Shown here: one piece after another, positions 1-64,000 of the stretch
How the letters are laid out: each line of letters starts with the position of its first letter
Numbering within the stretch: position 1 is the stretch's first letter
Assembly (NCBI RefSeq): GCF_900086655.1
Contig: NZ_LT575476.1
Span: 2,701,869 to 2,765,868, forward strand
DNA length: 64,000 nt
Origin: Paenibacillus tuaregi
Lineage (GTDB): Bacteria > Bacillota > Bacilli > Paenibacillales > Paenibacillaceae
Direction of reading: 5' to 3'
Notes under the pieces: generated by a model
What the model was told of the DNA's origin: nothing
Database searches by the model: none
What the model saw: the letters and a program-made list of their open reading frames with translations, nothing else
Made by a program: the position numbers and the translations under genes

Positions 1-575
1 GACCTAGACATATGTTCGACTAGCGCATCCATTATATCGACGATGAACCAAGCTGTATCCTCTATCGACAGTAGCTTCACCTCGAAGATGATGCGCTGCA
101 GATAGTCCTTCAGGATCGCGCGGTATATAAAAATTAGATCCCAGAGAAACGATTCAATTCTCTCACCATAAACCTCAAGTAGCCAGTATCTATGCCACTC
201 CATCATACGGGCGCGAACATGATTCCTTAGTAAACGGAAAGTTGCGTACTGCGTAATAGGAAGGTCTATGAAGTCAACCATAATGTGACTATATTCAATA
301 AAATATTGAAAGCGAAATACGATTTGATTGACGAGCCGCTCCTTGGGAGTGCCCGTCTCAGTTTGTTTCAGGTGCTCAGCCCGATCAAAATAAACCGTCT
401 GACACTCGTCGAAAACCGCGCACAATAAATCCTCTTTGGATGGAAAATACTTATACACCGAGCCCTTTGCAATGGAACAGTCCTGAGCAATTTCCTGAAT
501 TGAGGTCGCCAGAAAGCCTTTTTCTTTAAACATCTTAGAAGCCGAACGAATAATATCCTGTTTGGTTACACTCAT
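1..575 (-). CDS. TetR/AcrR family transcriptional regulator (C-terminus beyond left edge)
   Basis: Reading the minus strand from ATG at 575 gives about 191 codons with no stop, running off the left edge, so the gene is incomplete here. The N-terminus (MSVTKQDIIRSASKMF) leads into a TetR helix-turn-helix with the signature IAKGSVYKYFPSKEDLL near residues 36-52. The remainder is helical, as in TetR ligand-binding domains. TetR proteins are dimeric repressors released by small molecules. The gene is divergent from the isochorismatase-like gene at 716, and the shared 140-bp interval carries an inverted repeat, so it probably controls that gene and itself. The ligand cannot be told from the sequence. 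Confidence 0.9.
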   Translation of the reverse strand, partial: MSVTKQDIIRSASKMFKEKGFLATSIQEIAQDCSIAKGSVYKYFPSKEDLLCAVFDECQTVYFDRAEHLKQTETGTPKERLVNQIVFRFQYFIEYSHIMVDFIDLPITQYATFRLLRNHVRARMMEWHRYWLLEVYGERIESFLWDLIFIYRAILKDYLQRIIFEVKLLSIEDTAWFIVDIMDALVEHMSR

Positions 576-592
576 CCTCACGTATCCCCCAC

Positions 593-621
593 TTGACAGT
601 TTTAAACTCATAGTACAGAAT
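593..621 (+). promoter_or_regulatory. Candidate sigma-A promoter for the isochorismatase-like gene
   Basis: TTGACA at 593-598, a 17-base spacer, then CAGAAT at 616-621. The -35 is perfect and the -10 matches 4 of 6. It points toward the gene starting at 716. Inferred from sequence only. Confidence 0.45.
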
Positions 622-633
622 TATGAACATAGA

Positions 634-684
634 GTCAATTGACCCATTTTTCAAAATATTAAACTGTAGGTCAAGCTGGGTCAA
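634..684. promoter_or_regulatory. Inverted-repeat operator candidate between divergent TetR and hydrolase genes
   Basis: A perfect 10-bp palindrome GTCAATTGAC lies at 634-643. TTGACCCA at 639-646 is mirrored by TGGGTCAA at 677-684. Such dyads in a divergent TetR intergenic region are usually the operator of the TetR protein. The site sits just downstream of the candidate promoter for the plus-strand gene, where binding would block transcription. Confidence 0.5.
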
Positions 685-715
685 ACTCGATTTCTTAGTT
701 GGAGTGTGATTAATC

Positions 716-1294
716 TTGGAAGAACTTTTGTTTCAATTTCCTAAGACGGCATTAATCGTAATCGACTTGCAAAAGTGGCTTGGAACCCAGTATGCCCCTC
801 ACTCGGCAGAGCAAGTCGTCACCCGCGCCGCCACTATGGTTCAGGCATTCCGTGAGGCAGGCGCATTCGTAGGGCTTGTTCGCGTATCCACGAAAGACTT
901 CAAAGATATGCCTCGTCCGTTGCTGGATCAGGCCCCCCCAGCCTTAAATCTGGTGCCTGGATGGGATGAAATTGTACCCGAGATCGGAGTCACTGAAACC
1001 GATCATTTAATTACCAAGCGCCAATGGGGAGCATTTTACGGAACGGACTTGGATCTGCAGTTGCGCCGGAGGGGCATCACGACGATTGTGCTTTGCGGCA
1101 TTGCTTCTGGTATCGGCGTAGATACCACTGCGCGTGAAGCCTTCGCCCATGGGTATCAGGTAATTTTTGCGACAGATGCCATGACAGGCTTCAGCGAGGA
1201 GGAACATGAACACGTAATTAAGGTCATCTTCCCGCGTATTGGCAGAATCCGCTCGTCCGAGCACATTCTTGCTTGCGCCGCGCTTCAATCCTAA
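716..1294 (+). CDS. Isochorismatase-like hydrolase lacking the nucleophilic cysteine
   Basis: 192 aa, TTG start at 716. It shows the isochorismatase-like hydrolase fold: the first strand ALIVIDLQ carries the acid residue D17, K101 lies in the segment [10 protein letters not shown], and a glycine-rich active-site loop runs near 127-137. Most members (nicotinamidases, N-carbamoylsarcosine amidases) have the catalytic Cys in that loop. Here the aligned position is Gly134, as in true isochorismatases of the EntB/PhzD type, which cleave a vinyl ether without a covalent intermediate. Isochorismatase-type chemistry is therefore more likely than amidase chemistry, but the substrate is unknown. It is probably repressed by the divergent TetR protein. 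Confidence 0.85.
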
Positions 1295-1340
1295 CCAGCA
1301 TCTATATAATGGGAGCGGTAAATATCTATTAAAAAAGGCA

Positions 1341-1370
1341 GTGACAGGCAACTTGCTTCCACCCTGTCAC
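1341..1370. terminator. Stem-loop terminator candidate after the isochorismatase-like gene
   Basis: GTGACAGG (1341-1348) pairs perfectly with CCTGTCAC (1363-1370). On the minus strand it is followed by a run of six T, so it would best terminate transcription from the phosphotransferase gene at 1572. On the plus strand it lies 47 bases after the hydrolase stop, without a T-run. The rest of 1295-1571 shows no gene. Confidence 0.45.
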
Positions 1371-1571
1371 AGCCCTCTCTTCCATGCCGACGTAGCTTTT
1401 CTACTCTTCATCACCTTTTACCAAAAAAATTGCGCCATTTGTGATACGGTTCACTGCGTATGATCTTAAACTAAACTGCCCATTAGCGCTGTCGATTTGC
1501 CGGCAGCCTGTTCTTATTATGCTATCGTGTCCCGTTAGCTCAACTACTCTGGACTGCTTTTTGGGTAGACC

Positions 1572-2483
1572 TCAATCCAGGCATTTAGCGAAGCGCTCAG
1601 TTATTTGGATGCCCCTGTGCCAATCAGTCCCTCCGTTTTCAATCGTCCAGCATGCCTCGAGCACGCCTCGTGCCACACCCCACATTGCGATACGGCGAGG
1701 GTCCAAGCCGAGGCGATCGGCCATAATCGCAATCCGCCCCCGCAGTACCTGTTCGCAATCACCGCCTCGATCTTCGTAGTTAAGCAGATACTGGATAGTA
1801 TCAAAATGGATGTCGCCGATCAGTCCTTTGGGGTCAATGACAACCCATTGCTCTTCGCCTTGGCGAAGGATGTTATCATGATGCAGATCGCCATGCAGTA
1901 GAAGACTCTCACTCGTGGTCGTAATAAGATACGCCAGACATTCTTCGGCATTTTCCACCCAGGTCTCAGGCAGTGGTGCGACAATGTTCACATCGTCGAA
2001 TCGCTCGCGGTATCGCTCAATTGCCGCGAAGTGTTGTCTCATGGACGGGTACAGACTACCAGCTGGTGCAGGAAGGTGAAGGCGGCGAAATACATTACAA
2101 AAGATATCAGTCGCACGCTCATCATCTTCAATTGAAGACAACGGAGTACCAGGGTTGGCACCCTCCAACAGGACCATGCCCAACTCCTCGTCTGCATCTA
2201 GTACATGAATCGCCCCCCGGCCCTCATAGGCACGTAGCACACTAACTTCCCTAGAAAGCTCATCCTTCATGAAAGATGATTTTAGGACTACTGGTTTCCC
2301 GTCGTTGAGCTTTGCGCGGAGCACATAATTATAGGATAAATTAGGAAATGGAGCTTCCGGTGTGACTTCGAAGCGGCTTGTATAATCGTTAAGCAACCCA
2401 GGTAGGGCTTCCGACCATGCTACGCCTTGCTTACCGTGGAGTTCGTTCATTCTTTCAATAAAAGTATCAGGGATCACAATCAT
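1572..2483 (-). CDS. Aminoglycoside phosphotransferase, APH(6)/streptomycin 6-kinase type
   Basis: 303 aa protein of the aminoglycoside/hydroxyurea kinase family. A lysine in PVVLKSS (K68) is the likely ATP-contacting residue. The catalytic loop is LLLHGDLHHDN with the base D199, followed by the metal-binding DPKG motif (D217) in VVIDPKGLIGD. The HGDLHHDN...IDPKG pattern resembles APH(6) enzymes such as StrB, which phosphorylate streptomycin at position 6. Actual resistance is not shown by the sequence, since environmental Bacillales carry many such kinases of unknown substrate. It appears monocistronic, with 178 bases upstream to the GNAT gene. Confidence 0.85.
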   Translation of the reverse strand: MIVIPDTFIERMNELHGKQGVAWSEALPGLLNDYTSRFEVTPEAPFPNLSYNYVLRAKLNDGKPVVLKSSFMKDELSREVSVLRAYEGRGAIHVLDADEELGMVLLEGANPGTPLSSIEDDERATDIFCNVFRRLHLPAPAGSLYPSMRQHFAAIERYRERFDDVNIVAPLPETWVENAEECLAYLITTTSESLLLHGDLHHDNILRQGEEQWVVIDPKGLIGDIHFDTIQYLLNYEDRGGDCEQVLRGRIAIMADRLGLDPRRIAMWGVARGVLEACWTIENGGTDWHRGIQITERFAKCLD

Positions 2484-2661
2484 GCCGCAATGTCTCCTTT
2501 CAGCGAAGTAGCCTGCTTCTTCTCTTTTTCGACACTAGCTGATGTAATATCCTGTTTCGCCCAACTTCAGCATTAATCTGATAAATTGTAGGGTAATTTA
2601 CGGTGAAACCAAATTATGAACAATAAGGACTTTTATGAAGTAGCGCCATGCTATCCTCATT

Positions 2662-3171
2662 TCAGACCCAATTGAGAACCTCTTTTTCCATAATAAAATC
2701 ATCCATGACAAATCCATTTCCAATATCCGAAATTTGTTCCCGCACAGTCTGGAAGCCTTTTTTCTCATATACCGCTATACTGGAGTTGTTATTACGATTG
2801 ACTGTTAGCCAAATATGACTTAGGTTTCGATCTTTACACAGCTTCTCCAGGAATTCCAACGCTTGGCTGGCATAGCCGCGTCCCCTATATTCCTTAACTA
2901 TATAAAACTTGCTTAGGAAGAGCTTCCCCTCTTCTTGTCTGAGCGAAATATATCCCACTGCGGAGCCATGGTTATGGACCAAGTAATATTCATAGCCCAG
3001 ATGATGGATCTGATCCGTAATCGCTCTAACAGATTGGAACTTTTCAATCATGTAATCAATCTGCTCGCTTGTAATAATGGAAATATAATACTCATGCCAT
3101 ATTTCTGCCGCCAATCGGGCAACCTCAGCAGTTTGTTCAGCTGTGTTCACGCGTGGGAACATTAGTTTCAT
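2662..3171 (-). CDS. GNAT family N-acetyltransferase
   Basis: 169 aa when started at ATG 3171 (MKLMFPRVNTAE), preceded by an AAAGGCAGG ribosome binding site 8 bases away. An in-frame start further upstream (3261) would overlap the GH32 gene and has no RBS. The acetyl-CoA-binding motif A is visible as YIVKEYRGRGYASQALEFL (R-G-R-G-Y-A), followed by the motif B segment SSIAVYEKKGF. GNAT enzymes transfer acetyl from acetyl-CoA to amines; the substrate is unknown. It lies downstream of the sucrose genes on the same strand and may be read through from them. Confidence 0.85.
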   Translation of the reverse strand: MKLMFPRVNTAEQTAEVARLAAEIWHEYYISIITSEQIDYMIEKFQSVRAITDQIHHLGYEYYLVHNHGSAVGYISLRQEEGKLFLSKFYIVKEYRGRGYASQALEFLEKLCKDRNLSHIWLTVNRNNNSSIAVYEKKGFQTVREQISDIGNGFVMDDFIMEKEVLNWV

Positions 3172-3239
3172 AACATGTGCCTGCCTTTCTTGGATCTGTC
3201 GCTTTATTCTATCAATAAGAATATCATGAACTATCTTAG

Positions 3240-4721
3240 TTAGCACTTTGTTAATTTCCAATAATCTAGTTGAACAGCGCTGTCTCCGTCAGTCGATTCA
3301 ATGAATAAATAATTCTGATCTTCATTTGGAAATATTCGTCCAGAAGCGACACTTTCCCCGCCATTAATAAATATTTCAATCGAGCTTTGATCCACAAAAA
3401 TTTGTAGTTTCGTTTCGTTACTAATAGTGCAGGGAATGGTTCTGGTAGTTCCATACTCTTCAGCAAATGAGGCTCCTGATTGACTTCTATCAATTCTAAT
3501 TTCATTCGCATTTTTATCAACTTCAATTAATGTTCTGGCTTCGTTCTGTTTATCTGCTCGAATTCCTAAGCTTAATTTAGTCGATTTCTTAAATTCAATA
3601 GTTACTGCTAACTCGAACAATGCCCCTGTTTCCAGCATAAAATATTCGTTAGTATTTATTGTCTCATGAAATTGTTTATGATCATATCTTAGCTGTTTTA
3701 GTTCCTCAATAGGCTGCTGAATTAGCTTTCCTTCCTTTATGTTTAATTCTCTTGGAATGGTTAAACAACCGCAGTATCCAAATTTCTCCGTGGGATAGTT
3801 GATTTCCGGCAATCCCATCCATGCACTCAAAATTCTTCTTCCATCTGGAGAAATCATGGTTTGTGTGGCGTAGAAATCGAATCCGAGATCTAATTCATGA
3901 AATTCTCCATGATTGAACTGTAGACTTTCCCGGTTAAGTGGATCGCCAACTAAGTAACCAGTTTGGTAAATATTTTGATATTTATCTCCCTCTGCTGTAA
4001 GTCCTTGTGGGGAAAAAATCAATACGCCTTGGTTGCCTAATTCAAAGTAATCCGGACATTCCCACATATATCCAAACTGGGTGAGCTTCGTTTGTATTTC
4101 TCCTAGCGCATCCCAATGGATAGCATCATCTGATTTGAGAACCATGCACGTACCTGTTTTATTTTCTCTTTGAATTCCTACAATTGCGTAATAAGCATTT
4201 TGTTCTTTCCAAATTTTCGGATCGCGAAAATGATCTGTGTAACCTGGTATTAATCCTGTAAACCCAGGGGTTTTGTTCTTGCTAATCCTTCCGTCTTTGT
4301 CCATGGTTGCAGTCATTTGATAAGGGATTCTAACCCAATCCTTGTCTCTTGTATTCCCTGTATAGAAAATGAGTAATTGGTCGTTATCCTCTATCGCGCT
4401 GCCAGAATATGCTCCATGGCTATCATAGACAGAATCTGGTTCGATGCCTGGGCCCAGAGCTTCCCAATGCACTAGATCTTCAGATATCATATGGAACCAT
4501 CCTTGATACCAAACCTCTGAATTTCCTACATATCGAAGCGGAGACCATTGATAGAATAAATGGTATTTTCCATTAAAATAGCTCCACCCATTCGGATCAT
4601 TCAAGTATCCGCTGCTTGGCTCAATATGAAAGTTTTGTCTGTACAAGCTGCTTTTTGGTGTCAGTTCAGCAGTTTTAATTAAAGATATCGGTATGTCAGA
4701 ATATTTCTTATATCTCATCAT
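3240..4721 (-). CDS. sacA: Sucrose-6-phosphate hydrolase, GH32
   Basis: 493 aa. The three GH32 signatures are in order: nucleophile block LNDPNG (D42), the transition-state stabiliser FRDP (D167) and the acid/base block WECPDYF (E221). A C-terminal beta-sandwich follows. It hydrolyses sucrose 6-phosphate made by the adjacent PTS permease into glucose 6-phosphate and fructose in the cytoplasm; there is no signal peptide. It lies 51 bases downstream of the PTS gene on the same strand, so the two form an operon. The Shine-Dalgarno signal close to ATG 4721 is weak (AAGGCGGTG is about 14 bases away), suggesting coupling to upstream translation. A related beta-fructoside substrate is possible. Confidence 0.92.
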   Translation of the reverse strand: MMRYKKYSDIPISLIKTAELTPKSSLYRQNFHIEPSSGYLNDPNGWSYFNGKYHLFYQWSPLRYVGNSEVWYQGWFHMISEDLVHWEALGPGIEPDSVYDSHGAYSGSAIEDNDQLLIFYTGNTRDKDWVRIPYQMTATMDKDGRISKNKTPGFTGLIPGYTDHFRDPKIWKEQNAYYAIVGIQRENKTGTCMVLKSDDAIHWDALGEIQTKLTQFGYMWECPDYFELGNQGVLIFSPQGLTAEGDKYQNIYQTGYLVGDPLNRESLQFNHGEFHELDLGFDFYATQTMISPDGRRILSAWMGLPEINYPTEKFGYCGCLTIPRELNIKEGKLIQQPIEELKQLRYDHKQFHETINTNEYFMLETGALFELAVTIEFKKSTKLSLGIRADKQNEARTLIEVDKNANEIRIDRSQSGASFAEEYGTTRTIPCTISNETKLQIFVDQSSIEIFINGGESVASGRIFPNEDQNYLFIESTDGDSAVQLDYWKLTKC

Positions 4722-4772
4722 GAGTTCTATTTTTGCACCGCCTTACGTTTTGTGCTAGTTCATTTAAACTCT

Positions 4773-6194
4773 TCAAATAGCGTCAGATTTTTTTCGAGTT
4801 AGGCCTATGATATATGAAAAAACAATGCCTAATCCAACTGCAATCAAGTGTGCAATAACAAAATGAAGATAACCGTTATTCGCTGGATCTACAATCGTGA
4901 AGCCTGGAAGGCCTGTTGTTCCATAGCCAACGGAAGTTAGTTTTGTGAAGTACACATATGCACCACTGATTGCCCCAGCAATACACCCTGCCAAAAGTGG
5001 GAATCTATATTTTATGTTAACGCCAAACAATGCCGGTTCTGAAATGCCAAACAGTACAGACGTAAACGCAGAAATACTGATTTCTCTAGCTTTTTTGTCT
5101 TTCAAGTTTAGTATCATATAACCTAAGACAGCTCCGCCCTGCGCCACTAACGCAACTGACATCAAAGGGTTCAAAAAGTCTCTTTGTGTGTTCGCTAATA
5201 ACTGCCCTTCAATCGCACCGAAGGTGTGATGTAACCCTGTAATCACAATAAGCTGTTGGACTCCAGCGAAAATCATATAGCCAAATACTCCGAAATTTTC
5301 TGCCATCCACAGCAAACCATTGGTTATTCCATTGCCTAACATTCCACCTAATGGACCAATGACGGTAAAGAGTAAAAGAGAGGAAATCAGAATGGTAAGC
5401 ATTGGATTGAGAATGAACTTTATAATATCTGGTAATAATCGATTAAAGAACTGGTCTAACCAAGCAACAACGTAACCAATCATTAAAGCAATAATGATTC
5501 CGCCCTGGAATCCTATCAATTGAATATTGAGTCCGAAAAGATGGACTGTTTCAACATGGGCATTTCCTTGTGCAGCAGCAAAAGCATCTGCTAAATTGGG
5601 ATGAACCATGATTGCACCAATCGCTAAACCTAAAGCTGGTCTCCCCCCATATCGTTTTGTGGCCGAGTAAGCCACGATCATGGGCAAGAATGCAAAGATT
5701 CCTGAAGAAGAAATGGAAATGATTCGGTTTAAGCCTGCTATAGCAGGATACATCTCAACTATAGAATTAGCCCCGAACAAACCTTTTGTAGACAATAAGG
5801 AAGTTAATCCCATTAATAGCGCAGCTGCTAAAATACAAGGCATGATTTCAATAAAAACGTCTGAAATGGACTTCAGAAACCGTTGAAGCGGATTCATTTT
5901 TTGACTGGATGAGCTTTTTGACGGTGTTTGATTCTGATCGATACTTAAGTAGTCCATAAGCTCTTCACATACCCCATTGACCAATCCTGCACCAAATATG
6001 ATTTGCAGCTGGTCTCCAGCAACAAAAGCCCCTTTGGCCAGTCGGATATCTTCAATCTTCTTCAAATCGGCCTTATCATTATCCTTCAAAACTAACCGTA
6101 ATCTCGTAGCACAATGTGTTACGCTTTGAATATTATTTTTTCCACCAACGTATTTTTCAATATCTCTGGAAATATCCTCATATTTCTTCCCCAT
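4773..6194 (-). CDS. scrA: PTS transporter, sucrose-type EIIBC
   Basis: 473 aa. The N-terminal IIB domain (about 1-85) has the phosphorylated cysteine C28 in THCATRLRL. A multi-span IIC domain of the glucose/sucrose superfamily follows, including GLHHTFGAIEGQLL and GISEPALFGVN. No IIA domain is fused, so phosphate must come from a IIA encoded elsewhere, as is usual for Bacillus SacP and for ScrA proteins without a fused IIA. It imports and phosphorylates sucrose for the downstream GH32 hydrolase. The RBS AAAGGAGGGG is strong. The sucrose assignment rests on sequence pattern plus the hydrolase neighbour; trehalose is less likely. Confidence 0.9.
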   Translation of the reverse strand: MGKKYEDISRDIEKYVGGKNNIQSVTHCATRLRLVLKDNDKADLKKIEDIRLAKGAFVAGDQLQIIFGAGLVNGVCEELMDYLSIDQNQTPSKSSSSQKMNPLQRFLKSISDVFIEIMPCILAAALLMGLTSLLSTKGLFGANSIVEMYPAIAGLNRIISISSSGIFAFLPMIVAYSATKRYGGRPALGLAIGAIMVHPNLADAFAAAQGNAHVETVHLFGLNIQLIGFQGGIIIALMIGYVVAWLDQFFNRLLPDIIKFILNPMLTILISSLLLFTVIGPLGGMLGNGITNGLLWMAENFGVFGYMIFAGVQQLIVITGLHHTFGAIEGQLLANTQRDFLNPLMSVALVAQGGAVLGYMILNLKDKKAREISISAFTSVLFGISEPALFGVNIKYRFPLLAGCIAGAISGAYVYFTKLTSVGYGTTGLPGFTIVDPANNGYLHFVIAHLIAVGLGIVFSYIIGLTRKKSDAI

Positions 6195-6216
6195 AAAATT
6201 TGCCCCTCCTTTTGCA

Positions 6217-6230
6217 TGTAAGCTCTTTCA
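6217..6230 (+). promoter_or_regulatory. cre-like catabolite repression site in front of the PTS gene
   Basis: TGTAAGCTCTTTCA matches the Bacillus CcpA consensus TGWAANCGNTNNCA at all fixed positions except the central G. It lies 23 bases upstream of the PTS start codon, where CcpA binding would block elongation. The location fits a sucrose operon repressed by glucose. Inferred from sequence match only. Confidence 0.45.
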
Positions 6231-6321
6231 GCTAGGTTTCATTTTACGCGCGTTTGGGATATCATTAAATGGAGAAATGTAGACAATGTTAATTTAAATG
6301 TTACGGCTGTGGGGGATGCTA

Positions 6322-7137
6322 ATGCGATACTTTTTTAATAATCATCATGAGAATAGTCAGTTATATCTCTACTCAGGAGGTTATGATCCAACAGTAAAGG
6401 GGCATACATATGGCCCAACTATAAGAAGTGGTTATATGATCCATTATGTCCATTCCGGAAGAGGGATTTTCACTAGCGAAGGAATAGAATTTCAACTTGA
6501 AAAAGGGGATTTTTTCTTTATTGAGCGTAATAGAATTGTAAAATGCGTGGCAGACTCAACCCATCCGTGGGCTTTATATTGGATAGGATTTCGTGGTGAA
6601 CTCGCAGCAGAATATCTAAACAGAACTTCCATATCAAGATTTAATCCCATATTTAATATAGACAAAGCATCTGCCATTAAAGATAAGTTAAGTGAGATGA
6701 TTGAACTTTCTTTTATAAAAGAAGACAATGATCTGTTATTAAATGCAAAGTTATTAGAAATTTTGTATCATTTAAGCGTCCTTTTCCCTAGCGAAGAAAA
6801 AGGCAGTAACGCAAGCAAGAAAAATACGTTATTCGTACGAGCTTTGCAGTTCATTCGGAATAACTATGAAACGGACATACAAATTTCCGAACTTGCTGCT
6901 TCCTTAGCGATTGACCGGACTTACTTACATCGATTATTTAAGAAGGAATTAAATATGAGTCCTAAAGAATACCTAACCGAAGTGCGAATCAGAAAAGCTA
7001 AAGAGCTGCTAGCTAATACGGACTCTCCCATTAATACGATTGCCCAGTCCGTTGGATATGAAGACCCTCAACAGTTCGCCAAGATATTCAAACAAAAAAC
7101 GAATCTGACTGCTTCTGATTATAGAAAAAGTTTCTGA
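6322..7137 (+). CDS. AraC family transcriptional regulator of the sucrose operon
   Basis: 271 aa when started at ATG 6322 (MRYFFNNHHENSQLYL), which has a GGGGG RBS 6 bases upstream; starts at 6298 and 6316 lack spacing. The N-terminal half is an AraC-type cupin sugar-sensing domain (RSGYMIHYVHSGRGIF). The C-terminal hundred residues hold two helix-turn-helix motifs (ISELAASLAIDRTYLHRLFK and NTIAQSVGYEDPQQFAKIFK). It is divergent from the PTS/GH32 operon, the arrangement of MsmR-type activators, so it most likely activates sucrose uptake genes when sugar binds. It converges tightly (6 bases) with the TetR gene downstream. Confidence 0.9.
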   Translation: MRYFFNNHHENSQLYLYSGGYDPTVKGHTYGPTIRSGYMIHYVHSGRGIFTSEGIEFQLEKGDFFFIERNRIVKCVADSTHPWALYWIGFRGELAAEYLNRTSISRFNPIFNIDKASAIKDKLSEMIELSFIKEDNDLLLNAKLLEILYHLSVLFPSEEKGSNASKKNTLFVRALQFIRNNYETDIQISELAASLAIDRTYLHRLFKKELNMSPKEYLTEVRIRKAKELLANTDSPINTIAQSVGYEDPQQFAKIFKQKTNLTASDYRKSF

Positions 7138-7143
7138 TGGAAA

Positions 7144-7659
7144 CTATTTTTGATTTAGATCACGATTTTTTAGTAGTATAGTCATTTCTTCGGAAGTTTC
7201 CTGCATCCCTCTAGCAAACCATTCTTCAATCCATCCAAACAGTCCATAAGAAAAATAAGCTGCCACATATGCACCGAAGTTTGGATATTCCGGTTTCGGT
7301 CCGAAGAGCTCTTTGAGCATATCCTTCAGAAGATAGAACAAGTTTCTTTGACTAAGAAGCAGATAGAAATCTTTGTTTTTACTAAAGTGTCCAAACAAAC
7401 TACCCAGAATTTCATCTTCAGAAGTACTTCCACTCTCTTGAGATTCCGTATACCAGTCACCTATAAGTTTATAGAGATACTCTTTTAGTACATCTTCTTT
7501 TTCATCATAATTCCTGTAAAAGGAAACGCGGCTTACTTGTGCCGTGGAGGTAAGATCACTAATTGAGATCGACTTAAGCTCTTTTGTTTTCAACAAATCA
7601 AGAAGTGAATTTGTAATTCGAAGCTTCACATATGTGTTTTTCACCTTTTTATCTGCCAC
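7144..7659 (-). CDS. TetR/AcrR family transcriptional regulator
   Basis: About 171 aa from the proposed GTG start at 7659 (VADKKVKNTYVKLRITNS), which has AAAGGA 11 bases upstream. ATG at 7671 overlaps that RBS, and the longest frame starts at 7764 with an unlikely cysteine-rich leader. The HTH is SISDLTSTAQVSRVSFYRNYDEKEDVL, typical of DhaS-like TetR proteins. It is divergent from the small membrane peptide and esterase genes, which it probably represses. The intergenic region carries repeated GATACA motifs that could be its binding sites. Inducer unknown. Confidence 0.85.
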   Translation of the reverse strand: MADKKVKNTYVKLRITNSLLDLLKTKELKSISISDLTSTAQVSRVSFYRNYDEKEDVLKEYLYKLIGDWYTESQESGSTSEDEILGSLFGHFSKNKDFYLLLSQRNLFYLLKDMLKELFGPKPEYPNFGAYVAAYFSYGLFGWIEEWFARGMQETSEEMTILLKNRDLNQK

Positions 7660-7677
7660 GTTACATTTCATCCTTTG

Positions 7678-7782
7678 TGTATCATTTTCTATTGTTGTAT
7701 TGATTCTGATATTAACCAATGATACATTTGTTACGCAAAAAAAGATACATCTGTTGCATGTCAAAAGGGCTGTTCTGATACA
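7678..7782. promoter_or_regulatory. GATACA/TGTATC repeats and promoter in the divergent TetR-peptide region
   Basis: TGTATC at 7678-7683 and GATACA at 7721-7726, 7744-7749 and 7777-7782. The first two copies form an inverted pair (TGTATCA...TGATACA). A plus-strand promoter candidate is TTGCAT (7754-7759), 17 bases, then GATACA (7777-7782), so the last copy coincides with the -10. Repeated half-sites over a divergent TetR promoter suggest operators, but the -10 copy may be coincidence. Confidence 0.35.
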
Positions 7783-7805
7783 AAAACGAAAAGGAGATTA
7801 ACGAA

Positions 7806-7940
7806 ATGACACTTATACAAAAACGCATCGTCATTCTGATTGTAGTTATCATCGTAGCTGCCGTTTTGGGGCGGCTTGCGGTGCGAGCATTTTTGAATTT
7901 TATGCTCGGAGGTACACTGTTCGGAGGTAACTTCCTATGA
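7806..7940 (+). CDS. 44-aa single-span membrane peptide
   Basis: ATG at 7806 follows a strong AAGGAGAT RBS. The product MTLIQKRIVILIVVIIVAAV and onward is a short basic N-terminus, one long hydrophobic helix (about residues 8-21) and a tail rich in Gly and Phe. Its stop codon overlaps the start of the esterase (ATGA, 7937-7940), the classic sign of translational coupling. I recognise no family. Likely roles are a leader that sets translation of the esterase, or a small membrane partner of the esterase, which also has an N-terminal helix. Confidence 0.65.
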   Translation: MTLIQKRIVILIVVIIVAAVLGRLAVRAFLNFMLGGTLFGGNFL

Positions 7941-8908
7941 AAAATAAAGAAAAAGGCAGGAAAAGAGTATTATGGGGATTTATTTATGTATGTGTTTTCG
8001 TTGTTGCATTTGCCGTTTCTGCAATCATCAAAATGACATACAATCCACTGTCTGGAGAAATGCAGGTGAACTGGAATGATTCCGTTGGTCGTGTATATAC
8101 GGATATCGCATATGGCGAAAAGGAGAAGAACAAATTTGACCTGTATGTTCCTGCGGATCATACAAAGAAAACCTACGGTCTTGTGGTATATCTCCATGCA
8201 GGAGGTTTTACATCCGGTGACAAAAGCGATGACGCCGATATGCTGAAATGGCTCTGTTCAAAAGGCTATGTTGCCGCAGGTATTAATTACACGCTGCGTG
8301 ACAACAATAACTCTAAAACCAGCGTTTATACCATGTCTCAAGAAATCAAAAACAGTATCCCCGTTGTAAAAGCAGAAGCGGAAAAATTAGGCTACAATCT
8401 CGATAGAATGGCTATCTCCGGTGGCTCGGCGGGCGGGACTCTGGCATTATTGTATGCTTACCGTGATGCGGATACCTCTCCTATTCCCATTAAAATGGTC
8501 TTTGAGATGGTCGGGCCGTCCAGCTTTTATCCAGAGGACTGGACTACCTATGGTTTGGATCAGAGTCCAGAGGCAGCAGCAAACTTATTCAGCGTTATGT
8601 CTGGTAACACCATTACAACAGATATGATTGGAACGCCAAAATATGAGGAAGTAATCAAAGATATTTCACCGTATATGTGGATTGATAAAAATGCTGTACC
8701 TACGCTGGCTGCCTATGGAAGATACGATAAGGTATGTCCGTTCGGAACAGTAAAACATCTGGTTAATGCATTGGAGAAAAACAATGTTCCCCACGATTAT
8801 ATCGAGTTTCCCCATTCGGGACACGGTCTGCAAAATGACACTAAGCTTTCTGCAAAATATATAGAAAAGATAAATGAGTATCTGGAACGGTATATGGGAA
8901 GTAAATAA
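7937..8908 (+). CDS. Membrane-anchored alpha/beta hydrolase (BD-FAE/HSL-like esterase)
   Basis: 323 aa. An uncleaved N-terminal helix (residues 10-32) anchors the protein, with the catalytic domain outside. The oxyanion motif is HAGG (87-90), a variant of HGGG. The nucleophile elbow is SGGSAGG with Ser164, the acid is Asp264 (YGRYDKVCPF) and the base His296 (HSGHGL). This is a serine esterase/lipase-like enzyme of unknown substrate. It is co-translated with the 44-aa peptide and probably controlled by the divergent TetR regulator. The last four codons (MGSK) lie inside a sequence repeated at 10031. Confidence 0.87.
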   Translation: MKNKEKGRKRVLWGFIYVCVFVVAFAVSAIIKMTYNPLSGEMQVNWNDSVGRVYTDIAYGEKEKNKFDLYVPADHTKKTYGLVVYLHAGGFTSGDKSDDADMLKWLCSKGYVAAGINYTLRDNNNSKTSVYTMSQEIKNSIPVVKAEAEKLGYNLDRMAISGGSAGGTLALLYAYRDADTSPIPIKMVFEMVGPSSFYPEDWTTYGLDQSPEAAANLFSVMSGNTITTDMIGTPKYEEVIKDISPYMWIDKNAVPTLAAYGRYDKVCPFGTVKHLVNALEKNNVPHDYIEFPHSGHGLQNDTKLSAKYIEKINEYLERYMGSK

Positions 8909-8949
8909 AACAGATTGAAATACGCTGTCCTGTTTGTGGCAACAAAACA
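8892..8949 (+). repeat. Direct repeat, copy 1 (partner at 10031-10087)
   Basis: The segment beginning ATATGGGAAGTAAAT and running through TGTGGCAACAAAAC recurs at 10031-10087 with about three substitutions and one indel. It spans the last codons of the esterase and the start of the KTR gene. The repeats flank a 1.1-kb block, as expected from a duplication or insertion event. Confidence 0.75.
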
Positions 8950-8964
8950 CATGATAGAATTTAG
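8908..8964 (+). pseudogene. Fragment of a cysteine-rich KTR-domain gene (copy 1)
   Basis: Directly after the esterase, the frame KQIEIRCPVCGNKTHDRI then stop encodes the start of a cysteine-rich KTR protein (WIRCPVCGNKTRD consensus), a small zinc-ribbon-like family common near transferable genes in Firmicutes. Only the first CPVC pair survives; the second Cys pair and the C-terminus are gone. A longer, frameshifted copy lies at 10040-10219. Confidence 0.5.
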
Positions 8965-9012
8965 ACGGGAATATTGATACAACAAGTATATTGACGAGAA
9001 ACTCTTGATAAT

Positions 9013-9048
9013 AAAAGTAGGCCAAAAATAATTATTCGGCCTACTTTT
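9013..9048. terminator. Bidirectional rho-independent terminator
   Basis: AAAAGTAGGCC (9013-9023) pairs perfectly over 11 bp with GGCCTACTTTT (9038-9048), loop 14 bases, with A and T runs on both sides. It would stop transcription from the esterase operon and from the minus-strand gene at 9139. Confidence 0.8.
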
Positions 9049-9138
9049 CTGCAGTTCCAAACTAGAACACACAATCTTGGTTACCTATCCGTCAGTATGC
9101 CCCGCTTGGGCGTGACGCCGAATGTTTTGGCTAAGAGC

Positions 9139-9507
9139 TCAATATCTTTTAGAAGCTATATTCCACTTCATAAATAGATTAATATCATTTATAGAATCCA
9201 ATATTCTCCAGTGATATTCATGATTCTCACGGAATTCTCTAAGTACGATTGGTTTAACGATGTGTTTTTCCAACTGTCCTTTTGTTCTTGCAATATATGC
9301 AAGTCCTAAAACAGCGTTGGCTCTAACGACAGAGGATTCATGGCTTGCGAGTCGAATGCAAACGTCTTGGGCAAATTTCCAATTAGGGTGATTCTGTCCT
9401 ACGGAAAGGGGCAAGGTTAGTAGCTCTTCATGCTGATCTCTATTCAGAATGTCTATCACTTCTTCAGTTGAGAGGTCATCGAGTGGTTTATATATTCGCT
9501 TTTCGTT
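9139..9507 (-). CDS. Hypothetical protein, HEAT-like
   Basis: 122 aa when started at ATG 9507 (MNEKRIYKPLDDLSTEEVI), which has an AGGATG RBS; the longest frame begins at 9558. The protein is helical, and the stretch around residues 50-75 (RLASHESSVVRANAVLGLAY) reads like one HEAT repeat. No catalytic motif is visible. Similar small HEAT-like proteins are common as orphan or immunity-type genes in Paenibacillus, but that role is not shown here. It lies between the two KTR repeats. Confidence 0.6.
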   Translation of the reverse strand, partial: NEKRIYKPLDDLSTEEVIDILNRDQHEELLTLPLSVGQNHPNWKFAQDVCIRLASHESSVVRANAVLGLAYIARTKGQLEKHIVKPIVLREFRENHEYHWRILDSINDINLFMKWNIASKRY

Positions 9508-9602
9508 CATATATCTCATCCTATCCTTGACTGAGTATATTCTCCTTAACATTTCCACTTGCTGTTATCTATTTATTGTTGTTCCTCGACAGAAACGAAC
9601 AG

Positions 9603-9863
9603 CTATATTTGCAGCTTGTTCAATCCCTTTAAAAGAATGGTTGTTTTTTGTACATCTCCGCCACGATCAATATACGCAGACCATTTGGGGAAAATTTCTT
9701 TGAAGAATTCATTTCCTAAATCGGTTAAATCAGAGCTTCGCAGTTCCAAGTCGTCCTTGAGCGAACCATCCTCATAGAAAGGTTCTATAACAATTAACTT
9801 GTGCTCTACTAAAAAATTCATTAGTACCGTTGTCATTAAAGTAACTTGCTGTCGATAAGACAA
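9603..9863 (-). CDS. Hypothetical protein, possibly 5'-truncated
   Basis: 86 aa from TTG 9863; an internal ATG at 9836 is an alternative. The core EPFYEDGSLKDDLELRSSDL, then a segment ending FPKW and a short C-terminal tail, looks like a genuine soluble protein with acidic, regular composition. Neither start has a good ribosome binding site and the upstream DNA carries pieces of other reading frames, so the gene may have lost its 5' end. Function unknown. Confidence 0.45.
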   Translation of the reverse strand: MSYRQQVTLMTTVLMNFLVEHKLIVIEPFYEDGSLKDDLELRSSDLTDLGNEFFKEIFPKWSAYIDRGGDVQKTTILLKGLNKLQI

Positions 9864-9910
9864 GCTCTTGCAATTCTAGGCTATATTGGGCCTTGCTACA
9901 GATAATGATT

Positions 9911-10027
9911 CTAATATTTTTTCCGGTATCCGTTATGATCAGATTGCTGCTTCTCCAACTGAATCTTATCTTCAAATAGTCTGTTAAATATTCCTCCGTC
10001 TTCTCCTAATTGTTGAGAATAAGCAAT
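9911..10027 (-). pseudogene. Possible gene fragment abutting the direct repeat
   Basis: A 38-codon open stretch (core QQLGEDGGIFNRLFEDK) with coding-like composition but no start codon. It begins within a few bases of where the 10031 repeat starts and ends at a stop at 9911. It may be the remnant of a gene cut when the repeated block was created. Evidence is weak. Confidence 0.25.
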
Positions 10028-10030
10028 TCA

Positions 10031-10087
10031 ATATGGGAAGTAAATATAACAGATTGGATACGCTGTCCTGTTTGTGGCAACAAAACC
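10031..10087 (+). repeat. Direct repeat, copy 2 (partner at 8892-8949)
   Basis: Near-identical to 8892-8949, including the ATATGGGAAGTAAAT segment that in copy 1 encodes the esterase C-terminus. Here it follows no esterase gene, so only the 3' end of that locus was duplicated, or the rest was lost. Confidence 0.75.
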
Positions 10088-10219
10088 CGTGACAGCATTA
10101 AGGAAGAAACTCTATGAAAAGCTGATCTTCTCTACTATCCAAAATGTGAACGGGAAACTCAAAGCAGCCGGCTTTTGGGTCGGCTGCCTACAAATGTCTT
10201 CATTGAGCTATTCGCGTAA
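10040..10219 (+). pseudogene. Frameshifted cysteine-rich KTR-domain gene (copy 2)
   Basis: One frame from 10055 reads WIRCPVCGNKTRDSIKEETL then stops. The expected second half appears just downstream in another frame as YYPKCERETQSSRLLGRLPT, ending at 10219. Together they give the CPVC...CPKC-like layout of the KTR family, separated by a frameshift or small deletion near 10115-10135. No start codon with an RBS is in the right frame, so the gene is dead. Confidence 0.55.
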
Positions 10220-10238
10220 TTTACTTTTGGAGCCAAGG

Positions 10239-10814
10239 TCATCTAACCGTCTGGTAAACGAGGCCTATGGCTCCAGAATCAAAGGTCTTGTTCTCGATAA
10301 GTTTAAGATTGATCTTCTCCTTGAGACCTTGGAATAACGGCAACCCGCTGCCGATCAAAATGGGAGAAACCGTAATTTTATACTCATCTATTAAATCAAG
10401 CTGCATAAGGTAGTGTGCGAATCTAGGACTGCCGAGGATGACCATATCCTTGCCTGGCTGCTGTTTGAGGTTCTTGATCTCTTCCTCGACATTTTCTTTC
10501 ACCAGTCTGGAATTGTTCCATTCGACTTTCTCCAGCGTCGTGGAAAAAACAATTTTGGCTGTCTTTTCAATCCACTCGGCATGATTCCGTTCATGCTGCG
10601 AAGCTGATGGGTTCGAAGGCACAGAAGGCCAGTAACTGTGCATCATCTGATAAGTCCCACGTCCCCAAATGACAGTGTCGGCAGTACTCAGAATTTCTTT
10701 CGCGTGTTTCTCCAAATCAGCATCGTAGGAAATCCAGCCAATGTCCATTTCACCGTTCGGTCCTTCTACAAAACCGTCAAGCGATGCGTGCAAAAATAGA
10801 ACGAGTTTTCTCAT
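10239..10814 (-). CDS. Dihydrofolate reductase family protein (RibD C-terminal domain)
   Basis: 191 aa from ATG 10814 (MRKLVLFLHASLDGFVEG), chosen because AAAGGAGAA lies 6 bases upstream; the longer frame from 10835 has no RBS. The SLDGFVEGPNGEMDIGW start, the TVIWGRGTYQMM segment and the C-terminal pattern PILIGSGLPLFQGL are hallmarks of the RibD_C/DHFR-like family (YwjB/YyaP type). These NADPH-fold proteins are not the housekeeping DHFR and have no assigned substrate in Bacillus. It is a single-gene unit. Confidence 0.87.
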   Translation of the reverse strand: MRKLVLFLHASLDGFVEGPNGEMDIGWISYDADLEKHAKEILSTADTVIWGRGTYQMMHSYWPSVPSNPSASQHERNHAEWIEKTAKIVFSTTLEKVEWNNSRLVKENVEEEIKNLKQQPGKDMVILGSPRFAHYLMQLDLIDEYKITVSPILIGSGLPLFQGLKEKINLKLIENKTFDSGAIGLVYQTVR

Positions 10815-11048
10815 CTTCAGTTCTCCTTTGTTCATGAGGGATATCTACATTAACTACATTATAGGACATTTCAACTTGGATTGTTTCTTACGGATTGCTA
10901 ATCACAAATGGAGTATTTTACTAACTAGAAAAAATCCTTCCTTTGTACTCTGCAAAACTGGCCGACAGCTTAAGGAGATATCAATTTTTAAATTGATTCG
11001 ACACATATCTAAAGGGTAGCACCCCTCATACTTCCTGTGAATCTAAAC

Positions 11049-11798
11049 TTAGGCATCTCTTTTACAGTAAAATACAATAGCTATTATTATTAAGATCAGT
11101 GTCCATAATATTAAAATACCAGTCCCTTGCATTGGTGTAAGGGCATTTATCTCATTAGAGGAAGGTGGCATATACATATAATATCCTGCCGTATCCGGAA
11201 AATATTTAGGTAAAGAATCTCTCGTCAATGGACTGACAGTGAAATAATAACCAAGCAACACCACTAAAGCAGGGGTGGTTCGTCTTATTAAAGCACCTAT
11301 AGCTGCACTGAGAAGTGTGGTTAAGGTTAGGTAGCCTGCTGCTCCTGCTAAGGTTTTTATCATTGTGTTTATTTCAGCTACTACTGCTGTGTCTCTCATC
11401 ATAATAAAAGTATATAGCACGCCTGAAGCAGCAATAATAAACGCCGCGGGAAGGGTTATAATTGCCAATGCCAAATGCTTGGCGGATAATTGAAGTCCAC
11501 GCCAAGGTATCGCAGTTAAAGTAGTTCGAATCTGCCCACCAGTATACTCCGAACAAGTAGCTATGATCCCCAGGATAATGAACCCTGCTTGAAGATATCC
11601 CATAGAAGCAAGTCCTATATTCAGTATACTTTGCGTTCCGGCTGCCCCTTGCAGACCAATAGAAGTAAAAGCTGCGGCTAAAACTAAATTAAGAATGAAC
11701 GTACCCATAAGAGTGAGCCATATCAATGGTAATGTAACTAATTTATCCAGTTCAGCACGAAGGATTGGTGTTATCTTTCTACTAGTAGAGACACTCAT
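11049..11798 (-). CDS. ABC transporter permease (ABC-2/lantibiotic-immunity-like), second subunit
   Basis: 249 aa with six predicted membrane spans (for example LPLIWLTLMGTFILNLVLAA near 23-42 and ILILWTLILIIIAIVFYC at the end). Size and layout match permeases that act with a single ATPase in bacitracin- or lantibiotic-type exporters. Its start overlaps the preceding permease by 4 bases (ATGA). It is the last gene of the RR-HK-ATPase-permease-permease operon, and 213 bases without a gene follow. Confidence 0.87.
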   Translation of the reverse strand: MSVSTSRKITPILRAELDKLVTLPLIWLTLMGTFILNLVLAAAFTSIGLQGAAGTQSILNIGLASMGYLQAGFIILGIIATCSEYTGGQIRTTLTAIPWRGLQLSAKHLALAIITLPAAFIIAASGVLYTFIMMRDTAVVAEINTMIKTLAGAAGYLTLTTLLSAAIGALIRRTTPALVVLLGYYFTVSPLTRDSLPKYFPDTAGYYMYMPPSSNEINALTPMQGTGILILWTLILIIIAIVFYCKRDA

Positions 11799-12544
11799 GA
11801 TGCAACGTCCCTCCTATGGAATACAATAGCTGCAGCAATGAAAAAAACGACTACCCAGCCAAATAAGATTAACCCCCCTGTGAACGGGGGATGAAATCTG
11901 TCGTTCGTAAACATAAACAGTTCAAGGCCAGCTCGATCTGGTAAGTAAAACGCCAGCTTTGTAACCTTAGAAAGCAGAACGCTAAATGAAACCAGGGATG
12001 AATTTATGAGGAGCACAGTAAGCGGGATCATGCTATTCTTAGTTAGAACCGTAATCCCAAATGCTAAAAGTGCGGTCAATGTCCAGTAACAAACTGCACC
12101 AATAAGTCTGGATGCTTCAAATGCAGGGGTGTATTCACCAAGAATAAGATGAGTTGCCGACACAGTTGTCAGTATAGCAACCATACAGAGCAGTAGGCTG
12201 ATTACAGTCACAGCGCCTGCTTTTGCCAGCAAAAAACGAAGCCGGGATGAAACAACAGTTAAACTTGTTGTAATCTGTCGTCCTCCACCAGATTCACTGC
12301 TCTCTGTCAAATATTCGCTACTGACAGCAAGCACACCAAGAATAATGACACCTTGCACGCCAAGACCTAATCCAATATAGCCAATTTCCGATAGCCGTGT
12401 GCTAACTCCAGCTATAATCTCTTCTTTTTCTGCTATACTGTCCAAAGCAGCAATGACCGCTGGGGCGAATGCTCCAATAAGAAAGGCAAGCCAAATGCCC
12501 GGCAGAGAGAACAATTTAGATAGTTCCGCCTTGAATGCTCTCAT
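11795..12544 (-). CDS. ABC transporter permease (ABC-2/lantibiotic-immunity-like), first subunit
   Basis: 249 aa, six spans. The N-terminus MRAFKAELSKLFSLPGIWLA is typical of ABC-2-type permeases with a short cytoplasmic helix before the first span. It overlaps the ATPase gene upstream and the sister permease downstream by 4 bases each. The two permeases have equal length and similar N-termini, so they probably arose by duplication and form a heterodimer. The likely role is export of, or immunity to, a peptide antibiotic. Confidence 0.87.
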   Translation of the reverse strand: MRAFKAELSKLFSLPGIWLAFLIGAFAPAVIAALDSIAEKEEIIAGVSTRLSEIGYIGLGLGVQGVIILGVLAVSSEYLTESSESGGGRQITTSLTVVSSRLRFLLAKAGAVTVISLLLCMVAILTTVSATHLILGEYTPAFEASRLIGAVCYWTLTALLAFGITVLTKNSMIPLTVLLINSSLVSFSVLLSKVTKLAFYLPDRAGLELFMFTNDRFHPPFTGGLILFGWVVVFFIAAAIVFHRRDVAS

Positions 12545-13254
12545 ACCACACCACCTGCACTTTCAGATGTCAGGGCAAAAAAGGCTTCCTCCAGCGTGGA
12601 ATGGGTACCTATTACTTCTTCCAAGGTTCCATCTGCAACGATCCTCCCATGCTTAATAATCACTACATCATCCACAGTCTCTGCAAGCTCCCCCATGAGA
12701 TGACTGGATAGTAACACCGTGTTTCCAGACTCCGCCCGTTCACGTAAGAATGTCCGAATCCACCGAATTCCTTCCGGGTCAAGTCCATTTACAGGTTCAT
12801 CTAAAACCAATATTTTTGGATCACCAAGCAGCGCAGCGGCTATTCCAAGCCTTCTCCCCATACCAAGGGAGTAATTCCCAACCCTTTTGTCAGCTGCATT
12901 CGTAAGACCTACTATTTCCAGAACTTCCTCGACGCGTGAGCGGGACAATCCCGCGGCATGAGCAATCCAACGCAAGTGTGCCCGTCCTGTTCGCATACGA
13001 TGAGCTCCAAATCCATCAAGTGCAGCACCTATTGTTGTTAGAGGATTATGTAATTCTGCAAATGGCTTTCCATTGATTAATGCACTCCCTGAAGTGGCGC
13101 GATCTAATCCTAGCAGGATGCGAAGTGTTGAACTTTTACCTGCCCCATTTGGACCTAAAAAACCAGTTACTCTACCTGGTCTAGCTTTAAAGCTGATCCC
13201 TGATAAGATTTCCACAGTTCCGCGATGTTTGACTAAGTTATTAATGGTAAGCAA
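12541..13254 (-). CDS. ABC transporter ATP-binding protein (BcrA/LanF-like)
   Basis: About 237 aa from TTG 13254, placed 10 bases after AAAGGA; GTG at 13263 sits directly against that RBS. Walker A is GPNGAGKSS, the signature motif is the divergent YSLGMGRRLGI, Walker B is ILVLDEPVNGLD, and the switch histidine is in SSHLMGELAE. The SLGM signature is common in BcrA and lantibiotic-immunity ATPases. It powers the two permeases encoded immediately downstream. An 83-base gap separates it from the histidine kinase, the only sizeable gap in the operon. Confidence 0.9.
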   Translation of the reverse strand: MLTINNLVKHRGTVEILSGISFKARPGRVTGFLGPNGAGKSSTLRILLGLDRATSGSALINGKPFAELHNPLTTIGAALDGFGAHRMRTGRAHLRWIAHAAGLSRSRVEEVLEIVGLTNAADKRVGNYSLGMGRRLGIAAALLGDPKILVLDEPVNGLDPEGIRWIRTFLRERAESGNTVLLSSHLMGELAETVDDVVIIKHGRIVADGTLEEVIGTHSTLEEAFFALTSESAGGVV

Positions 13255-13346
13255 CCATAACACTTCCTTTCTGTTATGGTTCTAATTATAAAAAAGCAAA
13301 GTTACATCTCGGGTATCAGCCTGTTTACTTCTGGGTTAACTTTAGG

Positions 13347-14360
13347 TTAAGCTCTACCAATCGTTACTCTTGTGCCATGTGCATTTGATGTAAAGTCAGC
13401 TTTCAGTTTCATTTTTTTCAACATATAATTGGAAGTCGATAAACCTATCCCCGCTCCACGCTCATAGGGAGAGTTATCCATACCTGGACCTCTGTCTGCA
13501 ACAATGATCTGTTCTTTTTCTACATCAACCACAATGTTTGCATATTTCCCCTCGGCTGCATGGCGAACAACATTCTGAAATAAATTATCCAGAACCCGTG
13601 TCATCCATTTAGGATCTGCTTCCCAATAAAAAGTCTGCTCTGTCGGTAAATCAACATCTAGCTGAATTTCTTGTTCTTCAAATACAGGATACCACGCAGC
13701 AACAGATGCTCTTACTAAACGTCCAATATCTGTTGAAGTGGGATGAAAAGGATGTTTTCCTGATGTAAGCAATGTATAGGAAAGTAAATCATCCATTAGA
13801 TCTCCGACTCTTGTAATCGTATGGTTCATTTCTGTTAATGAGTTGTGCTCTTCCAAACTCATGGGTTCTTTATTTAATTTGGTGATATGTCCTCTTAGAA
13901 TGGTAAGCGGCGTTCGTAAATCGTGAGATAAATTCGCAATGAGACGATGTCGTAATAATTCCTCTTCATATTCCCGCTTGCGGCTGTCTTCAAGCTGCTG
14001 AATCATCCAATTAAAAGAGCTTCCTAACTGGTCTATTTCATCCATACGATCACTTTGGACAGGCACTGGTTTAGGAAATGAGTGATTATGAGCTGAAAAC
14101 GACATGACTTCCTGTAAGCGTGCAAGACGTTTACGAAGTCTCAAGAAGAACAGCCAAGATATGACAACAAATGAGACAATAATAAAACCAAATATAAGCA
14201 GTGTGACGTAAAATTGATTTAACGTATGGATATTCAGATCTTTTTCATTGATAGCAACCCCAACGAACGCAGAGAAGAAAAGAAGCACAATTGGAGGAAA
14301 GAAGATAACTAGAAATTGTCCTTTTATAAAACGACGAAATAAAGATCTAGTCTGTTTCAT
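13347..14360 (-). CDS. Sensor histidine kinase of the ABC-linked two-component system
   Basis: 337 aa. Two membrane helices (about 15-35 and 50-72) are joined by an outer loop of about 15 residues, then HAMP (75-128), a dimerisation helix with phospho-acceptor H146 in ANLSHDLRTPL, and an ATPase domain with VVRHAAEGK, DRGPGM and GAGIGLS motifs. The short loop points to sensing within the membrane or through the transporter rather than binding a soluble ligand. It overlaps the response regulator gene by 4 bases and lies upstream of the ABC genes, resembling antibiotic-sensing kinases. Confidence 0.93.
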   Translation of the reverse strand: MKQTRSLFRRFIKGQFLVIFFPPIVLLFFSAFVGVAINEKDLNIHTLNQFYVTLLIFGFIIVSFVVISWLFFLRLRKRLARLQEVMSFSAHNHSFPKPVPVQSDRMDEIDQLGSSFNWMIQQLEDSRKREYEEELLRHRLIANLSHDLRTPLTILRGHITKLNKEPMSLEEHNSLTEMNHTITRVGDLMDDLLSYTLLTSGKHPFHPTSTDIGRLVRASVAAWYPVFEEQEIQLDVDLPTEQTFYWEADPKWMTRVLDNLFQNVVRHAAEGKYANIVVDVEKEQIIVADRGPGMDNSPYERGAGIGLSTSNYMLKKMKLKADFTSNAHGTRVTIGRA

Positions 14361-15034
14361 AGTTTCACCCGATAGCCTATTCCCTTCAGCGTTTCAATAA
14401 TCTCTGGGGAATCTGGACTACGTTCCAGCTTTTGACGCAGACGAGAGATATGTACCATTAATGTTTTGTCTCCAGTGAGATAAGGTTCTTCCCAAATGGC
14501 TTCATAAATTTGTTCTTTCGGTAAAACTTGATTAGGATGACGTAAGAAATACATTAAAATTCGATGTTGTTTCCCTGTCAATATAATTTCTTCTCCTGTG
14601 CGTTTGTCAAATACCATTTGGGCTTCTGGATCTACCTCAATATGATTTCCTAATGAAATGCGTTCAGTATGTATTCCGCCACTTCGCCGGATTAATACTT
14701 CTAATCTTGCAACTAATTCATCCGTATGGAATGGTTTCGTTAAATAGTCATCAGCAAATTGTAAACCATCGACCTTATCATTTACCGATGTTCGGGCAGA
14801 TAATAGTAAAATAGGAACAGCAGGAGCTGCCTTTTTTAATCGTTTTCCCACCGTAAATCCGTCTAAACCGGGTAACATGATATCCAAAATTACGATTTGA
14901 TGCTGATGTACTTCTTCTTCGGCTCCTTCACCAGAAAGCAGCCACTGTACTGAATATCCCCGCTGTTCCAATTCTTCTTTTAGCAGGCTGCCTATTTTCT
15001 CATTATCCTCAATATATAATATGCTTCTGTCCAA
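14357..15034 (-). CDS. OmpR-family response regulator
   Basis: 225 aa, TTG start after GAGGGAAG. The receiver domain has acidic pair E9/D10, phospho-acceptor D51 in ILDIMLPG and the conserved K in LTKPF. A C-terminal winged helix (about 125-225) ends IIETLKGIGYRVKL, the typical OmpR/PhoB wing. It is first in the operon and is expected to activate its own operon, including the exporter, when the kinase senses membrane damage or a peptide antibiotic. Confidence 0.93.
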   Translation of the reverse strand: MDRSILYIEDNEKIGSLLKEELEQRGYSVQWLLSGEGAEEEVHQHQIVILDIMLPGLDGFTVGKRLKKAAPAVPILLLSARTSVNDKVDGLQFADDYLTKPFHTDELVARLEVLIRRSGGIHTERISLGNHIEVDPEAQMVFDKRTGEEIILTGKQHRILMYFLRHPNQVLPKEQIYEAIWEEPYLTGDKTLMVHISRLRQKLERSPDSPEIIETLKGIGYRVKL

Positions 15035-15143
15035 GTAACTTCCCTCTCTCTAAATGGGTTCCCTATTAGACAGATTAACACACAACACACACAATCCAAA
15101 AATTGGTTTCTTCTTTAACGCTGTCTGACTCGATCCACTCACC

Positions 15144-16037
15144 TTAATTAAAATTCTTTTTAACAAAGTTAATGAGTTTGGATTTTAGTGCATCACCATG
15201 CTCTCCTTTATGGTACATATCTGTTCCATGATAACCACTCTCATCCACAATTAGCTCTTTATCAGTTGCTCCAGATGCTTGATATAATTTGCGCACTTCT
15301 TTTTCAATTGAGCCTCCATAATCGCCAGGTGAAAAAACAAACAAGGATGGTGCTTTAATCTTTTTGACACTTGGAATTGCATCGTGGGGCCCACATTTTG
15401 CAGGAGAAGAAAGAATAATGAGCCCCTCAATAGGCAGCTCTTGACGAACACCTGCAATGATTGCTGTACTACCTCCACATGATGCTCCTGCCAAAAATAC
15501 TTTCTTTGCACCCAATCGCTTGAGTTCGCTTAAGGCTGCATCTGCATCACGATCTATAGGTTGATTATCCTCTTGAATATTCTGTGAGGCACCGTGATTA
15601 CGATATTCAGGAATAACGACCAGATATCCACTTTCTGCCAGCTCCGTTCCCATGTCAAGAAAAGAGCAAATGTTATAACCTTGCTCGTGTGCAAGCAGGA
15701 CTCCTTTATCTCCGCTGCCAAGCACAAGTGCTGACAGATACACCCCATCGCTGGTTGTCAATGTAGTTGCTTTATCGTGCAGCTTATCAGGAACACAACT
15801 ATTCAAAAGATGCCCGCTAGAAGACTTCACCGTACGATCCGGCCAGGCAGGTTCATACTCAACCGGTGGGTTTGTTGGGATGTTCGGCACTTTGGCTGGT
15901 GGTGTTTTCTTAACGACGTCTGTTGCTGGGGCCGTATGTTGAGGTTGATTAGATGAAGATGAGCATCCTCCCAGAGTGAGCGCTGTTAAAATCGTTACTA
16001 CTGAAACCAAAACGATTGAAAAATACTTTTTCTTCAT
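15144..16037 (-). CDS. Lipoprotein alpha/beta hydrolase (dienelactone hydrolase-like)
   Basis: 297 aa. The lipoprotein signal peptide ends LTLGGC with lipidated C25, followed by a Ser- and Pro-rich linker. The alpha/beta hydrolase core has nucleophile elbow GASCGG (Ser186), an acid residue in FVFSPGDYGG and a terminal His in ESGYHGTDMY. It is an outer-face membrane-tethered serine hydrolase of unknown substrate. It lies 109 bases upstream of the response regulator on the same strand but is probably a separate unit. Confidence 0.85.
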   Translation of the reverse strand: MKKKYFSIVLVSVVTILTALTLGGCSSSSNQPQHTAPATDVVKKTPPAKVPNIPTNPPVEYEPAWPDRTVKSSSGHLLNSCVPDKLHDKATTLTTSDGVYLSALVLGSGDKGVLLAHEQGYNICSFLDMGTELAESGYLVVIPEYRNHGASQNIQEDNQPIDRDADAALSELKRLGAKKVFLAGASCGGSTAIIAGVRQELPIEGLIILSSPAKCGPHDAIPSVKKIKAPSLFVFSPGDYGGSIEKEVRKLYQASGATDKELIVDESGYHGTDMYHKGEHGDALKSKLINFVKKNFN

Positions 16038-16218
16038 TTTTTGAACCCCCGTGTACTTCGATTTTTCTTATTCAAAAATATATATATATCCATTTTTAAA
16101 TGTCGTATATTTAAAATAATCCCGAGATATCATCATTTATTAATCAAATTGTCAATAAATTGTCTCCGAGTTTCAATCAGTTAGATATCTATCTAATCGG
16201 TAATCGGGCCAAGATAAA

Positions 16219-16244
16219 CAAAAAAGCCGCAGTTTATGCGACTT
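16219..16244 (-). terminator. Stem-loop terminator (minus direction)
   Basis: AAGCCGCA (16224-16231) pairs with TGCGACTT (16237-16244) with one G-T wobble. On the minus strand six T follow. It is a second terminator behind the 16355 hairpin for the secreted-protein gene. The 359-base gap 16038-16396 otherwise holds only an AT-rich stretch of TA repeats near 16079. Confidence 0.6.
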
Positions 16245-16354
16245 CCATTGTATATATGTTTCTTCTCACCTGACAATATAGTAACAGTGCGTTTCTTTTG
16301 CTGTGATATTGTGAATAAACCGTGGTTAAGGAGTTCTCGTGAATTAACCGATTT

Positions 16355-16382
16355 AAGGGAGAGTCCAAGGGGTCTCTCCCTT
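16355..16382 (-). terminator. Stem-loop terminator of the copper-amine-oxidase-N gene
   Basis: AAGGGAGAG (16355-16363) pairs perfectly with CTCTCCCTT (16374-16382). It lies 14 bases beyond the stop codon at 16397. Confidence 0.65.
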
Positions 16383-16396
16383 TCTAGTTTAAAATA

Positions 16397-17017
16397 TTAA
16401 ATTGAAATTTTGAGTGAGTTACTGGAAGAGCTATACTCAATCCTTGCGCCTAGCCCCTTGGCAAAAATTTGCACAGGAACATAGGTAACACCCTTAATCA
16501 CTTTTGGGGCTGCACTAGCTATGTCGGATGTACCGTTGTAATAAACAGTTTTGCTCCCAATAGTTAAAGTAACCTTGTTACTCGTTTTAGTGACTTCAAT
16601 CGTTCCACTATCTTTGTCGTAGGTAATTTTCGCTCCCAAACCTTCAGCAATTTCACGCAAAGGGACAAGGTTTGTGTTTTGGTATATCACTGGCTCACTT
16701 TTAAAGCTGATCTTTTGACCATTTATATATACCTTAAGTCCAGAGGATTTGTAGGCAGGTGTTGTTGATTTGCGTGTAGAGCTTTTTGAAGATGACTTGT
16801 TTTTACTTGTATTGGAAGACGATGAACTTCCCGAGGATGAATTTCCTCCATTGTGATAGTGATATTCCCCATATTCCAGTCCCCATTTTGAACAATTCGT
16901 CCAGCAAGTATGGCCTCCATTTGCATCTGTTCTACCTGGATGAGCAGAAACTATTGATGCGCTTGGTAAAACTAATAATACTGCTAGAGTACCAGTAAAC
17001 ACTCTCTTCTTTTTCAT
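16397..17017 (-). CDS. Secreted protein with YHYH segment and copper amine oxidase N-terminal-like domain
   Basis: 206 aa from ATG 17017; a TTG two codons upstream (17023) is the alternative start. A signal peptide (LAVLLVLPSASIVSAHPG) is followed by GGHTCWTNCSKWGLEYGEYHYHN, a Cys- and His-rich segment seen in YHYH proteins. A low-complexity Ser/Asn/Lys linker comes next, then a C-terminal stalk-type domain of the CuAO_N family (LVPLREIAEGLGAK and VPVQIFAKGLGARI are its paired motifs). Such domains are widespread in exported Paenibacillus proteins and are probably cell-wall or sugar binding; there is no oxidase domain. It is monocistronic. Confidence 0.75.
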   Translation of the reverse strand: MKKKRVFTGTLAVLLVLPSASIVSAHPGRTDANGGHTCWTNCSKWGLEYGEYHYHNGGNSSSGSSSSSNTSKNKSSSKSSTRKSTTPAYKSSGLKVYINGQKISFKSEPVIYQNTNLVPLREIAEGLGAKITYDKDSGTIEVTKTSNKVTLTIGSKTVYYNGTSDIASAAPKVIKGVTYVPVQIFAKGLGARIEYSSSSNSLKISI

Positions 17018-17095
17018 AGCCAAACAACCCCTTATAGTAGTTTTTCGTATTTATGGTAGCATACTCCATTCAAATAGTCCCGTCACATAAAATAA

Positions 17096-17116
17096 CCCGC
17101 CATAGGTTCTGGCGGG
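17096..17116 (-). terminator. Terminator candidate downstream of the DUF4179 gene
   Basis: CCCGCCA (17096-17102) pairs with TGGCGGG (17110-17116). On the minus strand TTATTTTAT follows. It lies about 105 bases beyond the DUF4179 stop. Confidence 0.5.
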
Positions 17117-17221
17117 CATACAACATTAACCTTTCAGCGGAAGAAGCAGTAGAGACAGATACACTTTTCTATCGCAACTCACACATGTTTTTTTGTTCAG
17201 AAAAAAGCTGCATCTGATACG

Positions 17222-18874
17222 TTAGCGGAGGTTCAACTCCACTCTAGCCTTGGGATCAACCCACTGGTACAAGAAAGGATTCAGTTTCAAGTCGCCCTCT
17301 GGTACATTGACGTAGCGTTCGGTTTTGTGGTTGGTCCCATTTCCTCCTGGAGGATTCGGGTTCATTTCGGGAAACTTTCTCTCACCTTTCATGTCAAGGT
17401 AGCTTTGAGTTATGCCCCCAAACGATGGATCGCTGGAGGAAGACTCCACAATCAGATCCTTACCTTTTTTGTAATAAGTAAACTCAACCGAAGTGCCATG
17501 TAGCTCCGTCTTTACCGTCTTTCTTTCGGCTGCAGGCTGAACCAGTTCAAGTAAATGATTTTTGTTGGCGCGCTCCTGAACCTTTTTGCCGGAAAGAATC
17601 ACTTTGACGGGCACGTTGCGCCAATCCTTCTGCTCGTACCACTGCGGGAGCTCGAACCTGCGGTAGAAGCGGCCATCTTTCGTCGTCCAGAAGCCCGATC
17701 CGCTGTCCATTTCGCGGCCGTCAACTATGAGTTTAACCGAGTCATAATTAACCAGGGGAACACCAGGTTCAGGGAAACGCCCCCCCTCTTCGTACATAAG
17801 CCGGATTTCGAGAGGGGTAACCACCATTTCCGTGAACTTCATCATGGAATCATTGGCATCATCCGTCGGATTCAGCTTAACCGCAAACATGGCCTGAGCC
17901 GCTTTTTTCCCGTCGGCTTCGAAGGCGAAGTTCCAGCGGCCCTCTTTTCTTCCGGATTCCTCAAGAGCAGAGAGCTCGAAACGCGCCTTTTTAAGATCGG
18001 CATCCGAGATTTCAAAGTTGCTTTGGCGTACAATCACGTTCGGATCCTCAGAAGGGAGAACAGCCGCGTACATTTCTTTAATAACCTGCCCACCTGAGGT
18101 CAGTACAAGATGCGGATTGGCCACAGCCTCTAAATTTACACCGCTAAGCTTATACCGTACCGTGAAAACGTTGCCTTCCCTGATCACCGATGTCATTTCG
18201 ACGGAAGACACAGGGGTACCAGAAAGCGCTGCTTTCTTGTCCTGTGATTCAACTGGAATCAGATCCAGCGGGAAGCTGCGGTACTGGTAGAAGACTACGT
18301 TCTCCAGAGTAAGCTGGTAACTCTTTCTCTCTTCCCCAAGCTTGTTCTGTACTGTGGCCAATCCGAACAGACGCCCTTGGCCCTGCTCCTGCTTGAGCTG
18401 CACTTGTATATGCTCCGCCTTATTCTTGCCTTCTGACAGCTCCGACCTCTCGAACTCTATAGCATCGTAAGCAGGAAGACCGGAAACATTCATGGTCAGA
18501 AGCATGTTCATCCGCTGGTCATCGGTTGCCACTCCGTTCAAGGTAACGGGGATATCTCCGCTTGTGACTGTTTGATCAAGACGATCTCCTAGCCCTTGCT
18601 CAATAGCGTTAAGCGAGCTTCGGCCATTCCATAAGCTGTCCCAGCTGCCATTTACGGCTGCCATAGCCGGAAGGGCCGCCAAAATAGAGACAGAAGCGAC
18701 CAGTACAAGCACTTTCTTCTTATGACGAGATATCCCCCGATGGGAAGCACGCTCTTGTTGATTCTTCTGCACGAGCTGTGCTTCGATCCGATTCCACATG
18801 GCCTCATAATCCGGCTCCCCGTCCAAAGGTTGGCGCCCCATCCGCTCCAGATTCCCTTCCATTGATTTAGTCAA
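17222..18874 (-). CDS. DUF4179 membrane protein, likely anti-sigma partner
   Basis: 550 aa. A cytoplasmic N-terminus with the helix PDYEAMWNRIEAQLVQK (22-38), one membrane span (about 53-72) and a long extracytoplasmic part that starts with a DUF4179 domain (about 78-190) and continues as beta-rich sequence. DUF4179 proteins are usually encoded just after an ECF sigma factor and are thought to hold it at the membrane through the N-terminal segment. Here the start overlaps the sigma gene by 8 bases, which supports that role. The external signal is unknown. Confidence 0.8.
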   Translation of the reverse strand: MTKSMEGNLERMGRQPLDGEPDYEAMWNRIEAQLVQKNQQERASHRGISRHKKKVLVLVASVSILAALPAMAAVNGSWDSLWNGRSSLNAIEQGLGDRLDQTVTSGDIPVTLNGVATDDQRMNMLLTMNVSGLPAYDAIEFERSELSEGKNKAEHIQVQLKQEQGQGRLFGLATVQNKLGEERKSYQLTLENVVFYQYRSFPLDLIPVESQDKKAALSGTPVSSVEMTSVIREGNVFTVRYKLSGVNLEAVANPHLVLTSGGQVIKEMYAAVLPSEDPNVIVRQSNFEISDADLKKARFELSALEESGRKEGRWNFAFEADGKKAAQAMFAVKLNPTDDANDSMMKFTEMVVTPLEIRLMYEEGGRFPEPGVPLVNYDSVKLIVDGREMDSGSGFWTTKDGRFYRRFELPQWYEQKDWRNVPVKVILSGKKVQERANKNHLLELVQPAAERKTVKTELHGTSVEFTYYKKGKDLIVESSSSDPSFGGITQSYLDMKGERKFPEMNPNPPGGNGTNHKTERYVNVPEGDLKLNPFLYQWVDPKARVELNLR

Positions 18875-19391
18875 AACACTTCTCTCCCTTCCTATTGTAG
18901 CTTTCCTGTGATTCCATCTTTTTTCTCATCAGCGCTAACCCCTTATGGATTCTCGATTTCACGGTGCCGAGTGGAATCTCCATTATTTGAGCTACTTCTT
19001 CCAGACTGAGACCATTCCCATAACGGAGTGTGAGGGCCGTACGAAGTTTCACCGGCAGCCCTTCTAGCAGTTGAGCGAACTCATTCGACTGCTCCTGCCT
19101 CACTACCTCGTCCTCCGGCTGCGCCGGCATGGACGGCTTCATGAGGAAGACGGAGCGAATCTCCTTATGGGCCCCTCGCTTCTTCCGATTGTAATGATTC
19201 CGGCACAGGTTAGCCGCAATGCGCAGCAACCATGCCTTTTCCTCGGTTACCCGGTTCCGGTCCTGTCCAAAGGCTTTAATGAACACTTCCTGGCAGATAT
19301 CCTCGGCATCGGCTCCGTTATTTGTCATGTACCGGCAAAGCTTATATACATCCTGCTTGTAAGCCTCGAACAGGTCCCTGTTACTCTTCAT
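18867..19391 (-). CDS. ECF RNA polymerase sigma factor
   Basis: 174 aa. Region 2 contains DVYKLCRYMTNNGADAEDIC and the -10 recognition segment near FIKAF. Region 4 has LPVKLRTALTLRYGNGLSLE followed by EVAQIMEIPLGTVKSRIHKG, the HTH that reads the -35 element. It is a SigW/RpoE-like ECF factor with the DUF4179 protein as its probable membrane inhibitor. The RBS is GGAGGTG. A promoter of ECF type could not be picked out with confidence upstream. Confidence 0.93.
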   Translation of the reverse strand: MKSNRDLFEAYKQDVYKLCRYMTNNGADAEDICQEVFIKAFGQDRNRVTEEKAWLLRIAANLCRNHYNRKKRGAHKEIRSVFLMKPSMPAQPEDEVVRQEQSNEFAQLLEGLPVKLRTALTLRYGNGLSLEEVAQIMEIPLGTVKSRIHKGLALMRKKMESQESYNRKGEKCFD

Positions 19392-19611
19392 CCTTAAAAC
19401 ACCTCCATCCGTTCTTCTGTAAATTCTAGATCAACGGTCTCCCAGTGAAAGCTTATTAGGAGGAGTTATTACCGTCTGATATATGAACAAATAACAGAGG
19501 AAAAAGGTTCATTAATTAACTAATGCTACGACCATATTCACGATTTTTAGCTCTTCGCTATCTTATTTCTTACTTGTAGTAATAGTTTTCCTTCATACAT
19601 CTACCGAACAA

Positions 19612-19640
19612 ACAAAAAAAGCCGCTTAAATAGCGACTTT
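19612..19640 (-). terminator. Terminator of the SRPBCC-MarR operon
   Basis: On the minus strand AAAGTCGCTA pairs with AAGCGGCTTT, followed by T7. It lies 36 bases beyond the MarR stop. The interval 19392-19611 upstream of the sigma gene shows no gene. Confidence 0.65.
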
Positions 19641-19675
19641 AATGGGAACATGTTGTTGTTTCTCCATACTTTACT

Positions 19676-20131
19676 TCATACTTCATTGGCATTTGCAATC
19701 ATTCTTAGATGATCTTTAAACTGTGCCAATTCAGGCTCTAATGTCCCAAAGAACTCAGCATCTATGGATTCAACAATGGGTATAGCTTTACTGATAATTT
19801 CTAAACCTTTTTGGACAATTTCAATGGAATTGGCCCTTGAGTCTATTGGACTTTGCTTTCTACTTACAAGTTCATTTTTCTCAAGTGTACGGAGTATTTG
19901 TGAAACTGTCATTACATCAATCTCTGAAACGCTTGAAATTTTTGCCTGCGTTATATGTTTTTCAAATTGACTTAAGTAGTTAACAGTACATAACACAACA
20001 AACTGAGGATGAGTTATTCCTAAATGGCTTAAAGCTGACTTTATTCTACCATGCCACTTATTGTATGTTTTAACAAACAACAATCCAGTTGATTCATCAG
20101 CATTGTTCTTAAACATTGAGTTGAATTCCAT
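19676..20131 (-). CDS. MarR family transcriptional regulator
   Basis: 151 aa. The core winged helix is ITQAKISSVSEIDVMTVSQI (DNA-reading helix) followed by the wing SRKQSPIDSRANSIEIV with the conserved DxR. Its ATG overlaps the stop codon of the SRPBCC gene, so the two are co-translated. A near-perfect 29-bp dyad in front of the operon is the likely autoregulatory site. MarR proteins normally sense small phenolic or oxidant signals; the ligand here is unknown. Confidence 0.9.
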   Translation of the reverse strand: MEFNSMFKNNADESTGLLFVKTYNKWHGRIKSALSHLGITHPQFVVLCTVNYLSQFEKHITQAKISSVSEIDVMTVSQILRTLEKNELVSRKQSPIDSRANSIEIVQKGLEIISKAIPIVESIDAEFFGTLEPELAQFKDHLRMIANANEV

Positions 20132-20541
20132 TAAGCTTCAACTACCTCTTTGAATTTCCACAACACTTTTGGGAAATCTGAAAAAATTTCAGTCAAAACA
20201 TTTAATGCAATTTCATTATCCTCATCAGAACAAATTGAATGCTTTACAAATAGTTGTCCATCTTCTTCCGTGATATCATGACAAAAATAAAATGTTCCTG
20301 CGTTCGGAATGGAATACATATCATAATAGACCTCGTTCTCAATTATCTTTGATAAAACAAAATCCATTGCTGGCCTGCCCTTCAATTTCATTCGGCCGGT
20401 AGTGCCAGTTTTTATTTCCGCATCATATTGAAGATCTTCTAAGTCTTCCTCCCATAAGACACGCTTTTCTTTGTCAACATAGTGTTCCCATATTTTCTCT
20501 TTTGGTGCATTAAAAGCAATCTTAATACCAAGTTCCATCAT
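20131..20541 (-). CDS. SRPBCC (START-like) family protein
   Basis: 136 aa. The N-terminus MMELGIKIAFNAPKEKIWEH and the sequence TGRMKLKGRPAMDFVLSKI read as the beta-strand and helix pattern of the polyketide-cyclase/SRPBCC fold, which forms a hydrophobic ligand pocket. AAAGGAG lies 5-8 bases before the tandem ATG codons. It is first in a two-gene operon with MarR, so it may bind or convert the same ligand that the regulator senses; this is inference. Confidence 0.75.
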   Translation of the reverse strand: MMELGIKIAFNAPKEKIWEHYVDKEKRVLWEEDLEDLQYDAEIKTGTTGRMKLKGRPAMDFVLSKIIENEVYYDMYSIPNAGTFYFCHDITEEDGQLFVKHSICSDEDNEIALNVLTEIFSDFPKVLWKFKEVVEA

Positions 20542-20554
20542 TAAAACTCCTTTT

Positions 20555-20583
20555 ATAAGTGTACATATAATATGTATACTTAT
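20555..20583. promoter_or_regulatory. 29-bp palindromic operator candidate of the MarR operon
   Basis: ATAAGTGTACATAT (20555-20568) and ATATGTATACTTAT (20570-20583) are inverted copies with 13 of 14 positions paired around a single central A. It lies 14 bases upstream of the SRPBCC start, over the AT-rich promoter region. Length, symmetry and position fit a MarR autoregulatory operator. Confidence 0.6.
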
Positions 20584-20644
20584 AATATTGCTTCACCCAA
20601 GTAATGTCAATAAAAAAGTCGTGCCTCTAACGATATAACTGGTA

Positions 20645-20669
20645 AAGCCCCGCCATTTTGACGGGGCTT
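20645..20669. terminator. Terminator after the MerR gene
   Basis: AAGCCCCG (20645-20652) and CGGGGCTT (20662-20669) pair perfectly, 9-base loop, 9 bases beyond the MerR stop codon. Confidence 0.75.
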
Positions 20670-20677
20670 CATTGTTC

Positions 20678-21430
20678 TCAATCCGACTGAGATATATGAT
20701 GCATAATAGCACGATATAGAAAATCTGCGAAATTCTCATTGCCATATTGATTAAAGTAGTTATTGAATCGTGCATCGGATTTATAAGTATCGGCAATGCA
20801 AGCCAGCAGCTCTGTATCACATGGCATGAACTGCATGAGGATTTTTTTCCACTTCTCAATTAATCGCTGAACTTCATCGGAAGAAGGAGGCCGATCCATA
20901 CAAGACGCAAGTTGCTTGAATACTTCCTCCATCGATCGATAACGTTCATCTATCTCATCTTGGGATAGTTTATCCATTGTTTCGTTAAACACTTGATACG
21001 CTTCTGTTTCACCATAAATGAATCTCGCCTCATTTGCGTATTGTTCTTTTAAAGGTAGAACGGAAGAACTGTTGAAGATTTGTAAGTGACTGATATCACT
21101 GCCCGAAACGTATTCTTCGAGGGCTATCATGATGGTTTCTAGTCTTTGCTTTTTCGATAACAAGGTTTGGCTGTGCTTCTTTAATAATTGTTTCTGTTCC
21201 TGCCTGGTCAGCTTTAAAATGTCCGCAATTTCTTTCAAGGAGAAATCCAATTCCTTTAAGAATAAAATCGTTTGAAGTTTTTCCAAACTGCTTCGATCAT
21301 ACAAGCGGTACCCTTTTTCGGTCAGATATGTCGGTTTAAATAAATCAATCCGATCGTAATAATGCAAGGTCCGGCTTGTAATGCCTGTAATCCGAACAAT
21401 ATCTTTAACTGCTAATAGTGGTTTCTTCAT
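20678..21430 (-). CDS. MerR family regulator with TipAS-like effector domain
   Basis: 250 aa. The N-terminal MerR winged helix (LLAVKDIVRITGITSRTLHY, then DRIDLFKPTYLTEKGYRLYD) is followed by a dimerisation coiled coil (about 75-110) and a C-terminal all-helical TipAS-type domain (about 130-248), which in TipAL binds thiopeptide antibiotics and other drugs. It is the second gene of an operon, overlapping the DUF2268 gene by 26 bases, with AAAGGA 8 bases upstream of ATG 21430. The promoter in front of the operon has the MerR hallmark of a 19-bp spacer, so this protein very likely activates its own operon. Confidence 0.9.
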   Translation of the reverse strand: MKKPLLAVKDIVRITGITSRTLHYYDRIDLFKPTYLTEKGYRLYDRSSLEKLQTILFLKELDFSLKEIADILKLTRQEQKQLLKKHSQTLLSKKQRLETIMIALEEYVSGSDISHLQIFNSSSVLPLKEQYANEARFIYGETEAYQVFNETMDKLSQDEIDERYRSMEEVFKQLASCMDRPPSSDEVQRLIEKWKKILMQFMPCDTELLACIADTYKSDARFNNYFNQYGNENFADFLYRAIMHHISQSD

Positions 21431-22331
21431 CCCAAAATCCTTTTACTTCGTCTAGTATTTGCGCAGCTGGTGTGATTGTGGCCTCAAAAATCGTTTTTCC
21501 TGTTTTTCTTAAATAATATTGGATTAAATAATAGCCGCATGCGTAGCCAGCGCTGTAAGGCATATTAACCGGTTCAAGGTTTTGAAGCTTTGCGATCTCA
21601 TCTCCGTAAAGATACGGAGCAAATTGATCAAATCCTGTTAATTGCAGTTGATCTCTAAGGACAGGCTTGATGCGCTTGTTAAGTGTGTCTGCGTTTGTTC
21701 TCGTTACCCAAGGGCCGAGGAATTCTTCGCCAAACATGAACGTAGCATAGTTTTCAGCTAATCCTTCACTTACAATGAGCTCGCCCAAATTAACGGTGTG
21801 ATCCCACTGAATAAATTGATATCGCACATTATGGTTGCATTCGTGCGCCAGCGAAGCCTTCATTCGGGGAATCGTATACTCATTTGGCAGGAGTGTACCC
21901 CAGATAAACCCCGGAATGCCCCCAAAGCCGCTATATCCTTCGTTGATAACCAAGGCACGGCTTTCCGGATTCCCTAGCTGAATGGTAAACAAATATTCGG
22001 ATACAGGGAGATTAATTCCCTGCTCTATAAATAAATGTAGACTTTTCCTCACAGCATGCTCACACTCTGACCAAAATGTCTCGGACGAAATCTGCTCAAT
22101 CTCTGCCGAAATCTGAGGGGTAATCTGATCAGGGGAACGATGCATCATGTTATTAAACGAAATCACGTCAAAACCATTCGTTTCTTCAGCTTTAAAAGGG
22201 ATCTGCTGAATTTGCCATTGCTTCATAAAGGGAGCCATCATTTCGTTTCTGAATAATTCAAGCTTTTCATCAGGCGAAGCTTGGGCAACCTTTTGATAAA
22301 TGTGGTCTGAACGCAGCGTTCTTATATTCAT
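21405..22331 (-). CDS. DUF2268 putative zinc metalloprotease
   Basis: 308 aa from ATG 22331 (MNIRTLRSDHIYQKVAQ), spaced 8 bases from AGGAG; GTG 22340 lies inside the RBS. The zinc motif is HECNH in SLAHECNHNVRYQF, an HExxH type, and the downstream segment LGELIVSEGLAENYATFMFG supplies the third ligand, as is usual for DUF2268. No signal peptide. These are predicted Zn-dependent proteases found in Bacillus and Paenibacillus with unknown targets. It is first in the operon with the MerR/TipAS regulator, so it is probably drug- or stress-induced. Confidence 0.85.
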   Translation of the reverse strand: MNIRTLRSDHIYQKVAQASPDEKLELFRNEMMAPFMKQWQIQQIPFKAEETNGFDVISFNNMMHRSPDQITPQISAEIEQISSETFWSECEHAVRKSLHLFIEQGINLPVSEYLFTIQLGNPESRALVINEGYSGFGGIPGFIWGTLLPNEYTIPRMKASLAHECNHNVRYQFIQWDHTVNLGELIVSEGLAENYATFMFGEEFLGPWVTRTNADTLNKRIKPVLRDQLQLTGFDQFAPYLYGDEIAKLQNLEPVNMPYSAGYACGYYLIQYYLRKTGKTIFEATITPAAQILDEVKGFWDEETTISS

Positions 22332-22362
22332 TTCTCTCACTCCTATTTATTAGATAGAGAGA

Positions 22363-22393
22363 ATTATGCGCTATGACCTAACGTCATAGTCAA
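22363..22393 (-). promoter_or_regulatory. MerR-type promoter with 19-bp spacer and internal dyad
   Basis: On the minus strand: -35 TTGACT (22388-22393), a spacer of exactly 19 bases, then -10 CATAAT (22363-22368). The arms CTATGAC (22383-22389) and GTCATAG (22371-22377) form a perfect 7-bp inverted repeat around GTTAG inside the spacer. The overlong spacer with an internal dyad is the hallmark of promoters untwisted by MerR proteins. It drives the DUF2268-MerR operon. Confidence 0.8.
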
Positions 22394-22457
22394 GAAGTTT
22401 TTAACCCAATACTGAAAGTCAGACATATGGTGTTCCATCAGATGTCGTGATCAAGAA

Positions 22458-24218
22458 TTATCCCGTCCCCATGATCGCTTGCGGAAACTGCTTGTCATAC
22501 AGTGCTTTGTACCGTCCGGCCCGGCGCAGCAATTGTTCGTGATTGCCTGCCTCTACAATCTCCCCTTTCTCCAACACCACAATCTGATCCGCGTTGCGAA
22601 TCGTGGAGAGACGGTGCGCGATGACAAGGCAAGTTCGTCCGGGCAGCAGCCGAGCCAGCGCCGCTTGAATAAGCTGTTCGGACTCGGTGTCGAGCGCCGC
22701 CGTCGCCTCGTCTAAAATAATCAGGCGTGGATTTCGCAGCAGCGCCCGTGCAATCGAAAGCCGCTGCTTTTGCCCACCCGACAGCTTGACGCCTCTTTCG
22801 CCGATCAACGTATCATACCCTTGGGGAAAAGCTTCAATGAACTCCAACGCGTTTGCCGCTCGAGCCGCTGCTACGATCTCATCTTCTGACGCATCCGTTT
22901 TGCCGTAGGCAATGTTGTCCCGGATCGTACCATTGAACAGAATCACGTCCTGGGACACTATGCCGACCTGCCGACGCAGCGAATCCAAGGCCACTTGACG
23001 GAGCGGATGCCCGTCGATAAAAATTGTCCCTTTCTGCACATCATACAGACGAAGAATAAGATGCGCAATCGTCGATTTGCCGGAGCCTGATGAGCCGACC
23101 AGTGCCGTCACCTGATTCGCTCGGATGTGCAGATGGAAATCCTGCAGCACCGGTGCATTCGCTTCATACTCGAAATACACATCATCGAAAAAGATGTCTC
23201 CCTGAATCGTAGGCAGTACAGCCGCGTCCGTTGAACTGCGAATGAGCGGCTGCTCCTTCAAGAGCTCGTAAATCCGTTCATACGCGGAGGCCGATTGCTG
23301 CACCCGGCTGACGATGCGACTGAACGAGCGAACCGGCCCTTGCAGCAGGCGCAAGTAAGCAAGAAAAGCCACGATGTCGCCAACCGTAAGCTCCGCCCGC
23401 ATCACCTGCCAAGCGCCGAATAACAGTACAAGTGTCATGCCAACAAAATTCAGCAGCTCGATGATCGGAGCGAACAGCGTGGACAGCCGCGAAGCGGTCA
23501 CCGTATCGCCCCGGCTCTCTTCGCTCCAACGAATGAATTGTCGCTCTGCCTCGTTCTCGGTGGCGAACGATTTGATCATCTGAATGCCGGATAGCGTATC
23601 CTGAAGATGATTGCTCGTTTCGGCGGAACTCCGGCGTACGCGCCGGTAAGCTGACTTGATGCGACCGCTGAAATAACGCGACGTAAAGAACAGGAAAGGG
23701 AATGTTGCAATGACCAGCAGCGCCAGCTCCCCATCGACATAGAGCAAGAAGCCGCACACGGCGATGAATGTGACCAGATCGGCCGCAATTGACAACGTGT
23801 CTGTGGACATTAACTCCTGCAGTTGATTGACGTCGCTTGTGAGCCGGTTCATCAGATCGCCGGTACGATTGCGCTCGAAAAACTGCAAGTCTAAGCTCAA
23901 GGTGTGCCGGTAGAGCAAATTCCGCAGCCGCATAATCGCCCGCTGGCTCACCAGTGTCATCATGAAGCCGCTGCAAAATCGAAATACCCCCAGCAGCAGC
24001 GCGGCGCCGATCATATAACCTCCTATCTTCAGTAAGGCGTCATAACGACGGTTGGGAATCAGCTCGTCGAACACGATTTTCGTAAATTGGGGAATCCAGA
24101 ATTCTAGTATGGAAATCGCCACAAGCGCCACTGCCGCGAGCAGGATTAGAGGCCATTGCCCCCTTGTGTGAGCCAGCAGCTCCCTGAACATTTCCGAAGA
24201 GGGTTGTCTCTTGTTCAT
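22458..24218 (-). CDS. ABC exporter with fused membrane and ATPase domains (MsbA/LmrA-like)
   Basis: 586 aa half-transporter. The six-span ABC type I exporter domain covers about 20-320. The nucleotide-binding domain follows with Walker A GSSGSGKST (375-383), signature LSGGQ and Walker B LIILDEATAALD. Two copies form a homodimer that exports lipids or drugs. It is a single-gene unit. Two inverted copies of a 16-bp motif lie in its upstream region, suggesting control by a MarR- or TetR-type protein, none of which is adjacent. GC content is higher than in the flanking genes. Confidence 0.92.
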   Translation of the reverse strand: MNKRQPSSEMFRELLAHTRGQWPLILLAAVALVAISILEFWIPQFTKIVFDELIPNRRYDALLKIGGYMIGAALLLGVFRFCSGFMMTLVSQRAIMRLRNLLYRHTLSLDLQFFERNRTGDLMNRLTSDVNQLQELMSTDTLSIAADLVTFIAVCGFLLYVDGELALLVIATFPFLFFTSRYFSGRIKSAYRRVRRSSAETSNHLQDTLSGIQMIKSFATENEAERQFIRWSEESRGDTVTASRLSTLFAPIIELLNFVGMTLVLLFGAWQVMRAELTVGDIVAFLAYLRLLQGPVRSFSRIVSRVQQSASAYERIYELLKEQPLIRSSTDAAVLPTIQGDIFFDDVYFEYEANAPVLQDFHLHIRANQVTALVGSSGSGKSTIAHLILRLYDVQKGTIFIDGHPLRQVALDSLRRQVGIVSQDVILFNGTIRDNIAYGKTDASEDEIVAAARAANALEFIEAFPQGYDTLIGERGVKLSGGQKQRLSIARALLRNPRLIILDEATAALDTESEQLIQAALARLLPGRTCLVIAHRLSTIRNADQIVVLEKGEIVEAGNHEQLLRRAGRYKALYDKQFPQAIMGTG

Positions 24219-24249
24219 TTTGCATCACCTGCATTTCTTTTTCATATAG

Positions 24250-24393
24250 TAAGATTATCTAACTATTTGTTTGAAAAAATTATCCTCCCTCATCCACCCT
24301 TGCCTTCATCGATTGATGCAGCTTCTTCTCCCCTTTCTCGAATACTTTATGCTCTTCGGCGTCTCAACCGGTCAAATTAGTTAGATAATCTAA
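24250..24393. promoter_or_regulatory. Pair of 16-bp inverted motifs upstream of the ABC exporter
   Basis: TAGTTAGATAATCTAA lies on the plus strand at 24378-24393. TAGTTAGATAATCTTA lies on the minus strand at 24250-24265. They match at 15 of 16 positions and flank the exporter promoter region. The core TTAGATAATCTAA is itself a 6-bp-arm palindrome, as expected for a dimeric repressor site. Confidence 0.5.
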
Positions 24394-24456
24394 TCACTAT
24401 TGCGAAATTGATTATAGTCCAATCCCTCCACTTTTGCAAGAGGGTGCCCATCCGTC

Positions 24457-25167
24457 CTATCGCTGTGGAAGCAGCGGACGAAGGGCATCCGCCCAGAGTT
24501 GATACCCTTGCTCCGTCAAGTGGCAGAAGTCGGACGCCATTTGCTGTGTCAGCGTACCGTCCGCCTCAAGCAGCTTCAGGCCGATGTCAACAAAGGCGTA
24601 ATTGCGTTTCTTGGCTAATTCCGCATACCTGGCATTGATTTCTGCGATCAATGTGCGGCGGGGATGGTCCGGCTTCTCCTCACGGGGAAGTACAGCCATG
24701 ATGACGATTGCTGCATGCGGCACATGGACATGAACGCGGTCGCAGATCGCCCGCAGGCCCTCCGCAATTTCGTCCGGATCGTTGGCGCGGGCGTTCACAG
24801 TCTCGCTCGTGTTATTTGTCCCGATCAGAATTACAACTGTTGTTGGGTTTAGGCCGGTCAGCTCACCGTGATCGATTCGCCAGAGCACATTCTGTGTTCG
24901 GTCCCAACCAAAGCCGAGATTGAGCACTCGATAAGAGGCGAATACGGATCGCCATGCCTCCTTCGCCCCTTCTATCCCCTCTGTCTGCGGATCGCCTCCC
25001 CAGAAATGGGTAATGGAATCACCAATCAAGACAACTTCCGGGTTGATCTTATCCTTCTCCCGCAGCACCTGTTCGTGGCGCTCCCACCAATCGTAGCAGT
25101 CCTCCTCTAGCTTCGGCACGGGAATAACTGCGGTGTTGACCTTGGCCGCATCGTTCATATTTGCCAT
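24457..25167 (-). CDS. SGNH/GDSL-type esterase
   Basis: 236 aa, no signal peptide. Block I is LIGDSITHFWGG with nucleophile S51, the oxyanion Gly is in NLGFGWDR, block III Asn is N118 in IGTNNT, and the acid/base pair is D213 and H216 in DFCHLTEQGY. It resembles the PAF-acetylhydrolase Ib-like branch, which often deacetylates sugars or lipids. A GGAGG RBS sits 8 bases before ATG 25167. The small XRE gene lies 21 bases upstream on the same strand and may be co-transcribed. Confidence 0.9.
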   Translation of the reverse strand: MANMNDAAKVNTAVIPVPKLEEDCYDWWERHEQVLREKDKINPEVVLIGDSITHFWGGDPQTEGIEGAKEAWRSVFASYRVLNLGFGWDRTQNVLWRIDHGELTGLNPTTVVILIGTNNTSETVNARANDPDEIAEGLRAICDRVHVHVPHAAIVIMAVLPREEKPDHPRRTLIAEINARYAELAKKRNYAFVDIGLKLLEADGTLTQQMASDFCHLTEQGYQLWADALRPLLPQR

Positions 25168-25188
25168 CGAAGAAACCTCCAGTAAGCA

Positions 25189-25434
25189 TTAAGGATATTG
25201 ACTTTTCCTCTTCACTTCATATTCGTTCGGAATTAATTCATACAAATCACGAACATCACAACCGATGAAATCAGCAATCGATATGGCAAATTTGAGCGGC
25301 ATCACTCTTTTGTTGTCAATAAAGTCGTAAACTCGTTCCGGTTTAACAAGCATGTTATTTGCCAGCCATTCCGCTGACTTTCCGGATTCTATTAGTCGTT
25401 CATTCAGTAAGCAGCGCCCAAGTTCAAATTTCAA
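25189..25434 (-). CDS. Small XRE-like HTH protein
   Basis: 81 aa from the TTG start at 25434, which has GGGAGG 10 bases upstream; a longer frame begins at 25461. The sequence ERLIESGKSAEWLANNMLVK followed by PERVYDFIDNKRVMPLKFAI and DFIGCDVRDLYEL is a Cro/C1-type HTH fold filling the whole protein. It is related to short helix-turn-helix proteins of unknown target common in Bacillales. It is followed by the SGNH esterase gene. Confidence 0.75.
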   Translation of the reverse strand: MKFELGRCLLNERLIESGKSAEWLANNMLVKPERVYDFIDNKRVMPLKFAISIADFIGCDVRDLYELIPNEYEVKRKSQYP

Positions 25435-25612
25435 GAAGCGATAACCTCCCGCGTAAGACAATATTTAACCTTAAGCGTTGTCCATTGCCAGATTAAGTAT
25501 ACCTTATAAAGGGAGTCTTAACGATAAAGTTCCCCATCGTCCACCCAAATCGTTGGGCGGATTTCACTCGTAGCGATATCGCCATATCACTAAGGTGGTC
25601 ATAAAATGCAAA

Positions 25613-25631
25613 AGCCGCGATTTACGCGGCT
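25613..25631 (-). terminator. Terminator of the SWIM-MoxR-VWA operon
   Basis: AGCCGCG (25613-25619), a 5-base loop, and CGCGGCT (25625-25631) pair perfectly. On the minus strand TTTTGCATTTT follows. It lies 38 bases beyond the VWA stop, closing the five-gene operon. Confidence 0.75.
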
Positions 25632-25668
25632 GTTAATAAGATAATGTTATGTCACCCTTCAGAAGGCA

Positions 25669-26886
25669 TCACCCTGACTTCGATCCTACCCGCTTTGCAA
25701 GTTCGGCTAAATCTAACCCTTTCAGCGCGCCTTCTACGAGTTCAGGCAGTAACGCAGGTGTACAAGCAAAACAAGGCGTTCCATCCCGAGCGAGCTGTCT
25801 CGCAACATGTTCGTCATAGAACGGTTGGCCCTGATCCGACAACGCGAGCAAGCACATCGTTCGTACACCCGCTTCTCGCAGTTCACGCATCCGTCGTATC
25901 AATGTGGATTGATTGCCGCCCTCGTATAGATCCGAAATGATGATAAACAAGGTCTTCTTCGGTTCTTCCACAAATTGCTCACAATAGGCAACAGATTTGT
26001 TAATATCCGTTCCGCCGCCCAATTGAATGCCGAACAGCATCTCCACAGGATCGTTCGCGCATTGCTCTGTCAAATCTACAACTTCCGTATCGAATACGAC
26101 GACACGTGTACGCAGCGCAGGAATGCTGGCGAAGATCGAACCGATGACCGAGGCCCATATGACCGAATCCGCCATCGATCCGCTCTGATCAATATCCAGA
26201 ATCACCGTCCATTCCTGACTGCGCTGTGCCCGGTCAAAAAAGTAGAACTTTTCCGGTATAATCTGACGGCTCTCTCGATCATAATGCTTCAAATTCCGCT
26301 GAATTGTACGCTTCCAATCGATACCGCTCACAGAAGGGAGCGGGGAATGCTGCCGACGGTTCAATGCTCCAGTAACCGCGCGCCGGATGTCGTGTTCGAG
26401 ACGCTTGACTAGTTCTTCCACAACGGAAGCTACCAACATTCTTGCTGTGTCCTTCGTCTTTTCCGGAATTTTCCCTTTCAACGATAACAGCGTGCCCACC
26501 AATTGAATATCGGGTTTTACTTGGGCTAGCACTTCAGGCTCGAATAGGAGCTGCTTCCACCCCTTTCTTTCCATCGCATCGTTCTGAATGATCGAGACGA
26601 CATCTTCGGGGAAACATTGTCTGACATCACCGAGCCATTTGGATAGTCGGGGCGCAGACTTGCCGAGACCTGCATTTCTCCCCGCAGAAGACCCGGTGCT
26701 GCTCTGCCCCGTATTTTCCCCACCTGTATCATCATAGATTGCCGCCAAGGCTTCATCCATAATTCTCTCTTCTTCCGTTAACGCAATGCTCCCGCCTGAA
26801 CAACAGCCCGCAAGCTGCTTCTCGGCAGAAGCGCCTAATATCAATCTCCATCTCGTCACTGTCTGTGTATCTGCATAGTTGTCCAT
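25669..26886 (-). CDS. VWA domain protein with MIDAS, partner of the MoxR ATPase
   Basis: 405 aa. A helical N-terminal half (1-220) with a Ser/Gly-rich linker near 55-75 is followed by a von Willebrand factor A domain. The MIDAS motif is DIDQSGSMAD (D233, S235, S237), with the later Thr in GGGTDINK and Asp in IISDLYEGG, so metal binding should be intact. The N-terminal helical region plus C-terminal VWA is the form seen in MoxR-associated VWA proteins, which adapt the ATPase to targets. It is the last gene of the operon, 2 bases after the DUF5682 gene. Confidence 0.9.
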   Translation of the reverse strand: MDNYADTQTVTRWRLILGASAEKQLAGCCSGGSIALTEEERIMDEALAAIYDDTGGENTGQSSTGSSAGRNAGLGKSAPRLSKWLGDVRQCFPEDVVSIIQNDAMERKGWKQLLFEPEVLAQVKPDIQLVGTLLSLKGKIPEKTKDTARMLVASVVEELVKRLEHDIRRAVTGALNRRQHSPLPSVSGIDWKRTIQRNLKHYDRESRQIIPEKFYFFDRAQRSQEWTVILDIDQSGSMADSVIWASVIGSIFASIPALRTRVVVFDTEVVDLTEQCANDPVEMLFGIQLGGGTDINKSVAYCEQFVEEPKKTLFIIISDLYEGGNQSTLIRRMRELREAGVRTMCLLALSDQGQPFYDEHVARQLARDGTPCFACTPALLPELVEGALKGLDLAELAKRVGSKSG

Positions 26887-26888
26887 GG

Positions 26889-29243
26889 TCAGAATTCCTC
26901 AAAATCAAAATCATTTAGCTCGTCAATCATCTTTACTTCGTCCTCCTTCAATTCCCCCGTCAAAATCTCAGCTGCTTGATCGGCATGAACTCCCCACAAT
27001 TCACCTAATAACTCGGCAATCATCGTTTTCTCGCGCGGAGCGAACGAGCTGAAAGCCCGCCGCAGGAACACGAGCGCACGAGCAAATTCATCATCGCTCA
27101 GTGAGACAATGTACGCATTCAACTGCTCCCATAAGCTCTGCCGGGATAGAAGGGCATACCGATTGCGCTGCGACACCCCTTCGAACCAGCCTGCGCCGAG
27201 GTCTGCTGGAATGCCGGGAGAGAGCCTTCTAGATACTTCTTCAGCACATTGCTGAGCGGTAATGGCATGACGTTCCATTAAGATGGCGCAAGCAAAACCG
27301 GAGAGACGCGGATTCCGATCATCCCTTTCGGATAAATGCAGTAGCTCTTGAAGCCATAACGCTTCATCCACTTGGTCGCTATGCTCCAAGGAAATCCGGT
27401 TCAGCTCATTCATCGCCGACATCATGTCGTTTGCCCTCTCGTCATTGCACTGCGCTGCATCTTGGAGGAACAGGCATGCCCTCATAAATAATTGTTCCAG
27501 GAGCGGCAGCAACCGTGCGGTATCCATGCGGCGCAAGCCGCCGTAACCGATAATCATGGACAGCTCTTTCGCTGCGGCAGCGATCTGGACCACATCACGG
27601 CTATCTGCGGCAAGCCGCTGCAGGGTCTGCCGTGCGGTTTCCATCTGCTCCAGCATACGGCAATCGCATGCTGTACGGATCAGTAAAGATGCGTCCGCGA
27701 TGGTTGTGCAGCTATCCAACTTCTGCTGCAGCACATACGCAGAGGCTACTTCAATCGTCTCCCCAAGAAGCGTCGATTCCACTACCTGAATTTCCACCTC
27801 GGGAGACCATTGAATCACCCAATGCTCTGCCCAAGTTGCATGTTCCTGCCCGCTAGGACGAAGCTTCGCAAAAGAGATGCCGAGCCATGCCAAGCGATGC
27901 AATAACGTGGACCGATTCAAATCAAGGAAGGCAGAGTCTTCCGATGTAACCCGGCGATTCTCACGTAAATCCAGGGATAAGTCGGTCGCCACGGTTGTCT
28001 TGTATTTCTCGAGCTTCAATTGCTTCAACAGGCGATTCAGATCATCTTGAATCGGGGTCTGGCTGACACCTTCGGCCAATGAACCGATGGCAGTTCCGAC
28101 ATCAACGCGTGCGAGCGCTTCTGCGATGACAGAGAGGTCGCCGCGTCCCAGCAACGTCTGAGCAGCATCTCTCAAATCACGAAGGGTTGGCGCGCTCCCT
28201 CCATGCATAGCTGCTAGTGCTTCCGCAAGCCGAACCGCTTCGATCACTTCAGCGGTTGAACGATGGTTCCCCGTCTCCCTCATCCACCTTGCGATTGATG
28301 ATAAGTAATAATGCGGAAGCTCCTCCAGCGCGTTGGTCCGCATGCGCTCCCACATCATTTGATAATAATTCGGCGCATTATTGCCTGCCCCGTAGCCGGA
28401 CATCGAAGATAACTTATAATACGAATAAGGCATAAGTGTCAGCTTCGTCTTCCGGGATGGCAGCTGTGTACACTCTTGATCCGTCATGGCATGGTAATCG
28501 TGTGCCAGCGCAGACGCATGATATGCTCCGCAGACGACAACAATGCGGTTCGGTTCATGGCCTGCGGCAATCGTGTCCTGAATCTGTCTGCGCATGTAAG
28601 CTTCTCGAACTGCGTTATAGGCGTATTCCACGCGTTGATGCTGCCTCTCCTCTTCCTCCGTCAGTTCGCGCATCTGTGTAGAGAAGGCGATAATTGCCTC
28701 CTGATAGGCCCCTTTGGTAGGATTGAGCTCATAATTACGCTCCCAGTACATATCGTAATCATACTCGCCTGCAATCGCAGCGATACGACTGTAAATGGAA
28801 GAATCGTTGGGAAAATAGGAAGCGGAATTGGTATCGGTATCGCTACGCTCTCCAGTTACCGTATCATTATCCTCCGCGTTTTCTTTCGCTTCTGATCGCA
28901 GCTGCTGCATCGCAACCGTAACTGAGGACGGCAGGTCGATAAATGCGGCGTGAGCTCCATTCTCAGCTGCCCATTTCATGGCTTGATACTCCGGGGAGTA
29001 GGCAGCGAAAGGCCATAAAACCGTTCGAACAGGGATATCCTCTGTAAAAGCGAGAATGGCGACAGGCGGAGTTGTGTTCCGGTTCGTTAGGTGATGGAGC
29101 TCCGAATTCGCATCTGCGGGTCCTTCAATGAGTACGGCGGTTGGCTGCACTTCCTGCAGCAGCTCCAGAAGATGCAAGGAGCCGCCGGGTGACAGATGCC
29201 GCACACCAAAGATATGTACAGCGGCCGCCGCTACGCTATTCAC
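26889..29243 (-). CDS. DUF5682 family protein, ChaN/TraB-like N-terminal region
   Basis: 784 aa, cytoplasmic. The N-terminus reads HIFGVRHLSPGGSLHLLELL, then AVLIEGPADANSELHHL, and later VVVCGAYHASALAHDY (about 235-250). The order GxxH, conserved Glu, GxxH recalls the ChaN/TraB/erythromycin-esterase-like superfamily, so a hydrolytic or metal-dependent active site is plausible but unproven. The remaining 500 residues are helical with acidic stretches. It overlaps the MoxR ATPase gene by 4 bases and precedes the VWA gene by 2 bases, so it is translated with both. The DUF5682 name is from recall of its N-terminal pattern. Confidence 0.8.
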   Translation of the reverse strand: MNSVAAAAVHIFGVRHLSPGGSLHLLELLQEVQPTAVLIEGPADANSELHHLTNRNTTPPVAILAFTEDIPVRTVLWPFAAYSPEYQAMKWAAENGAHAAFIDLPSSVTVAMQQLRSEAKENAEDNDTVTGERSDTDTNSASYFPNDSSIYSRIAAIAGEYDYDMYWERNYELNPTKGAYQEAIIAFSTQMRELTEEEERQHQRVEYAYNAVREAYMRRQIQDTIAAGHEPNRIVVVCGAYHASALAHDYHAMTDQECTQLPSRKTKLTLMPYSYYKLSSMSGYGAGNNAPNYYQMMWERMRTNALEELPHYYLSSIARWMRETGNHRSTAEVIEAVRLAEALAAMHGGSAPTLRDLRDAAQTLLGRGDLSVIAEALARVDVGTAIGSLAEGVSQTPIQDDLNRLLKQLKLEKYKTTVATDLSLDLRENRRVTSEDSAFLDLNRSTLLHRLAWLGISFAKLRPSGQEHATWAEHWVIQWSPEVEIQVVESTLLGETIEVASAYVLQQKLDSCTTIADASLLIRTACDCRMLEQMETARQTLQRLAADSRDVVQIAAAAKELSMIIGYGGLRRMDTARLLPLLEQLFMRACLFLQDAAQCNDERANDMMSAMNELNRISLEHSDQVDEALWLQELLHLSERDDRNPRLSGFACAILMERHAITAQQCAEEVSRRLSPGIPADLGAGWFEGVSQRNRYALLSRQSLWEQLNAYIVSLSDDEFARALVFLRRAFSSFAPREKTMIAELLGELWGVHADQAAEILTGELKEDEVKMIDELNDFDFEEF

Positions 29244-30343
29244 TCGTTCATCTCCTTACAGGCTGTGTACAGACCTCGCCATTCTGCGCCGCGCTTCTTC
29301 ATCACATTATCGAGATACTCTTTCCAGACCAGCTTATCTTTTACGTCATCCTTGACGATGGCTCCTTGCAAACCTGCGGCAAGATCTTCATCTGTAATGT
29401 CGCCATTGCCGAAGCTCGCTGCTAAAGCCATGGAGTTCGTGAGCAGAGAAATTGCCTCCGCTGTGGAGATTACACCCGCAGGAGATTTCAGCTTCTCCTT
29501 CTTATCGAGTGTCATCCCACTGCGCAATTCCCGGAAGATGGTTACCACCTTAATCAGCGCCTCATCCGCAGGGACAGCGGCTTGCAGATCATAGGAGGAA
29601 GCAATTTCACGTACTCTTTTCTTCACAATTTCGACTTCTGTGTCCATATCGCTTGGTGTCGGCAGGATCAGAATATTGAAGCGACGCTTCAGGGCTGCCG
29701 ACATCTCATTGACACCCCGATCCCGCGTGTTCGCCGTAGCGATAATCGAGAACCCTTTCCGTGCACTAACCTCTCGGCTGAGCTCTGGAACCGAAATCGT
29801 CTTCTCCGATAGAATCGAGATCAGCGCATCCTGTACCTCAGAAGCACATCGTGAAATTTCTTCGAAACGGGCAATACCTCCGGCTTCCATCGCCCGCATC
29901 ACAGGGCTCTGCACAAGCGCCTCCGGTGTAGGTCCATTCGCGAGCAGCATGGCATAGTTCCATGTGTATCGCACATGCTCCTCACTCGTGCCCGCCGTCC
30001 CCTGAACAACAAGGCCGGAATTTCCATAAATGGCGGCGGTTAGATTTTCGGATAACCAGGATTTAGCCGTACCAGGCTCCCCAATTAACAGCAGCGCACG
30101 ATCAGTAACCAGCGTGGCGATGGCCATTTCAATCAGCCTTTTGTTGCCAATGTATTTAGGTGTAATCACCGTTTTACCGACTTTCCCTCCAGTAATGAAC
30201 GTAAGTACGGATTGCGGGGACATCTGCCATCCAGCAGGGACCTTCCCTTTATCTGCTTTCTTAAGAGCAGCTATTTCTTCTTGATATAATTGCTCGGCTG
30301 GCAGCCGCATCATCTCTTGCCATTGCTCTTGACTCGTAACCAT
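29240..30343 (-). CDS. MoxR-type AAA+ ATPase
   Basis: 367 aa. Walker A is GEPGTAKS (88-95), Walker B is ARFEEI (158-163), sensor 1 is IATANTRD (201-208), and the arginine finger lies in ALKRRFNILIL (about 220). This is the AAA+ core of the MoxR/RavA group, which remodels or activates proteins together with a VWA partner, here two genes downstream. The RBS AGGAG precedes ATG 30343. A 155-base gap separates it from the HEAT-repeat gene, long enough for an internal promoter. Confidence 0.92.
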   Translation of the reverse strand: MVTSQEQWQEMMRLPAEQLYQEEIAALKKADKGKVPAGWQMSPQSVLTFITGGKVGKTVITPKYIGNKRLIEMAIATLVTDRALLLIGEPGTAKSWLSENLTAAIYGNSGLVVQGTAGTSEEHVRYTWNYAMLLANGPTPEALVQSPVMRAMEAGGIARFEEISRCASEVQDALISILSEKTISVPELSREVSARKGFSIIATANTRDRGVNEMSAALKRRFNILILPTPSDMDTEVEIVKKRVREIASSYDLQAAVPADEALIKVVTIFRELRSGMTLDKKEKLKSPAGVISTAEAISLLTNSMALAASFGNGDITDEDLAAGLQGAIVKDDVKDKLVWKEYLDNVMKKRGAEWRGLYTACKEMNE

Positions 30344-30498
30344 TTTCCCATCTCCTAATGATCTTTTCTATATAAATTGAATTAAGCAAGGTTTACACAG
30401 TTCGGGCCCTGCGATGCCGAGTGTTCATACGACCGCTGTTGTCTCCAAAATCCTTGAACTAGACATCCTGTGTCGCATTTCGAAGACCGTGATCAAAA

Positions 30499-32361
30499 TT
30501 ACACAGAATCCGTCACGACCGCTTCATGCTTCTTTCTTTCCATCTCGTTCCATACATATTGCAGCTGTTCGCGAGCGGTATACCGATATTTCTGGATCAT
30601 ATCAGCCAGACGATCTTGATAACTTAAAGGCAGCTGATATAAATTTTCCAGCACAGGGCCTTCGAACGAGTAAAGATTGCCACCCCGCTTTTGTTCAAGC
30701 ACATTCATGAGCAATTCCAACCGGATTGATGCATCTACCCCCGCTCGTTCAAGGCCAAGAAGCAGAATATCCAAGGATGGATGACGCAGATCTGTCATGT
30801 CTCGCATCCGCTCTGTTAGGAATGACTGCGATTCCGTATGGTCCGGCCGCGCGAACACACAGACGAGATGAGTGGCCTGGATCTCAATCAGCCAATCTAA
30901 CCAACGCGAATCCCATAGCTGTGCGACCTGTTCTACAGGCATCATTTCCACTGTGCTCAGGTAAATTGACTCTCCAGGGGAGCCCCACAGATTAGGGTAA
31001 AGCTGATAGGGATAGGCAATCACTTGCTCTTCCAGTATAGATAGGAACTGCTTCAGTTTTTTCTGGGTCTCCTTATTGGTTTTCATCTTCCATTTGTTAC
31101 GAATGGAATGCACATAGTGCTCATACAACGCGGATGGCGAGAGCTGCCGGAACGAAGCACGGAAGGCATAGGACAGGTAGCGCATATTGTGTTGTTCTAA
31201 GGCATATAGAGCTTCCAAAGCTTCCAAGGAATTTTCGTGTTCCAAGTAATGTGCTGCGGCATCCACAAGATCGAGTCCAGCAGAAGAAATATATAATGAA
31301 TATTGTCTTGATACCTCAAGGTATAGTTCATATAACGTGTCGCTCCTTTTCCCTTCCAGAGCGGTGAGAACGTGCCTCATTTTTTTCTGTGATGCTTCTG
31401 CCTTCTTCTTATCTTCTTTGTACTCAAGTAGGTGCTTCAGCTCTTCACCGAGATCACGAACCAGCCATGCCGTTAATTGCTCCGAGCTGCATTTGGCAGC
31501 GGCTTCAGCTGCGATTTCGATGTCTTTGCCCGCAAAAGCTTCATAGATCCGTTCAACCGCTGCCTCATCGTTCATTACTGCTAAGGCTTGATAGGCCGCT
31601 TCACGAATCGATTTCTTCTTGTCTCTCGTCCAAGTGAGCAAATCTGACGCAAAGGAAGCATGAGCTGCTAGAAGACGAATCGCCGTCACACGAACTTCCT
31701 CCGACCCGGCTTCAGCTGCCTGAAAGATCAGATCCAATACGTCTTCTCCACCGGCCTGCCCGATCACTTGAAGCTTGCGGCTCTCTACCTTGCCTCCCAT
31801 TGGATCGAAGCTGTCGATCAGATAGGGCACGACCTCAGCCCCATAGGATGGAAGGATCTTCTGCATTGCAAATTCAGCGATCTCCGAGTAGGGATCCCCC
31901 AGCGCTCGAACGGCAAGCTCCAGCAGACGAAGATCCCGGAACATGCCTTCTTCGAATGCGTGAGCAACCACCTCATACCGATTGCTTCCTGTCGTCGTAA
32001 GCGCCTCCTCCACAGCAGCCAGCTTGCGATATGAAAGAAATGTGGATAAGGATACGGGGTGATTCTCTAGTGGCCGAAGCTCACCCTGCGGTGTTGTTAT
32101 GCCTTGTGTACGAAGCACGGAAGTCAGAAGTAGATTCAAATCCTGCAGCTGTTCTGCAGATTGATAGTTTTCTGCATCCTTAGGCTCAATTAGAGCCGCA
32201 ATCCCCTCCCCTAATCTCTTAAAAATCGGTGCTCGCTCGCCAAGCTGCAGGAATTGCGGCAGCATCCGTTTTAGCCGGTAATCCCCGAGTGCCAGATCGC
32301 TTCCTGCGATGTAGATTCTGCGAAGCTCTTGATGGAGCTCTTGTAGTAAGTCTGTGCTCAT
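30499..32361 (-). CDS. HEAT-repeat protein of the MoxR operon
   Basis: 620 aa from ATG 32361 (MSTDLLQELHQEL), 7 bases after AGGAGG; the ATG two codons earlier is too close. The protein is almost entirely helical. The middle contains HEAT-like units, for example EVRVTAIRLLAAHASFASDL followed by KSIREAAYQALAVMNDEAAV, preceded by PYLIDSFDPMGGKVESRKLQ. Such superhelices serve as binding scaffolds. It begins 5 bases after the SWIM gene stop, so the two are co-translated. No enzymatic motif is visible. It may belong to a DUF family that accompanies DUF5682. Confidence 0.75.
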   Translation of the reverse strand: MSTDLLQELHQELRRIYIAGSDLALGDYRLKRMLPQFLQLGERAPIFKRLGEGIAALIEPKDAENYQSAEQLQDLNLLLTSVLRTQGITTPQGELRPLENHPVSLSTFLSYRKLAAVEEALTTTGSNRYEVVAHAFEEGMFRDLRLLELAVRALGDPYSEIAEFAMQKILPSYGAEVVPYLIDSFDPMGGKVESRKLQVIGQAGGEDVLDLIFQAAEAGSEEVRVTAIRLLAAHASFASDLLTWTRDKKKSIREAAYQALAVMNDEAAVERIYEAFAGKDIEIAAEAAAKCSSEQLTAWLVRDLGEELKHLLEYKEDKKKAEASQKKMRHVLTALEGKRSDTLYELYLEVSRQYSLYISSAGLDLVDAAAHYLEHENSLEALEALYALEQHNMRYLSYAFRASFRQLSPSALYEHYVHSIRNKWKMKTNKETQKKLKQFLSILEEQVIAYPYQLYPNLWGSPGESIYLSTVEMMPVEQVAQLWDSRWLDWLIEIQATHLVCVFARPDHTESQSFLTERMRDMTDLRHPSLDILLLGLERAGVDASIRLELLMNVLEQKRGGNLYSFEGPVLENLYQLPLSYQDRLADMIQKYRYTAREQLQYVWNEMERKKHEAVVTDSV

Positions 32362-32372
32362 CTTCATTCCTC

Positions 32373-33812
32373 CTAATACAAGAGACGGAGCATTTCCGTA
32401 TCTTTCAATATCGTTAAAGGCATTGCTGTTAACTGCCCCGTGTCCATATCGTGCTCGAACCGAACCAGCATGCTTATATCCTCTAATTGCGATGCAGACA
32501 AATGCTTGAACAGTGGAAGGGTCCGATGCCCATTTGATTCGTGATCCCGTAACACGAGATGTTGACCGGATTCATCAGCAATGACAACTTCATCTTGATT
32601 GGATTGCTTAACCTCGGCCACATGCAGCAGCACGAGCGGATTGGCGTGACTTAGCGGATTCTTCAACTGGGTTTTCACTTTTTTGATGACATCTGTATAC
32701 GACCGCTCGGCATATTTGGATATATCCAGGGTCTCATGCGACTCGAGCGGTCTAACAGCCATCTCTTCCCACCGAACTCTTCGGTTCATATCCCCTGGAT
32801 ATTGATATAAGGAAGGAATACGCACAGCATCAAAGAAGCTGTCCTCTTCACGCATCAGCTTAGCTGCTTTGTAAGGCCGATATTGAATCGTTCGATGAAT
32901 CTCTCCGCTGTCTCGCTCCAGCCAATACCCTTCGTCAACATACTCTTGTCTTGCCGAATCGTCATAACTTACAAATGCGAGCTGAACCAACTCTACCTGC
33001 TCCTTCATCAGCCCGTATTCCTTCAGATCTGTGAGCTGCCATGCATGTCCCAGCCATTCCTCGATCGTTGATTCATGATCAAGCGCGAGTGCCGGATCTT
33101 CCAATTTGCTTGTTAAATGGGCACGTCCCTTCTTAATAAAAGCATGCATTACGGCCAATTGCTCTCCGACATCTGTGTAGATTTGCTCACGATCATCTGC
33201 ATCCGAGAGCAGTAAGGTAAGCCGCCGCAACTCCGTCTGCGCGCCCGTGAGATAATAATTCCCCATCTGCTTCACATGTTCTTGCATCGTCTTGATGACC
33301 TTCTTATCCATCGTTCCCAGACCGTTGCGAACCAAGGATCGCAGCAGCTTCTCGAGCACATCCAATCCTTCGAGCTGAGATTGGACTTTTTTCTTGAGCG
33401 CTGTCTTGTTCACCTTTTTAGGCTTGGGTTCCGCCCCTTGACTCGTCTGTTGCGACTTCTTCTCTTCCCGCTTCTCCGCTTTTTCCCGTTTGGCAACAAT
33501 GTCTTCCGGTACTGCGGCGGTAGTGAAGGCTTCTCCCCCGGTGTAGGCATATAACAGTCCCAACGCATGCTTACACGGCAGCTGCCTGCTTGGGCAAGAA
33601 CAGCGCAGGATCGGTTTATCAGGTTGGATGAAATCTGCGGAACATTGGTAATTCGAGCTTCCGCTTCCTTTGCATTCCGCGAATAACAAGGTACCATCTT
33701 CGGATTGATGCAGCTGCACGAAACTTCGCTTCTTCACCAGACCTTGTGCATTTTTTATCGCCGCGGCATTCGAAGCCAGTGAATCCACGTATGATGCTGT
33801 AATTTCAATCAA
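32373..33812 (-). CDS. SWIM zinc-finger protein, first gene of the MoxR operon
   Basis: 479 aa. The SWIM motif CxCx6CxH is intact at C71, C73, C80, H82 (RCSCPSRQLPCKHALG). A charged Lys/Glu-rich linker (about 105-145, KREKAEKREEKKSQQ) separates it from a helical middle and a C-terminal region of unknown fold (about 290-479). SWIM domains bind DNA or proteins. As first gene in the operon it may give the system target recognition. No transposase or helicase domain, which often carries SWIM, is attached. Confidence 0.87.
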   Translation of the reverse strand: MIEITASYVDSLASNAAAIKNAQGLVKKRSFVQLHQSEDGTLLFAECKGSGSSNYQCSADFIQPDKPILRCSCPSRQLPCKHALGLLYAYTGGEAFTTAAVPEDIVAKREKAEKREEKKSQQTSQGAEPKPKKVNKTALKKKVQSQLEGLDVLEKLLRSLVRNGLGTMDKKVIKTMQEHVKQMGNYYLTGAQTELRRLTLLLSDADDREQIYTDVGEQLAVMHAFIKKGRAHLTSKLEDPALALDHESTIEEWLGHAWQLTDLKEYGLMKEQVELVQLAFVSYDDSARQEYVDEGYWLERDSGEIHRTIQYRPYKAAKLMREEDSFFDAVRIPSLYQYPGDMNRRVRWEEMAVRPLESHETLDISKYAERSYTDVIKKVKTQLKNPLSHANPLVLLHVAEVKQSNQDEVVIADESGQHLVLRDHESNGHRTLPLFKHLSASQLEDISMLVRFEHDMDTGQLTAMPLTILKDTEMLRLLY

Positions 33813-33985
33813 GATTATCGCTCCTATCTCTGTTACTTCCTAACCACTTTATCAACGTACGTCGGATCTGTTATGAGTATGAATGGTTGAATCCTACTCA
33901 TCTTCCACTTTATACCGATAAGAGGTCTTTTGGCTATATTCGAAAAGTTCCATATTGTATTCGTTCTTCTTAGATAAAGGAAAAC

Positions 33986-34035
33986 TCCCCTTCGAGCAGC
34001 GGTTTATTTATAAACCTGTCTGCTTGAAGGGGAGC
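33986..34035 (-). terminator. Long hairpin terminator after the membrane hydrolase gene
   Basis: CTCCCCTTC (33986-33994) pairs with GAAGGGGAG (34027-34035), and the stem continues inward through AGCAG/CTGCT and GGTTTAT/ATAAACC. On the minus strand TTTTCCTTT follows. It lies 43 bases beyond the hydrolase stop. Confidence 0.75.
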
Positions 34036-34077
34036 ATATCAAAATCGGCAGCTTGATCCGTAATATATTTCCGTAAT

Positions 34078-35580
34078 TTATAATAGCGGGGTTGCGAACT
34101 TCACCTCCGGAAAGCGGTTATCCGGTCCTTTCATTAAGGTTCCGCCTTGATTTTTCAGATGCTTATCGAAGAAATCCAGCATATAGGCATTGATCACGAA
34201 GTCCGCTCTTTCGGGTGCAATCTTTCCTGTAACGCCCAGCATTTTGAAAATCGGAGAAATGTACTGTACGTCCGTAAAATTCAAATGCTCCGTAGCTTCG
34301 ATATAGAGGAATTGTCCCCCTGAAGCAACCGTTTCGCGCATCCGCTTGAGCTCTAACTTTTTATCCTCCGCTACTTGATCCTCCCACTCTCTTGTTGAAC
34401 CCATACGGTTAAGCTCATCATCCGTGTAGACCCGGCTATCCAACACCATTTTTAATTTTTCGAAATAGCTTTCCGAGTTGATGAACAAAAACGGCTTTCG
34501 CAGACCTTCTCTGTCACGCATACGATAAAGCCCTCCATCAAGGTCTATTCCAACTGCGATTCGCGGATCGTAAGCAGCGTCATAGGCCGTTGCTCCGCCG
34601 ATGGAATGACCGAACACACCAATATGGCCGAGATCAATCCTTCCTTTTAGATGACTTGGAATCTTCCCCGATTGGATAAGCTCGAATTGATCCAGTGTAA
34701 ACGCCACATCGTCGGTTAGTACTTTTCCCAACTTGTCACGACTTTCTCTACTCGTCTTGTAATCATCGCCCGGAGAGAATAAGTCGTTGGTTGTACTGGT
34801 CGTGATTCGCCCGTCCGGAAACTCGGTTGCAAATGTATTGTAGGTGTGGTCGATCACGGCAACGATGTATCCGTGACTCGCGAGATTTTCGGCTTGCGAC
34901 GTGTGGAGGAACCTGGAAGAGCCGTTGCCGGGATTCGCAAGGATCAGCGGGTATGAAGTCTGTGCCGAAGAGACTTCGGCCCCCGAATAAGCATGACTGG
35001 ATACGTACTTCAGGTGTTGAAGAGTAAATCCGGGAAGGCCATAGTTCGCAGCCATATAACGCAAAATCTGGGGATTGGGAACAAAGGGAGCGTACTTGCC
35101 GGTGCCAGCTTGAGCCGGATACCATACCTGAACCATCAGCTCTCTCTTACTGTCTCTGGCTTCATCGAAAGTTTCTTCCCTATTTGGATCCACAAAATGA
35201 AAAGTTTGCGTTCCTACTTTAAATTCGCCAGTCGGTTCAGGTAGTTTAAATACAGGAAAAACATACATGAGACTTGCGGTTGCGGCCAGCATTAATGCTA
35301 TAGCGGTATAAGCTGAACCCAACATGAAGCGTGGAATTTTTTTTGGGCCGGTCTTTGTGAAATAGCTATAACCTGAAATGGCTAAAAAAATGATCGTTAG
35401 GCAATATGAGAATAATAGCTGAAGTCTATATCCTTCCACCGTCCAATGAATGACCAGTAAAAGTGTGGCGATTCCGCTTGCAGCGAAGACTGGAATTCTA
35501 CGCCGTCCTTTTTTTAATAGGACGGTTATTGCAAACAAGCCGATGTTTGACAAAACAAGCAACAATTCAAACAGCCTCAT
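34078..35580 (-). CDS. Membrane-anchored alpha/beta hydrolase, PAF-acetylhydrolase-like
   Basis: 500 aa. Four membrane helices fill residues 1-120 (LLLVLSNIGLFAITVLL through AIALMLAATASLMYVFPVF). The catalytic domain follows, with the nucleophile elbow FGHSIGGATAYDAA near residue 325, the acid probably in AVGIDLDGG, and a late His in ATEHLNFTDV. The layout and the FVPNPQILRYMAANYG segment match the platelet-activating-factor acetylhydrolase plasma/intracellular isoform II family. The substrate is unknown; short acyl lipids are likely. Monocistronic. Confidence 0.85.
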   Translation of the reverse strand: MRLFELLLVLSNIGLFAITVLLKKGRRRIPVFAASGIATLLLVIHWTVEGYRLQLLFSYCLTIIFLAISGYSYFTKTGPKKIPRFMLGSAYTAIALMLAATASLMYVFPVFKLPEPTGEFKVGTQTFHFVDPNREETFDEARDSKRELMVQVWYPAQAGTGKYAPFVPNPQILRYMAANYGLPGFTLQHLKYVSSHAYSGAEVSSAQTSYPLILANPGNGSSRFLHTSQAENLASHGYIVAVIDHTYNTFATEFPDGRITTSTTNDLFSPGDDYKTSRESRDKLGKVLTDDVAFTLDQFELIQSGKIPSHLKGRIDLGHIGVFGHSIGGATAYDAAYDPRIAVGIDLDGGLYRMRDREGLRKPFLFINSESYFEKLKMVLDSRVYTDDELNRMGSTREWEDQVAEDKKLELKRMRETVASGGQFLYIEATEHLNFTDVQYISPIFKMLGVTGKIAPERADFVINAYMLDFFDKHLKNQGGTLMKGPDNRFPEVKFATPLL

Positions 35581-35872
35581 CTCGGTTCTCCTTTTATAAA
35601 CATTCTATTTTTGTTTTTTCCCATCTTATCCTGCCAGGCTGGCTTTATCTATTGATTTGCCTTACATCTACCTTACAGCCGTGTAATTTGATCTTGCGGG
35701 ATATTTCAGCTTGAGAGAGTCCGCTTAAGGTATATATGTAGGTAACTTTGTGTCATTAGACATATGTTCTTGTCCTATCTTTTCCCGTAGGAGGACAGGG
35801 ATTTGTGCCGGTGGTCCTCGGTCCTCTTTCTTACTTATTTGCTTTAGCTATTTTTTACATCAAATCAAAATT

Positions 35873-35914
35873 AAAAACCCGTCGATCATGTATCCATCAG
35901 ATCAACGGGTTTTT
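35873..35914 (-). terminator. Strong hairpin terminator, minus direction
   Basis: AAAAACCCGTCGATC (35873-35887) and GATCAACGGGTTTTT (35900-35914) pair over 15 bp with one mismatch. It sits 4 bases after the stop of the coding-like minus-strand fragment at 35918, implying that a real transcript once ended here. Confidence 0.7.
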
Positions 35915-35917
35915 AAT

Positions 35918-36037
35918 TTAGTAATCGATAACGAGTCCTTCGATAAACCGGTCATGATCAGCTTGCACTAGCATGCTGAAATCTCCTTGGTCCAGTATGA
36001 CCTTTATTTCATTTGTAAACAGAAACAGCGGGAAGAG
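35918..36037 (-). pseudogene. Orphan C-terminal gene fragment
   Basis: A 39-codon minus-strand frame ends KVILDQGDFSMLVQADHD and then RFIEGLVIDY before TAA, and is followed at once by a strong terminator. It has no start codon or RBS, and stops occur just upstream. The composition is protein-like, so it is probably the surviving tail of a deleted gene. The rest of 35581-36368 shows no gene; it contains only short repeats. Confidence 0.35.
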
Positions 36038-36368
36038 TTATGCCCCGGTCATCCGCTGCCTGTGCAGCCGTGCGTGTCATTCCTACCATTTCTATGCTTA
36101 CATACCATCACGGAAAAACCGTCATATGGTGCTCAACTTAAGGTCAAGATAGGGTCAGGCTGTGTTTACTTCACAATCAAATTGAAAGAGCTACACATTA
36201 TTTACAAAATGTAGTTCAACTTCTCTAATCTCACCTCTGAATTACATGTATTCGGTTTAAAATTCAAATGTGTAGTTCCGAGTCAGGACCGTAAATGCAA
36301 ATTAATGAATAATTCAAATAACATTACAGATACTCTAAAAAATAAGGATTTTAATTGGGGGTTAGAAC

Positions 36369-37586
36369 ATGAGTTGGGATATGAAATCTGCTGAGAATAT
36401 AGCGAAGGGTTCGGTAGATGCTTTTAAAAAGGAAGCTGACAAATTAATTCAAAACACAACTGATGATATGAGTGATTATATTGACCACACGTTGAACTGT
36501 TTTGGAGAAATGGATCAGATACGGATTCGTGCAACAGAAAGATTTATACAATACGAAACCGCATATGTGCGAGCATTAATTGAAAAAAAAATAATTCCCT
36601 CAGAACTTATTAGAAAAGTACAGGAGCTTATTTTTGGGAAATTACCTCCTCATCCAGAGCCAACTCTTTTTATTCTAAGCAACCCTGATGAGGTTTGGTC
36701 AAGAGAAGAGCCCATATGGAAAGAGTTTGATGTTAATAATGAAGATCCAAGAAGGAATAGAAAGCCAATAATTTTAGTACATGGTGCCGGTTATGCCAGA
36801 AAACATGAGGAAGCTAACAAATTTTTCAAGTATTTCGAGGAGGCAGCTCACTTATTTAAAGGCGATCGGCCGCCCAATGTTGATATTTATGTCTTGAATT
36901 ATGATAGTGAAATCACAAATGAGACGAAAACAATGATCAATGTAGCTATTGAGACAGTGCTACAAGAGGTAGTCTTAGGTGAATCAGATATTATATACAC
37001 TGCCGCGTTATGGAAGGAGTTAGTTCAACGAGCGCACGATGCTGGCGAGAGACACCTAACACCTTTATTTAATAAAATTTTTCGCTTTGACGTTACTGAA
37101 GGTTATATCGTCTCCCATTCCCTAGGAAATGAGGCAGTTGCATTTGCCGCAAAAAAATATTATGAAGGCAGAGAAAGTGACTACATACCCATTTGCAAAT
37201 CTTGGTGGTGTATGGCAGCTGCTATTCCAGCAGATTCTTTTACCAATACCGGTCAATATGCAATTTCAACTAAAATATCTTTAACGGGTGGTAATGAAGA
37301 GGGTACCGTGGTTTGGTTTTCTAGGGTAGATTCTGTATTGTCCTCACTTTATCCCATGGGAAACATTACTCCACAAGGAGAGCCTATCCTAGCTCTGGGT
37401 GTTACTGGTGCCCTTATCCATCAACTCCCTTTAACAAATTTAGATGTAACATCATGCACGCTATTTACACATCAGGTAACCGATGGTTATTTTGAAAAAG
37501 TAGGTTCTAATATTAGAGGTCGCCTAGGAACTGAAATTTGGTCTGAACCCATGTGTGAGGCTAAGATACCACCAAGGAGAGATTAA
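36369..37586 (+). CDS. Orphan alpha/beta hydrolase-fold protein, possible lipase
   Basis: 405 aa, no signal peptide. An N-terminal amphipathic helical region (1-100) precedes an alpha/beta hydrolase domain starting at KPIILVHGAGYARKHEE. The nucleophile elbow is YIVSHSLGNEAVAF with Ser251, and a candidate catalytic His sits in CTLFTHQVTDGYF. The middle DIYVLNYDSEITNETKTMIN suits the Asp-bearing strand. A GGGG-type RBS sits 8 bases before ATG 36369. The gene is AT-rich compared with the operons on its left and stands alone, suggesting horizontal gain. The pattern resembles lipase-type effector proteins, but that is inference. Confidence 0.75.
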   Translation: MSWDMKSAENIAKGSVDAFKKEADKLIQNTTDDMSDYIDHTLNCFGEMDQIRIRATERFIQYETAYVRALIEKKIIPSELIRKVQELIFGKLPPHPEPTLFILSNPDEVWSREEPIWKEFDVNNEDPRRNRKPIILVHGAGYARKHEEANKFFKYFEEAAHLFKGDRPPNVDIYVLNYDSEITNETKTMINVAIETVLQEVVLGESDIIYTAALWKELVQRAHDAGERHLTPLFNKIFRFDVTEGYIVSHSLGNEAVAFAAKKYYEGRESDYIPICKSWWCMAAAIPADSFTNTGQYAISTKISLTGGNEEGTVVWFSRVDSVLSSLYPMGNITPQGEPILALGVTGALIHQLPLTNLDVTSCTLFTHQVTDGYFEKVGSNIRGRLGTEIWSEPMCEAKIPPRRD

Positions 37587-37610
37587 TATCTGTCCATTAT
37601 TAAGATTCTT

Positions 37611-37636
37611 CCATGCCCTCATCGCTCTAGGCATGG
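37611..37636 (+). terminator. Stem-loop downstream of the orphan hydrolase
   Basis: CCATGCC (37611-37617) pairs with GGCATGG (37630-37636), 25 bases after the stop. A T-rich but not continuous tail follows, so termination is likely but modest. Confidence 0.5.
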
Positions 37637-37663
37637 GAGATTCATTATTTCATTCTCTTATAC

Positions 37664-38224
37664 TCAATCTTGGACATCTACAAAGTTAACTTGTTCATCA
37701 GTTACTGCATAGACGATTCTAATTTCATAGAAAACCTTGTTCACTTTATCTTTAATCCACGCCTGACGTTTTACATACTGTACAGGCACCATCTGGCCTT
37801 TCAAATCGATTTGGTTGTTCTTCATATCTGCATCACTTGAGGAGAAGAACAAATTTTGACCATTCGAAAATTCTTTGATGTCGGTAACTGGCTCTGAAAT
37901 AAGAGACGTGCTTCCAGGATTTTGTCTGGCTCTTATAATTCCCTTCTTGATGAATTGCTCAGCGATAGAACGAGTAATAACTGAATACTTGATATATCGG
38001 GCTTAATTGCTTCCTATTTTTGTCGTAACTAGCTCCATTTTGTAGTCGGTCATTTCTTTGCTTCTATCTTTGTACAGCTCTTTGACTTTATTCAAATCTT
38101 GATCAGCCCCGATCACTAGAATTCCATTGGCCGATTGGGATGGGCCTTCTACAAAACGTTTTACTCCAAATCCAATACCTGCAAAAATAACGATAACCAA
38201 TACGAAACCTATCAACTTCTTCAC
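37664..38224 (-). pseudogene. Membrane protein gene split by one in-frame TAA
   Basis: From ATG 38224 (MKKLIGFVLVIVIFAGIGFG) a membrane-anchored protein reads 73 codons to a TAA at 38003-38005. The same frame then stays open for another 113 codons to TAG-type termination at 37664, with coding-like sequence (ITRSIAEQFIKKGII, then NGQNLFFSSSDADMKNNQID). The second part has only a TTG at 37852 and no RBS, so the two halves are one gene carrying a nonsense change. Family not recognised: an N-terminal membrane helix, then a soluble alpha/beta-looking domain. Sequencing error or readthrough are alternatives. Confidence 0.65.
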
Positions 38225-38399
38225 CTTGACTGCTCCTTTGTAAAAATCACTTGATGTTTGGATTATAAATAATTACTCTTTATAAGTTAATGACTCTTGT
38301 CTAACTCTTTGACCTTTTCTCTTACATTTTCGTAAGAATAATAGCTACAGATGACAATATAATTTTTTGCCCGATCATGTCCGTTACTTCAATGAAAAC

Positions 38400-38430
38400 A
38401 GGGAGCAGCTACCACAGTAATCTGCTCCCT
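38400..38430 (-). terminator. Terminator of the DUF2975-XRE operon
   Basis: AGGGAGCAG (38400-38408) and CTGCTCCCT (38422-38430) pair perfectly. On the minus strand GTTTTC follows, 50 bases after the XRE stop. The interval 38225-38399 shows no gene. Confidence 0.7.
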
Positions 38431-38479
38431 GGAAATTCAACAAACGTATTCCGTTAATTAAATAATTTGTTGACCGTTT

Positions 38480-38698
38480 TTATTTAATGTCATCTTCACT
38501 TTTGTACTCCAAAATATCACCCGGCTGACAATTCAAAGATTTACATATCGCTTCTAATGTCGAGAAACGAACCGCTTTTGCTTTCCCATTTTTCAGAACG
38601 GAAAGATTCGCCATAGTAATTCCAACCCTCTCGGAAAGCTCCGTTACGCTCATTTTTCGTTTTGCTAACATCACATCAATATTAATAATAATTGCCAT
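38480..38698 (-). CDS. XRE family HTH regulator (YozG-like)
   Basis: 72 aa from ATG 38698 (MAIIINIDVMLAKRKMSVTE), 2 bases after a GGTGGAGG RBS; an upstream in-frame start at 38725 would overlap the DUF2975 gene. The HTH is VTELSERVGITMANLSVLKNG, and the whole protein is one Cro/C1 domain. Short YozG-like regulators are typically encoded with DUF2975 membrane proteins, exactly as here, and may sense a membrane signal through the partner. Confidence 0.88.
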   Translation of the reverse strand: MAIIINIDVMLAKRKMSVTELSERVGITMANLSVLKNGKAKAVRFSTLEAICKSLNCQPGDILEYKSEDDIK

Positions 38699-38708
38699 AT
38701 CCTCCACC

Positions 38709-39191
38709 TCAGACCGTAAAATCATTTTCAGATTTTATATTAATCGCTTCTTGTAGAAGCCGTTGAAGGATAGCGGTAAAACCGGCGACCACCATGGAGG
38801 TGAAAATAATGACCAATCCGATTGCTGTAATACCTGGAGGGTCAACTCTCATCTGCATGAGATGGTAGAACGGCATACCTAGCAGGTACAAGGTACTGAT
38901 TGTGATGGCACAGTATTTTATATTCTTTAAAGCTTTTACCGATAATTCCGAGAACGCTTGGTTCTTATCAATATAGCTTAAAAGTTTAAAAGCCTGATAC
39001 AGAGCTAAGTAAAAAGGGATTGCTGCCGCGTACATATCTATTAGAACAAGAGATTTCATATAAGCAATATCTGGATACAATTCTCCAGCAAAACTCCCAA
39101 TCTTAGGCACTAAAAATATGCACAAAGCTAGAATTGGGATTCCAATAAGAATAACAGCCATCTTCAAAAAGAATGTTGTTCCCCGTTTCAT
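38709..39191 (-). CDS. DUF2975 membrane protein
   Basis: 160 aa from ATG 39191 (MKRGTTFFLKMAVILIGIP) after GAGGTG. Four membrane helices are visible, and the loop between the second and third contains LLSYIDKNQAFSELSVKALK, which matches the DUF2975 pattern. It lies 10 bases upstream of the YozG-like regulator and is co-transcribed with it. The function of the pair is unknown. Confidence 0.85.
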   Translation of the reverse strand: MKRGTTFFLKMAVILIGIPILALCIFLVPKIGSFAGELYPDIAYMKSLVLIDMYAAAIPFYLALYQAFKLLSYIDKNQAFSELSVKALKNIKYCAITISTLYLLGMPFYHLMQMRVDPPGITAIGLVIIFTSMVVAGFTAILQRLLQEAINIKSENDFTV

Positions 39192-39573
39192 AAAGAGCAC
39201 CTCACGAATTTAGTTGTAAATTGACTTTAACACGTTATTTATCGTTTTACAATAAATTATTATTGTTTTAGTTATGTTATTATTGTTATTTTATACACTT
39301 TAATTTTGGCAAAAATAAAAGCATCTCTCATTACAAAGAAATACTTTTACTTTAAAACATAAAATTTATACCTTATTCAACAAAACTTTCCGTTATCTAG
39401 CTACCCCCAAAATTAGGGAACTAACTGTTAGACTTTTGAATTCGCATATGGTAGGCCTGCGTTGAGGAGCGGTGCGCCCAAGACGCAACAAGCCTTATCC
39501 GCGTTCCATTCGCGGCTAAGGCTTGTTGGTTAATGGGACTCCATATTTTGAAAGACTCAATCGTTAGATACGC
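39192..39573. other. Intergenic region with a long GC-rich hairpin
   Basis: No gene seen. An AT-rich part (39192-39410) precedes a locally GC-rich island (39440-39530). AACAAGCCTTA and CCGCG (39487-39503) pair with CGCGG and TAAGGCTTGTT (39511-39527), giving about 16 bp with one mismatch. No T-run follows in either direction, so it is a structured element rather than a classical terminator. Confidence 0.55.
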
Positions 39574-40566
39574 TTAATTCATTTGATTATAGCTTTCGAC
39601 TGCCTTGCTTAGCTGATAATAGAAATTCTCAGGTGTACCGTCCGTAGTGTTCAGGAACTGGCCGTTCAGGTCAGAATCAGATACAGGTTGCTTCTTATTG
39701 ATGCGTTCAATGATTTTCGAAGCGGCCGCTTTTGCCTCAGTAGCTGAATGAACATAGCTCTCGATGCTGAAGCTGTTAATCCCTTCTGTTTGAATTCGTT
39801 TCTTGTCTTTGGCGATGGTCATGAGCGAATTCAAATCTTCCGTCATAATGTCGTATTTGGCTTTAAATTTCTTCATCTCAAGCTGCAACACATTGCCGGC
39901 GGTGATTCCCTGCTCGTTCATTTCAATGACCGCAGCCTCAGCGTCTATCATGAACTTCAGGGCATTATACCTGATCTGCTGGTCTGAATCCTTGAGTTTT
40001 TGCAGTTGAGCCTGACGCTGTTCGTTATCCAATTTTTGTAAAGCGGTGAAGTATTGTTTGGCGACAGTCTCGTAAGCGATATTGGCACTCACTAGCTTGG
40101 TATGCAGCTGTTTTCCTTTTGTGAAATTATCGTCCACATAGCCTCTACTATCATAGTAAGCTTTCATATCGTCCAGGACGGATAACAGCTCTTTGATGAC
40201 CGGTGTTAGTTTGGTTACTACAGGATCCACGTTCGAAAAAGCAGGTTGGTTTGAGATATAGCCGTTCGCCTTATCGATAACTTCCCGCTCCGTTTCAGCA
40301 ACGCCGAGCATGATGAAGCTGAGGTTCTTCTCGATTGCAGGCTGTTGATCAACTCCGAAATTCTTGAAATAATGAACCAAGACCTCGTTGATTCGGCCCG
40401 TCATCAAGTTATTGAGCCCCACATACGCATTGTATTTCTCGATTTTTTTGCTCTCGCCGGACGTAAGGCCTATAGTCGCTTGGTCTGCGATGGATGAATT
40501 GGCAGAACAAGCGGACAACACGGCACTTAATACGATAATGGCAATAAAGAATGATAACTTTCTCAC
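39574..40566 (-). CDS. Lipoprotein, DUF3829-like
   Basis: 330 aa. The signal peptide ends VLSACSANS with a lipobox (LSAC), so the protein is tethered to the membrane. The mature part is helical with regularly spaced Asp, Lys and Gln, and resembles YiiG/DUF3829 lipoproteins (YNAYVGLNNLMTGRINEVLV near 44-63). Function unknown. It has its own promoter region (40567-40850) and no operon partner. Confidence 0.65.
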   Translation of the reverse strand: MRKLSFFIAIIVLSAVLSACSANSSIADQATIGLTSGESKKIEKYNAYVGLNNLMTGRINEVLVHYFKNFGVDQQPAIEKNLSFIMLGVAETEREVIDKANGYISNQPAFSNVDPVVTKLTPVIKELLSVLDDMKAYYDSRGYVDDNFTKGKQLHTKLVSANIAYETVAKQYFTALQKLDNEQRQAQLQKLKDSDQQIRYNALKFMIDAEAAVIEMNEQGITAGNVLQLEMKKFKAKYDIMTEDLNSLMTIAKDKKRIQTEGINSFSIESYVHSATEAKAAASKIIERINKKQPVSDSDLNGQFLNTTDGTPENFYYQLSKAVESYNQMN

Positions 40567-40689
40567 AAAGTGATTCCTCCGGCTAAGTATTGTTTATCGT
40601 GCTTTTCTTTAGTAATGTTGATTGTAAAACATATTATTGAATTTTAGAATGATTTGGTGAATAGGTCTTGAGTCTTTAGTAGCAAAATT

Positions 40690-40720
40690 TCCCACGATGT
40701 AAAGAACGTCCTTCGTGGGA
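40690..40720. other. Stem-loop between the lipoprotein and DUF3139 genes
   Basis: TCCCACG (40690-40696) and CGTGGGA (40714-40720) pair perfectly, with a 17-base loop and no T-run. On the minus strand it lies about 130 bases downstream of the frameshifted DUF3139 gene and about 120 bases upstream of the lipoprotein gene. Confidence 0.35.
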
Positions 40721-40850
40721 CGATTCTCTTGACCTTCGACAAAAAATGGATTTTTCCCATCAGTATTGGTTAATGATACAGGTATTTTTACCAGTACCGT
40801 CTTAATTTAGCTTAGTGAATCAACATACTTCTTAAGAATGAATCTTTAAG

Positions 40851-41206
40851 TCACTGTACATCTTCAGTATGTTTAAAGTTCTTATCTTCTGTGTTTTTCA
40901 TTGGCGCTATCCCATCCTGCCATATTTCATTATTTTTTTCATTGTAATTATAAAAATATTTCACATCTTGTTCATCGTTAAAAAAACATTAATATTATAT
41001 GGATTATAACCAAACAATTTATTTTCCCAATGATACTCAACCGCCACATTAAATTCGCCTTTTGAATTACCTTTACTAATTAAATGATCATCCACCAATC
41101 CTATAATTTCATTAATGTCCTTATTATTCCTGATAAATCCAAAGTAAAATAACGAAATTGAAATAATTATCACAGCGGCCAATAATAAAAGAATAAATTT
41201 ACGCAT
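40851..41206 (-). pseudogene. DUF3139 gene frameshifted at a poly-T run
   Basis: The first part (ATG 41206, MRKFILLLLAAVIIISISLF, one membrane helix) reaches NPYNINVF and then stops early at 40961. Adding one T to the T7 run at 40980-40986 restores a frame that continues FNDEQDVKYFYNYNEKNNE and ends with HTEDVQ at 40851, giving about 118 aa. The restored protein fits DUF3139: an N-terminal helix, a YHWENKLFGYNPYNINVF strand pair, then DVKYFYNY. A slippage mutation, phase variation or sequencing error would all look the same. Confidence 0.6.
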
Positions 41207-41385
41207 CGCACTCTCTTCCTTTCAGATTAATCTCTTTCAAAATCTGATTAGTTCTCAAATTTTGCTCCAAATCTCTCCGTACCCATGGAAGGCTCTCTTC
41301 GTCTGGGATTATTTTACTATTATTTCCACTTCAAATAAATCACTAGTTAAACGTTTAATTGGTTTCGAGTGACTGAAAAGAAAAA

Positions 41386-41413
41386 AACGAAAGGAATGAT
41401 TAATCCTTTCGTT
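41386..41413 (-). terminator. Rho-independent terminator, minus direction
   Basis: AACGAAAGGA (41386-41395) and TCCTTTCGTT (41404-41413) pair perfectly over 10 bp. On the minus strand the stem is followed by T7. It is the strong stop behind the PadR-ABC operon. Confidence 0.75.
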
Positions 41414-41607
41414 CTCAAATCTTCGTTGGAAGCAAAGTCACGATTTGTCCTAATTTGTTCGGTTTATTGCGATTGTATATTGTTCATTAATCCCAAAATT
41501 TTACAGGGGATATCCTCATTATGGAGCGAAAATATGCTTTTTCTTTGAATTATTGTTGCCCCCCAATTATCGTCCATTGTACTTCATACTTCTCATTGAG
41601 GAGGACA

Positions 41608-41629
41608 AAATCCGTATCACAGCGGATTT
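41608..41629 (-). terminator. Hairpin directly after the ABC permease stop
   Basis: AAATCCG (41608-41614) and CGGATTT (41623-41629) pair perfectly, 8 bases beyond the permease stop at 41638. The T-tail is short. Confidence 0.5.
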
Positions 41630-41637
41630 CAATTTTG

Positions 41638-42411
41638 CTATTTCACGCCTGTTTTTTTATACGCTCTCATGGCAAAGAAATATGCAACGAGCGTAATCCC
41701 AACAAGCCACGCCAGGGCGATCCATATATCATTGCCCACAGGCTGACCTGACAGCAGTGCACGGATGGATTCCACGATGGAAGTTACCGGCTGGTTCTCG
41801 GCGAAGGCGCGAACGACGGTCGGCATCGAATCGGTTGGTACAAAGGCCGAGCTGATAAACGGCAGGAAGATCAGCGGATAGGAAAATGCGCTTGCACCTT
41901 CCACCGATTTTCCAGACAATCCGGCAATCGCCGCGACCCAAGTCAAAGCCAGCGTGAACAGCAGGAGTATGCCGATAACGGCAAGCCATGGCAGGACTCC
42001 TGCCGAAGAGCGAAAGCCCATCATGAGCGCTACAAGAATGATGACGGCAAGAGAAATGATGTTGGATACCAGCGAGGTTAGCACATGTCCCCACAGCACG
42101 GAGGAACGCGCAATCGGCATGGAGTGGAACCGCTCAAGGATGCCCCGCTGCTTATCCATAAACAGTCGGTAAGCTGTATAGGATATACCGCTTGCTATGG
42201 CAATCAGCAGGATGCCGGGCAGCAGGTAGTTCACATAGTTATCCGTACCTGTACGGATTGCGCCGCCAAACACATAGACAAACAGCAGCATCATCGCAAT
42301 CGGAGTAATGCAAACCGTAATGATGGTATCCATACTGCGGAAAATATGGCGCATGGAGCGCCCAAGCATAACGCCCATATCGCTAAAAAAGTGATTCTTT
42401 ACTGTCTCCAT
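41638..42411 (-). CDS. ABC-2 type permease (DrrB-like)
   Basis: 257 aa with six membrane spans and the ABC-2 signature region in the fifth (FLPFISSAFVPTDSMPTVVR). It starts immediately after the ATPase stop codon. With the DrrA-like ATPase it forms a drug or lipid exporter. It is the last of five genes under PadR control. Confidence 0.9.
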   Translation of the reverse strand: METVKNHFFSDMGVMLGRSMRHIFRSMDTIITVCITPIAMMLLFVYVFGGAIRTGTDNYVNYLLPGILLIAIASGISYTAYRLFMDKQRGILERFHSMPIARSSVLWGHVLTSLVSNIISLAVIILVALMMGFRSSAGVLPWLAVIGILLLFTLALTWVAAIAGLSGKSVEGASAFSYPLIFLPFISSAFVPTDSMPTVVRAFAENQPVTSIVESIRALLSGQPVGNDIWIALAWLVGITLVAYFFAMRAYKKTGVK

Positions 42412-43170
42412 TTAGATGGCCTCCTTCTTTCCAACAATTGCGAGGAATATTTCTTCCAACGACGGTTGTTTCTCCACATACTCCACCTTCGCCTGCGGGA
42501 ACAGCTTTTTCAGCTCCGAGAGCGTGCCATTCGCAATAATCCTGCCTTCGTGGAGAATGGCGATTCGGTCGGCTAATTGCTCAGCTTCATCTAGATACTG
42601 AGTAGTTAGAAATATCGTCGTGCCGCCGTCTGCCAGTTCCTTGACAGTTTTCCAAACTGCGATGCGGGCTTCAGGGTCAAGCCCGGTCGTCGGCTCATCG
42701 AGGAAAATGATCTGCGGTTTCCCAACAAGGCTCAAGGCGATGTCGAGCCTGCGGCGCATGCCACCCGAATAAGTAGATGCCTTTCGGTCCGCTGCATCCG
42801 TCAAGCCGAAGCGACTAAGCATGTGATCCGCAACCTGACGCGGATTGTTAAGGTGCCGCAGCTTGGCGATCATGATAAGATTTTCCCGCCCGGTCAATAT
42901 TTCGTCCACGGCAGCAAATTGCCCGGTCAGACTGATCGAGCGCCGAACATTATCGGGGTTGGATGCGACGTCAAATCCGTTGATGGTGGCGGTGCCTTCG
43001 TCCTGTTTAAGCAGCGTGGTAAGGATTCTGACCATCGTTGTTTTGCCTGCACCGTTGGAGCCAAGCAGGGCAAAAATCTGACCGCGCTTCACTTCCAAAT
43101 CAACGCCCTTGAGGACTTCTGTGTCCTTGTAAGATTTTCGCAGACCTTTCACTTCAATTACTTTTTCCAT
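42412..43170 (-). CDS. ABC transporter ATP-binding protein (DrrA-like)
   Basis: 252 aa. Walker A is GSNGAGKTT, signature YSGGMRRRLD, Walker B IIFLDEPTTGLD and switch loop TTQYLDEAEQLAD. The C-terminal extension ending QPSLEEIFLAIVGKK is the DrrA family tail. It works with the adjacent permease, probably in daunorubicin-like drug efflux, though the true substrate is unknown. The gene lies 15 bases downstream of the second DUF1048 gene. Confidence 0.92.
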   Translation of the reverse strand: MEKVIEVKGLRKSYKDTEVLKGVDLEVKRGQIFALLGSNGAGKTTMVRILTTLLKQDEGTATINGFDVASNPDNVRRSISLTGQFAAVDEILTGRENLIMIAKLRHLNNPRQVADHMLSRFGLTDAADRKASTYSGGMRRRLDIALSLVGKPQIIFLDEPTTGLDPEARIAVWKTVKELADGGTTIFLTTQYLDEAEQLADRIAILHEGRIIANGTLSELKKLFPQAKVEYVEKQPSLEEIFLAIVGKKEAI

Positions 43171-43185
43171 CCGGTATTCCCCCTT

Positions 43186-43566
43186 TTATTTTGTTTTATC
43201 CGTAACCTTTTTCATGGCCTTGCTTACTTGTTGGTTAACCGATTCTTGATAGATGTCCATGTAGGTCTTGGAATCTTTGATTAGATCGTCGCAAAAAGCC
43301 GCTACGTCAGTGCCCGTCACTTCGAGCACGCCTTTTCCCGAGGCTGCGCCCTCTTCAAACAGATCGACGATGCCCGACAGCAGCCCCGCCCCCTTGGTAT
43401 GGTCAAGTCCATGATTGGACTCTACTGTCAGTTCGACAGGGCCGACCTTAAAGAGATATTTTTGAATTTCTTTATAAACAATCTGGTAGTCCTGCGGCAG
43501 CGCTTTGACACGCGCCACATGCGCCCGCCACTCTTTTTTGCCTTCGATGATATCCCGTATGTTCAT
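43186..43566 (-). CDS. DUF1048 family protein, second copy
   Basis: 126 aa. It contains the DUF1048 pattern VARVKALPQDYQIVYKEIQKY and a C-terminal AFCDDLIKDSKTYMDIYQ. The KxLPxDYQ core also occurs in the neighbouring 115-aa protein, so the two are paralogues. DUF1048 proteins are small cytoplasmic helical proteins almost always encoded between a PadR regulator and an ABC exporter; their role is unknown. Confidence 0.85.
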   Translation of the reverse strand: MNIRDIIEGKKEWRAHVARVKALPQDYQIVYKEIQKYLFKVGPVELTVESNHGLDHTKGAGLLSGIVDLFEEGAASGKGVLEVTGTDVAAFCDDLIKDSKTYMDIYQESVNQQVSKAMKKVTDKTK

Positions 43567-43578
43567 TATGATTTCCTC

Positions 43579-43926
43579 CTATTTGCCTAATTTTTTTGCG
43601 ACATTATTGTTGAGCTGCTCGCGCCACTTGTCGCGGTAGGACTTCGCCCCTTCTTCGCCGGCCAGTGCTGAACAGAAGCCTTTGATATCGTCGCCCAGCA
43701 CCTCTTCGACGCGCTGTCCTTCCGCCGCCGATTCTTCGAGCAGGCCGAGCACGCCATCGAGGATCGGCATCAGGTTGCGACCCGAGAAATTGGAGTACGA
43801 CCAAAGATGTTCATTAATTTTTTTCCATGCCGCTTGATAATCGGCCGGCAGTTTTTTGACCCGCGATTCAAAAGCTTTCATTTCTCTGGTCATGTCGCTG
43901 CCGGTGATTTTGTCCCAAAAATTCAT
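43579..43926 (-). CDS. DUF1048 family protein, first copy
   Basis: 115 aa. The motif FESRVKKLPADYQAAWKKIN matches the DUF1048 core. It overlaps the PadR gene by 4 bases (ATGA) and precedes its paralogue by 12 bases. Helical throughout, no membrane segment. It may relay or tune the PadR response or chaperone the exporter; this is inference. Confidence 0.85.
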   Translation of the reverse strand: MNFWDKITGSDMTREMKAFESRVKKLPADYQAAWKKINEHLWSYSNFSGRNLMPILDGVLGLLEESAAEGQRVEEVLGDDIKGFCSALAGEEGAKSYRDKWREQLNNNVAKKLGK

Positions 43927-44258
43927 TGTATCTTCTCCTTTAACTCGTTAATTTTTGAGGATACGAACTCCCACTTTTCCCAGAACTTCCGCAGTTCTTC
44001 ATGCCCTGCATCATTGATCGCGAAAAACTTTCGCGGGGGTCCCATGTCGGAGGGCTTCTTGGTGATCTCCACTAACTTGTTTTTTTCAAGTCGGACCAAG
44101 ATGGTGTATACCGTTCCCTCCACAACATCTGAGAAGCCGAGGGCGTTCAGCCGCCGTGTAATTTCGTAGCCGTAGGTTTCTTTGCGGCTTATAATTTCAA
44201 GGACACAGCCCTCAAGCACGCCTTTAAGCATTTCCGTAAGATTTTCCAGCACAATCAC
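43923..44258 (-). CDS. PadR family transcriptional regulator
   Basis: 111 aa. The winged helix has ILEIISRKETYGYEITRRLN, and the PadR core SDVVEGTVYTILVRLEKNKLVE followed by RKFFAINDAGHEEL is clear. It heads the operon PadR-DUF1048-DUF1048-ATPase-permease, the typical order for drug-inducible exporters. A perfect dyad just upstream is the probable autoregulatory operator. Confidence 0.92.
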   Translation of the reverse strand: MIVLENLTEMLKGVLEGCVLEIISRKETYGYEITRRLNALGFSDVVEGTVYTILVRLEKNKLVEITKKPSDMGPPRKFFAINDAGHEELRKFWEKWEFVSSKINELKEKIQ

Positions 44259-44272
44259 TCCTTGCTATTCTG

Positions 44273-44293
44273 TAATACTGGTATGAAGTATTA
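44273..44293. promoter_or_regulatory. Dyad operator candidate in front of the PadR operon
   Basis: TAATACT (44273-44279) and AGTATTA (44287-44293) are perfect inverted copies, 15 bases upstream of the PadR start. The neighbouring sequence has further AGTAGT/ACTACT repeats up to 44330. Confidence 0.45.
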
Positions 44294-44374
44294 CTTACTA
44301 CTGCTATAAAGTAACACGTAGTAGTGGCGTTGTCAATAGTGATGACATAATTTGGGCTACATTAAAATAAAAAA

Positions 44375-44409
44375 AGCCTAAAGCCTGAATAAATCAGGCT
44401 TCTCAGGCT
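44375..44409 (-). terminator. Terminator of the GH43 gene
   Basis: AAGCCTGA (44381-44388) pairs with TCAGGCTT (44394-44401), and an outer AGCCT/AGGCT pair extends the stem. On the minus strand a run of seven T follows. It lies 22 bases after the GH43 stop codon at 44431. Confidence 0.8.
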
Positions 44410-44430
44410 CTTAAAAATGTACCATTAGGC

Positions 44431-47400
44431 TCAGAAACTTTGAGAAACGCTCCACACCTCAACGAGTGCGTTAATGCTGCGATTGAGCATGGTTCTTGCT
44501 TGTTCGGAAACTTTTTCCTGACTCTTCTCTTTATTCAGCTGTTTCAGTAAATTCTCCAAATGCTTGATCCCCTGCTTCCAGTCCGGTTTGTTCCTGCTGA
44601 CCGCATCGGCTGCATGCTCGAGCTCTTTATCCAGCTGCTTCCAAGTCTTCTTGTCTAACTGACCGGCTGAGCCAAACCATTCCAGCAGCTTTCCGATGGC
44701 AGGAGTGTTGATGGGGGTAGGGAGAATCGTGAAATTGTCGTAGCTCGTTTCATTCATGAACGTCCGCATACCGACCTTGCCGTATGTGAATGGATTGCCG
44801 CTGCGGTCGGTGTAGTCGATAACCGGCTTGCTCATATCATCGACAAACACTTGGATGCGGGCACCTTGCGCAACGACTTTTACATGCTTCCATACCCCTG
44901 TCATTACCGTGAGTGGAGCCCCTGTCAAATAGGTCCAGCTGTAATTCAGCTTGCCGAGATGAACGCCCTCTTTGTTCAGGTAGGCAACATATCCCTGTAC
45001 GAAATCCGCATTGTTCTGATTCAGCTCCTTGCCGTGAGCCGGGTTGCTCGCCCGGAACAGGATACCTCCGTCACCTGTATTGCTAATGAGCTTGATATCA
45101 GACTCTACGCTGTAATTCGACCAATTGGCATCTCCAATCAACGTTTTCCCGAAGCTGCCCACCGCTGCCTGATATTCGCCGATATGAGCAACCTTTGGTA
45201 CGGCGGGATTTTGGTGAATGCGTATTCCTTGGAAGTCGAATTCACCTTTCACGGTTTCGACCTTCAAAGTATGTTCGCCCGCCGGGAGATAGACGCCTTG
45301 CTTCGTTGTTGTCGCCCAATCTTCCCAGGTCACAGAATTCGGAATGTTGACTTCCCCGGTTAGATCAGTTGTATCGTCCAGCCACAGCCGAACCTTAGCA
45401 CCGTCCATCGATGTAGCGGTCACAAAGTCGATGTTATATACACCGGCTTTGGCAATATCTACGTTGTAGGCCAGCCATTCCCCGGTAGCGTTCCACCCCA
45501 CATTATAACTGCCGCCCGCATTTCGGCGGATATCGACCGCATCATTCCGGTATTCCGTACCGATGTTATCAGGTGTCAGATCATGGTAGCCCGTACCTTC
45601 GCCGCCTGCTCTATAATCAACAGCCTGAATAAATCCGGGCAGCACGTGCGGCTTATCGAACTGGGTGAACGACATTCTCGTCATGTCGAACTCGCCTTTG
45701 ACAATTTCGACCTTCAGTTCATGATCACCGGCTGGCAGCCTGATACCGGATTTCGTCACCGACTTCCACTTATTCCAGTCGCCGGAAGCAGGAACGTCCA
45801 ATATGCCTGTCAGATCCGTCGCGTCATCCAGCCACAGCCGGACTTGTGCATCCTTGAACGTCGTAGCTGCCCACAAGTCAAGATCGTACAGTCCTTCTTG
45901 CGCAACGTTGATATTGTACTTCAGCCATTCGCCTGTTTGATTCCAGCCTACGATCTGATCACCCGATGCAGCGGATCGAATGTCGACGCTTTCGGTGCGG
46001 TATTTGCCTCCAATGTTCTCAGGTGTCAAATCATGGTAGCCTACCCCTTCGCCGCCAGGCTTGTAATGCTCGGATTCGATGACGCCGGGTACGGGTATTG
46101 GCTGATCTGTCCTCGTCATGGCTATACTTGCAAAATCAAACTCTCCGCGTACCGTTTCGGCTTTCAACGTATGTTTACCTGCTGGCAGGGTAACACCGGA
46201 TTTACGCACCACATTCCAAATGTTCCAGTCACCGGTCTTTGGAATGTCTACGATACCGGTTAGATCTGTCGTATCGTCCAGCCACAGCCGAATCTGACCT
46301 CCATCCATCGTAGTAGCCACTTTAAATTCTGCGTTGTAGGTTCCGGCTTTTATTACGTCAATGTTAAACTTTAGCCATTCACCTGTCTGGTTCCAGCCAA
46401 CGTTGAAACCGCCGCTGACCGGATTGGAGCGAATGTCGACCGAATCTCCTCTGTACTCGCCACCAATGTTTTGAAGTGTATTATCGTGATAACCGACACC
46501 CTCGCCGCCGGAAATATAGTGAACCGTACCGATCTCACCAGGGATCGGATGATAAGCATCGTAAGCCTGCTCCTCCCTGGCCATGTCGCTCTTCACGCTC
46601 CAGAAACCTTCAAACCGCTGCCAGCCGTCATCCTGGCCATCATCGAAGTTATCATAGAGAACTGGAACGTCCACGTGCCGATGGAACGACAGCTTATCCA
46701 GTGAGGTCTTGCCTGATACGGCAGTGACCTTCAAGGTATGCACACCTGCCGGGAGAGCTATCCCACTCAGCTGTGTGGTTTGCCATCCTGTATCAGCAGT
46801 GTCAGTGTCTCCTGCCAGCTCAAACTCGCCCAGCGGCTGTCCACCATCCAATGTGAGCTGTACCTTGCTGCCCAGGGCTGCATCCTTATAAGAAAGGTCG
46901 ATATCGTATTTGCCTGTTTCCGCGATGTTCAGCCGGTATTGCAGCCATTCGCCTTTTTCGAAATCGGTAATATGTGAAGTGCTGTCACCAGCTCTGGCTG
47001 TATCCATGCTATCTCCGCGGTAATCGCCGACTGTACCCGGTGTCAGGTCATGATACCCGACCCCTTCGCCGCCTGACAGATAATGAACAGCCTCGACCTG
47101 ACCCGGAACCGGCTTCACGGCGTCAAAATCACTGCTCCCGTTCACGTCGTTGTTGAAAGCGACATAACCGAAATTCGCCTTCGCATTCTCCGTGACGTAA
47201 CCGATACTGCCGCCGTCAAGCATGATGCTGCGCGTCTGCTTCAGCATACCGTCGACATAGATTTTGAACGTATTTCCTGCTTTCTCAACCCGGATATTGT
47301 GCAGCTTCTTATAATCGTATCCTTCCGGCAGCGTACTCGTCACCCATCCCAGATCGGTGCCATTCACCCGGAACTGCGTCTGCAGCGAATTGCTCGACGG

Positions 47401-48570
47401 ATTTAATAGCGCTGTGCCGAAATTGTTATCATCTTTATAGGAGAATACTGCCCCGAGCCGCGGACTGCCGGTATTGCTGGACTCAGCAAGCTGCAGGTTG
47501 AATTCTGCTGTATAGTTACCTTCGGTCTCAGCCGTGGTCAGCAGTCTGCTTGTGCCGACGGCTTGCTGCCTCAGAAGTCCGGAATTAATGCTCCAGCCGA
47601 CACCGTCCGCATTCTTCCACGCCGGGCTGAGTTCCGCACCCTTGAACCGATCCTCGAAATCCGGCATCTCCGGATCCGGCTGTATGGTTGCCGTTGGTCC
47701 GAGTACCGACATTTTATCCCCGTTGAACACGATCCGGTCCATTCCCAAATGGCGAAGAGGTCCGACAATACCCTTACCTTCAAGATTGTGGTAGATAATA
47801 TAACGGGCATCCAAGTTCGGGCCAACGACAACTGTATTATGGCCGAGACCGACAGTCGGACCTTCCGTACTGATTAGAATCGGGTTATCCGTATCACGCA
47901 CGAACCCCGTAAGCGGGTTGGAGCTGACTGCGTAGTCGACCCGATAGCCTTTGCTGAATACATGGTTGCCGGTATACGTCATATAGTATTTACCGTTGCG
48001 CTTGAACAACGTAGAACCTTCCGTCCAACCGTTCATGCTCGCACCTGTTTTCACGCTGCTGCCGATCATGGTCGGCGTTGGCATCGCAGCCGCAAGAATT
48101 CCCTCCTCGTTCGCATGGTAGAAATACCACTTGCCATCATCGTCAATAAAGACGTTGCCGTCGATCGAATGGCCCAAATTGCCCGTCTGCACGGTGAACG
48201 GACCGGTCGGACTCTCGCTGCGCAGCACGTAATGACCATTCCCGGCAGGAGACGTATACATGTAGAAGTATCCGTTCCAATAAACGACTTCAGGGGCGTA
48301 AGCTCCCTTCGTAACCGGATCGGTTGCGGCCAATCCCCCATAGCTCCAGTGTACAAGGTCTGGCGAGCTCCATACTTTGACTCCGATATCGGTATCTCTC
48401 GTACTGACATATAAATAATATGTACCGTTAAACTTCAATACATAAGGGTCGCCAAGACCATATTGTCCCCATTCGTCCGGCAGCGATGCCGGGTTCTTAT
48501 AGGCGAATGCCGCCTGAGGGGCAATCAAGAGCAGCACACACAGGATGACCGCAATACTTCGTTTTAACAT
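44431..48570 (-). CDS. Secreted multi-domain GH43 glycosidase with four CBM6-like modules
   Basis: 1379 aa from ATG 48570; the frame from 48582 adds four codons, but GAGGTGAT suits ATG 48570. A signal peptide is followed by a five-blade GH43 domain; numbered from the 48582 start, the key acids are D45 (GLGDPYVLKF), D141 (SIDGNVFIDDDG) and E188 (WTEGSTLF). A concanavalin-like module (about 315-475) follows, then four CBM6-like modules recognised by GGEGVGYHDLTP and GEWLxYxxxV motifs, a second sugar-binding-like module and a helical tail. Likely an arabinan- or xylan-degrading enzyme for plant polymers. A cre-like site lies just upstream. Confidence 0.88.
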   Translation of the reverse strand: MLKRSIAVILCVLLLIAPQAAFAYKNPASLPDEWGQYGLGDPYVLKFNGTYYLYVSTRDTDIGVKVWSSPDLVHWSYGGLAATDPVTKGAYAPEVVYWNGYFYMYTSPAGNGHYVLRSESPTGPFTVQTGNLGHSIDGNVFIDDDGKWYFYHANEEGILAAAMPTPTMIGSSVKTGASMNGWTEGSTLFKRNGKYYMTYTGNHVFSKGYRVDYAVSSNPLTGFVRDTDNPILISTEGPTVGLGHNTVVVGPNLDARYIIYHNLEGKGIVGPLRHLGMDRIVFNGDKMSVLGPTATIQPDPEMPDFEDRFKGAELSPAWKNADGVGWSINSGLLRQQAVGTSRLLTTAETEGNYTAEFNLQLAESSNTGSPRLGAVFSYKDDNNFGTALLNPSSNSLQTQFRVNGTDLGWVTSTLPEGYDYKKLHNIRVEKAGNTFKIYVDGMLKQTRSIMLDGGSIGYVTENAKANFGYVAFNNDVNGSSDFDAVKPVPGQVEAVHYLSGGEGVGYHDLTPGTVGDYRGDSMDTARAGDSTSHITDFEKGEWLQYRLNIAETGKYDIDLSYKDAALGSKVQLTLDGGQPLGEFELAGDTDTADTGWQTTQLSGIALPAGVHTLKVTAVSGKTSLDKLSFHRHVDVPVLYDNFDDGQDDGWQRFEGFWSVKSDMAREEQAYDAYHPIPGEIGTVHYISGGEGVGYHDNTLQNIGGEYRGDSVDIRSNPVSGGFNVGWNQTGEWLKFNIDVIKAGTYNAEFKVATTMDGGQIRLWLDDTTDLTGIVDIPKTGDWNIWNVVRKSGVTLPAGKHTLKAETVRGEFDFASIAMTRTDQPIPVPGVIESEHYKPGGEGVGYHDLTPENIGGKYRTESVDIRSAASGDQIVGWNQTGEWLKYNINVAQEGLYDLDLWAATTFKDAQVRLWLDDATDLTGILDVPASGDWNKWKSVTKSGIRLPAGDHELKVEIVKGEFDMTRMSFTQFDKPHVLPGFIQAVDYRAGGEGTGYHDLTPDNIGTEYRNDAVDIRRNAGGSYNVGWNATGEWLAYNVDIAKAGVYNIDFVTATSMDGAKVRLWLDDTTDLTGEVNIPNSVTWEDWATTTKQGVYLPAGEHTLKVETVKGEFDFQGIRIHQNPAVPKVAHIGEYQAAVGSFGKTLIGDANWSNYSVESDIKLISNTGDGGILFRASNPAHGKELNQNNADFVQGYVAYLNKEGVHLGKLNYSWTYLTGAPLTVMTGVWKHVKVVAQGARIQVFVDDMSKPVIDYTDRSGNPFTYGKVGMRTFMNETSYDNFTILPTPINTPAIGKLLEWFGSAGQLDKKTWKQLDKELEHAADAVSRNKPDWKQGIKHLENLLKQLNKEKSQEKVSEQARTMLNRSINALVEVWSVSQSF
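45230..47100 (-). repeat. Four tandem CBM6-like coding units
   Basis: Within the GH43 gene, units near 46680-47100, 46130-46535, 45670-46085 and 45220-45640 each encode GGEGVGYHD or a variant, then VDIR, GWNxTGEWL and WLDDTTDLTG-type segments. The last three are most alike, indicating recent internal duplication. The first differs and is separated by a shortened concanavalin-like piece. Confidence 0.75.
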
Positions 48571-48594
48571 CAAAATTATCACCTCACTATTTTA

Positions 48595-48608
48595 TTAAAA
48601 CGCTTTCA
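48595..48608 (-). promoter_or_regulatory. cre-like site upstream of the GH43 gene
   Basis: On the minus strand TGAAAGCGTTTTAA matches the CcpA consensus TGWAANCGNTNNCA at every fixed position but one (A for C at 13). It lies 24 bases upstream of ATG 48570. This predicts glucose repression of the polysaccharide-degrading enzyme. Confidence 0.55.
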
Positions 48609-48886
48609 CAGATGAATGATCTTATGGACATTCACCTGCTCTCATGATCACACCACCTCAATTCATCCAATATATTTAGAATACATCGTGAGTATATCGG
48701 CATCTTCCAAGCTAAGTCAACGATTTATTTCAAAATTCTTGAATAAATCAATGATATAATCAATTTATCGGATTTTGATACAATATTATTGTAATAAATA
48801 CGATACCGTATATTCATCTGGTTAGATCAAGTTTTGAATTATACTGGCAATAGGATCATGTTCTTTTCCTCGACAATTAGTACAAA
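48609..48886. other. AT-rich intergenic region upstream of the GH43 gene
   Basis: No gene seen on either strand. Being AT-rich, it probably holds the GH43 promoter, but no single -35/-10 pair stands out. Confidence 0.5.
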
Positions 48887-48921
48887 AAAACAGCACCCAT
48901 CTATTAGCTGGGAGCTGTTTT
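48887..48921 (-). terminator. Terminator of the MarR-nitroreductase-monooxygenase operon
   Basis: AAAACAGCACCCA (48887-48899) pairs with TGGGAGCTGTTTT (48909-48921) with one mismatch. On the minus strand a T-rich tail follows. It is 62 bases beyond the monooxygenase stop. Confidence 0.75.
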
Positions 48922-48983
48922 TGTTGTTTTGAACTGTGTTATTCGTTAGCTTGAACACTTGCATTTCATAAGCTTCAATGATC

Positions 48984-49280
48984 TCATTTGCTAATGGGTT
49001 GACCAATAAAAGCTTGAACATTTAGTGGAGCTGTCAAATACTTTGGAGCTTTGGTTACGAATGCTTGAAAATGGCTGCTTGCATTGTGAGCTTCTACTGC
49101 TTCTTGGTCCTTCCACTGCTCGACCATGAGATAAGTGTTGTCCTGATCTGTATCCTTCAGGAGCTGATACGACACATTCCCTGCTTCCGCGCGGGAGGAC
49201 TCAATAAGTTCTTGTACAGACTCCAGAAATTCTGCTTCTGCTTCGCGGTTTACTTTCATTTCTGCATGGATAATAATCAT
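48984..49280 (-). CDS. ABM-fold monooxygenase (quinol monooxygenase-like)
   Basis: 98 aa from ATG 49280 (MIIIHAEMKVNREAEAEFLE), 8 bases after GAGGT; the frame from 49316 overlaps the nitroreductase. It has the antibiotic-biosynthesis-monooxygenase ferredoxin-like fold: EAEFLESVQELIESSRAEAG, then YLMVEQWKDQEAVEAH and SSHFQAF. Such cofactor-free enzymes (YgiN-like) oxidise quinols and aromatics. It is third in the operon with MarR and nitroreductase, fitting a quinone or nitroaromatic stress response. Confidence 0.87.
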   Translation of the reverse strand: MIIIHAEMKVNREAEAEFLESVQELIESSRAEAGNVSYQLLKDTDQDNTYLMVEQWKDQEAVEAHNASSHFQAFVTKAPKYLTAPLNVQAFIGQPISK

Positions 49281-49290
49281 GGGGATAACC

Positions 49291-49929
49291 TCACTTCCAT
49301 TCCGCAATACGGTCAATAGGAAGACGAGTGGTTCTGCGTGCCTCTTTAGCAGCTTTACCTACAGAAATCAGCATGACTGGTACATAACGTTCCTTCTCCA
49401 TACCAAATGCTTCCGCAATTCTGGATTTGTCATATCCGCCAATCGGATTGGTATCATATCCACGGGCACGAGCAGAAAGCATAAGCTGCATGGATACCAG
49501 ACCACTATCAACAAGAATCATTTCGCGAAAAGCTTGCGCTGGTATGCGTCCAAAAAGATCCGTATAGTTGGCCATCATCTGATCTTTAATCTCTTGCGGT
49601 AAGTACCCTTTTTCCACAGCTGAACCCATAATTTCATCCGCATTGTCAAATGCGTTCATATCACCGAAAACGGCAATGACTGCAGATGAGGTCGTAACTT
49701 GCGTTTTGTTGCCTGGTGCAAGCTCTTCAAGCGTCGCTTTACCTTCTGGGCTATCGATGACAAGAAATCTCCAAGGCTGAAGATTAACGGATGACGGTGC
49801 CAAAGTCGCTTCTTCCAAAATTTCAGTCATTTCCTCACGACTGATTTTGACCGCAGGATCGTACACTCGCACAGAGCGCCGGGAAGTAATAATTTCTTTG
49901 AAATCGTTGTTTAAGGAAGTTACAGTCAT
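49291..49929 (-). CDS. NAD(P)H nitroreductase family flavoprotein
   Basis: 212 aa. FMN-binding features are the N-terminal ITSRRSVRVYDP, the LAPSSVNLQPWRFLV loop and the C-terminal IGGYDKSRIAEAFG. It reduces nitro-aromatics or quinones using NAD(P)H and FMN, like YodC/NfsB proteins. It lies 10 bases upstream of the monooxygenase gene and 24 bases downstream of MarR, so it is under MarR control. Confidence 0.92.
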   Translation of the reverse strand: MTVTSLNNDFKEIITSRRSVRVYDPAVKISREEMTEILEEATLAPSSVNLQPWRFLVIDSPEGKATLEELAPGNKTQVTTSSAVIAVFGDMNAFDNADEIMGSAVEKGYLPQEIKDQMMANYTDLFGRIPAQAFREMILVDSGLVSMQLMLSARARGYDTNPIGGYDKSRIAEAFGMEKERYVPVMLISVGKAAKEARRTTRLPIDRIAEWK

Positions 49930-49953
49930 GTTATTCTCTCCTAATCTCTATAA

Positions 49954-50355
49954 TTAATTGGTTTTGCTTGTTTCTTTCATCAGTTGAATCTGGTTGTTCA
50001 GCTTGCGTAGAACTTGAATAAACCCAAGCCGTTCTGATTCCGTGAGGTCTGCCTGCAGCTCCTCCAGAAACCGATCTTTCTCCGCTTTAAACCACGCTAC
50101 TTTAGCTTGGCCTTCTTCGGTTAGCTGAACTAACGTAATCCGGTTGTCACTCTCACATCTTGTTCGCAGAAGAATTCCTTCCGCTTCCAATTGCTGAACA
50201 TGACGGGTCACCGCGGCCGGATCAATAGACACAGCCTTCTGCAGATCCGATTGGCTAATTTGGCCACCTGTCAGTTTGCATAGAAGTTCGAGCCGATTCG
50301 GACTAACACCAGCACATCGTTCAAACCGGGTCGCAATATGCTTGTTTAAATGCAT
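49954..50355 (-). CDS. MarR family regulator of the nitroreductase operon
   Basis: 133 aa from ATG 50355. The winged helix includes ISQSDLQKAVSIDPAAVTRH followed by the wing ILLRTRCESDNRITLVQLTE (DxR-type). ATG 50355 has no RBS, whereas the upstream codons read TDDLLYLL, which looks like native MarR N-terminus, and a GGGGG RBS sits 7 bases before ATC 50394. The true start may therefore be a rare ATC or ATT codon. It represses the downstream enzymes and itself through a palindrome overlapping the promoter. Confidence 0.88.
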   Translation of the reverse strand: MHLNKHIATRFERCAGVSPNRLELLCKLTGGQISQSDLQKAVSIDPAAVTRHVQQLEAEGILLRTRCESDNRITLVQLTEEGQAKVAWFKAEKDRFLEELQADLTESERLGFIQVLRKLNNQIQLMKETSKTN

Positions 50356-50415
50356 GAGCAGGTACAGCAGGTCATCTGTATGGCATGTAGAGATAATAAA
50401 GCCCCCTTCATTTCA

Positions 50416-50442
50416 TTGACCCATCAATGGTTGATGGATCAA
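50416..50442. promoter_or_regulatory. 27-bp MarR operator candidate
   Basis: TTGACCCATCAA (50416-50427) and TTGATGGATCAA (50431-50442) are inverted copies with 11 of 12 positions paired around TGG. It starts at the -10 element and covers the transcription start of the MarR operon, so bound protein would exclude RNA polymerase. Confidence 0.7.
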
Positions 50443-50470
50443 TCATATATCTTTATGATTAGAAAATCAA
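50442..50470 (-). promoter_or_regulatory. Sigma-A promoter of the MarR-nitroreductase operon
   Basis: On the minus strand: -35 TTGATT (50465-50470), 17-base spacer, -10 TATGAT (50442-50447). Both hexamers match well, and the operator dyad follows directly. Confidence 0.65.
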
Positions 50471-50603
50471 GTTCCTTCGCAGAAAAAAAACCAACAAGGG
50501 CTCCATACAGGGAACTTTGTCGGTTTCATTATTTGTTAAATGCGGTAAATTTATTGATTCTCTAATTTATCTTTGGTTCATATTCTAATCAGCTTACCTC
50601 CTC

Positions 50604-52157
50604 TTACTTCATGTTCCCTACCACTTTCACTCTCAGTCTTGTCGCGTTTTCCGGATGATAAGCGAGCGGGGTTTCTTCCACTTCCACAAGCTCCACCGTA
50701 TCCGGATCAGCACCAGCCAGAACCGCCTGCTTCACGGCTTTCTCCTGCGCGTCCTTAAGCGATACCTCACGCGGCTCTCTAGAGTAAATATAAATTTGCT
50801 CGTATTGTCCGCTGATTTGGGCAATACATGCCCCAATGGCATTAGCTACGCCCCCGTTCTCCGGCTTAATCATGCTGGATACGCCGCGTATCGTGTCCGG
50901 AATGACCACGCTACCGCCGCCAACCAGCACCAGCTCGACGTCTCCCGAGGAGGTTTTCATTTTATCAATGGCCTGCTCAATGATCGAGCCAATCTCCGCT
51001 TGTACACTTCTCGCAAAATCCTCATTCAGATGTTCCACCAGGCTCTTATCCCCGACATCTGCGAGCCCTAACCGTACGGCAATATCTGTTGTCGTAAGCG
51101 TATTTCCGCCAAAGACCAGTGCTTCCTGTCCGATCCTGTAGCCTACACTGTCCGGCCCAACTGTAATTTGACCGTTGTCGTCCATACGCACGATACTGCC
51201 TCCGCCGAGTCCAACAGAGATAATATCCGGCATGCGGAAATTTGTGCGGATTTCGCCAACCTCGACTGCTACCGACGATTCTCTCGGGAAGCCGTCCTGT
51301 AATACACCGATGTCCGAGGTCGTTCCGCCAACATCGAGAACCATTGTATTTTTTATTTTCGCCAAGTAAGAAGCTCCTCGTATGCTGTTCGTGGGTCCGC
51401 AAGCGATGGTCAGGATCGGAAATTGTTTAGCGTAATCAATGGACATCAGAGTCCCGTCATTTTGGCATAAGTACACAGCCGCATCAGAGATCCCTTCTTC
51501 CTCTAACGCTTGAATGAATCCCTGGGTCGTCGTTTCGATGACCTTGCATAATGCAGCATTCAGGATCGTTGCATTTTCCCGTTCAATTAAACCAACCGAA
51601 CCGATCAGGGATGAGCAGGATACCGGAAACGCTGGGCCATACACTTGTTGGATAAGATCGCGGACCTGGAGCTCCTGGTCATTCTTAATCGAAGAAAATA
51701 CGCCGATGACCGCAATGGACTCCACATTGTCACGCCAATCCTCTAACAGTGTACTAATTTCAGCTTCATCGACTGTTCCCAGTACTTGGCCGTCGTATTC
51801 ATATCCGCCATGCACAAGAGCATATTTGCCTGACAGCTTCTGAATCATATCTTCAGGCCAGGACGTGTACGGAGGAACCGAAGCCGTGGCGGGATAACCC
51901 AGACGAATGACGCCGACTTTGGCAAGCTTCTTGCGTTCAACAATCGCATTTGTGCACTGTGTCGTACCTAACATGGCATGCGTAATCTGGTGTTTATCGA
52001 TGCTTGCTTCCTGGAGCAGGTTACGCAAGGAAGTTTCAATCCCTGTTTTGATATCGAGGCTTGTCGGTGATTTCACCGCATGAACCAGCTGATAATTCTG
52101 ATCCAAAATGATGGCGTCTGTGTTGGTGCCGCCCACATCGATCCCGATTCTATACAT
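50604..52157 (-). CDS. Hydantoinase/oxoprolinase-type ATPase (HyuA-like)
   Basis: 517 aa. The N-terminal actin-like fold starts RIGIDVGGTNTDAIILDQNY (phosphate-1 motif), and further ATP-binding motifs are TMVLDVGGTTSDIGVL and LVGGGSVVIPD. The length covers the hydantoinase A N-terminal and ATPase domains but lacks the long C-terminal region of 5-oxoprolinase. The family couples ATP hydrolysis to opening of cyclic amides. It overlaps the DUF917 gene by 8 bases. The substrate is unknown; the permease suggests a hydantoin- or purine-like compound. Confidence 0.87.
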   Translation of the reverse strand: MYRIGIDVGGTNTDAIILDQNYQLVHAVKSPTSLDIKTGIETSLRNLLQEASIDKHQITHAMLGTTQCTNAIVERKKLAKVGVIRLGYPATASVPPYTSWPEDMIQKLSGKYALVHGGYEYDGQVLGTVDEAEISTLLEDWRDNVESIAVIGVFSSIKNDQELQVRDLIQQVYGPAFPVSCSSLIGSVGLIERENATILNAALCKVIETTTQGFIQALEEEGISDAAVYLCQNDGTLMSIDYAKQFPILTIACGPTNSIRGASYLAKIKNTMVLDVGGTTSDIGVLQDGFPRESSVAVEVGEIRTNFRMPDIISVGLGGGSIVRMDDNGQITVGPDSVGYRIGQEALVFGGNTLTTTDIAVRLGLADVGDKSLVEHLNEDFARSVQAEIGSIIEQAIDKMKTSSGDVELVLVGGGSVVIPDTIRGVSSMIKPENGGVANAIGACIAQISGQYEQIYIYSREPREVSLKDAQEKAVKQAVLAGADPDTVELVEVEETPLAYHPENATRLRVKVVGNMK

Positions 52158-53253
52158 TTTTAGCCACCGCCTTCTTCACTAATTCCTCAATCGGAACATA
52201 ATCGTAATCATATCCGAAGTATCTTGGACCTGCCGTTTCGATTCCTTTATCCGTTCTCCATTTCTCATGAGCAGGCAATCCAACCACTCTTACACGTTTG
52301 CCGTATTTCAGACTCTCTGTGGTCACAGGCGACAGCGTGTCGTAATCAACCAGACAGATCAAATCCGGAGTCAACGCGGCCACTTGACCGTTCATTTCAG
52401 CGACCAGGTTTTCATTTTGAAAATGAACCTTCATCTCTCCGCTCTTAAACGCCTCGATTCCTTCAAGATGCATCTGGCCGAGGTTAAAGCCTCCCTTGGT
52501 TTCACGAATGACATCCACGATTTTGCCTTGGAACAGCTCATAGCCGGATACAAGGGCAAGCAGCTCTTGAAGTTTATCCTTGGCATCCCGGTTCTTCGAG
52601 GTAATGATTTCTCCAATCTGCTCCGAGAGGGTCACGATATGATGAACACCGCTTTGCTTCAATTGAGCTCCCGTTGTTGGGTACAGGCTGACTAGAGTGC
52701 TTGCTCCCATTTCCACCGTAGCTACTCTTGCCAGCCGTTCCGTCCATTTATTGTCAAGGGTCTCGAAGATGCCGATATTCCCTTTCTCATCGGTAATCGC
52801 CATCGGCGTCGCTGAAATGCCGTCCAGGTTAAATGTCACCATCTGAAGCTCCGGGAATGCCCGCCCCATCCCGTCACAATCGATCAGTGGCAGACCAAGC
52901 TGAGCAGCAACGACGATGGGAATCATCGAATTGACACCCCCCGCTTCCATCGGATACGTGCCAGCGATTTGTTCTTTCCCTAAGTAATTCGCTAATTTCT
53001 GAAAAACCTTAACAAATTCGTCCCCTTTAGGGAATTTCTCAATCAATACGGAAGGCGCACCCATCATAGCGGCCGGTATAAAGAAGTCTTCATCCTCAAT
53101 CTCTTCCACCGAGTATAGTTTGACAGGTCCAAACTTCTCGATGGCCGAGAGAGCCATCAATTTGCCGATATAAGGGTCGCCACCTCCGCCAGTTCCTAAG
53201 AAGGCGGCGCCGACGGCAATGTTTTCAACAGCTGTTTTATCTATATATCTCAT
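52150..53253 (-). CDS. DUF917 family protein
   Basis: 367 aa, cytoplasmic. A glycine-rich N-terminus AFLGTGGGGDPYIGKLMALS, a central KEQIAGTYPMEAGGVNSMIP and LPLIDCDGMGRAFPELQM define the DUF917 family, which is regularly encoded beside hydantoinase-type genes. It probably forms a two-component enzyme with the HyuA-like protein. It overlaps that gene by 8 bases and follows the permease stop directly, so the three are co-translated. Confidence 0.87.
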   Translation of the reverse strand: MRYIDKTAVENIAVGAAFLGTGGGGDPYIGKLMALSAIEKFGPVKLYSVEEIEDEDFFIPAAMMGAPSVLIEKFPKGDEFVKVFQKLANYLGKEQIAGTYPMEAGGVNSMIPIVVAAQLGLPLIDCDGMGRAFPELQMVTFNLDGISATPMAITDEKGNIGIFETLDNKWTERLARVATVEMGASTLVSLYPTTGAQLKQSGVHHIVTLSEQIGEIITSKNRDAKDKLQELLALVSGYELFQGKIVDVIRETKGGFNLGQMHLEGIEAFKSGEMKVHFQNENLVAEMNGQVAALTPDLICLVDYDTLSPVTTESLKYGKRVRVVGLPAHEKWRTDKGIETAGPRYFGYDYDYVPIEELVKKAVAKNV

Positions 53254-54519
53254 TTAGTTTTCCTCCAATATGACAGTCTTTTGAGCCGATACACGATAGC
53301 CGACATAATATACTGCAAAAGAAATGACTATCCCAATCAGCGGTTGATTCGGTACCTGAGGCAGGCTTGGGAAGAATGACAGCACAACAGGGGTACAGGC
53401 AATAAGCGCGCCAACCAGCCAGGAAACGACGCCCAGAATATTTACACCGTCCACTTCATGCCAGCGGTTCTTATCCCCTTTGCCAAGCACCCAGTAAGCC
53501 GCAATCATCACACCTGCCACCGGTGGAATCATGGCTGACAGGATGGACATAATCGGAGTGAAATAGTTAAGTATCCCGATGACAGCCAGTACTGTGCCAA
53601 TCGTTCCGGCGATGCCGACGGCCCACTTTTCTTTTTCCTTCGATACGTTGAATACATTAATCAAAGCAATCCCGCCTGATATCGCGTTCACGAGATTTGT
53701 CTTCCAGGTAGCCAGAATCAAAACCACCCCGCCGATAAACGGAGTTGTAATACTGAGAAAGGTTGCTGTAATATCGCTGGTTTGGTAAGCAATCGTCAGG
53801 ACAGCTCCAGCCCCTATCATCAGCAGACCTGCTGGGATGATTCCAAATAGAGCGGCTTTCAGAACATCAGACCTTTGTCTTGAAAATTGCGAATAATCCC
53901 CTGCAATGACCGCTCCAAGGGCAAATGAACCCAGAGTTACGGCTAATCCATCTGTAAAGCTCATTGCTCCCGCAGGCTTATAGTTTTGAATGATATGCAG
54001 TGAATCCCCGGTCAAAGCTTCGATAAGACCATAGACACTGATTCCCACCAGTAGTGGCACGGCAATATAGCTGATCACCCGAAGCACTTTAACGCCATAG
54101 ACCGCCGAGGTGACCATGATGAGTCCACAGATGAGAGATGCTAACGGCACCGGAATATCCATGCCGGACACGGCAAGCAGATTGGCTAAGGCCGCACCGC
54201 ACACATTCGCCTGAATACCAAACCAACCTAGGCACGCGATGGCCAGGATGATGGATAGAATCGTGCGTGACCCTTTTTTGCCAAATACCTGGGCTGCCAC
54301 CTGAACGGTCGGTCTCCCCAAGTCCGTACTTTGAATCCCCTGTAATATCATGAGCACCACAATGATCGAGTACCCTGCAAGCGTGACGAGCAGTGCCTTG
54401 GATAGTCCCATGCCTGTGATCAGCGTATTTCCCACCAACAGACTTGGGATGCTAATGACCGCGCCGGCCCAGATGATCCCAAGGCTGAACCAGGACTGAT
54501 GTTCTTTAATGACTTTCAT
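53254..54519 (-). CDS. NCS1-type cytosine/purine permease
   Basis: 421 aa from ATG 54519 (MKVIKEHQSWFSLGIIWAGA), 5 bases after a GAGGAGGGAA RBS; the frame from 54537 has no RBS. Twelve membrane helices, with typical NCS1 segments LGSFALGAVIAGDYSQFSRQ and NLVNAISGGIALINVFNV. It resembles CodB-like purine, cytosine or allantoin/hydantoin importers. It is first of the operon with DUF917 and HyuA-like genes and presumably brings in their substrate. Confidence 0.9.
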   Translation of the reverse strand: MKVIKEHQSWFSLGIIWAGAVISIPSLLVGNTLITGMGLSKALLVTLAGYSIIVVLMILQGIQSTDLGRPTVQVAAQVFGKKGSRTILSIILAIACLGWFGIQANVCGAALANLLAVSGMDIPVPLASLICGLIMVTSAVYGVKVLRVISYIAVPLLVGISVYGLIEALTGDSLHIIQNYKPAGAMSFTDGLAVTLGSFALGAVIAGDYSQFSRQRSDVLKAALFGIIPAGLLMIGAGAVLTIAYQTSDITATFLSITTPFIGGVVLILATWKTNLVNAISGGIALINVFNVSKEKEKWAVGIAGTIGTVLAVIGILNYFTPIMSILSAMIPPVAGVMIAAYWVLGKGDKNRWHEVDGVNILGVVSWLVGALIACTPVVLSFFPSLPQVPNQPLIGIVISFAVYYVGYRVSAQKTVILEEN

Positions 54520-54616
54520 ATGAGCTTCCCTCCTCAACCTTGTTTTGTTTCGAATAATTTTTACTCATTGTAAAAGAAATGAGGAAAGCCGTCTTTTTCT
54601 TAAAATAAAAAAAAAT

Positions 54617-54648
54617 CCGATGTTTTTGTCTAATTCGACAAACATCGG
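54617..54648 (-). terminator. Terminator of the PucR gene
   Basis: CCGATGTTTTTGTC (54617-54630) pairs with GACAAACATCGG (54637-54648). On the minus strand nine T follow. It separates the PucR transcript from the permease operon. Confidence 0.8.
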
Positions 54649-54655
54649 AGGCTGA

Positions 54656-56239
54656 TCAGCTGTGGATCAGACGATAAACCATGCAGGCAGTATAAATTTC
54701 ATACGATTCCGAATGAATCGTGATGTCATAGCCTAAGAGCTCACTAATTTTTTTGATGCGGTATTTCACCGTATTTTTGTGGACAAATAGAAGCCTGCTG
54801 CATTCATCTATGTTCCCCTTGGCATCCAAAAGAAATGTCATCAGCGTTGTCAGGGCATCAGGATCATCCCTAATCAGATCTATAACGGCAAGGCACTCCT
54901 CAATCATTTCTTCCCCTTGCTTGCTGAGGTCGATCGCTCGTTTCATGGACCGGTATTCAGCCGACGTAAACAGCTTGCGGCCATGATAGATGCGGTGAAC
55001 CTTGTTGCCTACACTGTTCACGAGCTGGTACATCCGGCGTACATCCTGTGTGTTCCGCATTCTCGGAGAATACACGATATTTGATATCTCGGAGACAAGA
55101 CTTGTCGTATCTATATATTCAGCTGCGATTTCAAACTCTTTATATTTATAGGAACAGTTCCCAAGCAGAACCACAATGCACCGATCGATCGTTTGAATGA
55201 CTGACGTTTTATAATATTGGGAGAGATGCGCCTTTAAGTCTTCTCTGATCGTTTTTTCCTCTGACAAGTCTTGAATATAAACAAGCCACATCATTTGGAT
55301 CGCTGAAACATCGATGTGAAGCCGACTGGCCAGCCGGCGCATTTTCTCGCTTTCATCATTAACGATGGCTCTGACCAAGGCATATTCGCTGACCTCGTTA
55401 TGCTTGTCTCCCCACAAATTAAGGGCCACCTGCACAACCTCGCTGATTTGATCCATCGTCTTCGGCGGAAGCTTGCTATTTTCTTTAATGAGGAATAAAT
55501 AAAGAGCTTCCCCATTCTTCTGATGAACCCGTCTGTATTCCACAAAGCTGGAGAGCTTGGGCATTTCCACCTCTATTCTACTGTTCAAAATCGCTGGAGC
55601 CATCGAACGAATAAGTTCCGAAACATCCAGGGTGGAGTTGCGCGGCCACATGACCCGGTTAATGATATCCAGTTTGGAATTGGTAAGCACGATATTGGCT
55701 TTCATCCGGTCGGATAACAATTTCAGCGTAATTTCGACGCTCCGCAAGTGCTCCGGCAGCCGGGTTACCTTTTCCAGCGATTCATTCACAAAATGCTCAT
55801 TCACATTCTGGTTGCTTACAATTGTCTCCATCACTTCATAAATCACTTCATTGTAACGAAGGGAATAGTCGTTTCTTGGCATACAGATGATTATAAAGTC
55901 CAGAGAGTCAGCCAACTGAAGGACTTCATCCGGTATATCCGGCATAATGATTCCCACATAGTACAGAATCAGCCCCACTTCACCCAGATCATGCAAGTAC
56001 TGGATTGTACGGCACTGATGCTCCACGCTGTCCTTAATGGAATAAAATGAGCTGATCACCAGCTCCTCGGCATACCATTCCTCCTGAACGGTTTGAATAA
56101 TTTGCGAGAAAAAATCGACATCCGCCACCTCAAGCACAGATAAAGAGGACACGGTCTGATGAAGCCTGTTTCTGCCGGCAACCACTTCAGATCCTCTAAA
56201 CGAAGGCAGCTGCAGCAAATCCTTCACGGTTACTGCCAT
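54656..56239 (-). CDS. PucR family transcriptional activator
   Basis: 527 aa. The N-terminal PucR-type domain (about 5-125) begins VKDLLQLPSFRGSEVVAGRN. The C-terminal HTH_30 domain has FLLDAKGNIDECSRLLFVH followed by KNTVKYRIKKISELLGYDI. PucR in Bacillus activates purine degradation genes in response to uric acid or allantoin. Here the protein lies upstream of, and parallel to, the permease-DUF917-HyuA operon and likely controls it. A terminator separates the two transcripts. Confidence 0.92.
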   Translation of the reverse strand: MAVTVKDLLQLPSFRGSEVVAGRNRLHQTVSSLSVLEVADVDFFSQIIQTVQEEWYAEELVISSFYSIKDSVEHQCRTIQYLHDLGEVGLILYYVGIIMPDIPDEVLQLADSLDFIIICMPRNDYSLRYNEVIYEVMETIVSNQNVNEHFVNESLEKVTRLPEHLRSVEITLKLLSDRMKANIVLTNSKLDIINRVMWPRNSTLDVSELIRSMAPAILNSRIEVEMPKLSSFVEYRRVHQKNGEALYLFLIKENSKLPPKTMDQISEVVQVALNLWGDKHNEVSEYALVRAIVNDESEKMRRLASRLHIDVSAIQMMWLVYIQDLSEEKTIREDLKAHLSQYYKTSVIQTIDRCIVVLLGNCSYKYKEFEIAAEYIDTTSLVSEISNIVYSPRMRNTQDVRRMYQLVNSVGNKVHRIYHGRKLFTSAEYRSMKRAIDLSKQGEEMIEECLAVIDLIRDDPDALTTLMTFLLDAKGNIDECSRLLFVHKNTVKYRIKKISELLGYDITIHSESYEIYTACMVYRLIHS

Positions 56240-56582
56240 TCCATCACCACTTTTGTAATCGATTCGTGTTGTTCATCTTCAGCAAATTTGTGCAGAGAGT
56301 ATTGGTCCATATGCTGAACATTCCTCAACTCATTATAGTGTTCAAAAATGAATCCTACAATGTTCATCCGCGGTAAGGGCAGGAAGAAACAGCGGATAGG
56401 AGAATGCGCTTTTCCACAACATCTGTTTAGATTATATTTTCATAACCCATACCTGTAATTAACAAAAGATATTTTTCGCTTATCATGTCTACAATTCTAA
56501 CGATTTTTGTGCATTTTGGCTCTTTTAGATCTAAGTAGTCTAAGCAAACATAAAGGTATTAAATCACTTTGTATAAGTTTAC
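56240..56582. other. Intergenic region between PucR and the XRE gene
   Basis: No gene seen. The left part, next to PucR, would hold its promoter; the right part is AT-rich and leads into the XRE promoter. Confidence 0.5.
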
Positions 56583-56611
56583 TTTACTTTTATAAAAATT
56601 AAGTTTATAAT
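56583..56611 (+). promoter_or_regulatory. Sigma-A promoter of the XRE/membrane-protein pair
   Basis: TTTACT (56583-56588), 17-base spacer, TATAAT (56606-56611), 21 bases upstream of the XRE start. AAGTTTA occurs twice here (from 56575 and 56601), so the XRE protein may bind the promoter. Confidence 0.55.
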
Positions 56612-56632
56612 TTGACTCATGAGGTGATGGTC

Positions 56633-56872
56633 ATGAAGAAAGACTTTGGTGATTCGATATCTAACAAGGTTTATGAATATCGTGTACTTGCCAGAATGTC
56701 TCAGCAAGAATTGGCAGAGAAAGTCGGGGTTTCCAAACAAACCATCTTCGTGATGGAAAAAGGAAACTATGTTCCGACTCTGCTGTTAGCTTTTCGAATT
56801 GCCGAATTTTTTAATGTAGATGTAAACGATATTTTTACTTATGTGAAAGGAAATGATCAAAATGAAAATTAA
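56633..56872 (+). CDS. XRE family HTH regulator
   Basis: 79 aa from ATG 56633 (MKKDFGDSISNKVYEYRVLA), 4 bases after a GAGGTGAT RBS; the frame starting at 56612 includes that RBS. The HTH is SQQELAEKVGVSKQTIFVME followed by NYVPTLLLAFRIAEFFNVDV, a complete Cro/C1 domain. It overlaps the membrane protein gene by 11 bases, so the pair is co-translated and probably forms a regulator with its membrane partner. Confidence 0.9.
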   Translation: MKKDFGDSISNKVYEYRVLARMSQQELAEKVGVSKQTIFVMEKGNYVPTLLLAFRIAEFFNVDVNDIFTYVKGNDQNEN

Positions 56873-57212
56873 GTCTATCTCAGATATCCCTAACGCAATT
56901 TTTTACCCTTTAAAATCCTGGGCTGAACAATCTCCAGAAAATTGGAATATTCTCGTTGGATTTGGTGGGTTAATGCTTATTGGAAGTGCGATTTTGACCT
57001 ATGTATATTATAAGAAGATTGGGCAGGACGACGAACGGACAAATAAAATCTTTTTGAAAAGCAGTTACTATGTGCTGTTGGCCATAATTCTATGTGACAT
57101 TATTTTTCCTAATGAGTATATGTGGAACATTTTTTTCTTGTTCAAATATGCGCTGGCAATTTTAGCTGGCGGGATTTACCTAGCCGTCCAACATAAAAAG
57201 GATTTTTCATAA
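56862..57212 (+). CDS. Small membrane protein paired with XRE regulator
   Basis: 116 aa from ATG 56862 (MKIKSISDIPNAIFYPLKSW), 9 bases after AAAGGA; ATG 56853 sits on that RBS. Membrane helices lie about 30-50 (ILVGFGGLMLIGSAILTYVY), 70-90 and 93-113. Between the first two is KKIGQDDERTNKIFLKSSYY, a pattern seen in DUF2178-like proteins encoded beside small XRE regulators. Function unknown; perhaps a membrane sensor for the regulator. Confidence 0.75.
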   Translation: MKIKSISDIPNAIFYPLKSWAEQSPENWNILVGFGGLMLIGSAILTYVYYKKIGQDDERTNKIFLKSSYYVLLAIILCDIIFPNEYMWNIFFLFKYALAILAGGIYLAVQHKKDFS

Positions 57213-57263
57213 GAAAGGTCACGGTGAGCAATTTCAAATTATCCTGCCGTTAACTTAATGAAA

Positions 57264-57298
57264 AAAGGAGCAGATGCCAACGGGCAAACCGCTCCTTT
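57264..57298. terminator. Bidirectional terminator
   Basis: AAAGGAGC (57264-57271) pairs perfectly with GCTCCTTT (57291-57298). On the minus strand T6 follows the stem. It serves the XRE pair (plus) and the DUF1349 gene (minus, stop at 57316). Confidence 0.7.
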
Positions 57299-57315
57299 CT
57301 ATCTTTCACTCTAGT

Positions 57316-57909
57316 TTATTTCCCCATTCGTATGTTCTTTACAGTCCTATTTTCCAGGGAGTAATTAGAGTAGATTCGATCTCCACCTTTACCCGTAGGT
57401 GATTGAGGAACAAAACCAACTTTTACAACTTCATCGACGGGCAGACTAAAAAACCTGGTCATGAAATACTCTGAACCGTCTTGTGAATAGTGAAAAGCAA
57501 AGGATCGACCCACTCTCGCAACTTGCAGCCAAACTGCATTCCCTTCAACATTGCTGCCATTAGCATCATCTGACAGCCCGTTTGTAACTACACTTACGAT
57601 AGCATGAGAATAAAAGTCCGTAAGTTCAAAGCACAACTTTGCCCAGATCGTATCATTCTTCATAACCATAATCGAAGCGGAGTCATATACATCTTTAAAA
57701 TCATGCTGCACTTTCACTCTCATTACAAAATCTCCTGATATTTCTGTATAGAAAAATGGCGCATTAGAGAGTGATTCCGGGCTGCCGTCCTCTGAAGCTC
57801 CATGATTACAGAAAAAGTCGCTATGCTCAGGTGCATGTAAAATCATTACATCATTCTCAAACCGAACACTGCTTTCATTAAGCCATTTGAAATCCTGATA
57901 TTGCTGCAT
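57316..57909 (-). CDS. DUF1349 (concanavalin-like) protein
   Basis: 197 aa. It contains the DUF1349 pattern: FFCNHGASEDGSPESLSNAP, then YTEISGDFVMRVKVQHDF, ASIMVMKNDTIWAKLCFEL and the ending PTGKGGDRIYSNYSLE. The fold is a lectin-like beta sandwich, and there is no signal peptide. Homologues (YesU-like) occur with carbohydrate genes. AGGAGG lies close to ATG 57909. It is 35 bases downstream of the hexapeptide acetyltransferase, so the pair forms a small operon. Confidence 0.85.
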   Translation of the reverse strand: MQQYQDFKWLNESSVRFENDVMILHAPEHSDFFCNHGASEDGSPESLSNAPFFYTEISGDFVMRVKVQHDFKDVYDSASIMVMKNDTIWAKLCFELTDFYSHAIVSVVTNGLSDDANGSNVEGNAVWLQVARVGRSFAFHYSQDGSEYFMTRFFSLPVDEVVKVGFVPQSPTGKGGDRIYSNYSLENRTVKNIRMGK

Positions 57910-57944
57910 TGGAATCCTCCTCAGTGTGAGATCTGGGCTTGAGG

Positions 57945-58541
57945 TTATTCAACAGGTCTTCTCCATGGATTGTCAGAGAATCGGACCGGTCGGATGACTT
58001 TACACGGAACTCCGGCCGCAATAGTATTCGGTGGAATATCTTTGGTCACTACACTCCCTGCTCCGATGATGCTATTCTTACCGATGGTCACACCTTGCGT
58101 AATCTTAACATCTCCACCAAGCCATACGTTGTCTTCCAGAATGATTGGTGCTGAATACACTCCTTTATCTGCCCGTTCAAAAGGATCTTCCGCATGATTG
58201 GCTCCATACAATCCCGCCCTCGGACCAATATAAACATCGTTGCCGATTTTCACTTCGTTACAATCGAGAATAATCATGTCATGATTAATGTACACATCAT
58301 TACCGATGGAAATATTAAAACCAAACTCACACCGGAAATTAGATTCAATGTATACGTTCTCCCCGACTTCGGCAAACAACTCTTTTAATATGGACATGTC
58401 GTATTCATTATAGGCATTGACTTTATGATTGTATTTCCGACATTCCGAAATCGCATGCGCTCTAAGTGCGGATACATCTTTTCCGGCATCATCATACATG
58501 TCACCAGAATTAATCATCTTCTTGATCTCTTCGATATTCAT
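57945..58541 (-). CDS. Hexapeptide sugar O-acetyltransferase (maltose acetyltransferase-like)
   Basis: 198 aa. The left-handed beta helix is built from repeats such as NISIGNDVYINHDMIIL, VKIGNDVYIGPRAGLYG and VTIGKNSIIGAGSVV. The catalytic His is in YGANHAEDP. The N-terminal maltose-acetyltransferase cap begins MNIEEIKKMINSGDMYDD. It uses acetyl-CoA to acetylate a sugar or galactoside in the cytoplasm. Strong RBS AGGAGGG before ATG 58541. It is co-transcribed with the DUF1349 gene. Confidence 0.92.
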   Translation of the reverse strand: MNIEEIKKMINSGDMYDDAGKDVSALRAHAISECRKYNHKVNAYNEYDMSILKELFAEVGENVYIESNFRCEFGFNISIGNDVYINHDMIILDCNEVKIGNDVYIGPRAGLYGANHAEDPFERADKGVYSAPIILEDNVWLGGDVKITQGVTIGKNSIIGAGSVVTKDIPPNTIAAGVPCKVIRPVRFSDNPWRRPVE

Positions 58542-58784
58542 AAGCCCTCCTGGTTCTCGTCATTTATGTACTTAAAGCGAACATTCCAACACATCTTACC
58601 TAACTTTTTCCAGCTCTGCAAGATGAAATTATATCATCTTGCCGCCGAAGATTAATGTACTTTTGTCTCAAATCATATAACGATATTCCCAATTCGGACT
58701 AACTTTCCGTGCAGGAACTTCAACGGGGTTTCCCCAGATTTACCGAGGCCAGAAATCTTAAACTATTTGAATCATACACGAAAA
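58542..58784. other. Intergenic region without a supported gene
   Basis: Together with the terminator next to it, the gap 58542-58897 is 356 bases. Short open frames here have no RBS or protein-like composition. It probably holds the acetyltransferase promoter. Confidence 0.5.
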
Positions 58785-58809
58785 ACGGCAGACGTCTCGC
58801 GTCTGCCGT
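58785..58809 (-). terminator. Terminator of the DUF418 gene
   Basis: ACGGCAGACG (58785-58794) pairs perfectly with CGTCTGCCGT (58800-58809), loop TCTCG. On the minus strand T5 follows. It lies 88 bases beyond the stop codon at 58898. Confidence 0.75.
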
Positions 58810-58897
58810 CCTCCCTCTCCTGAATGCAATCTCACTTTATACCTGTCCTCAAGCATTTTATCCATCACTTAATACACTAGTTCGGCTCGTGATAGAT

Positions 58898-60142
58898 TCA
58901 CCCGGCTCTAGTGACGTTGCCTTCGCTTTCTAACGCATTCTGAGGTTTTCGTCTCTTCTTTTTCGGCTGTCCTCTCCAAGAAAGGTAAGTCCAGATGCGT
59001 ATGACATGTTCGATCGGCCCCCTGCTGAACTTCTTTAAATAGATCGGACTCAACCACAACTGAGTGCAATAAACGGCGATTGCGATAAGTGCCCCAATGA
59101 ATACGCCGGCACGACCGAATAGTCCTAGGCCGTATCCGTAAAAAATCGTTGTGCAGATCGCGCTTTGCATTAGGTAATTCGTGAGCGAGAGACGGCCAAC
59201 CGTCTCAAATCTGGCCATTAGGGCAGCACGACGGCTTCCCGTATACAAGAGTGCAAATGCGTAAATGTAGCCAAGTGCAAGAAGCATCCCCCCAAGCGTT
59301 TCTCCAATACCGACGCCTGGCCAACTTCCTGCACCAAGCTGCTGGGCCAATACGCCATATGTTTTAAGTATCAGACCTATAGGAATTAGGAACGCGGCAC
59401 GGCGGGAATATGTACGTCTCATTGCTGGTGGATCGTCAAACGTTCCGATTCTGGCGGCGCGCATGCCAAGCAGAAACATCGGCATTGTGATAAGCGGGGC
59501 AAGCACGAGAGCAAGCATGATGAACGTCTCATCTGTCTCCCCAAACGGATCGGCATTATTGCGAAAATCCTTAATCTCCAAATAGCTGCCGCTGCCGTAT
59601 ATGTCCTTGCTTTGCAAGATGTAATTTTGCTTATCCTGGGACATAGCAGTTAGGGGATCTGCTGGATTTGTAGCCGGGAGACCAAGTAACCCCGCACCAG
59701 AGAGAAGTAGTACGGCCCACACCAGCAGCGTTTTTGGTTTCCGATTCAGAAACAGGAGCAGGAAGAACCCGGTTATGCCATAAAACGTCAGGATATCCCC
59801 TTCCCATAGGAAGGTCGAGTGCAGTAATCCGATAACGAATAGAAGCAGAAAACGGCGGGTTAGATGACACTTCGGTCGTAATTCCCGCTTTTTCAGGCTT
59901 TCCGACATCTTAATCATGCCGAACCCGAACATAAATGCAAAGATTGGCATGAAGCTGCCCACCACCGTGATATGCAAGAATGAATAGAAAGCGAGGTCTG
60001 CCCCCTTAATCCCAAATAGCTGGGGCTCGCTCTCGCCGAACAGGCCGTACTGGAAAATAAGCATATTCGCCAGTACAATGCCCATCAGACTGAATCCGCG
60101 CAGTCCGTCGATTAATTGGACGCGCTTTTTAAATGTACTCAA
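58898..60142 (-). CDS. DUF418 membrane protein
   Basis: 414 aa from TTG 60142, 7 bases after GAGGTGA; the TTG at 60148 directly abuts the RBS. About eight to ten membrane helices. The N-terminus LIDGLRGFSLMGIVLANMLI is the family signature, and the C-terminal DUF418 domain includes ARFETVGRLSLTNYLMQSAI and SRGPIEHVIRIWTYLSW. These YeiB-like proteins are thought to be transporters or acyl-transfer-like enzymes; function unknown. It is divergent from the two-component system at 60313 and may be its target. Confidence 0.9.
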   Translation of the reverse strand: MSTFKKRVQLIDGLRGFSLMGIVLANMLIFQYGLFGESEPQLFGIKGADLAFYSFLHITVVGSFMPIFAFMFGFGMIKMSESLKKRELRPKCHLTRRFLLLFVIGLLHSTFLWEGDILTFYGITGFFLLLFLNRKPKTLLVWAVLLLSGAGLLGLPATNPADPLTAMSQDKQNYILQSKDIYGSGSYLEIKDFRNNADPFGETDETFIMLALVLAPLITMPMFLLGMRAARIGTFDDPPAMRRTYSRRAAFLIPIGLILKTYGVLAQQLGAGSWPGVGIGETLGGMLLALGYIYAFALLYTGSRRAALMARFETVGRLSLTNYLMQSAICTTIFYGYGLGLFGRAGVFIGALIAIAVYCTQLWLSPIYLKKFSRGPIEHVIRIWTYLSWRGQPKKKRRKPQNALESEGNVTRAG

Positions 60143-60312
60143 TATCAATCACCTCTGTTCTTCAGCATAACGCCCCGTCCTAAATGAGGGTTAAAGCTTA
60201 TCTTAACGTTTTCTTAACGCAGGGCACAAAACAGACTGCTCTCTTTAAGCGCTGTTAAGTTTTCTCTGATACAATGTCTAAATGTAACACGAAGATAAGG
60301 AGGAAATTCGCA

Positions 60313-61041
60313 ATGAATTCTGCAAAAATTCTCATTGTTGACGATGAAAAAGCCATCTTGCAGATGATCGAGTTCGTGCTGCGCAAGGAAGGCTTCGAGA
60401 ATATCTATACAGCAGGTAACGCAGAAGAAGGAATGCGGCTTCTGCACGAATACGGCGCGGATATTATTTTGCTCGATGTCATGCTGCCTGATCGGATCGG
60501 CTTTGATCTCGGACCGCAGATTCGGTCCAACTCCGACGCGCATCTGATCTATCTGACGGCGCGCACGACGGATCTGGATAGACTGACGGGCTTTGCTGTA
60601 GGCGGGGACGATTATGTTACTAAGCCGTTCAACCCCTTGGAAATTGCAGCCCGAATTAAGGCACGTCTGAGACGAGGAGTCGTTGAAACAGCGGTACAAT
60701 CCGTTGTTGCGCCAAACGTCGATCCCCGGCAACGGTATGATTTCGGGGGCTTTGTCATGGATGAACGCGCTGGTGAGCTGCTTGTCGGGGGCCGGAGTAT
60801 TCCCTGCCCTGCTCAAGCCTACCAACTGCTGCTGTTCCTGTGCCGAAATCCGAACATCGTTTTTTCCAAAGCTCAACTGTACGAATCAGTCTGGGGCTAC
60901 GATGGGCTTGGTGACGATAATACGGTCATGGTCCATGTCCGCAAAATACGTGAACGCATTGAACCGGATCCCAGCTGCCCGCGTTATCTTCTGACTATTC
61001 GGGGGCTTGGGTATAAGCTCGTGAAAGGCGAGAAGGAATGA
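60313..61041 (+). CDS. OmpR-family response regulator
   Basis: 242 aa from ATG 60313 (MNSAKILIVDDEKAILQMIE), after an AAGGAGG RBS; the frame from 60274 reads through non-coding DNA. The receiver has D10/D11, phospho-acceptor D55 (ILLDVMLPD) and K in VTKPFNPLEI. The C-terminal winged helix ends RYLLTIRGLGYKLVKGE. It overlaps the kinase gene by 4 bases. It may regulate the divergent DUF418 gene. Confidence 0.93.
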   Translation: MNSAKILIVDDEKAILQMIEFVLRKEGFENIYTAGNAEEGMRLLHEYGADIILLDVMLPDRIGFDLGPQIRSNSDAHLIYLTARTTDLDRLTGFAVGGDDYVTKPFNPLEIAARIKARLRRGVVETAVQSVVAPNVDPRQRYDFGGFVMDERAGELLVGGRSIPCPAQAYQLLLFLCRNPNIVFSKAQLYESVWGYDGLGDDNTVMVHVRKIRERIEPDPSCPRYLLTIRGLGYKLVKGEKE

Positions 61042-62825
61042 AAAAGCAGGAGAAATTTAAACGGAGCCGTATCGCGAGGCGCTTGGGACTTCATTTTACC
61101 GCCCAGCTCTTCACTACTTGGCTGCTGGTGCTAGTCATCATTCTAATTTCTTTATTCACCATTATGTACTATATCGGTAATGAACAACTGAAGAGCGACT
61201 TACCTTCAGACTTGCTGGATTCGCTATCGGTCGAGACAACGATCGAAGGCGACAGCGTACAGCTTCCTTCTTTCTGGCCTGATCAGCTTAAAAAAAAGGG
61301 TTATTGGCTTCAGATCATCAACGAAAGTGGTCAGCAAGTATATGCTTTGAACGTACCAGAGGGTATGCCGGAGCAATATTCTGCTGCAGATCTACTGCGT
61401 ATTAGTGACACAAGAAGGCTGAATGAATATCAGATCACAACGTTATATGAGGAGATTTTGGGTTCCAGAAATTTATATCTACTCGGGCGGAAAGATTCAG
61501 ACGGAACAAGGCTTGAAGAATGGTACGAACTGTACTCGAAAAACGGGCAGGTGCCAACCTCGGTGGCTGAAACTCTAAGCGATAAAGCGGAATCGATCGG
61601 AGCTTCACTTGTTGTTTTGGACGAGACCGGCCTTATCGTACAGAACTTCGGACTTCCGTCAGACAAGCGTACATACGGGGCACTGGACCTGATTAAATTG
61701 CGTCAGCAACCGGCTAAATCGAAATTTGAAGTCTCTTATTATTATGATCCTTCTTCCAAATATACGTGGCTGCTCGAACGGCCGCGAGAGAGTGAAGAAC
61801 CGACAAACCAGCCAATATTCCGTACGTTCCTTATCATTTCAGTTATCATCGGCATAGCGATTTTACTGCTGTCCCTTGGTCTCGCGGTTTGGCACGGCTA
61901 CCGATACGGTGGTCCGCTGCTGCTATTCATGAGAGGATTCGAACGAATGGGCAGGGGAGAATACGAGCAGGTCTTTACCGATAAAGAGCGGCGGAAGATT
62001 TTCGGCAAAAACAATCGATTTCGCGCCCGCTATAAGCTGTACCATGAGGTAATTGCGGGCTTCTCCGATATGGCGGATAAACTAGCCTTTGCGCGCAGTG
62101 AACGCCTGCGTCTGGAGCAATCCCGCGAAGAATGGATGACAGGCATCTCGCACGATCTGCGTACCCCGCTCACAACTATCCAGGGCTACGGTCACCTGCT
62201 TGAGAGTGGACAGTTCAGCTGGAATGAGGACGAATTGAGAGAGGTTGGAGGCGCGATCCGCGAAAAAAGTACATATATGTTGGAGCTGCTGCAGGACTTT
62301 TCGCTGACATTCGAGTTGAAAAATCATACGCCAGGCGAGAAGCTCGAACCGCTGGAACTAAATGAATTCGTCCGGCGTGCCGTTCTGCGTTATGTTAACG
62401 ATGTAACACTGCAAAACGTGGCTTTCGATTTCGAAGAAAGTGCAACTTCTCTTCGAATTCTAGCAAATCCAAAGTGGTTTCAACGTCTGCTTGACAACCT
62501 AATCTCCAACGCTGTTAAGCATAACCCGCCGGGCACGGAGATTGTACTGAGTCTCAAACGAGAAAGAGAATTTGCCTTCATCACCGTCCGCGATAATGGT
62601 GTGGGTATGGATGAGGAGACACAATCTCGCCTTTTTGATCGTTATTACCGAGGGACTAACACTGACGAGGGCATCGATGGAGTAGGACTCGGCATGAGCA
62701 TTGCTTACGCTGTCGTGGCTGCACACAAAGGAACGATTAAAGTGGAGTCGAACATCGGTGAAGGCACAATCATCAAACTCAGCTTTCCCGAGCTGACGTC
62801 TCCCACTTGCGACACGAAACAATAA
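61038..62825 (+). CDS. Sensor histidine kinase
   Basis: 595 aa. Two membrane helices (24-46 and 262-285) enclose a roughly 215-residue extracytoplasmic sensor domain, followed by HAMP (about 290-350), the H-box ISHDLRTPLTTIQGY with H372, and an ATPase domain with N, DNGVGMDEE and GVGLGMSIA boxes. The large outer domain should bind an external signal, in contrast to the short-loop kinase at 13347. ATG overlaps the regulator stop. Signal unknown. Confidence 0.93.
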   Translation: MKKQEKFKRSRIARRLGLHFTAQLFTTWLLVLVIILISLFTIMYYIGNEQLKSDLPSDLLDSLSVETTIEGDSVQLPSFWPDQLKKKGYWLQIINESGQQVYALNVPEGMPEQYSAADLLRISDTRRLNEYQITTLYEEILGSRNLYLLGRKDSDGTRLEEWYELYSKNGQVPTSVAETLSDKAESIGASLVVLDETGLIVQNFGLPSDKRTYGALDLIKLRQQPAKSKFEVSYYYDPSSKYTWLLERPRESEEPTNQPIFRTFLIISVIIGIAILLLSLGLAVWHGYRYGGPLLLFMRGFERMGRGEYEQVFTDKERRKIFGKNNRFRARYKLYHEVIAGFSDMADKLAFARSERLRLEQSREEWMTGISHDLRTPLTTIQGYGHLLESGQFSWNEDELREVGGAIREKSTYMLELLQDFSLTFELKNHTPGEKLEPLELNEFVRRAVLRYVNDVTLQNVAFDFEESATSLRILANPKWFQRLLDNLISNAVKHNPPGTEIVLSLKREREFAFITVRDNGVGMDEETQSRLFDRYYRGTNTDEGIDGVGLGMSIAYAVVAAHKGTIKVESNIGEGTIIKLSFPELTSPTCDTKQ

Positions 62826-62950
62826 ACTCACAGGTAGAGGTAATGTTAACGCCTTTTATTCTTGTTTTGAACAGGATTTTAATATTATAGAGAAGTGGGA
62901 TTTCGCCTCACGAATGTTTACATTAATCAAAAAATCACTTAAATAACAAT

Positions 62951-62989
62951 AAAGCAGCGAATTTCCGTTTTGGCGGAAACCGCTGCTTT
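62951..62989. terminator. Bidirectional terminator between kinase and GH16 genes
   Basis: AAAGCAGCG (62951-62959) pairs with CGCTGCTTT (62981-62989), with inner TTTCCG/CGGAAA pairing. It stops the kinase transcript (plus) and the GH16 transcript (minus, stop at 63001). Confidence 0.8.
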
Positions 62990-63000
62990 TGATTTGTGCC

Positions 63001-64000
63001 TTAATTGATTTTGGTTAAGGCCCATTTCTGGGCATCTGTTCCATTATCTGTCCACTGCTGAACGGCCGCCCCATCCGCTGTGGATGAACCGGATACGTCA
63101 ACGACGAGCCCGTTAGCTTTGGAAACCAGCTTGTAATAGCCCCCGCCTGCATCAACGATTCTCCACCTTTGCGCGTTCGTTCCATTGTCATCCCACTGCT
63201 GCAGCTGGACACCGGCCGCCGTTGATGAATTCGGCACATCGAGAACTTTGCCGCTGTGTACGGCAGTAAGCTTGTAATAGCCGTCACCCGTGCTTTCGAT
63301 CCGGAATTGCTGGTTGCTGGCCGTATAATTCGTCCACTGCTGGATTTTGGCGCCACTTGCCATGGACACGTCGGTGACATCCATCACTTTTCCGCTAGCC
63401 TTGGAGGCCAAGGTATAGACCCCGTTACTGATCGTACTGGACTGGCCATTGTCTTGATACACGCGGACATAGTCCACGAGCATCTGGGACGGGAATGGTG
63501 TCGAATTGTTCGGAGCACCCGGCCAGTTGCCGCCGACCGCAAGGTTCAAGAGCAGGAAGAACGGCCGTTGAAATTCTTCAGTGTTGCCGGTACCGTTCTC
63601 GATATAGAACTCATTAAATTGCTGTCCGTCAACGAACCATCGGATATACTTCGAATCCCATTCTACGCTGTACACATGGTATTGGGAAAAATCAAGATTG
63701 CCCGATTCTTTGCCGTAATCTGCTTGCCCTCCCGCATCCCAGTGGACGGCGCCGTTCACAAAGGGGTTGTTATTAACCCGCTCCATGATGTCCGTTTCCC
63801 CGCAGTATGGCCATCCAACCGTGTCGAAGTTGCTGCCCAGCATCCAAAACGCCGGCCACAGGCCTTGTCCTGAAGGCAGCTTGATCCTAGCTTCTATTTT
63901 TCCGTACGTAAAGGTTTTGAGGTTCTGCGTTTTGATTCGTGCCGAGGTGTAGTTCATTCCGCCGTAAGCTTCTTTTCTTGCCGTTATTACGAGATTCCCT
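63001..64000 (-). CDS. GH16 glucanase with ricin-type lectin domain (N-terminus beyond right edge)
   Basis: The frame is open from 63999 without a start, so the N-terminus lies outside; an internal Met at 63957 is not the start. The GH16 catalytic motif is GETDIMERV (E-T-D-I-M-E), with upstream LPSGQGLWPAFWMLGSNFD. The sandwich ends near VDYVRVYQDNG. A C-terminal ricin B-type trefoil follows with three QxW-like repeats (IQQWTNYTASNQQF, LQQWDDNGTNAQRW, VQQWTDNGTDAQKW). This domain order fits secreted beta-1,3- or 1,3-1,4-glucanases of Paenibacillus and related bacteria. The last 43 bases upstream continue the GH16 domain (NLVITARKEAYGG). Confidence 0.9.
   Translation of the reverse strand, partial: GNLVITARKEAYGGMNYTSARIKTQNLKTFTYGKIEARIKLPSGQGLWPAFWMLGSNFDTVGWPYCGETDIMERVNNNPFVNGAVHWDAGGQADYGKESGNLDFSQYHVYSVEWDSKYIRWFVDGQQFNEFYIENGTGNTEEFQRPFFLLLNLAVGGNWPGAPNNSTPFPSQMLVDYVRVYQDNGQSSTISNGVYTLASKASGKVMDVTDVSMASGAKIQQWTNYTASNQQFRIESTGDGYYKLTAVHSGKVLDVPNSSTAAGVQLQQWDDNGTNAQRWRIVDAGGGYYKLVSKANGLVVDVSGSSTADGAAVQQWTDNGTDAQKWALTKIN

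What the first reader, a model, noticed from the sequence alone, without database searches (positions are those of the whole stretch)
25669..33812. Five-gene SWIM-HEAT-MoxR-DUF5682-VWA operon, a candidate undescribed protein-remodelling or defence system
Seen: five minus-strand genes with gaps or overlaps of 5, 155, -4 and 2 bases and a terminator at the end. They encode an intact SWIM CxCx6CxH finger, a HEAT scaffold, a complete MoxR AAA+ ATPase, a large protein with GxxH...E...GxxH motifs and an intact MIDAS VWA protein. Known: MoxR plus VWA pairs act as chaperone-like machines that activate or remodel targets. Inference: SWIM and HEAT recognise a target (nucleic acid or protein), MoxR/VWA remodel it, and DUF5682 acts as effector. 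To my knowledge the biochemical role of this set has not been assigned.
Basis: partly seen in the sequence, partly recalled or inferred. Interest (0 to 1): 0.82.

Follow-up and report, generated by a model that had tools for sequence, protein, structure and literature searches.

The report
Five-part MoxR machine, hidden Tiki hydrolase
Five neighbouring bacterial genes, found together in many species and with a sister version in E. coli, appear to build an ATP-driven machine that couples a nucleic-acid-binding protein to a previously unrecognised Tiki-type hydrolase, which would give an old set of 'unknown function' genes a testable job.

Summary
In detail: five intact minus-strand genes (SWIM, HEAT, MoxR, DUF5682, VWA) with the stated spacing. 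They are inherited as a unit: in 59 related genomes MoxR, DUF5682 and VWA occur in the same 13, SWIM and HEAT in 12 of those; 67 of the 80 best-matching loci elsewhere carry all five, and nine of the 13 others stop at contig ends. The set is not wholly undescribed: E. coli yehI-yehL-yehM-yehP-yehQ is a second form with DUF4132 in place of HEAT, and YehL names a MoxR subfamily; I found no paper assigning a function. New here: DUF5682's N-terminal half belongs to the Tiki/TraB/ChaN superfamily, with invariant His16, Glu40, Arg213 and His242; the SWIM protein is predicted to end in two OB folds; DUF5682 often ends in a disordered DFDF tail, absent from one DUF5682-VWA fusion. Best reading: an ATP-gated hydrolase recruited by a nucleic-acid-binding adaptor. 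Anti-phage defence is not supported (no fitting defence family, nothing in viral contigs, near-core in E. coli) but not excluded. Catalysis, binding and substrate are untested.

The parts
32373..33812 (-). SWIM protein, 479 aa (TTG start): SWIM zinc finger, helical linker, predicted C-terminal tandem OB folds
   Evidence: model pLDDT 90.6; fold comparison
33567..33602 (-). SWIM zinc finger CSCPSRQLPCKH, residues 71-82
   Evidence: Sequence; C71, C73, C80, H82 invariant in the 43 aligned sequences
32394..33026 (-). Residues 263-473: predicted tandem OB folds resembling RPA70, telomere-end-binding and HIN domains
   Evidence: Foldseek best E 6.1e-05 with low TM-scores, 0.13-0.21 by query length for the six matches at E <= 0.001; VIA Z 7.0 to 5.5 for RPA, HIN and telomere chains
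30499..32367 (-). HEAT-repeat scaffold, 622 aa, at the operon position held by DUF5691 proteins in other phyla
   Evidence: Pfam HEAT_2 27.7 bits, no DUF5691 match of its own; DUF5691 at that position in Deinococcus, Rhizobium and Hymenobacter
29240..30343 (-). MoxR AAA+ ATPase of the YehL type, 367 aa
   Evidence: AAA_5 124.8 bits; 41% identical to E. coli YehL and 41-89% to the other 14 rows aligned
30059..30082 (-). MoxR Walker A GEPGTAKS, residues 88-95 (motif name recalled)
   Evidence: Sequence; six of the eight positions invariant and S95 nearly so in 16 sequences
26889..29243 (-). DUF5682 protein, 784 aa (GTG start): Tiki-superfamily N-terminal domain plus helical-repeat C-terminal half
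   Evidence: Pfam 515.5 bits; model pLDDT 85.8
28338..29216 (-). DUF5682 residues 10-302: Tiki/TraB/ChaN-like domain with H16, E40, R213, H242
   Evidence: hhalign to the TraB family: prob 95.1, score 65.4, against a best score of 22.3 in 100 column shuffles; at E up to 1, Pfam ChaN in 10 of 38 and TraB in 6 of 38 members, best E 1.3e-04 each
26910..27830 (-). DUF5682 residues 472-778: HEAT-like helical repeat
   Evidence: VIA best Z 9.0, with an Ssu72 entry matched over 333 residues (its helical partner symplekin, recalled), and 8.6-8.3 with PP2A entries; middling for helical repeats
26901..26912 (-). DFDF motif near the C-terminus of DUF5682 (residues 778-781), in a predicted disordered tail
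   Evidence: Strict DFDF in the last 10 residues of 78 of 103 DUF5682 ORFs and 0 of 4495 other open frames of at least 90 aa; pLDDT under 50 at 779-784
25669..26886 (-). VWA protein (CoxE-like), 405 aa, with intact MIDAS residues and conserved N-terminal RWRLxLG
   Evidence: VWA_CoxE 170.2 bits; D233, S235, S237, D319 invariant and T293 nearly so in 15 sequences
25613..25631 (-). Terminator-like hairpin with T-rich tail at the end of the operon

Best explanation
The operon encodes a five-subunit YehL-class MoxR/VWA machine whose active arm is DUF5682, a Tiki-superfamily hydrolase (most likely a peptidase or esterase) joined to a helical-repeat scaffold. The SWIM protein binds a nucleic acid (single-stranded DNA or RNA) through its zinc finger and two OB folds and, with the HEAT scaffold, marks the place or target of action. 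The VWA protein holds DUF5682, in many lineages perhaps through the acidic-aromatic C-terminal DFDF tail, and the MoxR hexamer uses ATP to remodel the VWA-DUF5682 contact so that the hydrolase is released or loaded onto the marked target. In form B (E. coli yehI-yehLMPQ) a DUF4132 protein is present instead of the HEAT protein. Shown here: co-inheritance, gene order, the superfamily assignment of DUF5682 by profile comparison, invariant candidate active-site residues, fused genes, the conserved tail. Predicted only: the OB folds. Inferred: hydrolysis, nucleic-acid binding, VWA-tail contact, and a role in stress or protein quality control.
For: Co-inheritance: in the same 59 genomes (own included) DUF5682, MoxR and VWA have strong matches in the same 13, SWIM and HEAT in 12 of those, and only weak matches elsewhere. 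Of the 80 best-matching loci, 67 carry all five. Tiki domain: hhalign of the DUF5682 N-terminal profile to TraB gives prob 95.1, score 65.4 over 202 columns, against at most 22.3 in 100 column shuffles and 20.4 reversed; GxxH, Glu, Arg-x-x-x-Met and GxxH line up. At E up to 1, ChaN and TraB are the only other Pfam families hit by more than one of 38 members. H16, E40, R213 and H242 are invariant in those 38; in the model H16 and H242 follow strands, E40 lies in a strand, R213 in a helix. The Arg-to-second-His spacing of 29 equals that of a solved Tiki endopeptidase (section read in PMC6254334). SWIM: residues 1-99 match the SWIM region of a ZSWIM8 entry, Z 11.3, rmsd 2.6, 96 residues; 263-473 match RPA70 and HIN chains. 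Physical links: DUF5682::VWA fusions in L046 and L162, SWIM::HEAT fusion in L163. Tail. In 6 Lachnospiraceae loci a ClpS gene and a gene of about 770 aa (ClpA-like in the 3 scanned) follow VWA.
Against: No activity is shown. hhalign to the erythromycin-esterase family found nothing (prob 0.2); the same profile found nothing in PDB by sequence (best E 0.23); the rows shown of the PDB fold searches (50 of 665 Foldseek and 50 of 873 VIA matches) contain no Tiki protein that I recognise, being filled by the C-terminal helical half. The catalytic set differs from that of the compared endopeptidase: its Glu two residues before the first His is Val14 here, and the first His-to-Glu spacing is 24, not 28. 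ChaN is named haem-binding, so a non-catalytic role is possible. OB matches have middling Z (5.5-7.0) and low TM-scores, and OB folds also bind proteins. Even by the looser pattern the tail is missing in the six form B sequences counted and in seven others (Deinococcus, Rhizobium, Methylobacterium, Methylosinus, Nonomuraea, Nocardia, Hymenobacter). The L046 fusion may be a decayed operon, since SWIM and HEAT are absent, and in the second fusion, L162, the VWA match starts early enough (profile position 11) that its N-terminal motif may be kept. The 80 loci are the best matches only and lean to Bacillota.
Confidence: 0.45

Rival explanations
1. A dedicated maturation chaperone: MoxR and VWA insert a metal or cofactor into, or assemble, one particular enzyme complex, as CoxD/CoxE, NorQ/NorD or CbbQ/CbbO do (pairs partly recalled). 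DUF5682 would be a client-binding or cofactor-binding (ChaN-like) subunit and not a hydrolase.
For: The VWA protein is a CoxE-family member (170.2 bits). Characterised MoxR proteins have maturation roles (passages of PMC3893208). ChaN, named haem-binding, is the other Pfam family most often hit by DUF5682 N-termini (10 of 38).
Against: No constant client enzyme gene was seen beside the operon: the commonest neighbour family reaches 10 of 148 flanking ORFs scanned. The candidate active-site His, Glu, Arg and His are invariant in 38 aligned sequences. A nucleic-acid-binding subunit is unexpected for cofactor insertion.
Confidence: 0.25
2. An anti-phage or anti-plasmid defence system: SWIM/OB and HEAT sense foreign nucleic acid, MoxR/VWA trigger, and the DUF5682 hydrolase is the toxic effector, like the MoxR-vWA ternary conflict systems.
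For: Patchy: 13 of 59 relatives, 5 of 299 genomes of the phylum sample over the cut-off, own included. Some plasmid copies lie near restriction or PDDEXK-nuclease genes (Iodobacter, Hymenobacter) or toxin-antitoxin and immunity genes (Methylosinus). PHROGs holds viral families matching VWA (226.7 bits) and the DUF5682 N-terminus (90.2 bits). The sensor-chaperone-effector logic matches that in PMC7159879 (passages).
Against: PADLOC gives no fitting family for any of the five. No relative in viral contigs by three queries. yehLM is near-core in E. coli, 5164 of 5426 genomes. The commonest neighbour families are regulatory or metabolic.
Confidence: 0.15
3. A nucleic-acid repair or restart machine, for instance remodelling protein-nucleic-acid complexes (stalled complexes or crosslinked proteins), in which the Tiki domain cleaves the protein and the SWIM-OB protein holds the strand.
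For: OB folds resembling RPA and telomere proteins. Midasin, which dismantles ribonucleoprotein complexes (recalled), is the best solved sequence match of the MoxR protein (E 1.7e-12).
Against: No repair gene is a constant neighbour; RtcB reaches 2 of 148 flanking ORFs. No damage phenotype appeared in the papers searched.
Confidence: 0.15

Closest known systems
E. coli K-12 yehI-yehK-yehL-yehM-yehP-yehQ (YehL-subfamily MoxR operon)
   Same: MoxR, DUF5682 (YehM), VWA and SWIM genes side by side on one strand; YehL is 41% identical to the window's MoxR.
   Different: Order DUF4132-yehK-MoxR-DUF5682-VWA-SWIM; DUF4132 protein (1210 aa) and no HEAT gene; the three form B SWIM proteins aligned carry a second CxC..CxH; no DFDF tail.
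MoxR-vWA ternary conflict systems (VMAP, iSTAND, FtsH, beta-propeller), eLife 2020, PMC7159879
   Same: MoxR plus vWA pair with an extra protein; chaperone and co-chaperone logic (passages).
   Different: The partners are SWIM, HEAT and DUF5682; no propeller or FtsH domain in the Pfam scan; the held main text contains neither 'SWIM' nor 'YehL'. The bpMoxR model stops just under its cut-off (26.6 against 27 bits).
Tiki superfamily hydrolases (Tiki, TraB/GumN, Ere, ChaN)
   Same: GxxH, Glu, Arg, GxxH pattern and a profile match to TraB.
   Different: DUF5682 carries a large C-terminal helical-repeat half and sits in a MoxR operon; the Glu before the first His is Val; no profile match to Ere.
RavA-ViaA (E. 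coli MoxR-VWA pair)
   Same: MoxR ATPase with a VWA partner encoded in one operon (passages of PMC3893208).
   Different: Another MoxR subfamily; to my knowledge without a DUF5682, SWIM or HEAT partner (recalled).

Membership tests
YehL-class MoxR operon | MoxR of the YehL type adjacent to DUF5682, VWA and SWIM genes | tested here: met
YehL-class MoxR operon, E. coli form (B) | DUF4132 protein in the operon | tested here: not met
   The window has a HEAT protein instead; a midpoint-rooted FastTree of MoxR puts the six form B loci plus Streptomyces L162 in one clade, support 1.0. The window is form A, not form B
MoxR-vWA ternary conflict systems (PMC7159879) | Beta-propeller fused to the vWA | tested here: not met
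   VWA protein of 405 aa with the VWA_CoxE match at 163-382 and no other Pfam match
MoxR-vWA ternary conflict systems (PMC7159879) | VMAP, iSTAND or FtsH third component | tested here: inconclusive
   None appears in the Pfam scan of the five proteins, but I did not check that Pfam has models for VMAP and iSTAND
Tiki superfamily | GxxH, Glu, basic residue and GxxH in this order | tested here: met
   H16, E40, R213, H242 invariant in 38 aligned sequences, first Gly nearly so; aligned with the TraB motifs
Tiki superfamily | Profile similarity to a known member family | tested here: met
   TraB prob 95.1 (controls); not to Ere, prob 0.2. Ere to TraB itself gives 86.5
Tiki superfamily | 2His/2Glu catalytic set of active members | tested here: inconclusive
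   Both His and one Glu are present; the Glu two residues before the first His is Val14
Tiki superfamily | Parallel beta-sheet core fold | tested here: inconclusive
   The model has alternating strands and helices at 10-272, but the fold-search rows were filled by the C-terminal half
Tiki superfamily | Hydrolase activity | not testable with these tools
   -
Known anti-phage defence systems (PADLOC-DB 2.0.0) | Match to a defence family model | tested here: not met
   Only a weak Specificity_I match of MoxR, 17.2 bits
OB-fold single-stranded nucleic-acid binders | OB fold(s) in the SWIM protein | tested here: inconclusive
   Model pLDDT 90.6; Foldseek E down to 6.1e-05 but TM 0.13-0.21 by query length, VIA Z 5.5 to 7.0

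The most novel reading that the evidence does not exclude
A widespread, undescribed class of ATP-gated, nucleic-acid-guided Tiki peptidase: a MoxR/VWA motor deploys a Tiki hydrolase on proteins bound to, or marked by, single-stranded DNA or RNA that a SWIM-OB adaptor recognises, with the DUF5682 C-terminal DFDF peptide as the VWA handle in many lineages.
Probability: 0.22. Interest if true: 0.88.

Novelty: new variant of a known kind. Interest (0 to 1): 0.62.

Why it matters
E. coli yehL, yehM, yehP, yehQ and yehI still carry placeholder names. A superfamily for DUF5682, named candidate catalytic residues, a predicted nucleic-acid-binding subunit and a predicted docking tail make a long-standing blank directly testable in E. 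coli K-12, and would join MoxR chaperones with Tiki hydrolases, two groups that I did not see linked in the papers searched.

Tried and rejected
Defence-island reading: 148 flanking ORFs of the 273 called from 77 loci were scanned. PADLOC at 1e-5 hit 113 families (25 listed, by number of members), only four of them in more than one protein; no control set was run, so this is a weak negative. Viral origin: three viral-contig scans gave no relative; in the phage collection three protein queries found only MT835988, an unverified faecal scaffold; the PHROGs matches were not traced to their genomes.

HEAT and DUF4132 as distant homologues: hhalign 0.2%; the partner exchange rests on operon membership only. 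The window's HEAT protein is not matched by the DUF5691 model, and the HEAT profile used in the surveys was built from both kinds. Ere family as relative of DUF5682: not found. N-terminal profile against PDB sequences: nothing (best E 0.23). NCBIfam gave only MoxR relatives far below cut-off. Weak hits outside the operons (MoxR under 80 bits, SWIM under 30, HEAT under 35) were treated as other families and not counted. From the tail count L020, L023, L032, L033, L046 and L162 were dropped as broken, duplicate or fused; the looser tail pattern gives 90 of 103. L049 and L091 look like the same records as genomes G014 and G055 (equal contig lengths).
Full report
WHAT IS THERE. One search confirms five minus-strand ORFs at 25669-33812 with gaps or overlaps of 5, 155, -4 and 2 bases, and a terminator-like hairpin at 25631-25613. 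Pfam names them SWIM, HEAT_2, AAA_5 (MoxR), DUF5682 and VWA_CoxE. Next to them lie a PAF-AH-like gene (34078-35580) upstream and, downstream, a 90-residue ORF without a Pfam match and a GDSL hydrolase gene (24457-25167); I do not count these as part of the set.

ONE INHERITED UNIT. The same 59 genomes (the window's own included) were searched for each protein. DUF5682, MoxR (hits over 500 bits) and VWA are in the same 13 genomes; SWIM and HEAT are in 12 of those 13; 46 genomes have no strong match to any. If genomes were exchangeable, the chance of two identical sets of 13 would be 2.5e-13; relatedness makes the true figure larger. Within the genus 9 of 35 other genomes have DUF5682, and in the phylum sample 5 of 299 are over the cut-off, own included: patchy. 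Of these 80, 67 carry all five genes. Nine of the other 13 end within 220 bases upstream of the first gene found (one of them, L089, also shows no VWA in 1604 bases downstream); two have 728 and 1319 bases upstream; two with ample room lack genes: L046 (DUF5682 fused to VWA, no SWIM or HEAT) and L060 (DUF5682 alone, in a MAG). Six of the 67 have two or three HEAT genes.

TWO FORMS. Form A, SWIM-HEAT/DUF5691-MoxR-DUF5682-VWA: the window, Deinococcus, Rhizobium (28), Hymenobacter (30, where DUF5682 is split into three frames, and 109), Methylosinus (105, VWA in pieces in my scan), Fusobacterium (111). Form B has a DUF4132 gene and no HEAT gene: E. coli yehI-K-L-M-P-Q, Iodobacter (29), Agrobacterium vitis (32), Sinorhizobium (106), Proteus (111, no SWIM match over 30 bits) and one genome of the window's own genus (G029; its SWIM match, 18.5 bits, is just under the cut-off). 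In a midpoint-rooted FastTree of MoxR the six form B loci plus Streptomyces L162 make one clade (support 1.0). That HEAT and DUF4132 proteins do the same job is inference; hhalign sees no similarity.

DUF5682 IS A TIKI-SUPERFAMILY PROTEIN. Pfam calls it a family of unknown function. A profile of its N-terminal 297 residues (38 sequences) matches the TraB/GumN family with probability 95.1 and score 65.4 over 202 columns (pairwise E 3e-08); 100 column shuffles reach at most 22.3 and the reversed profile 20.4. In the same test the recognised pair Ere-TraB gives 86.5, and DUF5682 against Ere, MoxR, VWA, SWIM and HEAT profiles gives 0.3 or less. GxxH with GxxH, Glu with Glu, RExxM with RDxxM (template families' form; the first template row reads RNxxM) and GAYH with GAxH line up. 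Scanning the 38 members against 24736 Pfam models at E up to 1, ChaN (10 members) and TraB (6; best E 1.3e-04 each) are the only other families hit by more than one. H16, E40, R213 and H242 are invariant in the 38. In a Tiki endopeptidase with solved structure (passages and one section read in PMC6254334) the conserved Arg and second His are 29 apart, as here (213, 242); its first His and Glu are 28 apart (24 here), and its Glu two residues before the first His is absent here (Val14). The model (pLDDT 85.8) has alternating strands and helices up to residue 272 and helical repeats from about 480; the latter resemble HEAT proteins (best Z 9.0), which is middling for helical repeats. The fold-search rows hardly reach the N-terminal half.

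THE SWIM PROTEIN. The model has pLDDT 90.6. Residues 1-99 match the SWIM region of a ZSWIM8 entry (Z 11.3, rmsd 2.6, 96 residues); 263-473 match RPA70, HIN and telomere chains (Z 5.5-7.0; Foldseek best E 6.1e-05 with low TM-scores). Nucleic-acid binding is therefore a prediction, not a result.

PHYSICAL LINKS. DUF5682::VWA fusions: L046 (1187 aa) and L162 (1269 aa). SWIM::HEAT fusion: L163 (1009 aa); L158 has both in one long open frame of uncertain start. Many DUF5682 proteins end in a peptide that is disordered in the window's model: strict DFDF in the last ten residues of 78 of 103 ORFs and of 0 of 4495 other open frames of at least 90 aa in the same sequences. In L046 the DFDF tail is absent and the VWA match begins at profile position 21, so the conserved RWRLxLG start of VWA seems absent too. 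Covalent joining making a docking pair unnecessary is one reading; a single deletion across the gene boundary in a decaying operon is another. In L162 the VWA match begins at position 11, so the motif may be kept there. Form B and seven other loci lack the tail.

CONTEXT. Of 148 flanking ORFs scanned the commonest Pfam families are response regulators (10), LuxR HTH (7), aldo/keto reductases (6), ClpS (6) and semialdehyde dehydrogenases (6). The six ClpS genes (recognised by their sequences) lie directly downstream of VWA in loci titled Lachnospiraceae, each followed by a gene of 769-784 aa; the three of these scanned are ClpA-like AAA+ proteins. This points to protein turnover but may reflect shared ancestry. 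yehLM is near-core in E. coli (5164 of 5426 genomes with at least 80% of the query). Viral contigs gave no relative, but PHROGs holds a family matching the VWA protein (226.7 bits) and one matching the DUF5682 N-terminus (90.2 bits), both of unknown function.

LITERATURE. Nine searches bearing on the set and one on Tiki, in an open-licence library with capped lists, showed no paper assigning a function to the set. From passages: YehL is one of the MoxR subfamilies (PMC3893208; PMC11432383); MoxR-vWA ternary systems (PMC7159879). Isolated mentions: yehQ among mutated genes tested in a butanol-tolerance study (PMC6442406, passages), yehM mutated under copper (PMC12409786, passages), yehL and yehK in a paper on deuterated-protein production strains (PMC6881287, listing and start of abstract).

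JUDGEMENT. The gene set is real, widespread and co-inherited, and its E. coli form is catalogued but unexplained. What is new here is the Tiki assignment of DUF5682, the predicted OB folds, the tail and the fused genes. The most likely mechanism is an ATP-gated Tiki hydrolase recruited by a nucleic-acid-binding adaptor (confidence 0.45); a maturation chaperone is the main rival.

Noticed in passing
L068, L069, L073, L099, L109, L114, just downstream of VWA: ClpS gene followed by a gene of about 770 aa, ClpA-like in the three scanned, in line with the five-gene operon.
   Followed up: partly
L023 (NZ_CP103756.1, E. coli plasmid): A chromosomal-type block yehI to yohO sits between IS26 copies on a plasmid typed conjugative that also bears CTX-M-15.
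   Followed up: no
L060: Solitary DUF5682 with intact DFDF tail in a Prevotellaceae MAG, next to a glycoside-hydrolase gene; may be a binning or assembly effect.
   Followed up: partly
L021 (MT835988.1): A record labelled bacteriophage carries MoxR-DUF5682-VWA and further genes; an unverified faecal scaffold, probably bacterial.
   Followed up: partly
window 25669-26886 and 26889-29243: PHROGs families 31592 and 30700 (unknown function) match the VWA protein and the DUF5682 N-terminus, although no viral contig or clear phage record was found.
   Followed up: partly
window 29240-30343: The position where MoxR proteins usually carry a sensor-2 arginine (recalled motif) reads STAEA; S293, E296 and A297 are invariant in 16 sequences.
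   Followed up: no
L044, L073, L081, L099, L104, L114: Two or three HEAT genes in tandem in the operon, as if the recognition part were duplicated.
   Followed up: no
L017 8762-8998 and L020 9368-9979: An extra small gene of unknown function between MoxR and DUF5682 in Deinococcus and Hymenobacter.
   Followed up: no
window genome outside the window (G000:C4): Five erythromycin-esterase-family (PF05139) matches in the window's genome, also counted to the Tiki superfamily (PMC6254334 passages).
   Followed up: no
window 21405-22340: DUF2268 predicted Zn-dependent protease near the operon.
   Followed up: no
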